Shown here: positions 1 to 64,000 of the stretch, piece after piece
Layout of the letters: each line of letters starts with the position of its first letter
Numbering within the stretch: position 1 is the first letter of the stretch
Position numbers and translations under genes: made by a program
Assembly: GCA_024516035.1 (NCBI GenBank)
Contig: CM044963.1
Coordinates: forward strand, 29,729,877-29,793,876
Direction: 5' to 3'
DNA: 64,000 nucleotides
DNA from: Bactericera cockerelli
Lineage: Eukaryota; Arthropoda; Insecta; Hemiptera; Triozidae
The notes under the pieces: model-generated
Seen by the model: the letters and a program-made list of their open reading frames with translations, nothing else
Database searches by the model: none
What the model was told of the DNA's origin: nothing

Positions 1-480
1 GGGAGTTGAAATAGCTGTTCTGCGCATGACATTACGTCAAATTGCCTATGCTTCCAATGCTAACAAATCTCGATTTCTCTTTCCTTTTCAATTTCTGTTC
101 GAATAATATTTTTTGGGAAAGTCAAACGGGGAGTAGAAAGGGCGCGTGATTTTTAAAAAAATGACTTCGAAACGGAGATTTAGGGCAGTAAAATGGTCGA
201 AATTCGGGAAGAATAATTTCACTCCCCAAATTGGTTTTAAACAACCCTAATGGTAATTACTCGCCATAATTACTTATTATAATTATTAAATAAGTAAAAG
301 TATGTCATTTTATTAACATATTATATCATAGAATATTATTTTCCGTCTTTTTTAACGCAATAATTCCTTTAATTGAGAGGTCGTTGTTTTCGAAGATTTC
401 CAGCCTAACAGCCGTTTCCATAGCTATATTGCTATATTTTACTATTCTTTACAATTATTTTTACCTTGGTAGTCATTACT
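1..480. other. AT-rich stretch, nothing recognised
   Basis: No open frame of useful length, no tRNA-like box and no tandem order is visible. Base composition is like the other intergenic stretches here. Confidence 0.5.
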
Positions 481-1610
481 GCGCACTCTGAAACGAGAAT
501 TATTTTATACTTAACTAGGGGTTTAACCGTACTTAGCAGCGGAATTTTTGTTACATCTAACTAGTCGTCTACCCGTACTTCGTAAAGGGATTTTTTTTTT
601 AAATATACTAATCCGTTCTCCTTCAAGATATTATTATTTACGTTTTTTAACTAACTAACCATTTACCCATATTCTGCAACGAAATTTCTCTTATACCTAA
701 CTGGGTGTCAACCCGTGCTTCGCAATGTCATTCATTTTTAAATTAACTAGAGTTTTACGTTCTTCGTAAAGGAATTTATTTTACGTTTTACACCCAACGA
801 GTTATTTACTCGTACACTGCAACGTGGTTTCTTTATTACCGAAGTAGTCGTCTACCCGTGCTTCGTAGCAGGTTTATTATTTCCGTTTTTTTTTAAATAC
901 TTGTGTACCTTACTAGCAGTCTACCCGTACTTCGTAGGAGGTTTCTTATTTCCGTTTTTTTTTTAAATACTTTGTATACCTTACTATCCGTCTACCCGTA
1001 CTTCGTAGGAGGTTTATTATTTCTGTTTTTTTTTTAATACTTTGTATACCTTACTAGTCGTCTACCCGTACTTCGTAGCAGGTTTATTATTTCCGTTTTT
1101 TTAATACTTTGTATACCTTACTAGCCGTCTACCCGTCATCTGCTACAAGATTCATCTTATGCCTAACTAGTCGTCAACCCGTACTCTCTACTACAACATT
1201 TCTCTTATAGCCAACTAGTATTCTACCCGCACTTTGCTACGCGATTTTTTTTATTATACTTTGTATACCTTACTAGCAGTCTACCCGTACTCTGCTACAG
1301 TATTTCTCTTATAGTTAACTAGTCTGTAACCTGTACTTTGCAGTGGGATTCATTTTCAAATAAAGTAAACCTTAATTTTAAGCGCTTCGTAAGGGAATTT
1401 ATTTGACGTTTTACACCCAAAGAGTAGTTTACCCGTACACTGCAACGTGATTTCTTTATTACCGAACTATTCGTCTACCCTAACTTCGTAGCTGATTTGT
1501 CAATTCACGTTTCAAACCAAGCTAGTCGTCAACACGTACTCTGCTACGAGATTTCTCTAATACGTAACTAGTCGCTAAGCCGTACTTTCTTACGGGATTT
1601 TTTTACTAAT
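481..1610 (+). repeat. Left arm of an inverted array of degenerate tandem units
   Basis: A phrase like CTACCCGTACTTCGTA followed by a T-rich spacer and TACCTTACTAG recurs roughly every 60-80 bp, with many variants (CGTCAACCCGTACT, TCTGCTACAAG). The same phrase occurs in reverse complement at 2100-2790. This arrangement resembles a foldback-type element with long, internally repetitive terminal arms, though no transposase is seen between the arms. Confidence 0.6.
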
Positions 1611-1616
1611 ACTTCA

Positions 1617-1802
1617 TAGGTCGCGGGTTCAAAACTCAACCGATGCCGAGATATGACAAGTTATATCCTCCCATTTGTTATTTTCACCATATAATACGTC
1701 TTCTGCTTACGCTTACTAACAATGGGACTCATTAATGAGTCCCATTATTAGGACTAATTAGTCCTAGTCGGCCAATATAAATAAGGCGATATTATTATTA
1801 AA
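1617..1802 (+). repeat. SINE family A, 5'-truncated copy
   Basis: It begins at the T-arm (TCGCGGGTTCAAAACTC), then shows the family body (TATGACAAGTTATATCCTCC) and ends in the AAATAAGGCGATATTATT tail. It lies between the two inverted arms. Confidence 0.65.
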
Positions 1803-1925
1803 GCACAATATACCTACGCGTATTCACTTGTCTCAGTAAATATTTGAAGACGTGATGCTACCCACTAAAAATTGTGACATAAGAACACAAATAATTCTTA
1901 TCTTATCTTATCTTAAATGGGATCT

Positions 1926-2050
1926 ATTGAATTACTTCTCGCCCATCAGAGGGAAGGCATATTACGGGATGGTCAAGCTACAACATAGACCACAAGCGTC
2001 ATCAGTAGCTGCTGTTTCATTGCTACGAAATCCAAAATGCTGTAAAACCT
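1926..2050 (+). repeat. SINE family E body fragment
   Basis: The sequence from CGCCCATCAGAGGGAAGGC through CATTGCTACGAAATCC matches in reverse complement the 3' body of the family E copies at 12038-12335 and 40674-41032. The tRNA-like head is absent. Confidence 0.6.
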
Positions 2051-2099
2051 TCTTGTTCTTCTTATTGTTCTTCTTCAAAAAATTCCCCCTTTAAAGTAC

Positions 2100-2790
2100 A
2101 AGGTAAATGTTCGTTAGGTGAATTTAAAATTTCCTAATTTAAAGTACGTGGTGACGACTCGTTAGTTATAGAAACATTAAGCCCGTTGCACAGTAAACAT
2201 AAAATTAAATTCAATATTTAGTTGCGAATTACAATTTGACAGCTATTTGGTTTTAAAAAATATGCTGTTACAAAGTACGGAATAACATCTAGTTAGGTAT
2301 AAATCTTATAAAAAAATACTACGTTGCAAAGTATGGGTTGACGGCTAGTTTGCTATGAAAAAATTCCCGTTGCAAAGTAGAGGGTCACTACTATTAAGAG
2401 GGCACAATATTTACCAGTATAAAATCAAGAAAAAATTATAAAAGATAGAGTATTATAAAATTTTTATACATTATATAAATAAGTAAATGATACTAGTGTC
2501 CTGACTAAAGGGCGTATAAAAAAGGTATAAAACCCGAAAAAAAATCTGTTGCGAAGTACGGGTTGACCGCAAGTATGCTATAAAAAATATGCCGTTGCAA
2601 AGAACAGGGTATCACCTAGTTAGGTATGAAGCGTATATAATACTCCGTTGCGAAGTACGGGTTGATGGCTAGTTAACTATAAAAATTATTCTGTTGCAAA
2701 GTACGGGGAAACATCTAGTTAGGTATAAAACCTATAAAGATAAATACTCCGTTGCGGAGTACGGTTTAGCGGATTGTTGGCTATAATATA
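2100..2790 (-). repeat. Right arm of the inverted array
   Basis: Units such as CCGTTGCAAAGTACGGGTT then GACGGCTAGTTAGCTAT recur about seven times. In reverse complement they read like the units of the 481-1610 arm (AACCCGTACTTTGCAACGG). Spacing is irregular and identity moderate, so the arms are old. Confidence 0.6.
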
Positions 2791-2939
2791 TAGCAGAATT
2801 ATAGGATTTTTTCCCTTACCTTTAACATCGTAATATTTTATTTTATTTTGCTTATAATTCCGCCACTGGTCGCTGCTCACATTGACACAGTTACTCATTT
2901 TTCATCATGGAGTATGAGTGGATGCAAGTACAGTGCACA

Positions 2940-3030
2940 AAAATACTGCTCTGCTGGGGATCGAACCCAGGGCACCATGCGTGCAATGCCTAACGCCTAG
3001 CGCGCTAACTCACTCCGCCACGGTGACGTC
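2940..3030 (-). repeat. tRNA-like SINE head
   Basis: In reverse complement, a box A-like stretch (GAGTGAGTTAGCGCGC) and box B (GGGTTCGATCCCC) are spaced as in a tRNA. This copy does not look like a functional tRNA gene because the arms do not pair convincingly. The family is not one of the lettered ones. Confidence 0.45.
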
Positions 3031-3540
3031 AGTGACTACATTGAAAAGGAGAATCGGGGATTTGGAGAAGTATATTCGAACAGGAATCACTCCCTTTTTG
3101 CGAAACGGAGAATTGGAGAATCGGGGAGTGGGCAGTATATTCGAACAGGCTACTGGCCATAAGAAATATTACCTAATTTTGCTGTAGAGTTGGGATGACA
3201 AAACCTTTTTCTTATTCTGTATTGCAAGAAGTGGATTCACCACAAATATCTAGAATTTAAATGGAATGTAATGTTAGTAAATAAATTAAAAATGTAATTC
3301 TCTTTCTATCAGTATCACCTGCTAGTACCCAATATGATCCTTATCCAGATTCCAGTATCACTTCACTGAAGAATCACTTTAAAAAATAAATAACTTTTCA
3401 AAAAATTGCGCCAAACGATTTTCTTTCCGATTTGTTTACAAATTTGAATTTGGCGCCACATTTGAAATTGAAAAAAGGTCCCCGCACACATTCAACAATT
3501 TTGAATTGTAGTCAGTCACACAGAATGCGGTTTACCTTCT

Positions 3541-3716
3541 GTCCAGGTAGCTCAGTGGTAAAGGCGGCACTCTGTGAATCCAGGGGTCGCGGGTTCGAAA
3601 CCCAGCTGGGGCATGATAAGTTATCCTCCCATTTGGAATTTTTACCACTTTTTATATGCCTTGAGCGTTACTGCTGAAATAATGGTACTAATGAAGCAAT
3701 AAATAAAGGTGATATT
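3541..3716 (+). repeat. SINE family A
   Basis: The head has box A (GGTAGCTCAGTGGTAAAG) and box B (GGGTTCGAAACC). The body GATAAGTTATCCTCCC is followed by a degraded tail ending in AAATAAAGGTGATATT. It is more diverged than the copies at 33187 and 58643. Confidence 0.8.
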
Positions 3717-4680
3717 TTACTTCCGAGAAATTTCTAATGTTAGAAATCGGAAATAGGTATTGTGTTCGTTTTTGTAAAAATAAATAAATATTTTTGTATT
3801 ACCACACCTAGAAATCTATAGAATTCGCGAATAGGTATGGTAGGTAACTTCCGAGAATCTGGTTACACAGTTATTCACTCACCCAGCCTATGGGTCGTAA
3901 TATTAGCTGATCATAAAGTGCCATGTTTTCTGTGCGTTTTTTGCAATAGATGAGGAGTACCTATCAATAAAAAATCTATGCTAGGTGTAGCTTTGGTTTT
4001 TGGAAATTGGTCTATTCAACATGAGCAGTGAGCACGATATGTGGAAGTGTAGGCTTAATTGATGAAATCGCTCATCATTCAACCAAAATAAGCACACAAT
4101 GTGATCTGGTCTCTTCTGAAATAATCTAAATGCTCAATCCCCGAATTTCGAGCACTGAGCAAGCTTAAAATGCTCAATCCGCGATCTTATAGTTGCAATT
4201 TTCTAAACCTCCAAATTTGTCCTCTGAAATACTATTAAAAAAAATATGCTCATAGCGCGATGTAATATTGGAGTAAGAACAACAGATCGCGGACTGGCCT
4301 TTTTAATACTCAAAACCCGATCTCGGTTAGGTAAACACTGAAAATCCACCTGGTGGTTTTATTATATTACTAGAAAAGAAAATTTTAATAGCAGATTCCC
4401 ATCTTTTAAAAATCTTTGGCGCAGGAATCATCAATTTTTGGCTATCTGGCAACGTACTGCGTGGGTCAGTTACGTGAAGTCTTCCTTTCACCTTACAGAA
4501 AGGAAAAATTCTGTAACTCAAAGGAAAATTTCTGTATCTTCAGGAGTTACCTGAAGAAATTTTCCAGGAATCAATTTTTTTCTAAGTATGAAAGCACAAT
4601 AGTGCTCAAACCGTAAAACATTTTCGCCCTCCCCTCCCCAAAAAAAACAGCCTAACAGATCAAGGCAGTTGTGGCTTTCT
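3717..4680. other. Intergenic DNA, no gene seen
   Basis: A short segment near 3722-3785 (TTTCTAATGTTAGAAATCGG with a GTGTTCGTTTTTG follow-up) recurs at 38822-38895, so it is a dispersed repeat. Otherwise no coding or structural signal is visible. Confidence 0.5.
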
Positions 4681-4686
4681 TATAAG

Positions 4687-4752
4687 AGACTAGCCGCTTT
4701 GCGGCTAAGCCTGCAGCGAGGTGCGTTCACCAAGGCATGGCCGTGCTAGCGA
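4687..4752 (-). mobile_element. Helitron-like 3' terminus
   Basis: In reverse complement it reads GCCGCAAAGCGGC, a perfect short hairpin, directly followed by TAGT. A GC hairpin just ahead of a CTAG end is the usual Helitron 3' signature. No Rep/helicase ORF is nearby, so this would be a non-autonomous remnant. Confidence 0.4.
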
Positions 4753-4786
4753 TAGAAAAATATTTGGTAGTTTAATTTATATAGGG

Positions 4787-4921
4787 TGTTTCTGAAATGA
4801 GTGCAAAAAAAATAAGCTTGTTAGAGGCTATTTCTGAACCCTAGATGTATACAGTTGACCCATGCTTCTTTTAATCAGGGTACCTATGGTAACAATATTT
4901 GCACATTGATTTCAGAAACAT
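4787..4921. mobile_element. Short inverted-repeat element (MITE candidate)
   Basis: The left end TGTTTCTGAAATGAGTGCAA and the right end TTTGCACATTGATTTCAG form imperfect terminal inverted repeats of about 20 bp around roughly 90 bp of internal DNA. No clear target-site duplication could be fixed. Confidence 0.45.
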
Positions 4922-5985
4922 TGAGAATTGAGTCTGTGCATATTATTTTAGAGGGGGTAATTGGGTATCTACTGAAAACAAATAGATAATAACAAATACA
5001 TTATTAAAACTAAACAATCAATGTGAAGATGGATTTATTAAATAAATAGATAAGTTTTTGACCACTAAAATTAAAAACAATTGTTTAAAATTTCAGCAAA
5101 ACAAAAGTAGAGTTCAAATTAATAGTCACTGGTATTGTGCTATTGCCCAGTATGTTGATGTAAATTTAATCACAAGTTAAAGTATTTTCCTCATTTCTGA
5201 AAGTAAAAAAAACCATAATTATATATAATACTATAATGAAAATATAAAATAACTCTCAAAATGGTAATTATCAAGTACAATCTGTTTCTCTACAAATTGC
5301 TAAAGGAAATTATTTAAAACCAACCAAGTATTTTCTGCGGTAGAATAAACAATTATAGGGCAAGGGTGGTTATTGATCTTTTTTGTAGATTTCAAACACC
5401 TCTATAAATTTTCTCCTTCATTATTTTAGGTTTGTTAAAAAATTTTTTTGTAACTACCTTTAATCAGCCTCATCTACTAATTGAATTGATTTTTTAGGTA
5501 GATCATTATTTTACATGTTGTGATTTGGGTTTTGTTTAAAGAAGATTTTTTATTGATAAGAAATTACACATATAAGTTCACTTAAACAGTATAGCTTTAA
5601 ATCTCACAATCACTATAGATAAAAAGAAGGCTGTGATAAACATTGAGTTGACAATCATTTAGTATACATACTGGAAGAGGATTTCATGATGGTAGATGAG
5701 AAAGTACAATAAATCTATGTCATGCATTTGTAATTTGACATACAATTGGATTTACAATTTACATAAAGTAGAAGATCTACTAAAAGTTACCCAAGAAAAT
5801 AGATTTAAATAGACATTATCTCACTCTTATCACAAAGTTTAGGAGAATATTGCTAAATACTATCATCTGTTTTTTATTCACTCATCAATATAAGTATTAT
5901 ACACAGCTATTGATTTTATACACACAATATTTGCAAATAGGAATGTTTCAATCTAAATTTCAATTTACAAACACCAGCTTATCTT
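4922..5985. other. 3' flank of ATP6V0B
   Basis: This AT-rich stretch lies downstream of the ATP6V0B stop codon. It is expected to contain the 3' UTR and cleavage site of that minus-strand gene, but no single polyadenylation site can be singled out. No other gene is visible. Confidence 0.5.
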
Positions 5986-6554
5986 TTAAACACCTTTGTT
6001 TCCCATTTTAACTTTGGATGTCATATAAATTCCAACAATAAGGCCAAACAGACCAATGGCACTACCGAAAATTTCTACAATTAAAATTTTCACAAAAAGA
6101 TTGGAGTTGGCAGCATCAGCCAAAGCTGCTCCTGAGCCTACAATTCCAACAGCCATGCCACAGAATAAATTGACAAGACCTACACTGAGGCCTGCACCAA
6201 ACATAAGGTAGCCTCCAAAAATGTTCCGCTTTAGGGTGTCAGCATCTCCAAGTGCTTCATTGTACTGTTCCAACTGTCCCGACAGGACAATGGCAGTGAT
6301 CAATCCATAAATGGCAACGGCTTCACAGAAAATAACAGAGATCAAGTTTTTGGTCTTGATTCTTGGTGCTTTCACTCCACCACCAATTATACTGACTCCT
6401 ACAGTGTGAATGCCAAGCGCAGCACCCACAACACTCAATGCAACGGACAGAGCTATACCCAGTGTTGCCCACATGTATGGTGATGTGGTTGCAAGGAACC
6501 ATCCCACATTAAGCTTGTCACCTTGATCTGTGAGAGTGTAGTAGAGAGATACAC
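5986..6554 (-). CDS. ATP6V0B: ATP6V0B coding exon 2 (last)
   Basis: Carries residues 19-207, including both conserved membrane glutamates. An in-frame ATG at 6573 lies in the intron, so the open frame starting there is not the true start. The splice acceptor at 6555-6556 and the 18-residue exon upstream give a better N-terminus. Confidence 0.94.
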
Positions 6555-7475
6555 CTGAAATAAGAAAAAACAAAATAAATATATTGTTAAAACATTTCTT
6601 TTATATTATTCTGTAACCAATATCTTCATGATGTAGTTACTAAAACAAGTTCAGATTTTATCTCACATTGACAAAAACACAACATAACCCTCAGGGTACC
6701 ATTAAATTCTATATTGAGTGCAGAAAAATAATGCATAAAACCTAGGCAGGTATAACTTTAGAACACAAATTACAGAAGAGTGCTTTAACCACCACTGATG
6801 TTTGATTTGCTTTGATCAATGATTAAATTTGACCAAAAGCAAAATAAGTGGTTTTGGTTATTTCTTTTGAAGTGGTCACCTTGGACTAGTGGTAGCACGG
6901 TTATCTTATACTCCAGGTGGCCTGGGTTCTGAATTTTTTCAGCTTGGTACTTTGGATGTTTGTGCCTACCCTAGCCTTGTGAGAACAATTGGTGTAGTGG
7001 GCAACTACCAGTGGTGGCGTTACATGATTGATATTGGATTATGATGGTTGGTTGGAGCTATGATGCATTATCAATAGTTCTCATCAGGTCAATGCTACAA
7101 AAATTGTGATAACTAATATTGTGATAACTGATAACTAAAATATAACACATAACTAAAAAAGTTATCATATTTGTGTTTATCACTTTCATGATATCACATT
7201 TACTAAAACTCGCTTTACTAAATCTATGCTGAAATCAGGACTTGAACCACTGAACTCCAGGTTACTAGTCCACTGCCTTATCGATCAAGCTATTGAAATC
7301 GGTACAGATAACTAGCTCTTTATGTTTTTAATCTCATTTTAAAAGAAGCTCACACCTTACTGTGATGTAAGGATTGTGAGGCTGAAGTGGAGTTGTGATA
7401 AGAGATTCAACATTTCTTACCTGTTACTCCTGCTGTAAGTGTCCCTAGGGCCGTGTACAAAAGAGTTTGACGCAT
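5986..7475 (-). CDS. ATP6V0B: V-type proton ATPase 21 kDa proteolipid subunit c''
   Basis: This is a proteolipid of the membrane V0 rotor, which carries protons across endosomal, lysosomal and plasma membranes when the V1 sector hydrolyses ATP. Coding exon 1 is 7421-7475 (18 codons plus one base) and exon 2 is 5986-6554. The intron has a GTAAG donor and a TTTCAG acceptor, and the joined codon is GGT. The product is 207 residues, normal for the family (about 205-212). Diagnostic stretches are [26 protein letters not shown] with the likely proton-carrying Glu96, [21 protein letters not shown] and [16 protein letters not shown] with Glu179. The usual hydrophobic helices are present. The Met at 7475 starts a hydrophobic N-terminal helix, as in homologues. 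No break is seen. The gene is head-to-head with UBE2S about 2 kb away. Identification is near certain. Confidence 0.96.
6860..7090 (+). repeat. Diverged tRNA-like SINE in the ATP6V0B intron
   Basis: GACTAGTGGTAGCACGGTT resembles a box A and CCTGGGTTCTGAATTTT a degraded box B. A body with GTGGGCAACTACCAGTGG follows. A related head occurs near 28025-28145. The family is not one of the lettered ones. Confidence 0.4.
7195..7315 (-). repeat. SINE family B in the ATP6V0B intron
   Basis: In reverse complement: CTTGATCGATAAGGCAGTGG head, GGTTCAAGTCCTGATTTCAG T-arm and the AGTAAAGCGAGTTT tail. Several substitutions mark it as an old copy. Confidence 0.7.
7421..7475 (-). CDS. ATP6V0B: ATP6V0B coding exon 1
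   Basis: A 55-base exon encoding [18 protein letters not shown] plus the first base of Gly19. It ends at a consensus donor (ACAG/GTAAGA). The hydrophobic start matches the first helix of subunit c''. It was found by following the acceptor of exon 2 upstream. Confidence 0.85.
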
Positions 7476-7987
7476 TTCGACAGCTCTGAATGACGATATT
7501 TACAACCAAGAGAAAACTTTTAAAGGCTTCTTATGTAAAAACTATTTAATCCGTAACAAATTCTTATCAAACTTTATAAGAAATCCAAGGAAAAAGTTTA
7601 CACCCAACACCCTAAAATTATTGACGTGAAGTTAGCCGACAGTGATTGAAAATGTAAAATTGACTGCCCGAAATTAGCCAGGGACTCTCAACATGGCCAA
7701 GATTGTGTCATTCAGCCAGTAAATTGAGGAGGTTATTTTGGAATTTTTGGAAAGCTCTGAATTTTTTTATCTCTGTGAATCAATAGCAAGCTTCTCAACA
7801 ATCCAGTTCACAAAAATCGATGTTCATCCACTGTTACTTTTTAAAATACGCTCAATTACAGATGCGCGTTAAGATTAATAATTCATAGTGCGGAGACGTG
7901 GGGTTGTATGCAGAGTCCTCACTGTAGGGATGCCTGGGTCATTTGTCCCTTCAGCTGATTTTGTTATGCAGAGACGTTTGTTTAAAG

Positions 7988-8234
7988 CAGCGGTCGGCAA
8001 CCTTTTGAACTACGCGGACCCCTTGCTTATCTCGAAATTTTTTAAGGGACCCCCACATTACAAAGCTAGACATAGAGAGTTAGGAGGAAGTAGGGTACTT
8101 CAGACTATTTTATGATTCGAGTTCATCAGCTATTTTTCTTCTTCTTTTTTTAAATCCTGAAATAGGTTCCCGGACCCCCAATTTAGCTCTCGCGGACCCC
8201 CTGGGGTCCGCGGACCCCAGGTTGCCAACCGCTG
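7988..8234. mobile_element. hAT-type MITE, 247 bp
   Basis: The ends are CAGCGGTCGGCAACCT and AGGTTGCCAACCGCTG, inverted repeats with one mismatch and the CAG...CTG ends typical of hAT elements. Flanks GTTTAAAG and GTTTAAGC look like a decayed 8-bp target duplication. No transposase is encoded. Confidence 0.75.
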
Positions 8235-8339
8235 GTTTAAGCGTCTATGCGCATGTGCAATCAGACGTTTCTTTAGTAAACAATTGTCAAGGTCGAAGTA
8301 TTCCCTATAGCAAGCTCGGGACCACCCTACAGTGAACCC

Positions 8340-8755
8340 TATAGGGTATAGGGATTACAAAATCGTCTCTGCATACCAGCCGTGGTCTACAACCAAAGCA
8401 CATGAGAGAAAGTTAGAAGTGGCTGAGATGAGGATACTGAGGTGGATGTGTAGTCTAACAAGGAGAGACAGAGTGAGACATGAGAATATCAGGGAAACAG
8501 TGAAAGTCGGCCCATAGGGAAAGAAAATACAAGAGAGTAGAATCAGATGGTTTGGGCATGTTGAGAGGAGAAATAAGAGGTACGTGGCTAAAAAAGTAGA
8601 GGAAATGGAAGGGAAGAGAAAGAGAGGGAGACCAGTGTTGAGATGGAGGGACAAGGTTGAGGAAGATATGAGAGAGAAAGTCCCGAGGCGAGAGGAAGCA
8701 TTAGATAGAAAGCTGTGGCGGGGTAGAATTAGAAAAGGGACCGCCAACCCCAAAT
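8340..8755 (+). pseudogene. LINE reverse transcriptase C-terminal fragment
   Basis: Translated fragments include EVAEMRILRWMCSLTRRD, then after an in-frame stop [15 protein letters not shown] and [15 protein letters not shown]. This order (WM, WFGH, GRP...RW) is the C-terminal tail common in RTE-like and related non-LTR elements. The frame is interrupted near 8517, and only the last 140 or so codons remain. It is a dead 5'-truncated insertion upstream of UBE2S. Confidence 0.75.
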
Positions 8756-9087
8756 AAAATTTGGAAAAGGTTATATTGAAAGAAGAAAAAGAAGTTAAGT
8801 TCAACACGCTTTCTTAAAATAGGATTACAAAAAGGAAAGACCAGACCGTCCCTCAAGTTAGAATTTCCAACTCAAAGGATAATCTGGCGTCACACTGCCG
8901 CTCTTTGTAATCCTATTTTCAATTAAATTACAGTTTATGGGGTAGAATACGGAGCGAATTATAAAACACGATTAACTTAAACATAAGTCCCTCGAGACGA
9001 ACTATAGTGTGTTGTGATTGGTTGAAACTTCGACTTGAAGGAGCATCTACTTGGCTTATCATAAATTTGTTCCTGTTTTTCTAAATA

Positions 9088-9185
9088 ATAATAATAACTC
9101 TTTATTGACAAGAATAATATTGACAAAGGGCGTGATTATTGCCTGAGACAATCTCTGCCATCAAACCCATAGGCCCTAATTTTAT
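9088..9185 (+). repeat. Dispersed repeat with ATA run
   Basis: The phrase CTCTTTATTGACAAGAATAA followed by GACAAAGGGCG and ATTATTGCCTGAG recurs at 13551-13640 and inverted at 22670-22760. It is an unclassified dispersed family, probably the 3' part of a SINE or LINE. Confidence 0.55.
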
Positions 9186-9512
9186 TTTAGATGCATAGTT
9201 AACGCGCATTGACAATACGCTCAATCAACAACTTGGCAACACTGTTAACTGTTTATAAAAATCAGTTTTAAAATATGGCTGACGCTGCTGACTTGATTTA
9301 AAACTTGAATGGATTGAATTTACAATTTATTGAGTGAAAATTTTAATTTTCTCGGAAAGAAAAGAATTGTCCCTACACTACCTTTAGCTTTTAATCAATA
9401 TCAGTTTTATCGTTGAATGTTTCAATTTCTCATTATCTTCTTCTGAGCCAGTGTGTGTCTATTTTTTCTCCTGCCGTTAACAAAACTTTGAAAGCAAAGC
9501 TAGAAATTCACA

Positions 9513-9521
9513 ATGAACTCG
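9513..9521 (+). CDS. UBE2S: UBE2S coding exon 1
   Basis: A minimal coding exon, ATGAACTCG followed by GTAAGATG. It encodes M-N-S, the same first three residues as vertebrate UBE2S, and joins in phase 0 to an exon that itself starts with ATG. Translation from the second ATG would lose only three residues. Confidence 0.75.
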
Positions 9522-12500
9522 GTAAGATGGGATGTCATTAGAACACCTCATAAATTTATGATAATTATCTCCATGTTGTATTTCTGTTTCTGTATTAATT
9601 TTTCGCACAATCTGAGGCAACTGAAAGGTTCTTAGGATGATGTATGAAATAGAACCAACTCACTCTGGTTATATTGTCAGTTACAATAATAAAATTGTAT
9701 AAATGGGATCTGATGACTGATGAGGCAATCTTCAAGAGTCTGTAGAAAAGCACTTAAAACAGATAGAATCATCTTTATTTTTAATACACCTACATAAAAA
9801 AATCTTAGTGATACTGTGTTGAACTCACTTGCCCCTTCAATTTATTTGTAATAATAGTACAACCTTATTTATAGTGCCTGACCAGGACTAATAGATGCCA
9901 ATTTCCACAGTAAGCCCAAGATGTTTTATTATGTGGTAAAAATCCCAAATGGGAGGATAACTTGTCATGAACCAGCTGGGTTTCAAACCCACAATCTCTT
10001 CATTACCAGACTGATGCCTTGACCACTAACAATAATAATAATAACACTCTTTAGTGGAAGGTAACCACCAGGTGGTTAATGCTCAAAGCATTTTCTGCCA
10101 CCTAACCCTCAGAGTCTTATTATTATGTGGTTTCAAACTCAAACTAATGGGGAAAAACTCATGCACTGGGTGGGATTCAAACTAATGGACCCTTACTCTA
10201 CCTGGATTACCAGACTAGTGTGTTAACCACTAGCTACTAGGTTGTGAAAAACATTACAGCCATTAGTCCTTTGGTTATTTATCTACCTATAAATTTTTGC
10301 ATTGTGTTTTAGTTAGAAGTCCTTCATTAGCAACCATTAATCTGTGAGAAAATGATAGTAAACTACCCACTACTGAGGCATATTAGAACAAAAATCTTTT
10401 TACACTCTGCTGGACATTGTAGTTTACCTTTGGAATTCCAAGATTCAAGTTGAATCTTGGACATCAACATACCCTTAACCCAAAACATGATTTTTTAGTA
10501 CATAATTCTGATAGACTGCTCATACCTACTTATTTAACCCATGTTAAAGTATCCCTTTATCCCCTCACATAATACCAGAATAATTCTCAACACATTTTTC
10601 CATACCCTTTTCAGATGTCAAATGTTGAAAATTTGTCTCCACAAATTATACGCCGGGTTAGTAAAGAGCTGCAAGATCTCTCTAAGACACCACCTGAGGG
10701 CATTCATGTTGTAATTAATGAAGAAGATATTACAGATGTACAAGCCATTATTGATGGACCAGGTTTGTTTAATTAATTATTATTTAGTCTTGTACTCTAC
10801 TTGGTGGGGTAGTAAATGAACAGTGAACAGACTAGCAGAGGTACTAAACAAGTAGACAAGTAATTTGACTGAGAGACTACAAACTAGAAATCTGGTCAAT
10901 TTCAATATAACCACTGTCATACTCACACCACCATGCATTTTCAAATAGAATTAGATTGTATGGTCTCTGACAATTTTTCAGGTCTCTTTGGTCATTTGAT
11001 GTGTCAAACTAGCATACTTGGTGTCATTCAAATACTATTCAAATATTACCCAGTCTGGGGGAAATACCTCAGTAACAGCCTTTGTAGGCAAAGTTTTAAG
11101 GTTTAATTATATTATATATCCTCTGAGAATAACATTTTATTCTAAATAAATCTTGTTATCTATTAGGTAGGTACTGAAATTTAATAAAATATTATTTTTC
11201 AAAATATTTTACTTTTTTTTATTTTTTTCTCTCTCTTCTTTTTCTACTTATTCCCCCTCCTGTCTGACCATCGGGCCTTGCCTTGTGGAATGATTGAGGG
11301 GAAATCATCAGTTGGGTGGAAGAGCTCACAGTGTGAGAAAGCTTTTTTTGCCGCCCCCACTCTTTCCCAGCCTTTATCTCCTATCATCAGAGCTCAAACA
11401 CTATTTAACAAGCACCATAAAACTTTAGACCTTTCTTCTAACTTGAACTGTTTTACAAAATTAATTGAAACTATATTTTTAGGTTTAGACACTTAATTTT
11501 AAGCACATAGTTGTAAGTATAATATTGTAAATTGTGTAAAATGTCATTTATAAGATATCACAATAAAACTTATTTGATTTGATTTGATTTGAGAATCCGG
11601 CCATTAAAGCCATAAAAAAAAAAATATTAACCACTCTCTAATCCTGACTGTTAATTAACCATTGCAAATTTGATTTCTCTATAGCTGGAACCCCATACTC
11701 AAATGGCTACTTCCGTGTGAAACTTCTGCTGAGCAAAAGCTTTCCCAGTGTACCACCCAAAGCATTTTTCACCACCAAAATTTTCCACCCCAATGTTGAT
11801 ATCAAAAGTGGCGAAATCTGCGTGAACACCCTCAAGAAAGATTGGCATCCTGACTTGGGCATTAAGCAGATTCTCCTGACAATCAAGTGTCTGCTCATCG
11901 TGCCAAATCCAGAAAGTGCATTGAATGAAGAGGCTGGCAAACTGCTGCTCGAGCACTATGATGACTACTCGAGACGGGCTGCTATGATGACTGAAATTCA
12001 TGCACAAGTAAGTATTGGGTGTTTTTTTTTTCTATTTAAAGATGAGTGTTTCACAGCCGTTTTTATTTCGTAGCCATGAAACAAGAGCTACTGTAGACGC
12101 TTGTGGTCTGTGTTGTAGCCTGCCCATCCCGTAATATGCCTCCCCTCTGATGGGCGAGAAGTGACACAATACTTCCCAATTAGGTGCTGGGTCAACACGA
12201 GCGCACCGGAAGGTATCCCTTACAAACAATTGTAACCAAATTAAGAATACAAATTTTTGTCGGCGCGGGGGTTCGAACCCGGGACCTTCCGCATGGCAAG
12301 CGAGTGCTTAACCACTGAGCTAATCGTGCGCTCTATAACCATAATCAACTAATTTTATTAGTTTATTATCAACTAATTTTATTTTAATCAATGCTTAATA
12401 TTAGTGAATGGTTAACTTCCATAGTATTACAATTTACCATCACATGTGAATGATAAACACACCATCAGCTGTAATCAGTGGATAAATTTGTAAATTTGAA

Positions 12501-14298
12501 ACATATTCACAACTTAAGTTGTAGCTTTATTTATATTTTTACATGGGTAGGTACAAATTACAGATATGGATGTTTGAAAATAAAATAAAATATTAATACA
12601 AATTTACAAGTCAGGAAACTAAAATGTTAGAGATGGATATTTTTATATATACCTACATATATATATAGATGTAAAAGCAGCACTTTCGACACTACATATA
12701 GGTTTGCAGCAGTTTCGACAAATCAGATTAAGGATCCCAAACCATGGAATTCTTACATGTAGCAGCAGCATTTTGGACATGTCCAAAGTGCTTTAAAATA
12801 CACTAGCGGGTTACACCCGCCGCTTCGCCAACCCATCAAACACACACAAAACGCTCACACATCACACCATACACACACACACCACACCCAGACACACCCA
12901 CACACATCACACCATACACCATCCACACCCACACACACCACACACACACCCACCCACACACATCGCACCATACACACACCAAAACACATCACACCATACA
13001 CACACACCTACACCAGCACACAAACCCACACACACAAAACACATACACACCCACACCCACACACACACCCACAAACACACCACAACACACACACCACACA
13101 CAGACACACACGTGCTGGCACTCTGGCCCAAACCAGGCTTGGTGAGGTTATTATGGCAAACAGGTTCTTTAGTTTCCTGCGAATGGTAGTTAAAATCTCC
13201 GTCGTTATAATATGATCATCCAGTTGAAAGCGACGTTAAACCAACAAAAAATATACGAGTTAAGCAACGTCCACCGAGGTGAAGACTTCGAACCTTTTTT
13301 ATAGTCAGCCATTAGATCGTGTAACTGAGACGTCTTGGATTCGATACCGCATCGTCTCATATTTTTTAATGTTTAACGATATAATAATAATAATAAAAGA
13401 AATGAGAAAAATAGGCATAAAAGACCGCCTAAATCACCCACCGGATCTGAGGAACTTGGTTAATTCTTGATCCGGATTGGATTGAACGGAGGACATAATT
13501 GTACATTCATTTGCAGTTATAACTTTTCCTCTTGAATACTTGTCACAATAATAATAATAATAACTCTTTATTGACAAGAATAATATTGACAAAGGGCGAG
13601 ATTATTGACTGAGGCAATCTCTGCCATCAAAACCCATGTCTTTGTGAATGTAACTTCACCCAGACTTATATTGAGCAGTCTTAGGGCTCAGGTTGGACTT
13701 TCATTATAAAGATTTTTAGAGATTCTTTTGTTACGGCTGTGTTACTCAACCTCAGACAGCCATTCTGTTTGGGGCTATATACGAGCATACAATACAATAC
13801 AATCCTACAAGAATGAGACAGAGTCCCTTTACTCTCACAGTCTAAACAAATCTCACAGTCTCATATTTATTGCTGAAAAACACAGAGAAATGAATAATTA
13901 TTTACAATGAACTTTGTTTTAAAAAAAAATAAATTAGACAATACATAAAACATCCATACTTATTAAAGAAAGTTTCACTCACTGACTGACTCACTGATTC
14001 ATCACTGTTTCTCCGAACTGGTAAGTCCTAGGAAGCTGAAATTTGGTAGGTATAAGCTTTGTCTTATTGTCTAATAGATGTGCACTAAGACGGGATTTTT
14101 TCAAAATTCTCACTACAACACCTGCCATTGGGGAAAAAGGATTTTTCGCTTTCACCGCTATTTCTCCGCACGGCCATGCCTCGGCCCGCAAAGCGGGCGA
14201 CAGTCCGCTAGTAATAGATAAACGTACGTACACAAACACAGTCACATACACACAAACACAGTCACATACACACAACACAGTCACATACACACAAAACA

Positions 14299-14340
<42 letters not shown>

Positions 14341-17300
14341 TCACTCAAAAGATACTTGCTGACACAAGTGAGGGCGGGAGAGGGTCATTATTATGATTTT
14401 TTCAGTTTTCCTCTAACTACTAAACGCTAGGAGGTGAAGCAAAAAAGTACAAAATATAATAGTTTCAGAATATGTGGTATGCCGGGAATGCGTCTATTTT
14501 GATACTAAGAAAAAAACAATATGACGCGCGATAACCAATAGCAATAACATCGCCTGGTGGTTGGTTACCTTTCACTAAAGAGTATATTATTTTGATATTG
14601 TCTTTAGTTCTTTTGACCTTTCCAGTTTTACCATGACTATAAAAACTAAATTTTTTTGGCAATGAATTTTAAATATAATGCTAAGTACCTATTTGTTTGT
14701 GGTAAAGGAATAATTCGGGGGAAACAAAAATTAAGATTTTTGGGGTGCAGAAGCACAATTGAGGAGTTTTCTTCTCAAGTCAACTTTTAAAAATCATAAT
14801 ACATTTTTCGGATTATAGATTTCAGATTATTATTAGATCCGCCCAAATTTTCTGAAACAACACCAAACTTTATATATTCTGCTGAAAGCATTCTCTCGCA
14901 ATATCTCAATAATAAGTGAAAGAACACAAACTCAGTGTTAAAATACAATGAAGTGAAAAAAATATTTTTTGAATATAACACCTTACTACCGTCATCAGCT
15001 CCTGTCGAGAGGCTTTCAGCTCAGGGGGTCAAATTATGAAGAAATCGTCTTAGTGATTATTTATTTCAAACTTTGGTCATTTTGAAACATTACAAAAAAA
15101 TAACATGTTCGTTAATTTGGTTTAATTTTCGCAAATGAATAAATTCAAGTTGTATACCTAATATTAAAAAAATAAAAGTAAAATGTGTTTAATTTTTTTT
15201 TATTATTAATGTTCAACTCACTGCAGATATTATTATTAGAGGGTTTTTACCATCAGGCATTGGCTATTTCCAGCGACTCAGATATTCAACTTGTATAATT
15301 CCGTGTCCGTGAGATAGGTATTCATACCTAAATCACGGTGGTGAGAGGATTATATGGACGCCCAGATCCAATGTCCAAGCTCCTTTCATGTCCATTGATT
15401 CTATTTGGTTTTAGCGTCCTGACTTGAGGTAGACAGGACGGGGGTTTTAACTTCCATTCGCTGGGAATCATACCAGGTACCCCACATCAACCTCGCCCAG
15501 CCTGGGTAGGGCCGGAATCACTAGCCTCACATGTTCGGAGGAAACAGAATTTTCTGTGCGAAAATTCTGCTCCAACCGGGAATCGAACTCAGGATCTCTG
15601 AACTACGGGCAATAGTCACAACCGTTACGCCATGGAGTCTGGATAGAGAGTCACATTATCCTCAGATATGTATGTGCAGAAGCCACGTCTGGTCAAGCTG
15701 GTGATTCCGTGGTGCATCCATTTTTAATTTTGATTTCAGACATTAAATAGCTCAGTAACTTAACAAAGTATAAAATAGTGATATGACAGCTAATCTAACT
15801 CAACTTTACTAAATTAACACTTAGGAAATAAAAAATAAAACAAAACCCTTCATTTCTATAAAACCTATTCATTGATATAAAACCCCTTACTTGTTTTCGA
15901 ATATACTACTCCAATGTACTGCATTATTTTTCTCTGAACTTCTCACTTTCATATGAAAAACAGATTTAAAACTGACTCATTTCTGTGTTCTACAAGAAAC
16001 ATACCTCAAAAAAAGGGTCACCTCACCACAAACATAAAAAAGAAGGATAAAGGCCCCAACAAAAACAAAAAACCCTGATGTCAATATACCTAATATCCAA
16101 GTAAACAATGTTATTTCAAGTACACACATACCTCAAAAGAAGGGTCACCTCACCACAAAAATAAAAAAAAAGAAGGATAAAGGCCCCAACAAAAACATAA
16201 ACCCTGATGTCAATATACCTAATATATAAGTAAACAATGTTATTTTAAGTACACACATACCTCAAAAGAAGGGTCACCTCACCACAAACATAAAAAAAAG
16301 AAGGATAAAGGCCCCAACAAAAACATAAACCCTGATGTCAATATACCTAATATCTAAGTAAACAATGTTATTTTAAGTACACACATACCTCAAAAGAAGG
16401 GTCACCTCACCACAAACATAAAAAAAAGAAGGATAAAGGCCCCAACAAAAACATAAACCCTGATGTCAATATACCATGTCAAACAATCAACATATTTAAG
16501 GTCCATTTTTGAAAATTTTGGCACCTATCATAGACAAGATGGGAAAATAAATAAAAAATATCAATGTGGACTGGCAGATAAAATCATATATAGATAGGTG
16601 CTGCTTATGCAAACTTTATGGTCTAAAATTAAAAAATTAAAAACAAGACACAAAGAAAAAAAAAAAAAAAAAAAAAAAATCTACAAGAAAAATTTAATAG
16701 TTAATGGTCTAATTTAATAATGGATAAAATCCCAATGGGATAGGAACCATTGGGCTTAAAATAGCGGACTTCAAAAATTACCAATTCATTAAAAAAAAAA
16801 TTGAAAAAAAAAAAAATGAATAGTTAACAGCAAGATAACCCGTTCTAGGCATTTTCGAACGAATTATGTATCGTATGCTGTACACAAACTTTGTATTATT
16901 GTAGTCTAAATTACCCACTTTTAATATGTATTAGCGGGATAGCGGGCTGCACCCGCTCCACTCAGCCATCACACACTCGCACCACCCACCCACATATCCG
17001 CAATCATCATCAGTGTACATTTCAAAATCCCGAGCCAAATCTATCATAGCGGATAATGTAGCAAACTGGCCTATATTTCGAAAATGGTTTTGTCAGAATA
17101 TGGCAACAAAGGGCTCAAATAAAAGCATGTGATGTTCTCAGATTGCCAATTTTACCTGTACCTAATCGTAAACATTTAGCAAAAAAAGAAAGACATTTTA
17201 ACTCAAGAAAAAGACCCCTGTGTATAAACGGGTTAACTAATTTTTTACCTACTATTTCGATCAGTACGAACTTGTGGATTGTGTGATATACCTGCTTATC

Positions 17301-20300
17301 TCACATACGAAATTGTATTACTCTAGCTAATACTGTTCTTGAGATATTGAGCAAAACGTTCATCAAAAGTGTTTTTTCAAAAAAGTGGCACTTGGGTTAA
17401 TTTGGCAGAAAATACGCGATATTATAAATTCATGTATTTGCCAAGACACTTCTAAAACAGTTTAGTTTGTTCAATTCGGACAAACCGTTCAAGAGATAGG
17501 TTTGTGAAATTTTCGAAGATATTGAAAATATCAGGTCAAGTCAAAACTTACGAATAATTGTCGCCATTTTGTAACTCTTGAAGAGATTTTTTTGAATTTT
17601 GAACTGAAGCTTGCTGGTGGCAAAAGGAGCCTTCAAGAATGGATTGAAACACAATTTTGCATACCTGGTCTTACTTGAAGGGGTAATATGTTATTTAGAC
17701 TCTTTCACTAGGCAAATCTCGTTCATGGTACCTTTTTTGAGAAAATTTCCGAGAATATTTTTAATTTCTATTGAAAAAATACACATTTTATGTTCTCATA
17801 TATTTTTTCTATCTTGAAGTATAACAAGACAGCAAAAAAAGAAAGACTCAAGAAAAAGATCCCTGTGTATAAACGGGGTAACCAATTTTTAACTATTATT
17901 TCGATCAGTACGTATTTTTTATTTGTGTTTTATACCTGCTAATTTCATCGACAAAATTTATTATTCTAGTTAATAATGATCTTGAGATATTGAGCAAAAC
18001 GTTCATCAAAAGTGTTTTTGTCAAAAAAGTGACACTTGGGTTAATTTGGCAGAAAATACGCGATATTATAAATTCATGTATTTGCCAAGACACTTTTAAA
18101 ACAGTTTAGTTTGTTCAATTCGGACAAACCGTTCAAGAGATAGGTTTGTGAAATTTTCGAAGATATTGAAAATATCAGGTCAAGTCAAAACTTACGAATA
18201 ATTGTCGCCATTTTGTAACTCTTGAAGAGATTTTTTTGAATTTTGAACTGAAGCTTGCTGGTGGCAAAAGGAGCCTTCAAGAATGGATTGTAACACAATT
18301 TTGCATACCTGGTCTTACTTGAAGGGGTAATATGTAATTTAGACCCTTTCACTAGGCAAATCTCGTTAATGGTACCTTTTTTGAGAAAATTTCCGAGAAT
18401 ATTTTTTATTTGTTTTGAAAAATACACATTTTATGTTCTCATATATTTTTTTCTATCTTGAAGTATAACAAGACTGCAATAAAATAAGGAAATTTTAACC
18501 CAAGAAAAGACGCCTGTGTATAAACGGGTTAACCAATTTTTACCTATTATTTCGATCAGTACGTATTTTTTATTTGTGTTTTATACCTGCTAATTTCATC
18601 GACAAAATTTATTATTCTAGTTAATAATGATCTTGAGATATTGAGCAAAACGTTCATCAAAAGTGTTTTTGTCAAAAAAGTGACACTTGGGTTAATTTAG
18701 CAGAAAATACGCGATATTATAAATTCATGTATTTGCCAAGACACTTTTAAAACAGTTTAGTTTGTTCAATTCGGACAAACCGTTCAAGAGATAGGTTTGT
18801 GAAATTTTCGAAGATATTGAAAATATCAGGTCAAGTCAAAACTTACGAATAATTGTCGCCATTTTGTAACTCTTGAAGAGATTTTTTTGAATTTTGAACT
18901 GAAGCTTGCTGGTGGCAAAAGGAGCCTTCAAGAATGGATTGTAACACAATTTTGCATACCTGGTCTTACTTGAAGGGGTAATATGTAATTTAGACCCTTT
19001 CACTAGGCAAATCTCGTTAATGTTACCTTTTTTTGAGAAAATTTCCGAGAATATTTTTTATTTGTTTTGAAAAATACACATTTTATGTTCTCATATATTT
19101 TTTCTATCTTGAAGACTGCAATAAAATAAGGAAATTTTAACCCAAGAAAAGACGCCTGTGTATAAACGGGTTAACCAATTTTTACCTATTATTTCGATCA
19201 GTACGTATTTTTTATTTGTGTTTTATAACTGCTAATCTCATAGACAAAATTTATTATTCTAGTTAATAATGTTCTTGGGATATTGAGCAAAACGTTCATC
19301 AAAAGTGTTTTTGTCAAAAAAGTGACACTTGGGTTAATTTGGCAGAAAATACGCGATATTATAAATTCATGTATTTGCCAAGACACTTCTAAAACAGTTT
19401 AGTTTGTTCAAATCGGACACACCGTTCAAGAGATAGGTTTGTGAAAATTTCGAAGATATTGAAAATATCAGGTCAAGTGTAAACTTACGAATAATTGTCG
19501 CCATTTTGTAAATCTTGGAGAGATTTTTTTGAATTTTGAACTGAAGCTTGCTGGTGGCAAAAGGAGCCTTCAAGAATGGATTGTAACACAATTTTGCATA
19601 CCTGGTCTTACTTGAAGGGGAAATATGTAATTTAGACCCTTTCACTAGGCAAATCTCGTTAATGGTACCTTTTTTGAGAAAATTTCCGAGAATATTTTTA
19701 ATTTCTATTGAAAAATACACATTTTATGTTCTCATATATTTTTTCTATCTTGAAGTATAACAAGACTGCAATAAAATAAAGAAATTTTAACCCAAGAAAA
19801 GACGCCTGTGTATAAACGGGTTAACCAATTTTTTACCTATTATTTCGATCAGTACGTATTTTTTATTTGTGTTTTATACCTGCTAATCTCATAGACAAAA
19901 TTTATTATTCTAGTTAATAATGTTCTTGAGATATTGAGCAAAACGTTCATCAAAAGTGTTTTTGTCAAAAAAGTGACACTTGGGTTAATGTGGCAGAAAA
20001 TACGCGATATTATAAATTCATGTATTTGCCAAGACACTTCTAAAACAGTTTAGTTTGTTCAAATTGGACACACCGTTCAAGAGATAGGTTTGTGAAAATT
20101 TCGAAGATATTGAAAATATCAGGTCAAGTGTAAACTTACGAATAAATGTTACCATTTTGTAACTCCTTAAGAGATTTTTTTAAATTTTGAAGTGAAGCTT
20201 GCTGGTGGCAATAAGAGCCTTCAAGAATGAATTGTAACAAAATTTTGCATACCTGGTCATACTTGAAGGGGCAATAAGCATGCGCGGATATAGGGGGGGC

Positions 20301-23300
20301 ACGGGGAGCACGTGCCCCCCCCAGATTTTTTCGGTAAGCGGTGTTTCTTAAAATTCATTATACCTAATCCCGTAAAAAAAAAGATCTCAATGAGTTAGGG
20401 GGGCACGGGCCCCAAAATAATTCCTAATTCTAAGACTAATCCCGTAAAAAAAAGATCTCAATAAGTTAGAGGGGCACGGGCCCCAAAATAATTCCCAATT
20501 CTAAGACTAATCCCGTTAACAAAAAAAGATCTCAATAAGTTAGGGGGGCACGGGAACCAAAATAATTCCCAATTCTAAGACCAATAAGAAATAACTAAAT
20601 AATAAAAATTTCAAATCCACACAGATTGTCCGAGAAACCTGAAATTTTACCTATAGGTCCATTTGGATCAGGGTTCAGCTACACGGGGTAAGGACAAAAA
20701 AAGGATAGGTGACGCTAAAAAATCACATTTTTCGACCGAAATTACATTTTTTTTTTAATTTATCGTGACGGTGCCACGGCGGCGGCGTATCAACTCAAAA
20801 AGAGAAAGTTTTAAGCAAGGGTTCAATTTTTCATTTGAGATATCAATCACGAAATTCTGATGAGCCGTTCTTGAGCTACGTTGAGTAAGGACATAAAATG
20901 GATGGGTAAACAAAAAGTATTTACGTTTTTTGACCTGAATGACATTTTTTCTCGAAATATGTCGTGATGAACTATCAACTCAAAGCGAGAATTTTTTTGC
21001 AAGGGTTGGAGTGTTCATTTGACATTCTGATGAGCCATTCTTGAGCTCCAGTAAAGACAAGAAATTGATACAAAAAATATTGAAATTTGTGTGTGTATGT
21101 GTATGTGTGTGTGTGTCTGTGTGTGTGATAGGCTTGCGAAGCGGCTTGCTAGTTAGGTATATTGTGCGATTGTGCCCCCCCAGTACAAGAGGGCTATATC
21201 CGTGCATGGCAATAAGACAGTAATGTTGACCATTTCACAAGGCAAATCTCGTTAATGATACATTTTTTTAGAAAATTTCCCAGAAATAGTTTTGTTAATT
21301 TTCTGCGGATCACCGCAGTCAAGAAACGTCCAGCTTCGTGATAATCGTGATGCTGGCACTCTGGCCCAAACCAGGATGGGTGAGGTTATTATGGCAAACA
21401 GGTTCTTTAGTTTCTTGCGAATGGTAGTTAAAATCGGACATGAATGCTTTAATATACATTGAGCAGCAGCACTTTGGACATGTCCAAAGTGCTTTAATAT
21501 ACATTGAGCAGCAGCACTTTGGACATGTCCAAAATGCTTTAATATACATTGAGCAGCAGCACTTTGGACATGTCCAAAGTGCTTTAATATACATTGAGCA
21601 GCAGCACTTTGGACATGTCCAAAGTGCTTTAATATAAAATGCAGCAGCATTTTTTTTGGACATGTCTAAAGTGCTTTAATATAATTATGATATTACTAAC
21701 TGTTACACCCAGTTAAAAAAGTAATAATATTTGAGGTAATAATTATTATAATGACAGAAAAAAAAAAAATAATAAGAAAATCAGTTTGTCACCGTGATTT
21801 ATTTTCCAGAGCTACAATTAGTAATAATGTATTTCTAAAATAGAGTTAAATTTCGCTACTGGTAACGCTACTGGTAACCCAACGATAACAGCTTCTATCG
21901 AGCTTCGTGATAATCGTGATGCTGATGGCACTCCGTCCCAACCTATGCTGGATGAGGTCGTTTGGGTAAAGTAGTTTTGTTAATTTTCAGTGTATCACCG
22001 CAGTCAAGTAACGTCCAGCTTCGTGATAATCGTGATGCTGGCACTCTGGCCCAAACCAGGCTGGGTGAGGTTATTATGGCAAACAGGTTCTTTAGTTTCC
22101 TGCGTATGGTAGTTAAAATCTCCGTCGTTATAATATGATCATCCAGTTGAAAGCGACGTTAAACCAACAAAAATATACGAGTTAAGCAACGTCCACCGAG
22201 GTGAAGAATTCGAACCTTTTTTATAGTCAGCCTTTAGGTCGTGTAACTGAGACGTCTTGGATTCGATACCGCATCGTCTCATATTTTTAATGTTTAACGA
22301 TATAATAATAATAAAAGAAATGAGAAAAATAGGCATAAAAGACCGCCTAAATCACCCACCGGATATGAGGAACTTGGTTAATTCTTGATCCGGATTGGAT
22401 TGAACGGAGGACAAAATTGTACATTCATTTGCAGTTATAACTTTTCCTCTTGAATACTTGTCACAATAAAATAATAATAGCCGAAGACGGGCATACATTT
22501 CCTGTTATATAAAACAAGTTCCGTTCAAATTGGACACCAAAAGGTGTCTGAAAGGCTGTCTGGGGTTAAGTAACACAGCCTTAACAAAAGAATCTCTAGA
22601 AATCTTTATAATGAAAGTTCAACCTGAGCCCTAAGACTGTTCAATATAAGGCTGGGTGAGGTTACATAAAAAAAACATGGGTTTGATGGCAGAGATAGCC
22701 TCAGGCCATAACCACGCCTTTGTCAATATATTTCTTGTCAATAAAGAAATATTATTATTATATCCTTAAACATTAAAGCAAATGTGCTGATGCGGTATCG
22801 AATTAAGGACCTCTCTGTTACACGACCTCGTGACTGACTATAAAAAAAGGTTCAAAGCCTTCACCTCGCTGGACGTTGGTTAGCTTGTAATTGTTTTGTT
22901 GTTGGTTTAACGTCGCTTTCAACTGGATGATCATATCACGACGGAGATTTTAACTACCATTCGCAGGAAATTATAACAAACCTGCTAGCTTCAATAACCT
23001 CACCCAGCCTGGGTTGGGCCAGCATCACGATTATCACGAAGCTGGACGTTACTTAACTTCGGTGATCCGCAGAAAATTAACAAAGCTACTACCCAAACAA
23101 CCTCATCCAGCCTGGGTTGGGAGGGAGTTCCAGCATCACGATTATCACGAAACTGGACGTTACTTAACTTCGGTGATACACATAAAATTAACAAAGCTAC
23201 TATCCAAACAACCTCATCCAGCCTGGGTTGGGACCGAGTGCCAGTATCAAGATTATCACAAAGCTGGACGTTACTTAACTTCGGTGATCCGCAGAAAATT

Positions 23301-24710
23301 AACAAAGCTACTACCCAACAACCTCATCCAGCCTGGTTTGGGACGGAATTCCAGCATCACGATTATCACGAAGCTGGACGTTACTTAACTTCGGTGATAC
23401 ACAGAATATTAACAAAGCTACTACCCAAACAACCTCATCAAAAAAAAATATTCCATGCTCTATTCCTGACTGTTATAACCATTGGCAATGTGATTTCTCA
23501 TAGCTGGTAACCATACTCAAATGGTATTCCGTGCGAAATTTGGGTGAGCAAAACTCTTCCAGTGTACAAACATTTACCAAAATTTCCCCCAGTGATATAA
23601 AGTGGCGAATCGCGTGAAACCCTCAAGAAAGATTATCTACTGCATAAGCAGATTTCCTGACAATCAATGTCTGTATCGTGCCAAATACCAGAAAGTGCAT
23701 TGAATAGAGAGGCTGAAACTGTGTCGAGCCTATGAACAAGAGACCCTATATGCTAAATTCATGCAAAGTAATATTCGATGTTTTGTTTTCCTTATTTAAC
23801 AGATAAGGTTTCCAGCCGTTTTAAATTTCGTAGCATAAAACATATTAGACGCTACGTGTCATGTGTTTACCCTCCCATCCCGTATTGCCTGAGGCGAGAA
23901 AGCACAAATTATTGGGGGTAAACAAAATATAAATAATGTAATCAATTAAAATACAAATTTTGCGGTCATCCGGATTCGCATGGAAGACGCAGCTAACACT
24001 GAGCTATCGTGCGCTCTATCATAATAAGATTTTTAATAATTAATTATGCAACTAATTTTATTATAATCAAGGGCAAATTAAGGAATGTAACATCCAAGAA
24101 TAAATTTGAACACACATGTGAATAAAACCCCATCGGAAAGTGCATGCAATTTGTAATTAAACATAGTCAAACATTGTGCTATTTTAACATGTAGGACAAA
24201 CTTACAGACTAGGGAATGTCTTCGAAACTAAAATACAAATTAACTATTGTACAGTAAGAAAACAAATGTTAAGATGTATTTTTAAAACCCACATATATAT
24301 AGGTGGTCTAAATACTCTAAATGATACATACATGTGTGACCTCTTATTTACATACCCAACCAAACTTATCTTTTCTTTTTCTCATATATTATATACATAT
24401 AGGCCTGTATATTATATTTATACAATCTTTATTTATTTACATGCTAGATAAAACGGAAAATGCTATGTAGTAAATTTACATGAAGGAGAGAGAGGAACTC
24501 TATTATAGATGATATCTTGTTTTCTCAATAATTAGACAATTTAGACATATTCTTATGTACACACATACACACACACATCCACATACCTACATACATACCC
24601 ATTACCCACACACACACACACAACTTTGATATTTATTTATTCTGCTAGTAGTATTTCACCATATATACACACACACCCACCCACACATACCTACTTACTC
24701 ATACATGCAT

Positions 24711-24770
<60 letters not shown>

Positions 24771-27700
24771 TCATCACATACACACAACCATGATATTTAT
24801 TTATTATTCTAATAATATTTTAATCTAATGACATTAGTAATTTTGTAAGTGAAAGATCATGTTTAATATGGGTATCTAAATGATATCTATTAGTTATTGG
24901 TAGATGGCACAAATTACAGATACAATCATCATAGTTGGTATGAAAATTTTTAATATTGCATATTTTATGGTGAAATCCATGTGTAGTGTATCTGGCTAGA
25001 AGGTGTCAATTTGTTTGTCCATGGTTTTTCCATATACATGTTCTAAAGATGGGGCCATCGGTGAAGTTATTGATGGTGAAGTCCATGTTTTTCTTTTCAA
25101 CTGCATTTCTATATTTTTGAATTTCTTCCCATTTCATGATGTTGCCATATTTCTGGATCATCTCATTTCCACAGCGTTCTGTACCCACCATATGTAGGAC
25201 AAGGGTATTTGAGGAATTTTTATGAAGCCCTAAGCCTTTCTTGTAAAATTTGGCCTTAATTTTATCTAGCTGTATAAGGTTATTGCACGTGATGTCTTGT
25301 GCCAAGACTCCAAAACTGTATGTAACTGCGGGTTCTATTTTGATCTTGTAGATTTTGTGTATTGTGTTGAGATTTAGTTTTTGCATATGTTGTATTGATC
25401 CAATAGCATGACTGGCTTTGACACTCTTTGTTGAGATATGTTTACTTATTGTGAGAGTTGGTTGCATTGTGACTCCAAGGTATTCATAGACATTTGTGTA
25501 TTCTAACTTTACGTTATTGAGAAATAGATCATCATCATGTTTCAGATGGCCACCTTTTCTAAATTTCATAGATTTGGTCTTGGATAGATTAATAGTGAGA
25601 GTGTTTTGAGTGCACCATTCTTGAAGTTTATCTAGTGCTTTTTGCAGGGCAATTCTATCAGTACTATATATTACTAGATCATCTGCAAACATGATGACAT
25701 CTATGTTTCCGATTTGTTTGAGGGTATTAGGAATATCTTTTATGTAGAAAAGGAAAAGTGTTGAACTTATAGGATCACCTTGTATGACTCCTGTGTCCTG
25801 TTTTATGGCCTGTCTTGCTGTTTCGATGCCATTATCCACCTTGACCAGGTTTGACGATATTATATTTTTGATGCTTTTTAACACTTTTCCTTTAATTCCT
25901 GCTCTGTTTAATTTTGTCAATAGTTTAATACGGTCTACAGTATCAAACGCTTTTTGGAAATCTACAAAAACACAATATGTGGATCCTTTTGGTTTTTCTA
26001 GGTTATTTTTGATGTCTGATCTAAGAATTCTAATAGCTTGTTCACAATTTTTATTTTTTCTGAAGCCAAATTGTTCTTGTGGTAAAGTTGTATCTAAATT
26101 TGACATTATTTTATTATTTAATATTTTAGTGTATAATTTGTATGTTGTGGACATCAGTGCAATTCCTCTGTAAGTGTTGGGGTCCAAGATATTACCTTTT
26201 CCTTTGTATAGAGTTTTTAATGTTGCTGTTCTCCATTGTTCAGGAATTTCATTTTTATCGAGAAGTGTGTTGAGATATATTAGCCACCAATCTTGCAGGA
26301 AATCAAATGATAGTTTTATGTGTTCATTAAAGATGTTATCCATGCCACAAGCTTTCTTGTTTTTTAGTGATTTAATAGCTTCTGTAAGTTCACTGTAGTT
26401 GATGGGTAGGTTGTACCATGCATCATCATTGCATTGGTTATTATTAGGATCACTTTCATTACATGATTCTTCACTACGATATTGGTTCTTTGAAAGAAGT
26501 GCTTTGAAATGTTCTTGTAAAATGTTGATATTTATTGTGCTAGGAGAGAGATTTTTTTCAAACATTTCCCAGGGTTTCAGGATAGCTTCTTTACATTTTT
26601 CTATAATCATTTTTTCTTCGTATGCAGCTTTTTTATCTTTGATCATCTGTTTGTATTGTTTTCTTAAAATATGTTTGGTGTGATTTGAGATATTGTATAA
26701 CATATTTGTGATGTTTTGATGTTTAAGTTGTTTACAGGTTTCATCAAACCAAGGCTTGTGTATTATTTTTTTCTTTTTATTTGTCATTGTTGCTTGTATC
26801 AATATTTTTGTGACTCTCTTGATGTTATCAACTTCTTCTGGACATAATAATCTAGTGTCTGGATTATTATGTATTTTAGAAAGATCTAACTGTCTTTTTA
26901 CTATCCGTTTATCCTTTCCTTCAGCCTTTCTTTTTTCATTATTCCCTTTCTTGATTCTCACCTCTACCATCACTCTTTGATGTTTCTTTAGTGGATCTAA
27001 TAGTATTTGATATTTTTTTAGAAGTTTTGTTACATTGGTTTTTATAAAAATCAAGTCAATGCAACTACTTCCATTATGGGCTATGTATGTTGGTTTGGAT
27101 GGTTCATTTAGTAATCTGAAGTGATTATTGCTCATGAATTGTAAGAGAATATCACCTTTAGAATTTTTTGTATCTATTCTGCAATTGAAATCACCCGCTA
27201 CAAAACAAGTGTGGGAATCTAGTGATTGTATGTCTTCAGTTAGTTGCTGAATGATGTCATCTATCTCTGTATCAGGATTAAAGTAATAACAGAGAATATT
27301 TCCATAACAACTTTTGCATTCAATTTTATTTGTTTCTTTTATGATAGAATCAATTTTGAGGTTAGGTTTAGAAAGAATTGTAACACCTCCTATGGGTCTA
27401 CCTTTTTCAGGTTTTTCAGCTAACACTGTTATGTCATAATATCCTGGTATCTGTTTCGGTACTTTTGTATTAAAGGTTTCTGTTAAGAATACTAGGTCTG
27501 CATTTTGAAAAGGGTCTTTGTCAGGTGAAGCTTTCAATGTGTTTTCCATGCCCTCAATATTCCAATTCATGATTTTTAACAGGTCTGTTTTGTTGTTCTT
27601 ACCCCTTGATCTGGTTTTTCTGATGGTACTTTTGATCAATTCCTTGTTGTTTTTCAGTATAGAAGTTGGGACATGAGTGGGACATCAGTGGATAAATGAT

Positions 27701-29831
27701 TTATCATGCTATATTTACTGGTCAAACAACCCATGTAATTTAATTATTAAATTGAACAAGCCTGAGTGGGCCTTATCCCCATGATGACCTTAGATGAATT
27801 GAAAAATAGAACAGTCACCAATTCATGTCCTTACCACGCTTGATATTTACAAATATGTTTGAAACTTTCTTTGTTTGTGTAATTTCAGGCTTCAAAATGT
27901 TCAAAACTAGGTTACAGATCAGCAGAATCCAGACAAAGTAACATAGAAAACCAGCACTCAGGTAAGACTTTAGTGACACTTGGGTTAACTCTCTGAGTCA
28001 TACTAATTAATTTGTTACTGTCATTTTTGCTGAGTGGTGTAGTGTACTAGGCTTGTATGTACCATGACCTGGGTTTGAATCTCAGCTAAGTAAAAAAAAA
28101 ATCTTCTGTATTTTGGCCAGGGACCACACATACCTTGTCAGAAAAAATAAGAAGTTAATTGTATGAGTAATGTTTAGTGGTGGCATTACTGCAGCATAAT
28201 ATTTTGGTTCTTAATTATTTTATTTTAATATGAACGTTGGTATTGTTCTATGAATTTTTGAAACAATGTTCATGTTCTTGGGGGAAAAAAAAAGAAAAAA
28301 AAATGTATAGAATAATGTAAAATAATTGAAAAAGTAAAGGAAACTTGTTAATGCTACAGAAATGTAGGTGGCGTAAGAGTAGAGGTACCCTCTCATACTG
28401 CTTGCACAGAAAGAGAATGCATACATACAATTTTCAGCTGCTGACTTATCTACAAAATACGTGTGAGAGGCCTCAGCAACTGTGCTCCACCACAAAGAAA
28501 TCATACTTATCTTGACTTGCTAAGTAGGAACCTAGGTAGGGAACTCAGTAGCTTGATTGATAAGGTGGCGGACTTGTAACCTGGAGGTCGGTGGTTTGAG
28601 TCTCAAGTTCAGCAGAAATTTAGGGCGTAATTATTAGGTGTTTTTGTGATACCGCTTTGGCGCTAAGTCTTGATTTGTGTACCATCTTAGATAAAGAAAA
28701 CCAATAGTCATGACTTGAGGTCTTGATTTGGTCTATTAATTTCGTTCTTTATAAAGTGAGTTTGAGTAATTTTGGTATCACATTGTGATTTAATCCTGGC
28801 TGGGAGACTATAAACAAGAATAGACCAGCATTGGCTTGGTTCTGGGGGCCCTGGTCAATTATTAGCCTCCTTGCAAAGACAGTGGTAGAAGTGCTGAGTC
28901 ATTCCTCCACTGTCTGGCTACCATCGTTCAGGATGACACCACCCTATAATGATTAATAATAAGGAAAGTATTGTATTTGTTGATAATAAAAGTTAACGGT
29001 GGTTGGGTGGAAAAGCTCCCTTGGGAGAATCCTGCACCGTTAAACAAAGCCATTAAAATAACAATAATAATTTGACCTACCCAGTTTTCACATTTCTGGA
29101 CAAATCGTAACCTCAGGATAGTTAAACAAGTTGTTTCCTGCCATTGGTCCATGTGTCTTTTTGTTGTTGTTGTTGTGGCTACAGCTGGAGGGCTGAGTGA
29201 TGGTCTCCAGACAACTTTATTTCAAAGTTGGCTCGTCCTGAACCACATATTTCTATGTGCAATCAACCATCATGAGGGTTAGGACTTTTCTTTATAAGCC
29301 ATTAAACCCTTAGGAAACTGCAAGCTAGCCTAGCTTGTAAGGGTTGACTAGTCTGTTCTCTGTTTATATGTAGTCCTCTAGCGACGAGACACAGTCTTTT
29401 TGTTTTTGTTGTTTTTTTTACACACCATTGTTGCATTGTGGTAATTATTTATTTATTTTTGACACCATATTGCTGTGATTATTGTGATTTGTTTTAATTT
29501 TTATTTTATTGTTATATTTTACATATTTTATTGACATTTTGTACATAGGACTTGCTCCGTTAATAAACACCCGTTTACCGGGCAAATTATTAAATTATTA
29601 TTATCTATATCCCCCCACCCCGCAGGTAACACATCTCAAGGCCACGCGGGCAGTTCCAGCAGTAGTGTGAGCGGAGACAGCACCGCTCCCCTGGCCAAGA
29701 AACACGCCTCCAACCTGAACAACATCCAGTCCAACACCACAAGCAGCAGCAGCTGTAGCAGTGCTGTCGTCAGCGATAAGCGGAACAAAATTCTCAAAGA
29801 CAAGAAGCGAACACTCAAGCGGTTGCTTTAA
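9513..29831 (+). CDS. UBE2S: Ubiquitin-conjugating enzyme E2 S
   Basis: UBE2S extends K11-linked ubiquitin chains on substrates of the anaphase-promoting complex/cyclosome and so drives mitotic exit. Coding exons are 9513-9521, 10615-10762, 11685-12007, 27889-27961 and 29626-29831. All junctions are GT-AG and keep frame, giving 252 residues. The UBC fold spans about residues 8-160. It contains HPN at 87-89 and catalytic Cys98 in [12 protein letters not shown], and [11 protein letters not shown] follows. The tail is lysine- and serine-rich and contains LAKKHAS, as in vertebrate UBE2S. It ends [11 protein letters not shown], matching the LRRL-type tail that docks on APC/C. Intron 3 is 15.9 kb and full of repeats. 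Length is slightly above the human 222 because of a longer Ser/Asn-rich linker. Identification is near certain. Confidence 0.95.
9866..10040 (-). repeat. SINE family A in UBE2S intron 1
   Basis: Reverse-complement body: TTGTCATGAACCAGCTGG reads as the family T-arm with GGGTTTCAAACCCAC, preceded by the GGAGGATAACTTGTCATG phrase. An ATA run marks the tail end. Confidence 0.7.
10041..10246 (-). repeat. SINE family F in UBE2S intron 1
   Basis: Starts with the family tail (CTCTTTAGTGGAAGGTAACC), followed by CTCAGAGTCTTATTATTATG and a tRNA-like head with GGGATTCAAACTAATGGACC. It abuts the family A copy. Confidence 0.7.
10615..10762 (+). CDS. UBE2S: UBE2S coding exon 2
   Basis: Encodes residues 4-52 ([13 protein letters not shown] ... 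QAIIDGP), the N-terminal helix and first strands of the E2 fold. Acceptor is CCTTTTCAG and the donor is CCAG/GTTTGT, leaving phase 1. Confidence 0.93.
11150..11600 (+). mobile_element. LINE 3' end fragment with TTTGA tail
   Basis: An AT-rich 3' UTR-like stretch contains CTTTCTTCTAACTTGAAC and ends CACAATAAAACTT followed by three tandem ATTTG units. An AATAAA just before a short simple repeat is the usual 3' end of CR1/Jockey-type LINEs. The coding part is absent. Confidence 0.5.
11685..12007 (+). CDS. UBE2S: UBE2S coding exon 3 (catalytic core)
   Basis: Holds the HPN motif, catalytic Cys98 and the helices to HAQ160. Donor is CACAA/GTAAGT. A deletion-riddled second copy of this exon with its flanks lies at 23438-24310 inside the next intron. 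Confidence 0.95.
12038..12335 (-). repeat. SINE family E
   Basis: The reverse strand has box A TTAGCTCAGTGGTTAAGC, box B GGGTTCGAACCCC and a body ending in CTACGAAATAAAAACGG. The insertion begins only about 30 bases after the exon 3 splice donor of UBE2S. Confidence 0.85.
12766..12798 (+). repeat. Single diverged unit of the palindromic 56-bp repeat
   Basis: TTTTGGACATGTCCAAAGTG with the following GCTTTAAAATACA matches one unit of the 21440-21690 array. Confidence 0.7.
12800..13115 (-). repeat. Helitron-like end plus CA-rich low-complexity DNA
   Basis: CACTAGCGGGTTACACCCGC at the left is, in reverse complement, a GC hairpin followed by CTAGTG. It then runs into about 270 bp of imperfect CA repeats. 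A similar start (TAGCGGGATAGCGGGCTGC) is at 16930. Confidence 0.5.
13119..13550 (+). repeat. Composite 5S-SINE-related repeat, copy 1
   Basis: About 430 bp nearly identical to 22040-22466. It includes CAGTTGAAAGCGACGTTAAA, the 3' end of the 5S-SINE body, then GAGTTAAGCAACGTCCACC (a 5S-rRNA-like box A region) and a tRNA-like phrase GTGTAACTGAGACGTCTTGG. Confidence 0.65.
13939..14213 (+). mobile_element. Helitron-like non-autonomous element
   Basis: It contains CTAGGAAGCTGAAATTTGG and CACTACAACACCTGCCATTG, and ends with GCCCGCAAAGCGGGC (perfect hairpin), then GACAGTCCGCTAGT. The same order is seen at 57836-58072 and 58091-58290. A hairpin about 10 bases before CTAG is the Helitron 3' signature. 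No ORF is present. Confidence 0.55.
14214..14340. repeat. CA microsatellite
   Basis: CACATACACACAAACACAGT-type imperfect units run into a pure CA block near 14303-14338. Confidence 0.9.
14341..15228. other. Intronic DNA, no feature recognised
   Basis: AT-rich sequence with short open frames only. No splice-bounded exon, tRNA-like box or tandem order is visible. A fragment of the family F tail phrase (GGTTACCTTTCACTAAAGAG) sits at about 14562-14581. Confidence 0.5.
15229..15650 (-). repeat. SINE family D, near full length
   Basis: Reverse strand: TGGCGTAACGGTTGTGACTA head, GAGTTCGATTCCCGG T-arm, GCAGAATTTTCGCACAG, CTACCTCAAGTCAGGACG and the TCCATATAATCCTCTCACC tail. It ends in an ATT run. 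Length is about 400 bp, long for a tRNA SINE. Confidence 0.8.
16001..16475. repeat. Tandem repeat, about 128 bp x 4
   Basis: The phrase CATACCTCAAAAGAAGGGTC recurs at about 16004, 16131, 16260 and 16388, each followed by AAGGATAAAGGCCCCAACAA. Units differ only by a few bases and A-run lengths, so the array is young. Confidence 0.9.
17190..20270. repeat. Satellite-like array, about 650 bp x 4.7
   Basis: The landmark TGTATAAACGGGTTAAC recurs near 17222, 17868, 18519, 19161 and 19811, a 642-651 bp period. Units are highly similar, with the first most diverged. Each contains CGCGATATTATAAATTCATG and GAAGCTTGCTGGTGGCAA. The last unit is split by the insertion at 20279-21208 and resumes to about 21300. 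Short antisense open frames of about 62 and 80 codons persist in some units but are broken or variable in others, so coding is not supported. Confidence 0.9.
20279..21208. mobile_element. hAT-like element inserted in the satellite
   Basis: Ends CATGCGCGGATATAG and CTATATCCGTGCATG are inverted repeats with one mismatch. The 8-bp GCAATAAG lies on both sides (20271-20278 and 21209-21216), and the neighbouring satellite units show the empty site. Inside are three tandem units of about 72 bp with GGGGGGCACGGG and GATCTCAATAAGTTAG. A GT microsatellite and a Helitron-like end (GCTTGCGAAGCGGCTTGCTAG) also occur. No transposase is visible. Confidence 0.75.
21306..21440 (+). repeat. 5S-SINE-related fragment
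   Basis: GGATCACCGCAGTCAAGAAA followed by CGTCCAGC is a decayed 5S-rRNA box A region, and GGGTGAGGTTATTATGGCAA is the family body. Confidence 0.6.
21440..21690. repeat. 56-bp tandem repeat carrying a perfect palindrome
   Basis: Four to five units join ATATACATTGAGCAGCAG to a 22-bp perfect palindrome centred on GGACATGTCC. The first units are essentially identical, the last ones degrade. Confidence 0.9.
22035..22466 (+). repeat. Composite 5S-SINE-related repeat, copy 2
   Basis: Nearly identical to 13119-13550, with a few substitutions and shorter A and ATA runs. It is preceded at 21890-22035 by another partial 5S-SINE segment. Confidence 0.65.
22890..23437 (-). repeat. 5S-SINE remnants arranged in about 118-bp tandem units
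   Basis: The phrase TTATCACGAAGCTGGACG then TTACTTAACTTCGGTGAT recurs four times from 23028 on. In reverse complement it reads ATCACCGAAGTTAAGTAACG, the 5S-rRNA box A region. The leftmost part carries the complete body (ACGTCGCTTTCAACTGGATG). Tandem amplification of a SINE segment is the simplest reading. Confidence 0.75.
23438..24310 (+). pseudogene. Deletion-riddled copy of UBE2S exon 3 and its flanks
   Basis: The segment aligns in order with 11613-12680: A run, splice acceptor region (TTTCTCATAGCTGG), exon 3, the family E SINE in the next intron, and on to CACATATATATAGGTG. It differs mostly by scattered one- to few-base deletions. For example, AGTGCATTGAATAGAGAGGC corresponds to the functional exon, with losses around it. 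The catalytic-site region survives only as GAATCGCGTG. It is about 870 bp against 1070 bp in the original. It cannot encode E2. Either a decayed duplication or, more likely, an uncorrected long-read insert in the assembly. Confidence 0.85.
24540..24795. repeat. CA microsatellite cluster
   Basis: Two CA-rich blocks, the purest at about 24717-24766, are separated by ATATTTATTTATTCTGC. They flank the 3' side of the antisense LINE. Confidence 0.85.
24820..27639 (-). mobile_element. APE-type non-LTR retrotransposon ORF, nearly intact
   Basis: An 877-codon frame (27639 to TGA at 25006) encodes an endonuclease-reverse transcriptase. Endonuclease signs are [23 protein letters not shown] and SCIDLIF. 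RT signs are [52 protein letters not shown] and [10 protein letters not shown] (Asp-Asp catalytic pair). After the TGA the same frame runs 61 more codons to TAA at 24820 and contains [17 protein letters not shown], a Cys-Cys-His-His finger. The TGA therefore looks like one nonsense change in a longer protein. The usual SDH endonuclease motif reads KKH. Clade not assigned. It lies antisense in UBE2S intron 3. Confidence 0.88.
27889..27961 (+). CDS. UBE2S: UBE2S coding exon 4 (linker)
   Basis: A 73-base exon (AATTTCAG acceptor, TCAG/GTAAGA donor) encoding [16 protein letters not shown] and then SNIENQHS. It fits both neighbouring phases (0 and 1). The linker is not conserved in the family, so support is from splice signals and frame only. 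Confidence 0.75.
28025..28145 (+). repeat. Diverged tRNA-like SINE
   Basis: GAGTGGTGTAGTGTACTAGG resembles box A, and CCTGGGTTTGAATCTCAG box B. An A-run and GGCCAGGGACCACACATACC follow. Related to the copy at 6860. Confidence 0.45.
28547..28770 (+). repeat. SINE family B in UBE2S intron 4
   Basis: AGTAGCTTGATTGATAAGG, GGCGGACTTGTAACCTGG and GGTGGTTTGAGTCTCAAG give the head. The tail AAAGTGAGTTTGAGTAATTT is recognisable after an insertion of about 100 bp. Confidence 0.7.
28793..28955 (+). repeat. Repeat H, copy 1
   Basis: GACCAGCATTGGCTTGGTTC, CAATTATTAGCCTCCTTGC and TCCACTGTCTGGCTACCATC define a roughly 160-bp dispersed family. It is also seen at 34973-35135 (reverse) and 37953-38120. Confidence 0.75.
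29626..29831 (+). CDS. UBE2S: UBE2S coding exon 5 (C-terminal tail)
   Basis: The exon follows a CCCCGCAG acceptor and encodes a Gly/Ser/Asn-rich stretch, LAKKHAS and the basic end KRTLKRLL before TAA. It is GC-richer than its surroundings. In vertebrates the terminal Leu-Arg-Arg-Leu is the APC/C-docking element. Here an extra leucine is added at the end. Confidence 0.92.
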
Positions 29832-30101
29832 GAGAGAGAGAGAGAAAATCTGACCGTGTCCCCCCCTTTTTTTCCCTCCGTCGTATGTTCCCTTTTTTCC
29901 GTTTAGTTTTAAGAGAGAAAAAAAGTCCCTTTTTAAGAGAAAAAGTCCCTTTTTAAGAGAAAAAGTCCCTTTTTAAGAGAAAAAGTCCCTTTTTAAGAGA
30001 AAACGTCCCTTTTTTTTAGATAATTAATAATAATTTCAAAGAGAAAGTCTCTTTGGATAGCTAATAACTTTTCAAAGAGGAAATGTTGCTTTCTATAATA
30101 A
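29832..30101 (+). repeat. UBE2S 3' UTR with 20-bp tandem repeat
   Basis: Directly after the UBE2S stop there is a GA run, then five units of AGAGAAAAAGTCCCTTTTTA at about 29914-30010. Further AAAGAGAAAGTC-like phrases continue to 30800 in degraded form, so this 3' region has been built by slippage of one motif. Confidence 0.75.
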
Positions 30102-30304
30102 TAATAGTAATATCTTATTTATACTGCCCGATTAGGACTATTAAAGTCCCATTATTCCAGCAGTAAGCCCAAGACGTGTTATTATGTGGTGAAAACCCCA
30201 AATGAGAGGATAACATGTCATGTCCCGGCCGGGTTTCGAACCCACGACCTCTGGAATCTCTTGATTCACAGAGTGCCGCCTTTACCACTGAGCTACCGGG
30301 ACAG
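30102..30304 (-). repeat. SINE family A
   Basis: Complete reverse-strand copy: ATA run, GCCCGATTAGGACTATTAAA, GGTTTCGAACCCACGACC and CCACTGAGCTACCGGGACA. It sits in the probable 3' UTR of UBE2S. Confidence 0.9.
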
Positions 30305-31090
30305 ACAATAAAGAGTGCCCTGTGAAAGTTATTGCAAAAGAGAATTCTTTCTTAAATAAAGAGCACTTTTTACTTTAGAAACATGCTTTTTTTATTAGAT
30401 AATCAATAACTTTAAAGTGTTGCAGCTTTTTGAAAATAAAAAGTACCCTTTTAAAGTTATTTCAAAAAGAGATCGCTTTAAAGCGCCCTTTAAAAGTGAT
30501 AGTAATATCTTATAGAAAAAAAATATCGCCTCCAAGATATGAAACGTCCCTTTTTAGTGAAATTTCATAACTTTTGCTTTTGAAAGAGATTTAAAATGTA
30601 TTTCATAGTATAAAAATAATATAGTTTAAAAGTTCTTTTGAATGAGACTTTCTTTAAATACCAAGAGTCTCTTTCAAATTTTTAGTCGATCAAAAATGCT
30701 CTGATGCGCAAATGTCTTGTGTTTTTTCAATAAAAAAATTAAATGTTTTTTAGCTCTTGAAAGTTTCTTTGCTCCTTGAGAGTTGGTGTGAAATTTTATT
30801 CAGAAATTTTTAATCTACCTCAATTCAGAGCATGCAAAGTAAGTAGTAAATTGACAATGAAAAAAATAAATGAATGATAACAATGGATTTTTTTCCTCCC
30901 CATTTATAACCGAGGTTATAAATGGGGAGGAATTTATAATCATTTATAGAGATGCTGATGCATTATACATGATATCCAAACGTAGAAGATTTTTTTTACT
31001 ATCAAGCATGTCACTGATGATATTGAAATGAAAAAAGGCAATTGAGTTTGCGAAGTAATAATAATAAAACTATAACCTCTGTACAATAGA
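30305..31090. other. Downstream flank of UBE2S, no gene
   Basis: Degenerate AGAGA...GTCC(C/T)TTT phrases as in the UTR repeat, AATAAA-type hexamers (for example near 30727), and an inverted pair CCATTTATAACC / GGTTATAAATGG at 30900-30926. Nothing coding. Confidence 0.5.
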
Positions 31091-31094
31091 ACTT

Positions 31095-31275
31095 CGGTAC
31101 GATTCCCAGCGAATGGAGGGTGTACCTTCGTTCTGTCGATCTCAGATCGAGACGTTAAAACCGAATAGAATCTATGGAAATAACAGTAGCCTAGACATTG
31201 GATCTGGTCGTCCATATAATCCTCTCACCACCATGACTCAGGCATGTGCCTATCTCACGGACACGGAATTATTAT
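31095..31275 (+). repeat. SINE family D, 3' half
   Basis: GATTCCCAGCGAATGGAGGG, then GACATTGGATCTGGTCGTCC and TCTCACGGACACGGAATTAT, ending in an ATT run. It lacks the tRNA-like head. Confidence 0.75.
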
Positions 31276-31291
31276 TAATAATTATCTAAGG

Positions 31292-31430
31292 CAGCGGTTC
31301 CCAACCTTTTGCGCTGGGGGCCCTATAATATTTTTAAAACAATTTTGCGGCCCACTTTTATTTTGCACTATTTTAATATTATTTCTTGAGTTTCGGCCAG
31401 CGTACGCGGCCCACCGGTTGGGAACCGCTG
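31292..31430. mobile_element. hAT-type MITE, 139 bp
   Basis: Perfect terminal inverted repeats CAGCGGTTCCCAACC and GGTTGGGAACCGCTG. Flanks ATCTAAGG and ATCTAAGA form an 8-bp target duplication with one mismatch. It encodes nothing. Confidence 0.85.
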
Positions 31431-32234
31431 ATCTAAGATTCTTATTGAGAGGGTTTTTAATACTTAATATTAATGTTTTTTTAAAGAAATTTATTCTTAA
31501 TCAAACTATTTCAGTTTTGTTCCAAAGGAAACACTAGAAACTGTCAGGTTGTAAATCCAACGTGTATACATTTTCTTAATGGATCAATATTAATACATAC
31601 AAAAGTAGGCAATTGTGACGACTGTTAATTTTGTCCAAAAATATCCGTAAACTATATTTTGGAGATAAAAAAGTACAAAGGTTTAACAATGTTAAGATAA
31701 TTTGTATAAAAAATATAGTATTTATTTATAAACAAATGTTATCACGAACACCAGAAAAACATGTAATTAATTGAAACATTGACGACTATGAACTAAAAGT
31801 TATTTTTTTTTTTTTGTACACCTCATCATTTACGTAAGTACCGGTGGCGCAATATTATGACCCGAAATAATGTATGACAATGCGTCATTGTGTAGAGTAC
31901 TGTTTTTAAAGTCTTTATAAATAAGAGTACTATTTTTAAAATCTTTATAAGGACATAATATGTATGTACAAACAAATCATCTTAAAAATACAAATTTGAG
32001 AACAATTTTGAGACCTTACGTCCCCCTCAGGATTACAGGACATAAGTAAGTAAATAACCAAGAAATATAAATAAACTACATAGATAAAATATATACAGAT
32101 GTTCTAACTAAAGGGCGGGGTTATTGCCTATGGTAATCTGTTGCACCCAACCCTTAGGATTAGGATAAATAAATATAGAAACATGGATTCGTGCTGTAAC
32201 TCGGACGCAGTAAATGCTGAATAGTTAAGGTAAA
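31431..32234. other. Intergenic DNA, no gene seen
   Basis: AT-rich. At 32105-32165 is the dispersed phrase CTAACTAAAGGGCGGGGTTA then TTGCCTATGGTAATCT, also found near 35245, 43135 and inverted at 43286-43322. Confidence 0.5.
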
Positions 32235-32372
32235 GTTATCATATTTGTGTTAATCACTTTCGTTATATCACAACTACTAAATCCATGCTGAAACCGGGAC
32301 TTGAACCCCCGACCTCCAGGTTTCAAGTCCGCCTGCCACTTTATCGATCAAGCTACTGAGGTCGGTTAAATG
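32235..32372 (-). repeat. SINE family B
   Basis: Reverse strand: CTTGATCGATAAAGTGGCAG head, GGGGGTTCAAGTCCCGG T-arm and the tail with TGATATAACGAAAGTG. Confidence 0.8.
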
Positions 32373-32458
32373 TTGAACAGTAATAGTATGTATTTAAAAA
32401 ATAAATAAGGAACATATCTATATACTTTCTCTAGCCCGGGGCGAAAGTGGCGTCTAGG

Positions 32459-32570
32459 GCAGTCGCGGTAAGGCGGCGGACTTGTACCGTGAAGGTCGGA
32501 GGTTCGAGTCCCGATTTTGGTAAACAATTGACAGCGTAAGTTTGAGTATTTGTGACATTTATTTATTTAT
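32459..32570 (+). repeat. SINE family B variant
   Basis: GCGGTAAGGCGGCGGACTTG with GGAGGTTCGAGTCCCGATTT is a tRNA-like head related to family B. The tail is replaced by TTGAGTATTTGTGACA. Confidence 0.6.
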
Positions 32571-33186
32571 ATTGCATCAATTAGGAAATTATTAACACAG
32601 GTACAAAGAGTTATCAAATACAATAAATACATATTACAAAAAAATTGAAGAAAAAAATCAGGATCATAGAAAAATTTCATCTGAATCGCAGGAAGAAGTC
32701 GGGAACGGAATAGAATGCTTTACAAAAGTGATAAACACAAATATGATAATTTTTCTTCTTCAGATAAATATGTTATGTTGACCAATCAAAACACTTTCTA
32801 TACGTAATAAAATGGAAAGTAAAAAGATTTTTTGTTTTTGTTTTTAAAGTACAAAGATGATTTTTTTCTGTGACACCATAGTTATTATTTTTATGATAAC
32901 TCCTTTTGTGAAGGAAATAATATGTGCTATGGTTTAACTTGATCAAATATCACAATATCACTTTGTTAATTTAAGAAATTTGCAAGTCCTACTAAAATGA
33001 TTTTCTCTGTCGCGATATTTCATTATGTGCATAATATCTTGATTTAAAAAAATAAAACATGATGAATTAAATTACTATTTATATCCCTCTCCTATTAAAT
33101 CTATTAGTTTTTCTTTCTGTCTTCTCACGACGAAATTGTTTGTGTTTTTATTTTGGAAAATTAAATCTAAAAAGAATTCATTTAGT
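32571..33186. other. Intergenic DNA, no gene seen
   Basis: AT-rich sequence with no open frame, tRNA-like head or tandem order that I can support. Confidence 0.5.
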
Positions 33187-33394
33187 CTGTCCCGGTAGCT
33201 CAGTGGTAAAGGCGGCACTCTGTGAATCCAAACTTTCTAAGTTCTTGGGTTCGAAACCCAGCCGGGACATGACAAGTTATCGTCCCATTTGGGATATTTA
33301 CCACATAATAATATGTCTTGGGCTTACTGCTGGAATAATGGGACTTTCAAAGTCTTAATCGGGCAGTATAAAAAGGCGATATTATTATTATTAT
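33187..33394 (+). repeat. SINE family A, near-consensus
   Basis: GTCCCGGTAGCTCAGTGGTA, GGGTTCGAAACCCAGCCGG, GACAAGTTATCGTCCCATTT and GGGCAGTATAAAAAGGCG are followed by an ATT run. One of the best-preserved copies in the window. Confidence 0.9.
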
Positions 33395-33437
33395 GTTCCA
33401 CCCAACACTCGAGCTACTGAGGTCGGTCGGTAAGTTG

Positions 33438-34565
33438 TTAAATATAAATGCAATAATAACCTTCAGCGGGCAGCACGATCGGTTCTCCTTTCCACACAAA
33501 AACATTCTCCGGGTATCGAACCACGGACCTTGGGTCACCACGCCAGAGCCGACGGTAGTGCTTCTCCGCCAGGTCTCCGACACCCTCACAGCAACACAGG
33601 GACCTAGCGCATGCGCACGGGTACATGCAAAACACGTAGCGGAGTCGCTCACAAGGTGTCAGGATTAGAGCTCTGTAGACAACCGTGGCGATCAATTTCA
33701 ACAGGTTGATCGGCGAGAACGGTTGGTGAAGAACCGTCCGAATCGATTGAAAAGGAGCTAGAGAAATCGTTTGTACGGTTCTCAGAGCAGAATCGATCGC
33801 TGAATCGACTGTGTCTGTTGATTCCGAAGTGGAAGCGATCGCTGAGTCGACTGTGTCTGTTGATTCCGAAGTAAAAGCGATCGCTGAACGAACATGACCG
33901 AATGCCGATATTGTCAATGCAAAAGGAGCTAGGATAACTGATATTAGAAAGCTCATGAGGGTGGAAAGGAGATTCCATATTGCGAAAACAATCGTATTGA
34001 CCACACCAATTACAGCGGAAGCAATAGCATTGACTACACCAATCATAGCAGAAGCAATAGCATTGACTACACCAATCATAGTAGACCCCACCGCTTTTGT
34101 TCCACCGAAAATGAACTTCAGTATTTTTCCTACAAAGGAAAATAATTTGTGGAGAATGATGAGTAGAATCGAGAATAATTGGCGAAACACGGCAAATAAG
34201 ATGCTCGACAGTTTTTTCAGCATATTGAGTAAAAATTTGAGCAACGCTTTCAGTATGGTTTCAAAGGCTTTGAAAAGGGTGTCGCCAATGGTCGAGGCGA
34301 CTTGACGTGTGGCTAGGAAGAGGAATTTCAATGGCAAGCACAGGAAATTCAGCAGGCGAAAGATGCGAACCATTATCATCTGTAGCCTCTTCGATTTGTT
34401 GGTGTCTTTGCTCGCTTCATCTGGTTGTTCATCCATGTCTTCACTTCTATTTGTGGGGTACTGATCTGAGAAGTCTGTCACGTCATCGTTTGGTTCTAGA
34501 ACTACAACACAATCTTGTTGAGTGTCACTGGTGTTTTCAGGAAGTTCAGCTTTGTTGGAAGACAT
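33438..34565 (-). CDS. Orphan single-exon ORF, repetitive hydrophobic protein
   Basis: I do not recognise this protein. The frame opens further upstream, but the Met at 34565 (MSSNKAELPENTSD) is the better start because the upstream residues come from a SINE. It gives 375 residues. Residues 1-60 are acidic and polar. About 65-165 is a run of Leu/Phe/Lys amphipathic segments (ALLKFLLNMLKKLSSILFA). Then come three near-identical IGVVNAIASA units and two SAIA-TSESTDTVD units. The C-terminal part has a Cys cluster (CACARSLCCC), and its last 35 residues may derive from a tRNA SINE (GGTTCGATACC is in the DNA). No catalytic motif or signal peptide is seen. It could be a lineage-specific membrane- or lipid-associated protein, one exon of a larger gene, or a chance frame. 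The repeats and composition argue against chance. Confidence 0.45.
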   Translation of the reverse strand: MSSNKAELPENTSDTQQDCVVVLEPNDDVTDFSDQYPTNRSEDMDEQPDEASKDTNKSKRLQMIMVRIFRLLNFLCLPLKFLFLATRQVASTIGDTLFKAFETILKALLKFLLNMLKKLSSILFAVFRQLFSILLIILHKLFSFVGKILKFIFGGTKAVGSTMIGVVNAIASAMIGVVNAIASAVIGVVNTIVFAIWNLLSTLMSFLISVILAPFALTISAFGHVRSAIAFTSESTDTVDSAIASTSESTDTVDSAIDSALRTVQTISLAPFQSIRTVLHQPFSPINLLKLIATVVYRALILTPCERLRYVFCMYPCACARSLCCCEGVGDLAEKHYRRLWRGDPRSVVRYPENVFVWKGEPIVLPAEGYYCIYI

Positions 34566-34576
34566 TTTATTTATAA

Positions 34577-34890
34577 AAAAAAAACTCTTTTGTGGAAGGT
34601 AACCACCAGGCATTAACTTCGCCTTTGGACTATAGGCAGAAGTCACAACCGTTTCACCACGGAGGCTGCCGCTTATAGTATTAATAACACTCTTTAGTCA
34701 TTTTAGTGGAAGGTAACCACCAGGCGAGGTTAATGCTCACAGCATTTTCTACCACCTCGCTCTCGTCTTATTATGTGGTCATATACTCAAATAAATGAGG
34801 AAAAATGTATACATTGGGTGAGATTCGAACCAACGGATCCTTACGCTACCTGGGTTACCAGACAAGCGTCTTAACCACTTGACCACCAAT
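34577..34890 (-). repeat. SINE family F, two overlapping copies
   Basis: A fragment at 34584-34680 (AACTCTTTTGTGGAAGGTAA with a D-like head) is followed by a fuller copy at 34684-34890. The fuller copy has TGGTCAAGTGGTTAAGACGC in reverse complement and a GATTCGAACC T-arm. Confidence 0.75.
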
Positions 34891-34972
34891 GAAAGGTTAT
34901 TTGTCAGCCGTCGATGAAAAACAGTCTCTCATGCATGAGAGTTATTATTATGCTTTATTAGTTATTCATCAT

Positions 34973-35135
34973 CATCATCATAGGGTGGCGTCATCGTGAA
35001 CGATGGTAGCCAGACAGTGGAGGAATGACTCAGTAGTTCTACCACTGTCTTTACAAGGAGGCTAATGATTGACAAGGGCCCCCAGAACCCAGCCAATGCT
35101 AGGCTACTACCTATTTATAGTCCCCCAGTCAGACT
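34973..35135 (-). repeat. Repeat H, copy 2
   Basis: Reverse orientation of the 28793 family: GATGGTAGCCAGACAGTGGA, AGGAGGCTAATGATTGACAA and GAACCCAGCCAATGCTAGGC. Confidence 0.75.
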
Positions 35136-35754
35136 TTTTTTTAGTTATCATTAGTTATTAGGTAAGTAAAATACAATGAAATTATAAAGAAAAAATAACT
35201 TGAATGAACAAAGAAACAAAAACAAAAAAGATAATAAAGTTAATGTCCTACCTTAAGGGCGGGATTATTGCCTGTGGCATTCTCTTCCACCCAACCCTTT
35301 TTTTTTCTCAATAAAATATTCATTTATTTATTAATTTACAAGACAATAAATAATAAGACAATGTACATTTAATCTGGTACCTATCCTTAGGGATTTAACT
35401 CAGCAGTTGAATTACGGCAGTAGCTTTTTAATTATGACAGGGGCAATGGCGAATAAAATTTTCAAATAATTCGCTTGAAATGTCTGTCATTTACATGTCG
35501 TATTTGTTGTAAGCATTATCGCTATCTAAGATGTAACTTTTTTGTTCTCTTCATAAGTCTGTACAAGATCGAAGTTTACTAGCGAGAGACCCGCACTTTG
35601 TCTCGGCAGAGGTTTTATTTTCCTCGCGTCACATTTGGATTCTAGAAAAATCAAACAACAAAGTTTTATACTTTGAGTGTACTCCAGAAAAATCAAAATT
35701 GGTGTCAATGTTATAGACGCCTTACCGATGAGCAGTTTGCAAAAATTTCTGGTT
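35136..35754. other. Intergenic DNA, no gene seen
   Basis: The dispersed AAGGGCGGGATTATTGCCTG phrase lies at about 35259. A 77-codon frame at 35526-35759 (minus) shows no similarity that I recognise and is not called. Confidence 0.45.
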
Positions 35755-35822
35755 GTCATGTCCGGCTGGGCTTCGAACCCGCGACCTCTGGATTCACAGA
35801 GTGACGCCTTTTTTTAAATTAT

Positions 35823-35858
<36 letters not shown>

Positions 35859-36180
35859 TGGGGTTTAACGTCGCTTTCAACTGCCATGGTCATATCACGA
35901 CGGGGGTTTTACCCTCCATTCGCAGGAAACTCACAAACCTGCTACTCACATTGACCTCACCCAGCCTGAGTGGGGCCGGGAAAAGCCAGCGTCACGAGAA
36001 TTAGAATTTGAATGGTCACCCATCCAAGTCTTAACCTCGCTGGATGTCGCTTAACTTGGTGTTCTGAAGGGAACCGGTGTATTCAACATGCCATCGACGT
36101 TGATGTTTATTTACAGAGGAGACTTAACCATCAGAGTCATTGCTCCTGTGCCGCCTTTACCACTGAGCTACCGGGACATA
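35755..36180 (-). repeat. SINE family A split by a 5S-SINE
   Basis: The family A T-arm (CTTCGAACCCGCGACCTCTG) is at 35770-35790, and its head (CTTTACCACTGAGCTACCGG) is at 36157-36176. The interval holds a poly-T run of about 35 bases and a reverse-strand 5S-SINE. Confidence 0.7.
35822..36100 (-). repeat. 5S-rRNA-derived SINE (nested)
   Basis: In reverse complement: ATGGCATGTTGAATACACCG, GAAGGGAAC transition, AAGTTAAGCGACATCCAGCG and GGATGGGTGACCATTC. These are the 5S rRNA box A, intermediate and box C regions. The body ends GTTAAACCCCAC and a long A tail (T run on this strand). Confidence 0.8.
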
Positions 36181-36252
36181 CTAAATGATAATTATTTTTG
36201 CTTAACTTTTCAACATAAAGGTCATTCAAGACAAAAAATACTTTTTTATATA

Positions 36253-36405
36253 CCGACCTCAGTAACTTGATCGATAAGGCGGCGGACTTGTAACTTGGAG
36301 GTCGGTGGTTCAAGTCCCGGTTTCAGCGTAGATTTAGTAAAGCGAGTTTGAGTAGTTGTAATATCACGAAAGTGATTAACAGAAATATGATAACTACTTT
36401 TTTAT
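36253..36405 (+). repeat. SINE family B, near-consensus
   Basis: GACCTCAGTAACTTGATCG, ATAAGGCGGCGGACTTGTAA, GGTGGTTCAAGTCCCGGTTT and the tail TAATATCACGAAAGTGATT. An intact-looking copy. Confidence 0.85.
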
Positions 36406-36440
36406 ACATATATACAAATATACATACTGCGATTACAATA

Positions 36441-36670
36441 GTCGTGCACTGGTAGTCAAGTGGTTAACGCGCTGGTCTGGTAACCCAGGTAGTGTAGGGG
36501 TCCGTTGGTTCGAATCCCACCCAGTTCATGAATTTTTCCTCACATATTTTTGAGTTTCTGACCACATCATAATAAGACTCTGAGGGTTCGGTGGTAGAAA
36601 ATGCTTTGAGCATTAACCTCGCCTGGTGGTTACCTTCCACTAAGGAGTGTTATTATTATTATTATTATTA
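36441..36670 (+). repeat. SINE family F, near-consensus
   Basis: GTAGTCAAGTGGTTAACGCG (box A) and GGTTCGAATCCCACCCAG (box B), then GACTCTGAGGGTTCGGTGG and GGTTACCTTCCACTAAGGAG. It ends in an ATT run. Confidence 0.85.
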
Positions 36671-36952
36671 TACATAGATTTTTTTGGCATTTGTAGACAA
36701 GGCCAATACAACCATTTTTAGATTTAGAAGAATAAAATAAATGTGGTCAATTCATTTTAATATTCAGAATATATTTTATTTTTGTATAAATTATGATTGA
36801 TTTTATTTCGTAAACAAAAAGTTATCTTATTCATAATTATTATTATTATCAAAATACAAAATAAGGGCGTGTGAGACTAAAGTTAACAAATACATATGGT
36901 CTATGATTAAAAGTGCAAGAAATTCAAGTGCCAAAATATGTCACGTTTATAA

Positions 36953-37165
36953 GTGAAAATAATGTTACAGTCAAGTAATAATAATAATAATGTACCTATT
37001 TCACTCGATGCAAATCTCAAAATGGTTCCAGGATATTTCAATGTATCCGAAGTGCAATTATGTGTCATGCAATCACGTACAGTAATTGAAAGCGATTTAG
37101 CTAACGTCCAAAGAATATGGTTTATTCTCGATGTTAGTAATTTGTATTGTACGGATAAAAAATAA
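36953..37165 (+). CDS. Possible small ORF, unrecognised
   Basis: Seventy codons in a stretch not obviously made of repeats, between a family F and a family A SINE. After a short Asn run the residues (ISLDANLKMVPGYFNVSEV) are not low-complexity and include no membrane segment. No splice evidence or homologue is recognised. Chance is as likely as a gene. Confidence 0.18.
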   Translation: MKIMLQSSNNNNNVPISLDANLKMVPGYFNVSEVQLCVMQSRTVIESDLANVQRIWFILDVSNLYCTDKK

Positions 37166-37192
37166 ATTATCTTGCGTTGTATGCCATAATAA

Positions 37193-37404
37193 TAATAATA
37201 ATAATAATAACATCGCCTTATTTATACTGCCCGATTAGGACTATTAATGTCCCATTATTCCAGCAGTAAGGCCAAGACATATCATGTGGTAAAAGTCCCA
37301 AATGGGAGGATAACTTGTCATGTCCCGGCTGGGTTTCGAACCCACGACCTCTGGAATGTTAGGATTCACAGAGTGCCGCCTTAATTACTGAGCTACTGGG
37401 ACAG
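37193..37404 (-). repeat. SINE family A
   Basis: Reverse-strand full copy: ATA run, GCCCGATTAGGACTATTAAT, GGTTTCGAACCCACGACC and GAGCTACTGGGACAG. Confidence 0.88.
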
Positions 37405-37952
37405 GATTAAAAAAAAAAAAAAAAAAAATCTACCATAATAACAATCCACCCACTTCTCAGCATAGTTTTTTTTTAACTTTGAGTAAGGGTACCATTCTAT
37501 AATTTTAAAATATGTAATTGTTTAATGTTATAAATACATGGATTTTTTTTTTGAAACAGTCTCCACTTTAGCGTGGGTAATTCATTCGGACCCTAATAAC
37601 GGATGGTTAAGTTCCACACTCATTTATGTTCACCGAATAAACGTGCATATTAGAGCAGGTATAAATCATTATAAAATATAGGTGCTTATCGAAATAGTTA
37701 TAAATTAAATAAAAAATTAACAATTAACAATCACAGGTTTTCATTTAATGTTAAGTACTCATTAAATGTAGTCATTAACCCTACGTAGGGCGCCACGCCG
37801 TCTGGGATTCTCAAAATCGGGGCGCGGAGAGCCTGACAGGCACATGACGGAAAAAATCCCTAAAACTCCGTATTAAATTAAACCAAAATTTACCAATCAT
37901 GTTTAGGACGTAGACAATGAGGAAAAAATATGTTTTTAAATTTCTGAGTATT
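37405..37952. other. Intergenic DNA, no gene seen
   Basis: After a poly-A run at 37410-37429 the DNA is AT-rich with no support for a gene. A short GC-rich block near 37790-37835 (ACGTAGGGCGCCACGCCGTC) stands out but has no readable frame. Confidence 0.45.
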
Positions 37953-38120
37953 AGTCTGGCTGGGGGACTATAAACAGGGAGTAGACCAGCATTGGCTTGG
38001 TTCTGGGGGCCCTTGTCAATTATTAGCCTCGTTGTAAAGACAGTGGGAGATGTGCTGAGTTATTCCTCCACTGTCTGGCTACCATCGTTCATGATGACGC
38101 CACCCTATGATGATGATTAT
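37953..38120 (+). repeat. Repeat H, copy 3
   Basis: GACTATAAACAGGGAGTAGA, CCAGCATTGGCTTGGTTCTG and GTCTGGCTACCATCGTTCAT match the copies at 28793 and 34973. Confidence 0.75.
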
Positions 38121-38639
38121 TTATTTATGTACAAAAACCAAAATAAGTCAAAATGTGGAATTCACGTACCAGATCAGCCTGTGCCTGTCAGGTCAGTTAC
38201 GACCTACGCAGGGTTAAAATCAATTGGAAAAAAAAAATTAAAAAATATTTACAACATTAATTAACTTTGACATCTCACATTTCTTTAAAACTTAAATCCA
38301 TCTTCAAAATTATTAAATAACTTAGAAAGAGTGTTTTTTTATATACATACATATATAGAGTTCGTTTTTCTTATTTTCAAAATTAAAGGATAAAATAAAT
38401 CACACTTGACAACTATTAATTAGTAAATATTAAATTATAAAAAGACATCTTAGAAGCCAAATAAAAATGGATTAGGATGGGTATTCTGTAAAAAATAAAA
38501 TAAAACAAATGATTTGTTATTATTACATCAAATTCGATTTTTTACACAAAAAAAAACTGAAAGATTCTTAGTCGATAAAATCCCAATTATTATTACTCAT
38601 ATCAAGATGATTAACTGGAGTCATAAAACGATAAGTTAG
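38121..38639. other. Intergenic DNA, no gene seen
   Basis: AT-rich sequence. The short phrase GTCAGGTCAGTTACGACCTA with CGCAGGG echoes the block near 37780. No coding support. Confidence 0.45.
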
Positions 38640-38830
38640 TATTAATAGTTAACTCTTCAGTGGAAGAGTTCCTGGTTAATGCTCACAGCATTAACCAGGA
38701 GGTTAATGCTCACAGCATTTTCTACCATCGAACCGTTCTAGGTATTATCATGCGGTCAAGTGTTTCGAAACAACGCCTGGTAACTAGGAGTTTGCGAGTT
38801 CGGATTTAAAAAATGCATAACCTCAATTAT
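38640..38830 (-). repeat. SINE family F, degraded with an internal duplication
   Basis: TAATGCTCACAGCATTAACC is followed at once by a second GGTTAATGCTCACAGCATTT, so one segment is duplicated. The head is reduced to TAACTAGGAGTTTGCGAG. Confidence 0.6.
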
Positions 38831-39149
38831 TACTTCCGATAAATTTCTAATATTAGAAATCGTAAGTATTGTGTTTGTTTTTGTAAAAAAAAAAAATATT
38901 TTAAAACTTGACCACGTAAGCTATTTTAATATTTTATGTCAACTTTTCACAGGGAGATGTATAATAATTTATATACATCTTTTGAAGCAGGATAAAGTAC
39001 CAAACATTAATAAATAGGTACCTTTATGGAAAGAAAAGAAACGTTTTTAAAATATTAAGTACAAAATGTACCAAATGTTAATAAAATGTGAAGAATGTAC
39101 CAAATGTTAATAAAATTTAAAAATAAAAGTTGCCTTTATAGAAAAAAAA

Positions 39150-39325
39150 GGTAATTAGGCCCCGAAACCGCTTTCGCATAACTTGAGGACACTTTACCTC
39201 CACATCCATGCCATTCCAGAAACGGAAAAACTCGGTCAGAATTTTCCGCTTCGGCCGGGATTCGAACCCGCAACCTCCGGGTCAGTAACCAATGCTCTTA
39301 ACCACTGAGCCACGGAGCAGATCGG
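39150..39325 (-). repeat. tRNA-derived SINE, unlettered family
   Basis: Reverse strand: CTCCGTGGCTCAGTGGTTAA (box A), CCGGAGGTTGCGGGTTCGAA (box B) and a body with GGAATGGCATGGATGTGG. A body fragment recurs near 62225-62280. Confidence 0.7.
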
Positions 39326-39466
39326 CTAATTAAGAAGTACACAATCACTTGAATCCTACGGACACTAGGTCAAAAAGCGTGAATGCTCATAAAAATTAAT
39401 GTTTTTTGAGATATGTACAATTGTACACGAAACGAAGCATTCAGTCAATCACTGGAAGGTGATTAG

Positions 39467-39497
<31 letters not shown>

Positions 39498-39584
39498 TGA
39501 AAAATTAATAATAATCATCCAGATTGGTCGCATTTTGATAAAAAAAAAAAACAAAAAAATGAGACATGCTCATGGAGGAATAAG

Positions 39585-39930
39585 CAAGGGAGAACTCATA
39601 CATCTCATGGGTAATGAAGCCGACACATAAAATCGGCCATTTTGGATAGCTAGAACACAGAGAAAATCACAGCAATAGAAGATTCATTTTTGGTCTTTTG
39701 TTTTACATGCTTTTGAAGGTAATAACGGGAGCCATATTGTATAGCTCTTGTCAGTTAAGGTGATGATATCAGGTTATACATGTTGTATATCCCATGGGGA
39801 ATGAACCTGACAAATATAATCGGCCATTTTATACAGCTAGAATACAGAGAAAATCACAACAGAAACAAGTTAATTTTTCTTCTTTTGTTTCACATGCTTT
39901 TGAAGGAAAAAATGATAACCAATGTCACAA
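39585..39930. repeat. Tandem duplication of about 190 bp
   Basis: AATCGGCCATTTTGGATAGC ... TTTTGTTTTACATGCTTTTG at about 39628-39716 recurs as AATCGGCCATTTTATACAGC ... TTTTGTTTCACATGCTTTTG at 39820-39904. A third partial phrase follows near 40000. Confidence 0.7.
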
Positions 39931-40074
39931 AAGATCTATTTAAGGTCGCAGTGACAAAGAGCTTTCGTAGCCGACAGCCCTACTTGTACCAATAATGGTA
40001 GCCATATTGTATAGCTGATATCAGTTTGTTTATGTGACAGGATTGAGACATAACAAGTTCTCCCTTGCTTTTTC

Positions 40075-40440
40075 CTACATGGGTTCAACTCGAACCACCG
40101 ACCTCCAGATTACAAGTCCGCCGCCTTATCGATCAAACTACAGAGATCGGAAGATATGTGTGTACTGTACAGATAAGTACATCTCATTATATTATTATTT
40201 GGTAAGTAGTTATCATATTTGTGTTATTCACTTTCGTGATATCACAACTACTCAAACTCGCTTTTACTAAATCTACGCTGAAACCTTTGGTAAGTACCTA
40301 CCTATTTAAGTAAGCTCTATAAAAATTATAATGGTTTATATGGAATAATTAGTTCTTTAGTTGTAGTTATACTCAGGTTACAACTACGCCGCCTTATCGA
40401 TCAAACTAAAGAGATCGGTGTGTACAGATAAGTACATCTC
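40075..40440 (-). repeat. SINE family B pieces with a local duplication
   Basis: CGAACCACCGACCTCCAGAT head, and the tail TTCGTGATATCACAACTACT. The flanking phrase CCGCCTTATCGATCAAACTA is repeated at about 40119 and 40389, with the downstream DNA (GTACATCTCATTATATTATT) duplicated too. Confidence 0.65.
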
Positions 40441-40673
40441 ATTATATTATTATATTTTAAGTACCTACTTAAGTTAGCTCTATAAAAATTAAAATGGTTT
40501 ATATGGAATAGTTAGTACTTTAGATGTAGTTATGCTCTGATATACTACTCAGGTTACAGCTGCGCCGCCGTATTTTGACAGCGCTAGGCGCCACTTTCGC
40601 CCCGGGCTACAGAAGGTGTAGATAGGGTTTAAAAAGAAGAAGAAGAAGAAAAAAAAAAAAAAAAATGAGTGTA

Positions 40674-41032
40674 ACGGCCTTTTTTTATTTCGTAGCCATG
40701 AGACAGGAGCTACTATAGACGCTTGTGGTCTGTGTTGTAGCTTGCCCAAACATTCCCGGTCACAGACCGACGAGAGTGTTCATAACTCACCCTCCCAAAA
40801 GAAATGCAGTGTCGGCCTGCTCATCCCGTAGTATGCCTCCTCTCTGATGGGCGAGAAGTGACACAGTACTTTCCATTGAGGTGCTGGGTCAACACGAGCG
40901 CACCGGAAAGTATCCCTTACAGTCAACTGTAACCAAATTTTGAATACCAATTTTTGTCGGCGCGGGGGTTCGAACCCGGGACCTTCCGCATGGCAAGCGA
41001 GCGCTTAACCACTGAGCTTATCACGCGCTCTT
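40674..41032 (-). repeat. SINE family E
   Basis: Reverse strand: box A AAGCTCAGTGGTTAAGCGC, box B GGGTTCGAACCCC, and body to CTCATGGCTACGAAATAAAA. It carries an extra 77-bp segment (CGACGAGAGTGTTCATAACT) absent from the 12038 copy. Confidence 0.85.
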
Positions 41033-41649
41033 TAGACATAGTGTATGTACTGTTAAACTTATAATTAGGAGGTTATGGTCAGGAAGTCATATAACATTTC
41101 CAATAATTTTACGACTTAAAATCAGTAGATAATAATTCAGACATGTCAAATGTGCTTCGATTTTTTTTTTCTCTCTCTCCCTGATAAATATGAGTACCTA
41201 TAATTCAAAATGATGAGTACAATTTAAATTAATTACTTCCTAAGTAAAGTCCAAAAAATTTAAATTAATTATGGATGCTTGTGAGTTCAATATTGTAATG
41301 TATGTTACTCTCTTTAGTTCAATGACCTCTCATTAAACATTTACTGAGTATCGCCGAGACAGTTTTATTCATAAAATAAAAAACACAAATAACACACAGA
41401 ATCTTCTGTCTTACAGCAAAATCACTCAAAGTGAGATCAACTTCATGCCAGCATCTCCATGCCAACAGACATCAAGCTCACGAAATTTCCAACTTGAAAA
41501 AAAATTCTATGGTGTTCTCACATTTTCTTTACAAGTCCTCTGTTTAGTAACTATTGAAATAGTACCTTGTTTTTAATTTGACTCTTTAAATCCCATTTTA
41601 GTCATGTTCATGTGGAAGCGTCCTCAAAACATTTTCCCACCGACCGCGC
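41033..41649. other. Intergenic DNA, no gene seen
   Basis: AT-rich, no coding signal. This is the region beyond the minisatellite downstream of choline kinase. Confidence 0.45.
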
Positions 41650-42540
41650 TTGGTTGAGATCATCTACATGCTAGCCCAGCATTCACATGCCAAGGAGATC
41701 CAATCCTCATGACAACGCTGCACTTGATTAGCCCAGCATTCACATGCCAAGGAGATCCAATCCTCATGACAACGCTGCACTGGATTAGCCCAGCATTCAC
41801 ATGCCATGGAGATCCCTTGAGTCAATCCTCATGACAACGCTGCACTGGATTAGCCCAGCATTCACATGCCGAGGAGATCCCTTGAGTCAATTCTCATGAC
41901 AACGCTGCACTTGATTAGCCCAGCATTCACATGCCAAGGAGATCCAATCCTCATGACAACGCTGCACTTGATTAGCCCAGCATTCACATGCCAAGGAGAT
42001 CCAATCCTCATGACAACGCTGCACTTGATTAGCCCAGCATTCACATGCCAAGGAGATCCAATCCTCATGACAACGCTGCACTTGATTAGCCCAGCATTCA
42101 CATGCCGAGGAGATCCCTTGAGTCAATTCTCATGACAACGCTGCACTTGATTAGCCCAGCATTCACATGCCAAGGAGATCCAATCCTCATGACAACGCTG
42201 CACTTGATTAGCCCAGCATTCACATGGCAAGGAGATCCAATCCTCATGACAACGCTGCACTTGATTATCCCAGCATTCACATGCCAAGGAGATCCAATCC
42301 TCATGACAACGCTGCACTTGATTAGCCCAGCATTCACATGCCAAGGAGATCCCTTGAGCCAATCCTCATGACAACGCTGCACTTGATTCTATTAAGAGCA
42401 ACTGGATGCCAGCTCAGCATTCGCATGCCAGGAAAATCCCATACGGCAATCCTTCTGACAATATTGCGTTTGATTCCATTGAGATCATCTGCATGCTGGG
42501 CCGCTATCCGCATGCCAGCCCAGCATTCACATGCCAGGGG
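41650..42540. repeat. Minisatellite, 57-bp unit, downstream of choline kinase
   Basis: About twelve units pair AGCCCAGCATTCACATGCC with GACAACGCTGCACTTGATTA. Units are 57 bp, or 66 bp where CTTGAGTCA is added. Both are multiples of three, so several frames stay open on both strands, but these frames are by-products. Degenerate units extend to the choline kinase stop codon, so the array probably lies in or near its 3' UTR. Confidence 0.88.
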
Positions 42541-42544
42541 GGTC

Positions 42545-42658
42545 CTATATGTCCATCCTTGTAGTTGCCTTGCGTTTCACACCGTTGGATTCTGTGGTCT
42601 CGGGACATAGTTCATCTTTCAGCCGGTAGTAGCAGCCCAGTCGCTCTAGACCGTAATC
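42545..42658 (-). CDS. CHKA: Choline kinase last exon
   Basis: After a CCTGCAG acceptor it encodes DYGLERLGCYYRLKDEL and then a short polar tail ending TTRMDI and TAG. The first part matches the C-terminal helix of choline kinases (FGY.DY...R...Y...K). The tail is lineage-specific. Confidence 0.9.
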   Translation of the reverse strand, partial: DYGLERLGCYYRLKDELCPETTESNGVKRKATTRMDI

Positions 42659-45249
42659 CTGCAGGGAAGAAACAATAAATTTTTAACTTAGAGAGGAATT
42701 AATATAATTAAACACTTTATTAGATATAAAAAGACATATGTACCATACAAATAATTATTATACCAATGAAAAAATGGAAAATAATAAGCACAACAAAAAA
42801 GAAAAGAAAAATACAAAAAGTAGATATGAAAATCGACCCCCCCCCAAATTTAAATTTAAAGTTCTCTTTTTAATAACAATGAGGAAGAGGTTAAAAAATG
42901 TAGATTTGGGAAAAGGTAAAGTGAAAGAAGAATTAAGCATTACCGCATTAGAAAGGTTCTCCTAGGATCACCGAACCTAACCAACGTCCAGTGTGATGAA
43001 GACTTCGTGATGCTGGCATTCCGGACCAACCCCGGCTGGGTGAGGTTATTATTATGATATCATGCTTCATTAGAAGGACATACATTACAATATTTATAAA
43101 ATAAAATAAATAATAACGAAGAAAATAATAATGTCCTAACTAAGGGGCGGGGTTATTTGTTTTTTCTTTTCATTATTTATTTAAATTCACAATATTTCAT
43201 CAACAATATCGTACATCGTTGGTTGTTTTGAAGTATAATTTAGAAAAGTAAAGAACATTGTGGATTATTGTTGAGTGGAAGAGATTGCCATAGGCAATAA
43301 CCCCGCCCTTTAGTTAGGACATGTGTTACAGTATATTTTTTCATTCTTTTTCATTGTTAAAATATTTTTTGTATTGTACATATGTCCATTTATATGTAAA
43401 AGTGTTGAATAATAATAAGTGTGGTTGGGTGAAATTTTAATTTTTGTTTGTGAGTATCTTGCGAGTTGAAAGTGTCGTTAAGTAAAAAAAAAAAAAAAAA
43501 TACCTACACCATCACTTCTCTACTAGCCAGCCTCCGTGGCGTAACAGTTGTGACTACTGCCCGTCGTCCAGAGATCCCGAGTTCGATTCCCGGTTGGAGC
43601 AGACTTTTCGCACAGAAAATTCTGTTCCCTCCGAACATGTGAGGCTGGCAATTCCGGCCCTACCCAGACTGGGTGAGGTTAATGTGGGTAGCTCGTACGA
43701 TTCCCAGCGAATGGAGGGTAAAACCCCCGTCCTGTCTACCTCAAGTCAGGACGTTAAGACCAAATAGAATCAATGGACATGAAAGGAGCCTAGACATTGG
43801 ATCCGGGCGTCCATGTAATCCTCTCACCAGGTTAAGACTTGGATGGGTGACCATTCAAATTCTAATTCTCGTGACGCTGGCTTTTCCCGGCCCACTTAGG
43901 CTGGGTGAGGTCAATGTGAGTAGCAGGTTTGTGAGTTTCCTGCGAATGGAGGGTAAAACCCCGTCGTGATATGACCATGGCAGTTGAAAGTGACGTTAAA
44001 CCCCACTAAAAAAAAAAAAAAATCCTCTCACCACCGTGATTTAGGTATCAATACCTATCTCACGGACACGGAATTATTATTATTATTATTACTCCTCTAC
44101 TTTCCACCACTCACCCAGTAGCCGAAGGGAATCTCCGAGTTCTCGTCGTGTACGAAGGACCAGAGGGCCCAGAAGAAGTGAGACGCCATGGTGAAGTGCC
44201 TCACCTCCTCCAGCACCGTATCCACAGCTGTGGTCTCCTCACTCATGCGGGACAGGTAGGTCTGGATGAACTGTCTCTGCAACGAGAGACAAATCAAATA
44301 AGTTTATTTAGCCAGCGTCGATGGCATGTTGAATACACCGGTTCCCTTCAGAACACCGAAGTTAAGCGACATCCAGCGAGGTTAAGACTTGGATGGGTGA
44401 CCATTCAAATTCTAATTCTCGTGACGCTGGCTTTTCCCGGCCCCACTCAGGCTGGGTGAGGTCAATGTGAGTAGCAGGTTTGTGAGTTTCCTGCGAATGG
44501 AGGGTAAAACCCCCGTCGTGATATGACCATGGCAGTTGAAAGCGACGTTAAACCCCACTTTAAAAAAAAAAAATAAATAAGTTTACTGTGACCGTCCGCC
44601 TCCGTGGAGTCCGTGGCGTAACGGTTGTGACTACTGCCCGTCGTTCAGAGATCCCGAGTTCGATTCCCGGTTGGAGCAGACTTTTCGCACAGAAAATTCT
44701 GTTCCCTCAATTAGCTCGAAAACAGCTGTCCAGGTATATTCTGATATTCTCACTTTTCTGATTATACTGATATAATGATGTGAGGCTGGCATTCTTAGCC
44801 CTACCCAGGCTGGGTGAGGTTAATGTGGGTAGCTGGTACGATCCACGGCGTATGGAGGGTAAAACCGCCGTCCTGTCTACCTCAAGTCAGGAGGTTAAAA
44901 CCAAATAGAATCAATGGACATGAAAGGAGCCTGGGCATCAATAGAATCACCACCGTGATTTACAAAGCCTAAAAAACTTGGCTTCTTTTTCCAACGGTAG
45001 TTTTTTGGGGGATATCAATACTTTTTGTAAATGTCTATCGGAATAAATTTTAGGATTTATGGAACTTGGCTTCTTTTTCCAACGGCAGTTTTTTTGGGGG
45101 ATATCAATACTTTCTGGTGATGTACATGAATGAGTATCTAGCTCTGACGAGGATGTTTTTTTAAGGATATACCTAACATTACTTTAATGAGGATATACCT
45201 AACATTACTTTGGATTTCTAATATGAACCTGATAACAAATAATGAGGAT

Positions 45250-45281
<32 letters not shown>

Positions 45282-48200
45282 GAGGTTATCAATTCTGCCT
45301 TATCGGAATTTGACTCGGTTTTGTCTTACTACTGTGTGCAGTGCATCATCACTACTTACTCTCATAGTTTGCGACATCGCGCAGTCCCGTCTCACGGTGT
45401 AGTGGGGGAAGTGTTTGCTCGAGTAATCGTACATAGTCTCCACGAAGTGGTTGGCAATGTCGAAGGCCCGGTAGTTGTAGGAACAGTACTCGAAATCGAT
45501 GACCACCAGATCTATGTTGTTGTTGTTGTTGTTGTTGTTCTGGGACTCGCGGTAGAGAATGTTGCCCTCCTGCAGATCGTTGTGGCAGAACACCACGGGC
45601 GAGTTGATCTTGACCAGATGTTTCCTGGGAATATAGGATGGTGAAATATAGTTAGTTATCATGGGGGGAAAAATTATGTGGCACTGCAAAATAATAGCAT
45701 GTAGAAATTGTTTTGAAAATTCATTATGTAATTTTAGAAATATTGTTTAACTAACTTGCATCCCAACCTTTATTGTAAACTCTTATTGAGAATATAGGTA
45801 CAACTATATTTTTCTTCAAAAAAAAAAATTCTATTCTAGTTAGTTATCATAATTATAATATTGATAATACTCTTTGGTGGAAGGTAACCGCCAGGCGAGG
45901 TTAATGCTCAAAGCATTCCATGTTTGTCTTATTTTTTCTTTTTTCAAATTTTCGTGTGTTTTTTTTTTTTTAATCTAGGATAAGGAAGTATTTTTTGGCT
46001 GTCGTGAGAGCCACACGCATCTTTAAGAACGTGCGTATTACTTGGTTATTAAAAATGTATAGTTCTTTCAAAATGAATTAATTTTAATTTTGAGTTATAC
46101 CAGTGTGTAGAGAAAGTGTTTTTCTTGAAAACAATATTTTTTTAAAAAAAAAATCAGATGTAAAAAACTGCTAAAATATCTTACTAACAGTTGTAAATTT
46201 GTGAATTAATTTAAATATTTTTGTGTTCTGTGCCTCAAAGCTGCGTGAGTTACGTAAGTCATTCAACCTAGGTCAGTGACCTTGAACCTTACCTCATTCA
46301 TTCAGTGGTATCTGTATTATACATACACATGTAAATAATAGATAATTGTACATAATAGGTACATGGATTAGTTCTATCTGATAAAGATAAAATAACAGTG
46401 TGATTAGAAGAGAGCCTCTCTTCCAATACGCAGCGTTTCCTAAACTGGTTGAGGGACACTGTCCCTTACATGAAAGGGGTGACTCAAAATGAGCGGTAAG
46501 GATGAAGAGGAGATGAATCAACAGGATTACACACGAGATGCAGAGAACGGTAAGGAAAAAAAACATGCATGAAGGAGATTCCGATGGGAAAAATGAAAAT
46601 GAAAGTTTACAATCTATTGAGGATTTAACAGAAGCAAAAAATGTATTAGGTAATAAGGAATATGAAAAGGGAGTACCATTTTTCAGCCGCAGCAATCTTA
46701 CTCCTAGGAGTCCGGTAGACACAGCGGAGACTCCCGCAGGGGTACTCGACCTCAGTGCCGTAGCAAAAAATGAAACTCCTAAAAGAACTAACTTGGCAAA
46801 AAAAAGGAGATTAACATGTTCACCGGAGTGGGACACTTGTATGGATGAATATCGGAAAACAGTAGAAAAGATCTGTAGGAAGTCCGACATGCTAAATAGA
46901 CTAACAAGGGAAAACAAAAATACGAAAAAGGAAATAAAGGATGTAATTAAGTCACTATCAGATATTGTGAAAGATGTAAGGAAAATAGAACAAAATTGGG
47001 TACAAAAGTATAATGAAGAACTATTCCCTTCTCTAGATTCTTCTCTTGAATACATGGAAGAGGATGAAACAACAGAAGGGAACAACGAGGAAGATGTAGT
47101 GTCAACTACTAAACCAGTTTATTGCAATAAGTGCAATATTATGATAAATAAAGAAAAACATGACTTAGATAATATTCATACAATGATAAAACAATTGGGA
47201 TGCCAACCGGCAGAGGAAGAACTATACGAACTGTTGACCATAGACTGGCCTGATCCAGCCTTCTGCAATACAGAGAAAAAAGAAGGAAAAATAACAAAAC
47301 AACCACCGGAAAAGACTAAAGTTATATTGGTGGAAAAAGAAGAAGCAATTAGATTAATGAATAAAGAAGTAAACTGGATAGAAGAGTTAGTAGAACAAAA
47401 AGGAATTTTGAGAACCGCCAGTGAACGTTTAAACAAACCAATTTTCTGTGAGAAAAAGAATAGCTTTAAGGTGCTAGGCGAAAATAATAACATAGAAAGT
47501 CCACATAAAAAAGTATTTTTGATGGCGATCGAGAATAAATTGGATAGAAAAAATTTACTGGATTTGTACAATGCAATTAAGATAATAGGGGAAAATATTG
47601 CCATGGAAAATGAACTAAATGTAACTATAGCAGGAGTTTTTGATGAATCTGTTGCAAGAAAGATGCTAGAACTAGTATTTATAACACAAAAAATAAAATC
47701 CACACTCATTATTCCGAGTGTAGGGAAAAAACACGTAGATAAGAATACAGAAGCAATCATCATCAGGACTGGAGAGAATACCTATGCAGACATGGCTAGA
47801 AAAATTAAGGATGGGATCAAGCCCGAGACTTTGGGGTTAAACATAAAATCATTTAAAGAAACAAAAGATGGAGATGTTCTTATTGTAACAAAAATAGGGG
47901 AAGCTGGAACTTTAAGAACAGAAATTGAAAAAAAATTGAAGACGCCCAAATAGAGAATAAATTTGGCATGGAACAGGTGAATATTCTGGACTTAGATCCT
48001 TCATGTACAAAAGAAGAGATTACGGATGTAATCAGTAACACAATAGAAATTCCTAAAGAATTTATTAATGTCAAAAACCTTAGGTCAAATAGACGGGGAT
48101 GCTCGATTGCTACAGTAGCGCTTCCAGCAATGGATGCTGATAAACTAGCGAAAGTAGGCATGATTAAAGTTGGATGGATCTGGTGTCGAATTAAAACCAA

Positions 48201-51200
48201 GGTCACCATAACCAGATGCACCAACTGTCTTGAAGTTGGCCACTCGACTATTTATTGCAAGAGACCTCGCGACCATAACAGGAAATGCTTCAACTGCTCG
48301 CAACCCGGACATATGGCTATAGAATGCACTAGTGAAAAATACTGTACTAAATGTCGCATATCAGGACATAGAAACGATACCTTTTCTTGCCCTTTCTATA
48401 GAGAATTGGTACATCAATAAAAACACCATCATGACATCACAACCTATAAAAGTAACACAAATAAATATGAACAGATGTCATATGGCACATGATCTTCTAA
48501 AGAAAAGAGTCGAAGAAAACAAAACAGATGTGGTTATAATTAGTGAACCTAACTATAATAGAATAGGAGAGAACTGGTATGTGGACAGTAAGAAAGATGC
48601 TGCAATTTGGGTAGTTAATAAACAAATTACAATCTCAGATCAAGCTAAAGGGGAAGGAGTTGTCATGGTTCGTGTTGGGAGTGTACTTATATTTTCTATC
48701 TATGCTAGCCCCAACTCACACACTTTGACCAATATTTTAGACCAAACGAGTGCCATGAAGTCTTCAAGACCAGGAATTCCCTCTGTAATAGGTGGTGACT
48801 TCAATGCCAAATCCCCAGCATGGGGATCAACGAGACTAAATAATAGAGGCATAGAAATGACAGAGTGGATAGGATCCGAAAACTTAGTATTGCTTAATGA
48901 TGGGATCCTTCCAACTTTTGTCAGAGGACAACAGCAAGCCTGGCTAGACCTCACAATCGTGTCAGAGGGATTGGTAGTATACACTGAGGATTGGAAAGTC
49001 ATTGAAACAGAGAGCGGATCTGATCATCAATATATCGATTTTAAAATTAGTAAGGGAGCTCTGGGAGATAATCGGAAATATTGGAACGAAACAAAAAAGT
49101 CCAGATGGAATACAAAAAATATAAATGTTGAGGCTGTTGAAGAAGGATTCATTCAAAGGTGGAATAACCGGACGTCAGATTCAGTTGAAGAATTCATCAC
49201 CTCAGTTGTTAGTGGTTGTAAAAAAGGAATGGTGAAGACAAAACAAGCAAAGAAAAGACCAGTACACTGGTGGAATGAACAAATTAGCAATGCCAGAAAA
49301 AATACGATTAAAGCTAGGAGAAAATTAACGAGATTTAGAGGAAGAAACCGAGACATACAATTAGATGATACAACTTTGATGAATGAGTATAAAATAACAA
49401 AAAAGCTACTACAATCAGAAATTAAGAAATCCAAAAAAATGGAGTGGAAAAAGCTGTGTGAAGAGGTCCAGCAGGATGTATGGGGAAGAGGATTCAGGCT
49501 GGTCATGAAAAGACTGCAGAAACCTGAGGCAGTTGCCCCGGAACTGATGGAGCGAGCCATACAAGCTCTATTTCCAGACCATGGAGAGACGGAATGGGCG
49601 AGTGAGAATGGGGAGGAGATAGAGACAGGAGAGGAATTTACTGTAGAGGAAATAATGGCGGTGGTGTTAGCTACAAAAACAGGAAAATCGCCGGGACCTG
49701 ATCTAATACCTCCAGAGATTGTGAAAATAATATGTTTTAAATTTCCAGATGTAGTACTTAACATAATGAATGCTGCACTTAAAAATTCACAGTTTCCAAA
49801 GCAGTGGAAAATTGCAGAGGTTGTCTTGATCCCTAAGAGTGGCAAAGATAATACCAACCCAAACTCATACCGACCGATCTGCCTCATAAACACCTTTGGG
49901 AAACTGCTAGAAGGACTTGTAACAAAACGACTGACAGAACATCTGGAACAAAACAACAAACTATCGATCAGACAGTTTGGTTTTAGAAACGGTAGGACAA
50001 CCTGTCAAGCAATAGAGGCTGTACAAAAATTGGCAGAAGAAGAATTGAGAAAACCCAGCAGATCGAGGAAATTTTGTATCATGGTGGCGTGCGATGTGGC
50101 TAACGCGTTCAATTCCGCGCCTTGGCAGGCCATTCTAACAGCTATGAAGGAGAAATTTGTTCCACAATACCTAATAAAGCTTTTGGAAAACTATTTGACA
50201 GACCGGAAGCTGGTAACAGCTGACGGGAAGGAATATAGCATGACAGCGGGCGTCTGTCAAGGATCCAAAATTGGGCCGACCCTCTGGAATTGTCTGTATG
50301 ATGGTGTCCTGAACTTACAAGTAAAGGAAGATGTAACACTGGTAGCATTCGCCGATGATCTGGCAGTTATAGTGAAGGCAAGAACAGAAGAGGAAATAGA
50401 ACACAAAACAAATGACACTCTAGAAAAGATACGAGGATGGATGACAGCCAACAAATTGACATTAGCACCGCACAAAACGGAATTTATCAACCTAAGCGGC
50501 AGAAAAAGAACCAGACCTCTCCAGATAAAAATACAAGAATCAATTGTAAAAGAAAGTCAGAAACTTCGATATCTCGGAGTTTATCTGGACCGATCTCTTA
50601 CCTTCGGAAAACACATAGAGGAGGTTACGGAAAAAGCTCTGAGTACAGTTATGGCATTGGGGCGAATTTTACCAAGAGTGGGCGGAGCAAGTGAAGACAA
50701 AAGAAGATTATACGAATACGTATGCCAATCAAAAGTGTTGTACGCCGCCTCCAACTGGATCTCAGTACTTAAGTACAATAAATTTAGAAAAAAAATATTG
50801 AGCACACAGAGACAAATGGCTATGAGAATTTCCCGGTGCTACAGGACAGTTGGAACGATGTCAATTTTTGTTCTGGCTAGATCGATTCCATGGGATCTAT
50901 TGTCAGAAGAAAGAGTTAGAACTATTGGAGGAGATGATGAAAAAAAAAGCAGAAGAACGTAGGGAAACAATGGCAAGACTACAACTAAGATGGGAAATAG
51001 AAACAACAGGACAGTGGACAAAAAAATTAATTCCATACATAGAACCATGGTTCTACAGAACTCATGGAGAGATAGATTATTACATGGCTCAGGCAATGTC
51101 GGGACATGGATGCTTTATGTATTATTTACACAGATTTCACATTACAAATTCGAATTTATGTATATACTGTAGTAACAATATCGATACCTCATACCATACT

Positions 51201-51448
51201 TTATTTGAGTGTATAAGATGGGAAAGCAAAAGAAGTGATTTAAATATTCAATTAAAAATTACACTGACGGCAGAAAATATAGTTGGAATCATGCTGGAAA
51301 GTCGAAACAATTGGGATTTAATCAAGAACTACATCTCTGGAATACTGAAGCAGAAGAATAAAGATATTGATAGATGGAAACAAGAGACAAGAATTCAAGA
51401 CCCGGACATAAGTAACGATGATCTCAATGACATACCATCTTAGTTATT

Positions 51449-51489
<41 letters not shown>

Positions 51490-51961
51490 TAGGTGATATT
51501 TTCACATATGTATAAGGTGGTGGTGATATGGAGGTGATGTGATGAGATAAGTAAGAGTAAGCGGAGGATGAGACAAAGTGTAACAAGAAAAACTGTATGA
51601 AAGATAGTACCTAAATGATTCATAAACCTAATTATAAAAAAAAAAATGTACATAGATAATAAAAAATAAACACTAACCACCTGTGAATGAGTCCTTTTAA
51701 AAATGTAGAAAGTAATTTAGGTAGGGAATTAGACATAAGTTTTCCCTGTGGAGGGAGGAGGGGGGAGGTGGCAGCACCCCCCTCCTCAACCTACAGCCCA
51801 TTTCCTAAAATTATTATGTACATTTGAGTCATTTGTATACTTTAATAACCATAGGAACAAGTAGATTTTAAATTTGTAAGACCATGCACATGTGGTTAAT
51901 ATATTAAGTATATAACTATGTACATTAGTATTACTGTATTAGAAAGAGAAAGAGAGAGAGT

Positions 51962-51997
<36 letters not shown>

Positions 51998-54900
51998 AGG
52001 AGAGAGAGAAAGAGAGAGAGAGGCAGAGAGAGAGAGAGAGAGAAGAAGAAAGAGAAAGAAAGAACAGATAAGGAAATAGAGAAAAGCAACAGGCCATGAA
52101 ATAGATAATGTATTGTATTGTATTGTATTGTATTGTATTGTATTGTATTGTATTGTATTGTATTGTATTGTATTGTATTGTATTGTATTGTATTGTATTG
52201 TATTGTATTGTATTGTATTGTATTGTATTGTATTGTATTGTATTGTATTGTATTGTATTGATGAAGGGGCCATATATTGTAATACTCTGTCTGAGGAAGG
52301 ATGCATCTAATAAAGAACTGCCCTGAAGTAATATCTTGTATGGTGCCGGGGCAGCCTCTTTCGTGTGTATGATGGATGATGAGGGGGGTTTTTAGTGGGT
52401 CGGTTTGCATCATCCTGAGAGGGTCCTCTACCCTTTCCGAGTGGTGTACATCATCCCCACACTGTCTATTGTCACTACGACAGTATTCGTCCTAATCTCA
52501 GCATTAACACTCACACTCCAATAAGAGTGGGAGTTTTAATGTTGGGAGTAAGAGAGGATTTTACCTCCCGGGCATCCCCACCCAAAAAAAAAAAAAAAAA
52601 GGATAAGGAAGTAATTATTTGGCAGGTGAAACCATCATTATCTCTCATTTCCTTTGATCCTAACTGCTTTACTTCTGATGTTAAATGGCAGATAATGCCT
52701 AAAACATTACAAATTACATGTATACCTAATTATACACTTTAGTGGAAGGTAACCACCATCGCCAGGCGAGGTTAATGCTTAGAAGAGCATTTTCTACCAC
52801 CTAACCCTCAGAGTCTTATTGTTATGTGGTCACAAACTCAAATTAATGAGGACAAATTCATGCATTGGCTGGGATTCGAACCAACGGGTCCCTCCCTACA
52901 CTACCTGGATCACATCAAAAAAAAACACATCAAATCAAATAAAGGTCTAGTTTAGTTTAGTTCAGTTTTAGGCTAGTATATAATTAGTCCATAAACTGAC
53001 GTTGTACACATTCGACCACGAATATTTTATTTTCAATAAAATGATTTATTATTATTAATGATACAAAAAATGTCACAGGCCATCCAAAGGGGCAATAGCT
53101 CGAGCATCAGAGGCACGCTTCCTCTCGGTAGTGAGCTCGAAGAAATATTTTACCTTTGAAATACACCTAAGTTTGATATGAAATATAACACAATTCTTTT
53201 TTATAATTATCATTATTATCTAATTTTTACCGACCTCGGTAGCTTGATCGATAAGGCGGCGGACTTGTAACCTGGAGGTCGGTGGTTCAAGTCCCGGTTT
53301 CAGCGTAGATTTAGTAAAGCGAGTTTGAGTAGTTGTGATATCACGAAGTGATTAACACAAATATATTATCTAATTTTTACTATTTCTCTTACTTGAGCCA
53401 ATCCGCCTCCTTGTTCAAATCGTGGGACATGATCTTCTTGACCAGACTCTTCTATCTTTTCATTAACCTCTTAGTACCTTCTACGTTATTGTTCCAAAGT
53501 AGGTTTTTCAAAAAAAATCAGATAAAGGTCTAATGTTTACTATATTTTATATCACAAAGACTTCGTTCAATGAATTTGTGAAGGAGAATGAGCCCGCAAT
53601 GCTGGCTGCATTCCCCTTCTGAATGGCCAGGCTTAGACGCTGGCATTTTTACTATTTCTCTTACTTAAGCCAATCCGCCTCCTTGTTCAAATCGTGGGAC
53701 ATGATCTTCTTGACCAGACTCTTCTGTCGCTTGTTAAACTCCTCCATGAGAGTGCCTCCTTCGCTAGAAGCATTGGGGGCGAGGGCGGTGGACCTGGGGA
53801 TTGAAAAAAAAAGAAGTTATTATTAAGATAAGTATCATAACTTTTGAAAATAAAATCTTAAGGAAAATATACGGTCCCACTCTAGAGGACGGAATCTGGA
53901 GAATCAAACATAATCGAGAAATAAGGACACTCTACAAAGAACCAGATGTGGTATCAGAAGTAAGGTATAATAGACTTTGGATGGGCAGGACATGAGAGAA
54001 ACAATTTTATTTTTATTTATTTAACAAATAAAATGAACTGCCAGTCTTTAACTGGTTGCTTGACACACAGCATACTCATCAAAAGATCTTGCCTTCATTT
54101 TTTTTCATTGATGTTTATTTATTTCTCAATTTGGTATGTACAATTGTACATATATATTTTTTATCCATGTATGTGGTGTTGTAGGATTCGGATTGAATTT
54201 TTTATGATGGTTTCACTGATTTCTTTTAATGGCTTTTTTTGCAAGTTAAAATGCTCGAATAAGCTGATGACAGTATTTCCAATGGCTCCTCTTGAACCGA
54301 ACCACAAACCTATGACTTTGTATTCTCGGGATGGAAACTTTTCATTATATTTCTCTTCTAGGAACGGAATGCATGCCTCGTATATTTCTTTTTTTTCTCT
54401 GTCTATTTTATCGCCCTGTTCTTTATCATTTGATTCAAATCTAACGGTGGGGTCCAGGATATATGCATTTTTACAGTTCTTTGGAAATGCTACAATATCA
54501 CAGAAGCGCCTGGAACCATGTGAGTCGACACAGGAGACTTCTTCAAAACACTCGACATTCTTTTCTTTCAACAGTTCTATCAGTTTTCTCTTGACAACAT
54601 GATGACGAGAAGTTACCATTTGTTCATTGTACGGACATGCACCCAGTACATGTGGTAGTGTTTCCTTCTCTCTGTTGCATCTGCGACAGAGGTTGGATGC
54701 ATTGCCCGTATTTTGAACTCCTGGAACTCCAGCCAGACTTGCATATCCGACGTTCATCTTGATTGCAGCTGTCCACTCGGATGAAGAGAGGGAGTTTTTG
54801 TCCATGATGAAATTATTGGACTGTGGAAATCCTTGAAAGTGAGTCACTTGACCTTGGTATTTTGCCGAACACCACTCCTGGAATGATCGTTGCCGAAGTT

Positions 54901-57900
54901 GTTGTCTAAGAGACTGAGATGTTTCACCATTCACATTTAGTTTTTCTAGACACTTTTTGATATCATCCTCAATGTTGAATGAGCAGTGGAGGAGTTGGTC
55001 GGGAATGTTCTTCAACTTTTTAGCAATGGAAAAATGTTGCAGATAAGCTTCCCATTGAAAGTTTACAATTGCCAACCCTCGCATCTTTCGAGGGGCATAG
55101 AACATGGAATTGACTGTATGTGCTGGGAGTCCTACAATAGCCTTCACACTCCGTCTTATAATGATATTCAGGTTTTCAAACAAACTATCTGGCATTTTCT
55201 CCAATGGTACAATTTGCAGTGTATAGGTGAGTGTCGGAAACATGTATTGATTGATGATGTTTAGTTTCTGGTCAGGTTTCAGGAGTGGTGACGCAACAAG
55301 CTTTGAGCAATTCTTTGTGAAAACATCAACTACGTCATGATCAAATATAATATCTTCATTGAATAATATCAACAATGTGTGGAAAAACATACCACATGGA
55401 AAAAGATCTAAAGGAAGACCCAAAATGAGATGGTGTGACCAAGTTATGCAAGATATTAGAATATGCAATATGACAATTGATGCTGCGATGGACAGAAACA
55501 AATGGAGGCACTATATAGGCGAGGCCAAATACCGACTTGGGTATGAGTGGTCATGGGAGTAAGAGTAAGTAAGTAAGTAAGATAAGTACGAGTATTCTCA
55601 AACTATCTGAGAAGCTTAAACTTAATAATTAGATAACAAAAAAATAAATAAATCATTTGTTTTTTTTTTTTTTTTTCTTCAGAGGACCCATCCTAAGCCA
55701 TTTTTATTTGGCTAAGATGAGTGTTGCTTTTACATATTAGGGGAAAAACATTCAGAATTTTATTTTATATTAGGTTTTGAAGAAAATCAGAAATTTGAAT
55801 TGAATTGTAATTGAGAATGTTTACCTCCTCGAATATGCATTACAATACGAGTATTATACATCATCATACAGTAGGTGTTATTTAGTAATAATTATTATTG
55901 TAAAAAAAAATATTAGTAGATAGTTCAGCTTGAAGTAACTTTTCCACACACAAAGGGCCCAATGTGGCTGAGGTGTATACTTGTATAGGCAACCCAAACC
56001 TATAAGAAGACTTGGCTTTATGAAATGAAGATAAGATAAAAGTTATTCCAAAAAAAAAATAATACAGTCGAAACTGGATTATATAAGAGGAACTTCAAAA
56101 TTTCCGGGTTTAATTATTAAACTATTCTTTTTTTTTTAAAGACCTAATCAAATAAATTTAATACAGTCGGTGGTTCAAGTCCTGGTTTCGGCATGGATTT
56201 ATTAAAGTTTGAGTAGTTGTGATATCACGAAACTGATTAACACAAATAATAACCAAACTACTACATAAAGTTGAAGGAAAAAAATAATAATATCACCTTA
56301 TTTATACTGCCCGATTGGGATTTTAAAGTCCCATTATTCCAGCAGTAAGCCCAAGACGTATTATTATGTGGTAAAAATCCTTAATGGAATTAAAACTTGT
56401 CATGTCCCGGCTGGATTTCGAACCCACGACCTCTGGAATCTTTGGATTCACAGAGTGCCGCCTTTACCACTGAGCTACCGGGACAGACAGAGAAATGGAG
56501 AAAGAAACCACTTTACATACAGGGTGGACATAGTTTACATACCTCTTCAGATACAGGGTGCACATAGTTTACATACCTCTTCAGATACAGGGTGCACATA
56601 GTTTACATACCTCTTCAGATACAGGGTGAAGATAGTTTACATACCTCTTCAGATACAGGGTGCACATAGTTTACATACCTCTTCAGATACAGGGTGAAGA
56701 TAGTTTACATACCTCTTCAGATACAGGGTGGAGATAGTTTACATACCTCTTCAGATACAGGGTGCACATAGTTTACATACCTCTTCAGATACAGGGTGCA
56801 CATAGTTTACATACCTCTTCAGATACAGGGTGCACATAGTTTACATACCTCTTCAGATACAGGGTGGACATAGTTTACATACCTCTTCAGATACAGGGTG
56901 GACATAGTTTACATACCTCTTCAGATACAGGGTGGAGATAAGTCGTATTTTTCTTTCTAACTAAAAAAAATTTCCTGGTTAGGTTTTTTTCCAAATATTT
57001 CCATTTTATTCCAAGGTCATTCGTGAAAGTAAAATGCGTTTGGTTACTTTTAAACATAAACAATGGACTTAACCTATAATAGAACTGAAAGCAAGAATTT
57101 TCTTCCACTTTGGTTAACTTTGGAAGTGGAAATTTTTCCTCTTCCAAAAGAAAAATGACTTGCTTCCAGTTTGGTTCATTTTATTCCCGTTTGGTTAACT
57201 TTGGTTAGAAAGAAAAATACGACTATAGTTTACATACCTCTTCAGATACAGGGTGCACATAGTTCACATACCTCTTCAGATACAGGGTGCACATAGTTTA
57301 CATACCTCTTCAGATACAGGGTGCACATAGTTTACATACCTCTTCAGATACAGGGTGGATATAGTTTACATACCTCTTCAGATACAGGGTGCACATAGTT
57401 TACATACCTCTTCAGATACAGGGTGCACATAGTTTACATACCTCTTCAGATACAGGGTGGATATAGTTTACATACCTCTTCAGATACAGGATGCACATAG
57501 TTTACATACCTCTTCAGATACAGGGTGCACATAGTTTACATACCTCTTCAGATACAGGGTGCACATAGTTTACATACCTCTTCAGATACAGGGTGCACAT
57601 AGTTTACATACCTCTTCAGATACAGGGTGGTTAGCCACCTCTGGATGGTGTCCCACAGCCAGCAAGGCTCCTTCACCACCGGGATTTGCATCAGATGAAT
57701 GTCGGCCATTTTTTCGGCAATCTTCGCGCTGATTCGGGGATCTACGAGCTCGGGAACCGTGAGGGATCGGGCCTGGGGGAAGAGGGGAGGACTTTTATTA
57801 GTACTTTCTGTATTAATTCAGAATACAATTTCATATCTTAATATATAAATGTCAAAGTCACTGACTGACCACTCACTGACTGATCATCGCTCTACAGCCC

Positions 57901-60900
57901 AAACCGTAAGTCCTAGGAAGCTGAAATTTGGTGGGTAGCTTTGTCTTATAGTCTAGATGTGCAATAAGACGGGATTTTTCGAAATTCCCACTACAACACC
58001 TGCCATTGGCGAAAAAGGACTTTTTGCTTTCACGGCCATGCCTTGGCCCGCAAAGCGGGCGACAGCCCGCTAGTAACAATATAATACATACATCTTAATA
58101 TATAAATGTCAAAGTCACTGACTGACTGATCATCGCTCTACAGCCCAAACCGTAATACCTAGCGAGCTGAAATTTGGTAGGTAGCTTTGTCTTATAGTCT
58201 AGATGTTTCCCACTACAACACCTGCCATTGGCGAAAAAGGATTTTTTGCTTTCACGGCCATGCCTCGGCCCGCAAAGCGGACGACAGCAAATAAATATAA
58301 ACAAATGAAATGAAATGAAAAATATGAAAGTTTCAGCATAAGGATAATGATAATCTTCTTATTACCTCGTGAGGAAAAACCGTACATAAGTTTTTCTTTC
58401 TTTCTTTATTTTTTTCTGTCTCTTATATTGTATATTAATTTGTAATTATCGGTGTTGTATATTATTTGTCTAAATTAGTGTTAAATAATAATGATATTAA
58501 AGGAAATCATGCTTGAGACATTGCTCAGATGGCGTTTTCTGTTCATAAATACAACTGTAAGCCTTCAAAAGCTCTATTAAAGTTTTGAAAACTTTGATTT
58601 TATCGCTATTGGTCTGTGCGTGAAGGCATAATTTCATTAGTCTGTCTCGGTAGCTCAGTGGTAAAGGCGGCACTCTGTGAATCCAGAGATTCCAGAGGTC
58701 GTGAGTTCGAAACCCAGCCGGAACATGACAAGTTATCCTCCCATTTGGGATTTTTACCGCATATCAATACGTCTTGGGCTTACTGCTGGAATAATGGGAC
58801 TTTAATAGTCCTAATCGGGCAGTATAAATAACGCGATATTATTATTATTATTTTTTCGGCCATGCCTCACACACTTACCGGAAAAAATAAATAAATAAAT
58901 AAAATAAAATAGCCCTTATTGAACAAATAATCTACAAAACATTTGAAACAGTATTACAATATACAAATAGGAACAATTTTTCTATTTGTATATTGTAATA
59001 CCATGAAATTGTTTTTTAGGGATAAAAGAGTAATATTGACTTTTTCTTTCTATTTACTGCTCCCTTTTTTTTTCTCCTAATTTTAAGTTATCAACAATTT
59101 CTTCATGCTGGCTGAAGGCCTTACCGGAATATAAAGTTTTAAAGTTATCATATTTGTATGAATCACTTTCGTGATATCACAACTACTCAAACTCGCTCGA
59201 CTAAATCTACGCTGAAACCGGGACTTGAACCACCGAGCTCTAGGTTACAAGTCCGCCGCCTTATCGATCAAGCTATTGAGGTCCGATCATTGAGGTCGAT
59301 TACTTTCTTGCCTTGTGTTATAAGTATTTATTATTTTATTATTGTTAAGGATATATATTTTTGTTTTTGTAGTTGCTAGGTAGGATAGGCTTAGAAAGGC
59401 AAAAATAATATTGTATTTAGTTAGAACTGGAATAATTTCCGTTTATTGTATTGTAAATAAATAAATCACTCACCGGAATATACTCCTCGATTCGGCCACC
59501 CGGGAAAACCCCGTGCAGGGTGGGCCCCAGTCTCCTCTCCGACAGCAGAGTGAAGATGACTGAATCGGTGATGATCGACTCTAGCGCTCGCTCGCCATGC
59601 GTCTGCCCGTAGATACGAAGCAGCACTTCGCGTGGTTCCGCCGAACTTCGGGTTTTTCCGTACGCCGCCTCGACCACTCCTCGGGTGTTTCCGTCGCGAC
59701 TCAGCGGCGCGGGCGCGGGAGGGGAAAGCAGGGTCACGTGATAGAGCATGTTGGTGAGGCCGCCACTGGGGAAATGTGAATCAGGGGGGGGAGGAGAGGG
59801 GTGATGAGACAATGGCGAGAGAGGGGGGGGCGAAGGGGAGGGAGGGGGTCGATGGAGGTGTGAAATTATTGTGAGGCAGAGAAAAGTTGTTGATTTTTTA
59901 ATTTTTTATTTTATTAATTGAAAAAAAAACCTAGATCAGTCAGTTTAAGACTATTAAGCTTCAGATCAATAATTAAAAACATCAAAACACTACAGTTTAA
60001 TAAAGAAGAAAACCCTAGATCAGTTTAAAAAAAACTAGTGCGGACAGATCAATATTAGAATCTTACAATGAACGCATTACAATGTCATAAGTTGTGGTTA
60101 ATACCTGCAGCCGCCTTACCTTCTAAGTGGTGCAACCAGCCTGAGTGTGTGACAAAATTGACAGATACCTAATAGTATCTACAATTGTCTTTTTTATTTC
60201 AATTCAATAAAAATAATGATCTTTATTCTTGATAATTTACAAAATAAGTTTCTATGTTCTCATGAAGTACTGGTGTACTTTTCGGGAACTTCATTTCATT
60301 GTTTATATTATATGACCTTAGTACGGTCGTTTATGGCCAATCTAAATGAAAGAAAATCTTAATATTTAAAAATTATATAGATTTTCATTCATTTCTCCTA
60401 GAATTGTGCAGAACTTTTTAAGTCTCCTATTTATCTTAATTGTAAAAAAAACAAACAAAAACCTATAAAACAAAGAAAAATAATTCTAAAACCTCGTTTT
60501 TTTAGGCTGTGTATCATGATGAAATAGAAAATACATACCAGAAAAGATCAGAAATCTTTTTCCATGATTTTAAAAGACCAGAAAAAAAGATGAAGAGCCG
60601 ACAGTTACAAGAGATGGAAGACTTTGAAAATATTAGGAGTTAGATAGTTTGAGAGAGACAGATCGAAAAATAAAAAATCAAAATTTCGAGAGAAAAAAAT
60701 CTTTTTTGTAATAGGAAAGTCTCTTTTCCAGAATAAGGAAAGATCTCTTCTAAGTTATTACTAGATTTTGAGATTTTTCGAGATGTATACCTTATAGGGT
60801 ATATAATTTTTTTTTTTTTTTTTTTCTACAAAATGCAATGATTCTTCTTTGAAAGAAAAAAACACCTTTCTTTGATACAATATTGATATTGTTCCATTCG

Positions 60901-61664
60901 AAATAGGAATAATAATATCTCATTATTAAGTCCCATTATTCCATCAGTAAGCCCAAGACGTATTATTATGTTTTAAAAATCCTAAATGGGAGACTAATTG
61001 GTCATGACTCGGCTGGGTTTCGAATCCGCGACCTCTGGATTACCAGTCAGACGCCTCAATTATCACTGAGCTACCGGGACTATTTTTTTTTGTTCACATG
61101 TTTGAGAACATAAAGATAAAGATATTTTTTGAAAAATGAAAAGATCTTTTTTCAGAAGATTTAATTTTTTGTTGTTGACATGTTTGAGAAAAAAAAGATA
61201 GAGATATATTTTTTTTTTTTTAATGAAAAGATCTTTTTTCAGAAGATTTATTTTTTTGTTGTTGATATTTTTGAGAAAAAAAAAAGATATCGATATTTTT
61301 TTTTGAAAATAAGAAAAGATCTTTTTTCAGAAGATTTTTGTCGAAACAAGAGCTCTCTCTTGTTGAGCTCAGAAGAGAGTTGGGAAACAAAAGAATAGAG
61401 AAGAAGAAGAGGAATAGATATAATCAAAGAAATGGTTGACACTGATGTATACTCACTCAGCCTCGCGCCCCCGGAACCCACCCACCCCCCCTCAAGTAGG
61501 GGGGGCGGGGCGGCAAGGTTCCCACGAGGGGCGTCTTCAGGGCACACCGGGTGCGGGGGCTCATTTACCTCCAAGGGGTTTTTCACCTCCGCGAGAGAGG
61601 GGGGGGGGGGATCAAATAAGGTCCCCGAGATGCGATACCGTTCCCCCAAATCAGTGGCGGTCAT
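42545..61664 (-). CDS. CHKA: Choline kinase (choline/ethanolamine kinase family)
   Basis: Phosphorylates choline with ATP, the first step of the CDP-choline route to phosphatidylcholine, in the cytosol. Exons found, in gene order: 61457-61664 (probable N-terminus), 59474-59765, 57612-57772, 53665-53793, 45360-45624, 44115-44276, 42545-42658. From 59765 on, all phases join. Landmarks are GGLTNMLYHVTLL, REVLLRIYG, LGPTLHGVFPGGRIEEYIP, the Brenner motif CHNDLQEGNIL with the catalytic Asp, the choline kinase motif IDFEYCSYNYRAFDIANHF, HFTMASHFFWALWS and FGYWDYGLERLGCYYRLKDEL. The FEY...NYR and LQEGN forms favour choline kinase over ethanolamine kinase. CHKA versus CHKB orthology is not resolved. 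The exon expected before GGLTNM (the WC..YL region) was not found between 59766 and 61456. Exons are GC-rich against AT-rich introns. Confidence 0.9.
42966..43055 (+). repeat. 5S-SINE fragment
   Basis: ATCACCGAACCTAACCAACG, TCCAGTG and GGCTGGGTGAGGTTATTATT show a decayed head joined to the body, with most of the centre missing. Confidence 0.55.
43130..43325. repeat. Inverted pair of a dispersed repeat end
   Basis: GTCCTAACTAAGGGGCGGGG at 43132-43151 and CCCCGCCCTTTAGTTAGGAC at 43301-43320 are inverted over 20 bp with one mismatch, enclosing about 150 bp. The same phrase occurs singly at 32110 and 35245. The pair may mark a short terminal-inverted-repeat element. Confidence 0.55.
43528..44095 (+). 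repeat. SINE family D interrupted by a 5S-SINE
   Basis: Head CCTCCGTGGCGTAACAGTTG, T-arm GAGTTCGATTCCCGGTTGG, body CTGTCTACCTCAAGTCAGGA, broken at 43829 and resumed at 44021 with the same bases (AATCCTCTCACCA). It ends TCTCACGGACACGGAATTAT and an ATT run. Confidence 0.88.
43830..44020 (+). repeat. 5S-SINE, 5'-truncated, nested in SINE D
   Basis: Starts inside the 5S head (GGTTAAGACTTGGATGGGTG) and ends GTTAAACCCCACTA with a poly-A tail. AATCCTCTCACCA on both sides (43817-43829, 44021-44033) is a 13-bp target duplication, so it moved by LINE-type retrotransposition. Confidence 0.9.
44115..44276 (-). CDS. CHKA: Choline kinase exon, C-lobe helices
   Basis: Exactly 54 codons, phase 0 at both ends. 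It encodes RQFIQTYLSRM ... EEVRHFTMASHFFWALWS ... IPFGYW. The ASHFFW.LWS segment is diagnostic. A 5S-SINE lies only 34 bp upstream of its acceptor. Confidence 0.93.
44311..44574 (+). repeat. 5S-rRNA-derived SINE, full length
   Basis: The first 92 bases follow 5S rRNA order: GCCAGCGTCGATGGCATGTT, GAATACACCGGTTCCCTTC, CACCGAAGTTAAGCGACATC (box A) and TTGGATGGGTGACC (box C). A 140-bp body (GACGCTGGCTTTTCCCGGCC ... GCAGTTGAAAGCGACGTTAA) and an A tail follow. AAATAAGTTTA flanks it at 44296-44306 and 44575-44585 (with four extra bases on the left). Confidence 0.9.
44602..44960 (+). repeat. SINE family D with an internal insertion
   Basis: Head GTCCGTGGCGTAACGGTTGT, T-arm GAGTTCGATTCCCGG. Near 44706 about 60 bp of unrelated AT-rich DNA (AATTAGCTCGAAAACAGCTG) replaces the expected CCGAACA. 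The tail is cut short before the ATT run. Confidence 0.8.
44990..45240. repeat. Short direct duplications
   Basis: ACTTGGCTTCTTTTTCCAAC with GGGGGATATCAATACTTT occurs at about 44977-45040 and 45064-45113. AGGATATACCTAACATTACT occurs twice (about 45165 and 45191). Local slippage in the choline kinase intron. Confidence 0.7.
45251..45280. repeat. T10-G20 homopolymer junction
   Basis: Ten T then twenty G in a row in a choline kinase intron, 80 bp from the catalytic exon donor. On the minus strand this is a C run. The length is likely unreliable in any assembly. Confidence 0.9.
45360..45624 (-). CDS. CHKA: Choline kinase catalytic exon
   Basis: Encodes KHLVKINSPVVFCHNDLQEG, then an eight-Asn run and VVIDFEYCSYNYRAFDIANH. 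The HND aspartate is the catalytic base, and the DFEY aspartate binds metal. The Asn run, coded by AAC repeats, extends the loop between the two motifs. Donor is GAGA/GTAAGT. Confidence 0.95.
45865..45920 (-). repeat. SINE family F tail fragment
   Basis: ATACTCTTTGGTGGAAGGTA and GGCGAGGTTAATGCTCAAAG only; the head is missing. Confidence 0.6.
46490..48420 (+). CDS. R1-like ORF1 (gag-like RNA-binding protein)
   Basis: ORF1 coats the element RNA. The probable start is ATGAGCGGTAAGGATG at 46490. The frame then shifts at an A8 run (46556-46563) into the long frame beginning at 46538, and shifts again at an A8 run (about 47928-47935) into the last part. The C-terminus has three zinc knuckles: CTNCLEVGHSTIYC, CFNCSQPGHMAIEC and CTKCRISGHRNDTFSC. 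The N-terminal half is acidic and Lys/Glu-rich with a possible coiled coil near MLNRLTRENKNTKKE. The stop TAA ends at 48420, ten bases before the ORF2 start. About 640 residues if the two run-length changes are ignored. Without them, the frame gives 471 and 150 codon pieces. Confidence 0.8.
48431..51443 (+). CDS. R1-like ORF2 (endonuclease-reverse transcriptase)
   Basis: Start chosen at ATGACATCACAACC (48431) because the open frame upstream overlaps ORF1 and carries no domain. The APE endonuclease (about residues 1-220) shows QINMNRC, ISEPNYN, GGDFNAKSPAWGS and SGSDHQYIDF. The RT (about 390-700) shows SYRPICLINTFGKLLEG, FGFRNGRTTCQAI, ACDVANAFNSAPW, GVCQGSKIGPTLW and VAFADDLAVIV with the catalytic Asp pair. 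The frame closes at 50962. The frame of 50850-51443 carries the expected tail, with HGCFMYYLHRF and CIYCSNNIDTSYHTLFEC (a CCHC-like zinc site). The switch most likely lies at the A9 run near 50940-50948. All motifs look intact. Confidence 0.85.
51454..52109. repeat. A run and GA-rich tract in the LINE 3' UTR
   Basis: About 34 A at 51454-51487, then ordinary UTR with a GGAGGGAGGAGGGGGGAGG block at about 51751, then GA repeats at 51942-52070. Confidence 0.8.
52110..52260 (+). repeat. (TATTG)n pentanucleotide microsatellite, about 30 units
   Basis: Uninterrupted TATTG units over about 150 bp. It is inside the R1-like element by the target-duplication boundaries, not at its end. Six-frame reading gives repetitive open frames that are artefacts. 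Confidence 0.95.
52738..52915 (-). repeat. SINE family F
   Basis: Reverse strand tail ACTTTAGTGGAAGGTAACC, CTCAGAGTCTTATTGTTATG and T-arm GGGATTCGAACCAACGGG. The head is cut at CTACCTGGATCACATC. Confidence 0.8.
53230..53368 (+). repeat. SINE family B, near-consensus
   Basis: GACCTCGGTAGCTTGATCG, GCGGCGGACTTGTAACCTGG, GGTGGTTCAAGTCCCGGTTT and GTGATATCACGAAGTGATT. It abuts the duplicated exon piece at 53374. Confidence 0.88.
53374..53453 (-). pseudogene. Partial duplicate of a choline kinase exon with its donor
   Basis: Eighty bases match 53646-53725 with one mismatch (TTGAGC against TTAAGC). They cover the last 61 bases of the exon, the GTAAGAG donor and 19 intron bases. No acceptor precedes it, so it is unlikely to be spliced in. 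Confidence 0.92.
53665..53793 (-). CDS. CHKA: Choline kinase exon between lobes
   Basis: Forty-two codons plus split codons (phase 2 in, phase 2 out), encoding STALAPNASSEGG then EEFNKRQKSLVKKIMSHDL. It occupies the position of the variable helix before the Brenner motif. Its 3' part with the donor is duplicated at 53374-53453. Confidence 0.85.
53805..53999 (+). pseudogene. LINE RT C-terminal fragment, part 1
   Basis: Encodes FENKILRKIYGPTLEDGIW, RIKHNREIRTLYKEPD and RLWMGRT. This is the conserved LRKIYGP...DGIWRIR..EL..LY tail seen in many insect LINE RTs. The companion part (GKRSKGRPKMRW ...) follows after the insertion at 54000-55361. Confidence 0.75.
54000..55361 (-). mobile_element. RLE-type non-LTR retrotransposon, 5'-truncated
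   Basis: About 400 codons from roughly 55361 to the stop at 54161 cover the end of the RT (KLVASPLLKPDQKLNIINQY, SVKAIVGLPAHTVNSMFY). A zinc finger CRRCNREKETLPHVLGACP followed by RHH comes next, then an endonuclease-like end (RFCDIVAFP ... YILDPTVRFE, KVIGLWFGSRGA). Finger plus restriction-like nuclease is the R2/R4 arrangement. The codons before about 55361 belong to the other LINE read backwards, so the apparent N-terminal Met is false. The last stretch to 54000 is its 3' UTR. Confidence 0.8.
55362..55562 (+). pseudogene. LINE RT C-terminal fragment, part 2
   Basis: Encodes NNVWKNIPHGKRSKGRPKMR, WCDQVMQDIRICNM and AAMDRNKWRHYIGEAKYRLG. This is the continuation of the 53805-53999 fragment, with GRP..RW...V..D and A.DR..WR in order. 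A short AGTA slippage run follows its stop. Confidence 0.75.
55563..56287. other. Choline kinase intron DNA, little recognised
   Basis: AGTA slippage, AT-rich sequence and a partial family B SINE at about 56165-56250 (GTCGGTGGTTCAAGTCCTGG, TTGTGATATCACGAAACTG). No exon is seen. Confidence 0.5.
56288..56486 (-). repeat. SINE family A
   Basis: ATA run, GCCCGATTGGGATTTTAAAG, GGATTTCGAACCCACGACC and GAGCTACCGGGACAGACAG in reverse orientation. Full length, a few substitutions. Confidence 0.85.
56515..57628 (-). repeat. 34-bp tandem array made of an exon/intron junction
   Basis: Twenty-four copies of a 34-bp unit. In gene orientation each reads CACCCTGTATCTGAAGAG followed by the donor GTATGTAAACTATGTG. 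The copy next to the choline kinase exon (57595-57628) overlaps the real exon end and real donor. Copies differ at a few positions (GCACATAG, GGACATAG, GAAGATAG, GGATATAG on the plus strand). A MITE splits the array into 12 + 12 copies. Reading on from the exon meets an in-frame TGA in the second unit. Confidence 0.95.
56941..57224. mobile_element. MITE, 284 bp, inside the junction array
   Basis: Ends AGTCGTATTTTTCTTTCTAA and the reverse complement of TTAGAAAGAAAAATACGACT are perfect 20-bp inverted repeats. ATA on both sides is a 3-bp target duplication, and the array supplies the empty site (GAGATAGTTT). Internal DNA is rich in TTTGGTTAACTTTGG-like phrases and encodes nothing. The superfamily is not certain. 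Confidence 0.85.
57612..57772 (-). CDS. CHKA: Choline kinase exon with tandemly amplified 3' boundary
   Basis: Encodes ARSLTVPELVDPRISAKIAE then KMADIHLMQIPV and DTIQRWLTTLYLK. This matches the choline kinase segment that follows the RIEEYIP motif. The donor is AAGAG/GTATGTAAAC. The last 17 bases plus the donor are the seed of the 34-bp array downstream in gene direction. Confidence 0.9.
57836..58072 (+). mobile_element. Helitron-like non-autonomous element, copy 1
   Basis: Starts TCTTAATATATAAATGTC and ends with the hairpin GCCCGCAAAGCGGGC, then GACAGCCCGCTAG before T. Start TC, end hairpin and CTAG, and no inverted repeats or duplication fit a Helitron. Confidence 0.6.
58091..58290 (+). 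mobile_element. Helitron-like non-autonomous element, copy 2
   Basis: Tandem to copy 1 with the same start (TCTTAATATATAAATGTC). It lacks the AAGACGGGATTTTTCGAA segment and stops at GCGGACGACAGC, without the CTAG end. Confidence 0.6.
58643..58852 (+). repeat. SINE family A, near-consensus
   Basis: GTCTCGGTAGCTCAGTGGTA, GTGAGTTCGAAACCCAGCC, TGACAAGTTATCCTCCCATT and GGGCAGTATAAATAACGCG followed by an ATT run. Confidence 0.9.
58951..59001. other. Perfect 20-bp hairpin
   Basis: GTATTACAATATACAAATAG at 58951-58970 and its exact reverse complement at 58982-59001 flank an 11-base loop. It stands alone in the choline kinase intron. Confidence 0.9.
59148..59290 (-). repeat. SINE family B
   Basis: TTTCGTGATATCACAACTAC, CGGGACTTGAACCACCGAGC and CCGCCGCCTTATCGATCAAG in reverse orientation. 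It ends 183 bp from the donor of the N-lobe exon. Confidence 0.85.
59474..59765 (-). CDS. CHKA: Choline kinase N-lobe exon
   Basis: 97 codons beginning GGLTNMLYHVTLLSPP, with EVLLRIYGQTHGERALESI, SVIFTLLSERRLGP and FPGGRIEEYIP. The Gly-Gly-Leu-Thr/Ser-Asn loop is the nucleotide-binding start of the family. A Pro/Ala insertion lies between the first two strands. The acceptor leaves one base (T), so the upstream exon must end in phase 2. Confidence 0.93.
59766..60505. other. Intron searched for a missing choline kinase exon
   Basis: Minus-strand reading shows no segment with the expected WC.(E/K)(F/Y)L pattern flanked by splice sites. A GC-rich G-run block at 59783-59850 borders the N-lobe exon. 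The rest is AT-rich. Confidence 0.5.
60506..60643 (+). CDS. Possible terminal exon, unrecognised
   Basis: After CCTCGTTTTTTTAG, a good acceptor, 45 codons stay open to TAG: AVYHDEIENTYQKRSEIFF, HDFKRPEKKMKSRQLQEMED, FENIRS. The residues are charged and protein-like, but the DNA is simply purine-rich, and no upstream exon or homologue is recognised. Confidence 0.2.
   Translation, partial: AVYHDEIENTYQKRSEIFFHDFKRPEKKMKSRQLQEMEDFENIRS
60908..61082 (-). repeat. SINE family A
   Basis: ATTATTCCATCAGTAAGCCC, GGAGACTAATTGGTCATGAC, GGGTTTCGAATCCGCGACC and CTGAGCTACCGGGAC in reverse orientation. Confidence 0.85.
61085..61345. repeat. Tandem repeat, about 82 bp x 3
   Basis: TTTGTTGTTGACATGTTTGA and AATGAAAAGATCTTTTTTCA with GAAGATTT recur three times, with varying A and T run lengths. 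Confidence 0.85.
61457..61664 (-). CDS. Probable choline kinase N-terminal exon
   Basis: A GC-rich 208-base open stretch starting ATGACCGCCACT, in the right place and strand and ending at a strong donor (CTGA/GTGAGT). It encodes a Pro-rich, low-conservation N-terminus (MTATDLGERYRISGT). Its donor phase (1) does not fit the next exon found (needs 2), so at least one exon lies between, or this belongs to another transcript. The frame also extends upstream, but TTTCAAG before ATG could be an acceptor. Confidence 0.5.
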
Positions 61665-61769
61665 CTTGAAACGAGAATAAAAAACAGGGCGAGAAACACA
61701 AATGCCGACGGAGGCACAATACAGAGCGCGGGTGAAAAAAAAAAACAAACAAAAAAAGGTACAAGTAAA

Positions 61770-62050
61770 AAAGCTGGTTCCTTAACAACTTAATTCTAAA
61801 CACACTAAAATGAAGCTTGTTCATTATTCATCCTAAATATTTTTTTTATAAAATAACACACATAAATCCTGAATAAATAACACACTCTTAAAGCTAATAT
61901 GAACTCTTAAAGGTAGTTCCTAAATATTTTTTTCTGATCACACTAATTGAACTCTTAAAACTGGTTCCTAAATATTTTCTTCTCATCACACTAATTGAAG
62001 CTAGTTCCTAAATGATTCTTTTCTAAAGACACTAATATGAACTCTTAATC
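61770..62050. repeat. Degenerate tandem repeat, about 50-65 bp unit
   Basis: The phrase GGTTCCTAAATATTTTCTTC with CACACTAATTGAA or ACACTAATATGAACTC recurs four to five times with variation. Confidence 0.7.
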
Positions 62051-62129
62051 TGATAAAAAGGTTTATCGGGATCGGGCAAAATGTTGCTCCAACCAAAAAA
62101 TATCTATTAATAACAGTTTCTTTTCACAC

Positions 62130-62290
62130 AGCCTTTATTATTTCATAGCCATGAATGTAACAGCAGCTACTGTAGACAGTAAGTTATAGTCTGTGTTGTA
62201 GCTAGCCCATCCCTTAGTATTCCTCCCCTTTGAATGGCATGGATTTAAAGGTAAAATGCACTGAAGTAATGCGAAAGCGGTTCTGAGGTA
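62130..62290 (-). repeat. SINE family E body fragment plus another repeat
   Basis: TATTTCATAGCCATGAATG, GTCTGTGTTGTAGCTAGCCC and TCCTCCCCTTTGAATGGCAT are family E body. AATGCGAAAGCGGTTCTGAG then resembles the 39150 family. Confidence 0.6.
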
Positions 62291-62415
62291 CCTTTAATTC
62301 TTTTTTGTATAAGTCAAGTAGGTGAAATCATCATAAATATTTTAGGTAACATCGTCATGATGTTAATTGGAATTAGAGGAAGAAGGAAGATGTGGATAGT
62401 TAGTTAGATAGATAG

Positions 62416-62416
<1 letters not shown>

Positions 62417-62453
<37 letters not shown>

Positions 62454-62486
62454 ACCCACACACCCACCCACACACACCCACACATA
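62417..62486. repeat. CA microsatellite
   Basis: GATAGATAGATA followed by about 45 bp of CA and then CCCACCCACACA variants. Confidence 0.9.
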
Positions 62487-62689
62487 AATAAAGAGGTGCT
62501 ATATTAAACTGTTAGCGTAATGGGACTTCCTGTCTCGAGCCGACAGTCTAAATAAAGCACTACTATACTATACCACTGAGCTACCGGGACAGACAAAGAA
62601 AATCATTAATTTTTATTTACAGTTGTTTTGTAATCCGGGGCGAAGTTCATGCCTTAGGCATTCTCTGCCACTTAACCTCGGATAAAGTA

Positions 62690-63170
62690 TGATTATATGG
62701 ACGCCCACATAGTATATGGACGTCCATATAATCCTCCAGACTGGGGGCGTCCCCCCACCAACAACCCACCTACCTAGTTGGTCAAAGCTTGACAAGTGGT
62801 TATTTAGAAACTCAGTAAATACGAGACCTTCTTTTTTTACTCTGTCTTATCCCGCTCAAGCAGGGTCGATGTTGTTCAACCTCATGGTTGAGGTTGATTG
62901 GTTTTGGCACTTTTTTTACGGCTGGATGCCCTTCCTAACGCCAACGATTTTAATTGATTTAACGTCCTGGATTAGGACGGGGGTTTTACCTTCCATTCGC
63001 TTTAAATCGTACCAGCTACCCATATTAACCTCACCCAGCCGGCTGGGTAGGGCCAGAAATGCCAGCCTCACATGTACGGAGGGAACAGAATTTTCTGTGT
63101 GAAAAGTCTGCTCCGACCGGGCATCGAACTCAGGATCTCTAGACTACGAGCAGTAGTTGCAAAGACGAAA
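62690..63170 (-). repeat. SINE family D pieces around another repeat
   Basis: GACGTCCATATAATCCTCCA at 62718 is the D tail. CAGGACGGGGGTTTTACC-like body through CGGGCATCGAACTCAGGATC at 62960-63140 is the middle and T-arm. Between them TTACGGCTGGATGCCCTTCC with TAACGCCAAC is a separate, commonly repeated phrase. Confidence 0.65.
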
Positions 63171-63894
63171 CCAATGTGTATATAATTCGCAGAGAGTCGA
63201 GCATGCTAATTCCTACCTTGACCATGACCACATACACTTTGCCAAATACGTCAGACTAGGTAAATAAATTTGAAGGATTATGCGAAAATTATGCAAGGTG
63301 TTCCGAGGCAATGATCCATGTATAATTTTTTATTTAATTATTTATCATCTTTTATAAAACCTGGTTCAGGGTTTCAGATGAAACACCATACAATTAACAC
63401 TGCGACCTAGTAAGATATATTGTGACATTTATCATCTTTGAAGAAAAGAAAAGAAATGGCTTTTCAGAACAATAAATTTTTAAATTAAAGAGACAACAAT
63501 AAATTAAATATTTTTTCCCCTTTGATATCTAATTTCTAATTGTTTCTTTAATTTTTTTTTCTGACGGGTCATTCATAATTATACGTCAAGACCATTTGTC
63601 AAAAGAAGAAAAACGACAAATTCGAATCATAAATAAGAATTTTACAACTACTTTTTTATTTTCATATTTTTTTTTTTAAAGACCGACCTCAGTAGTTTGA
63701 TCGATAAGGCGACGATAAGGGGAGCTGGTTTTGGATTGTCATGCAAACAGTCTTTTTTTTACTTTCCTTTACATCTGAAAAGGAAAATATCACTCAAGAG
63801 TATCACTCAAATTTTCAATAGTGAGTTTTTCTCACTATTAAAATTTTCGACACGATGAAGAACGCTTTAAAATTATTTATTTGATGTTGAATTC
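63171..63894. other. Flanking DNA, no gene seen
   Basis: AT-rich. GACCTCAGTAGTTTGATCG with ATAAGGCGACG at 63682-63716 is a truncated family B head. No open frame worth calling. Confidence 0.5.
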
Positions 63895-64000
63895 GTTAGT
63901 TATCATATTAATTGTGTTAATCACTTTCGCGATATCACAACTCAAACTCGCTTTACAAAATCTACGCTGAAACCGGGACTTGAACCACCGACCTCCAGGT
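63895..64000 (-). repeat. SINE family B, cut by the window end
   Basis: TTAATCACTTTCGCGATATC, CAAAATCTACGCTGAAACCG and GGGACTTGAACCACCGACCT in reverse orientation, running off the right edge. Confidence 0.85.

Follow-up and report, generated by a model that had tools for sequence, protein, structure and literature searches.

A 24-copy minisatellite at the 5′ splice site of a choline/ethanolamine kinase exon in a psyllid genome

Introduction

Tandem duplication of exon boundaries is described in amphioxus, where the intron-exon boundaries of globin and Adh3 genes are duplicated in a minisatellite-like manner and the resulting arrays were named mirages (PMC3087553). The repeated units are reported to measure 10-72 bp in Adh3 and about 150-160 bp in the globins, and the arrays occur at both 5′ and 3′ boundaries and are unstable in length. 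For the globin arrays (genes BflGb6 and BflGb9), two haplotypes with 6 and 3 units, respectively, were described. According to RT-PCR, the Adh3 and globin mirages leave regular splicing undisturbed, and a model leading from mirage to intron was proposed in the same work. Two human genes provide further examples. In intron 7 of the factor VII gene (F7), 37-bp repeats bear donors of which only the most upstream one is reported to be used (PMC6627357). In IFI6 (6-16, G1P3), two downstream repeat units of a minisatellite serve as donors and three mRNAs result (PMC4526556). A related process is the gain of introns through tandem genomic duplication of AGGT segments (PMC3443670). The CTNS intron 7 minisatellite was also considered as a precedent and was set aside, as the accessible part of its paper states no exon-boundary unit. 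A literature search that did not include the word "mirage" returned nothing on minisatellites in psyllid genome assemblies.

In this work, we analyzed an array in a choline/ethanolamine kinase gene of the psyllid Bactericera cockerelli and found that it probably belongs to this already described kind, the mirage, with precedents in amphioxus, F7 and IFI6. A preliminary description of the array, made from the sequence, knew of no described case of a splice donor as the seed of a minisatellite with this copy number; these three systems are precedents in kind and leave that statement unsupported. The unit range of amphioxus Adh3 includes 34 bp, the unit length of the kinase array, and amphioxus mirages, too, carry AG/GT splice signals in many units and keep the authentic junction. 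F7 intron 7 shares with the kinase array the presence of downstream donor copies, and IFI6 shares with it a minisatellite with multiple donors at an exon end. There are also differences. The amphioxus mirages belong to a cephalochordate and affect both exon boundaries, whereas the confirmed psyllid cases belong to an insect and lie at exon 3′ ends, in the donor arrays that we read. In amphioxus, tests were made of both splicing and variation in length; the psyllid array is known from the sequence of one assembly. Finally, the reported amphioxus globin arrays have 6 and 3 units, in contrast to 24 units in the kinase array and 57 donor motifs in another psyllid array.

Results and Discussion

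The stretch of DNA that we analyzed, here referred to as the window, comprises 64,000 nucleotides (C9:29729877-29793876 of a 565-Mb assembly of 1032 contigs). The gene that carries the array lies on the minus strand and encodes a choline/ethanolamine kinase, the best protein matches of which all come from psyllids, namely, Diaphorina citri (70% identity), Cyamophila willieti (67%) and Cacopsylla melanoneura (66%). Six coding exons were located within the window (Table 1) and the first coding exon approximately 26 kb outside it; orthologue matches were found for all seven. When joined, exons A to E form an open frame of 336 codons, and exons A to C yielded a Pfam choline kinase match with an E value of 1.1e-31. 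Judged by this open frame and by the orthologue matches of the seven exons, the array-bearing gene still codes, and its authentic junction has been kept.

Table 1. Coordinates of the kinase exons, the donor array and further duplications (window positions, unless a C1 position is given)
Feature	Position	Strand	Details
Exon A	59474..59765	minus	frame joining and orthologue match
Exon B	57612..57772	minus	open acceptor-to-donor frame; Diaphorina citri P0001 residues 123-176, 83%; choline/ethanolamine kinase structures
Exon C	53665..53793	minus	acceptor 53794/53793 closes the array-bearing intron; frame joining and orthologue match
Exon D	45360..45624	minus	HNDLQ and IDFEY motifs; frame joining and orthologue match
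Exon E	44115..44276	minus	frame joining and orthologue match
Exon F, last coding exon	42545..42658	minus	orthologue match; stop codon 42547-42545
24 full 34-bp units	56527..57629	minus	consensus CACCCTGTATCTGAAGAG (exon) followed by GTATGTAAACTATGTG (intron); split 12+12 by insert
Partial 25th unit	56517..56526	minus	CACCCTGTAT; unrelated sequence after it
Donor 1 (real donor), first intron base	57611	minus	
Donors 2-24, first intron bases	57577 down to 56542	minus	
284-bp terminal-inverted-repeat element in unit 12	56941..57224	minus	TAT flanks; 25-bp inverted ends
Second copy of exon C 3′ end with donor	53373..53456	minus	source 53645-53728; 272 bp downstream; 97.6% over 84 nt; 95 nt at 93%
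57-bp array directly behind stop codon of exon F	41667..42559	minus	coding end in first, diverged unit
AGGTGAGT clusters starting at exon-like frames	C1:0.491M, 1.305M, 4.70M, 4.769M, 5.10M		0.491M and 1.305M mutually paralogous

The array was placed by TRF at positions 56517-57629, which confirms the location given in the preliminary description (56515..57628) and corrects its ends. It begins at the junction that truly ends exon B and contains 24 full units of 34 bp, as had been counted, plus a partial 25th. The unit spans the exon-intron boundary and was correctly described as a composite of exon end, donor and intron; however, its exonic part comprises 18 bases rather than 17 and is identical with the last 18 bases of exon B, while the remaining 16 bases are intronic. 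The first unit is thus the real junction itself. A 284-bp inverted-repeat element that splits the array into two sets of 12 units had been missed. Because this element interrupts unit 12, one of the 23 steps between units measures 321 bp; the other 22 all measure 34. Over a core of 31 bp, 22 of the 24 units are identical, and the two others carry one change each (C3T in unit 5 and A25G in unit 11). The last three bases of the unit differ from GTG in nine units, one of them being the unit split by the element. The sequence GAG/GTATGT is kept in all 24 copies, in agreement with the earlier claim of one real donor followed by 23 perfect or near-perfect decoys; the copy number of 24 is the value of one assembly. 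When up to three mismatches were allowed, the core matched 24 times in the window and 0 times in 100 shuffles, and a search of the whole 565-Mb assembly again returned 24 matches, all within the kinase array. RNA folding, performed without a shuffle control, showed a short hairpin in the unit.

When the three psyllid orthologues were compared, the tail of exon B (TLYLKR) lined up with TLYLKN, ALYMKN and TLYMKN. As the exon tail is conserved in these psyllids and the core is unique in the assembly, the exonic copy is ancestral and the array derived. Comparison of these sequences therefore supports the view, already expressed in the preliminary description, that the copy at the exon edge is the real junction and that the donor of this exon is both part of the array and its source; the identity between the unit and the true exon boundary on which that view turned is present. 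The inverted ends of the inserted element match at 24 of 25 positions, and its family is abundant: scoring of 40 out of 1518 candidates in the assembly gave at least 54 matching pieces. With the element removed, unit 12 reads AACTATCTC (AACTAT-CTC), and the same ending occurs in unit 18. The array, or at least unit 12, therefore predates the insertion. Compared with eight other copies, the inserted element carries 4 private substitutions in about 281 bases. To look for homogenisation of the units (concerted evolution), changed sites were compared; they amount to 2 of 744 in the array core versus 4 of 281 in the element (Fisher p=0.051), and to 6 of 816 versus the same 4 of 281 when whole units are counted (p=0.29).

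Each of the 24 donors was joined in silico to the acceptor at 53793, and the products of nine of them (donors 1-6, 12, 13 and 24) were listed. Joining from donor 1 left the frame open as far as the known exons extend. All eight downstream donors listed led to a common stop, which lies 61 nt behind donor 1 and a long way before the last known junction. Among the donors listed, the claim that only the first one gives the full protein is thus borne out at the sequence level: donor 1 alone is predicted to preserve the frame. By analogy with F7 and the amphioxus genes, and in view of the open frame and the conservation of the gene, donor 1 would also be the only one used in splicing. Where donors are strong and identical, the intron-proximal one can be preferred. 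Models of U1 competition are given as alternatives to scanning in a paper on tandem splice sites. Moreover, IFI6 uses downstream repeat donors; choice of the most upstream donor is therefore no law, and downstream use is possible in the kinase array as well. Splicing from the most upstream donor only is thus a reported result in F7 and a prediction in the kinase array, and the downstream donors of IFI6 give mRNAs whereas those listed for the kinase array all end the frame.

Many arrays of the same type appear to be present elsewhere in the genome. Runs of three donors spaced 16-46 bp apart were sought throughout the assembly, with the reversed pattern as a control. The triple AGGTAWGT pattern gave 3328 matches (1446+1882) versus 516 (269+247) for its control, the triple AGGTGAGT pattern 5586 (2714+2872) versus 605 (277+328), and the triple acceptor-like pattern TTNCAGGT, with seven specified bases only, 1056 (440+616) versus 276 (132+144); these are numbers of matches and not of arrays, as one long array gives many, and the controls are known by their totals only. 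Among the matches listed, AGGTAWGT formed at least eight clusters in the first 7.9 Mb of C1, AGGTGAGT at least five in the first 5.1 Mb and TTNCAGGT at least 15 in the first 59.8 Mb. The upstream edge was read for all 13 donor clusters on C1 among the matches listed. All five AGGTGAGT clusters listed (Table 1) start at an exon-like open frame behind an acceptor-like AG, as do three of the eight AGGTAWGT clusters listed (C1:2.168M, 6.91M and 7.885M). In four AGGTAWGT clusters (C1 3.7 kb, 8.2 kb, 5.18M and 7.903M), no exon was seen at the start of the array in the sense direction. The remaining AGGTAWGT cluster, at C1:6538442-6538640 (L072, 6.538M), is a 27-bp array with GTATGT motifs that lies in an intron, approximately 50 nt past an exon-like frame, and is not built from the exon end.

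Homology confirmed the exon in two of the eight exon-seeded clusters, the other six being assigned from their frames. The exon at C1:2.168M matches an AREL1-like HECT ligase (E=2e-5, residues 1-41 of 42) and is followed by an array with 57 donor motifs in the stretch read, and the exon at C1:4.70M matches the PDZ domain of X11/APBA1 up to its last residue (E=1.6e-31). Among the distinct peptides tried from the remaining exon-seeded clusters, four gave no Pfam match. The peptide at C1:7.885M had a weak Pfam tropomyosin match under the cut-off (E=0.042), and for the one at C1:5.10M there was no PDB match up to E=1. A 42-bp donor-bearing array of about 2.8 kb was seen at C1:4766723-4769493 (4.769M), behind an exon-like frame without known homology.

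A scan that is independent of donors was performed with TRF (period 16-80, at least three copies) on 144 kb around the kinase gene. It produced 22 rows, two of which were the halves of the kinase array, and two further pairs had like units. Donor 8-mers were present in the unit of three of the 22 rows, that is, in both halves of the kinase array and in one array at L040 (about 1850-2660). The latter lies 70-80 kb from the kinase gene, its first copies are diverged, and it follows an exon of a myosin V tail (myosin Va match, E=1.3e-9, residues 1-46 of 47). The 144 kb contain two exon-edge arrays, one being the kinase array that prompted this study. As single words, AGGTGAGT occurs there 5 times versus 9 times in reverse, and AGGTAWGT occurs 47 times, 24 of them in the kinase array, versus 8 times in reverse.

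The question of whether donors are hot spots has to be viewed against a very dense background of arrays, approximately one per about 7 kb in the TRF scan. With a random 40-bp seed and about 100,000 introns (an assumed figure), chance would produce about one array per Mb that is seeded at a donor, versus eight exon-seeded clusters in 5-8 Mb, and the chance expectation is near the observed density. The true density should exceed the count because the patterns are limited to runs of three exact donors, of three types, with a spacing of 16-46 bp. That the donor matches exceed both their reversed controls and the matches of the acceptor-like pattern points to donors, with the proviso that TTNCAGGT may be a poor acceptor pattern and that its clusters are known as counts. 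We propose only tentatively that minisatellites arise preferentially at 5′ splice sites, in which case hundreds of exons might carry a donor mirage, several-fold more often than random sites or acceptors do, through a mechanism linked to the donor sequence or else to transcription and splicing. Selection could also yield an excess at donors: copies behind a donor would be harmless if the first donor is chosen, and copies before an acceptor would perhaps not be.

Two other duplications in the kinase gene involve exon ends, one that repeats the 3′ end of exon C together with the donor there and a 57-bp array directly behind the stop codon of exon F (Table 1). The coding end and the next 57-bp unit share 27 of 45 ungapped positions at an offset of 106, while no other place on the strand gave more than 25, and the local score was 48 versus a maximum of 25 in 500 shuffles. 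Of six local duplications found between 41600 and 59800, three extend over the coding end or the 3′ edge of an exon, and none covers a 5′ edge; upon random placement of the six, this had a P of 0.00065 (seed unit only) or 0.045 (whole arrays). Over the whole gene span including the first exon, 3 of 14 duplication clusters lie at exon 3′ ends (P=0.0445, whole intervals). Expressed per exon, local duplications include three of the seven 3′ ends but not a single one of the seven 5′ ends. These statistics are post hoc and give only a hint of what may be a habit of this gene to duplicate its exon 3′ ends.

We consider it likely that the kinase array is a mirage, i.e., a minisatellite seeded at the 5′ splice site of its exon and tolerated since splicing selects the most upstream donor. 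A segment of 18 exon and 16 intron bases would have been duplicated in tandem, which placed a second exon tail and donor behind the first; slippage or unequal exchange may then have expanded the pair to 24 copies, and the inverted-repeat element would later have jumped into unit 12. The coding exon would have stayed intact because every new copy falls behind the authentic donor. The gene is expected to work through selection of the first among its identical donors, and the extra copies would then cost nothing.

Alternatively, as the preliminary description suggested, the array might act as a regulator or rheostat, in which donors 2-24 are used, the products undergo nonsense-mediated decay and the copy number sets the output of the kinase. 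Such a role would be in line with the identity of the 24 donors over nine bases, with the early end of the eight downstream products listed, upstream of later junctions, and with the use of downstream repeat donors described for IFI6. On the other hand, the F7 and amphioxus cases are described as showing no downstream use in normal conditions, or no interference, and the like arrays at other genes suggest a general mutational habit rather than a device of the kinase gene. Overall, we regard a regulatory role as unlikely.

The array could also be an early stage in the gain of an intron or the creation of an exon, brought about by an AGGT segment duplicated in tandem. The unit does contain AG/GT, the AGGT route described in PMC3443670 likewise involves tandem duplication of a segment with AG/GT, and PMC3087553 contains the mirage-to-intron model. 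In contrast to the AGGT model, however, the duplicated kinase segment straddles an existing junction, and units of 34 bp are too short for introns. No new intron was seen between the duplicated AGGT copies, which stand 34 bp apart, and the exons are open without one. Nascent intron gain is thus a very improbable account of the array. Still less probable is a function as a U1 snRNP sink or as a guard against premature polyadenylation (U1 telescripting), for which the one argument is that a stretch of about 1.1 kb offers 24 potential U1 sites. An artefact of assembly or sequencing has just as little to recommend it: only one assembly is behind the array, but like arrays were found at other exons, and an artefact would hardly produce either the ordered differences among the units or the unique insertion, within the array, of an element from a known family.

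An origin from a dispersed satellite or a transposon that inserted beside the exon and lent it its end is hardly credible, even though transposon-like elements are common nearby, as it is contradicted by the lack of any other match of the core in the assembly at up to three mismatches and by the conservation of the exon tail in psyllids. Exact core patterns had 0 matches in viral_contigs and genome_contigs, and the array region had none in plasmids, results that say little because these collections hold little or no insect DNA. A tRNA-like SINE pattern had 0 matches in viral_contigs.

Taken singly, the kinase array as a mirage offers the smaller lesson of a good example of a described kind. 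The known cases are few (F7, IFI6 and the amphioxus genes), and a genome with many arrays would allow RNA-seq to address the choice of donors across genes. If minisatellites indeed arise preferentially at 5′ splice sites, this genome would constitute a natural many-gene experiment on how the spliceosome chooses among identical donors. Arrays of identical donors would make a clean test of the choice of the first 5′ splice site because strength is equal at every copy. Furthermore, with arrays at conserved genes ranging from a few to dozens of copies, the rate of exon-edge tandem duplication and the tolerance of donors versus acceptors would become measurable.

Several other repeats and open frames were observed along the way. 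Copies of the inverted-repeat family of about 284 bp (window 56941-57224; L002-L008) are 96-97% alike. Their A/T-rich 3-bp flanks are readable for the inserted element and, e.g., for the copies at L002, L006 and L007, and both nested and neighbouring copies occur at L004. Positions 130449-133472 of the 144-kb stretch (L035) are occupied by a 19-bp satellite of about 159 copies. The window contains two open frames of non-LTR retrotransposons with endonuclease and reverse transcriptase domains, at 25009-27684 on the minus strand and at 48323-50959 on the plus strand, as well as an open frame with two ATP-synt_C domains at 5989-6600 on the minus strand.
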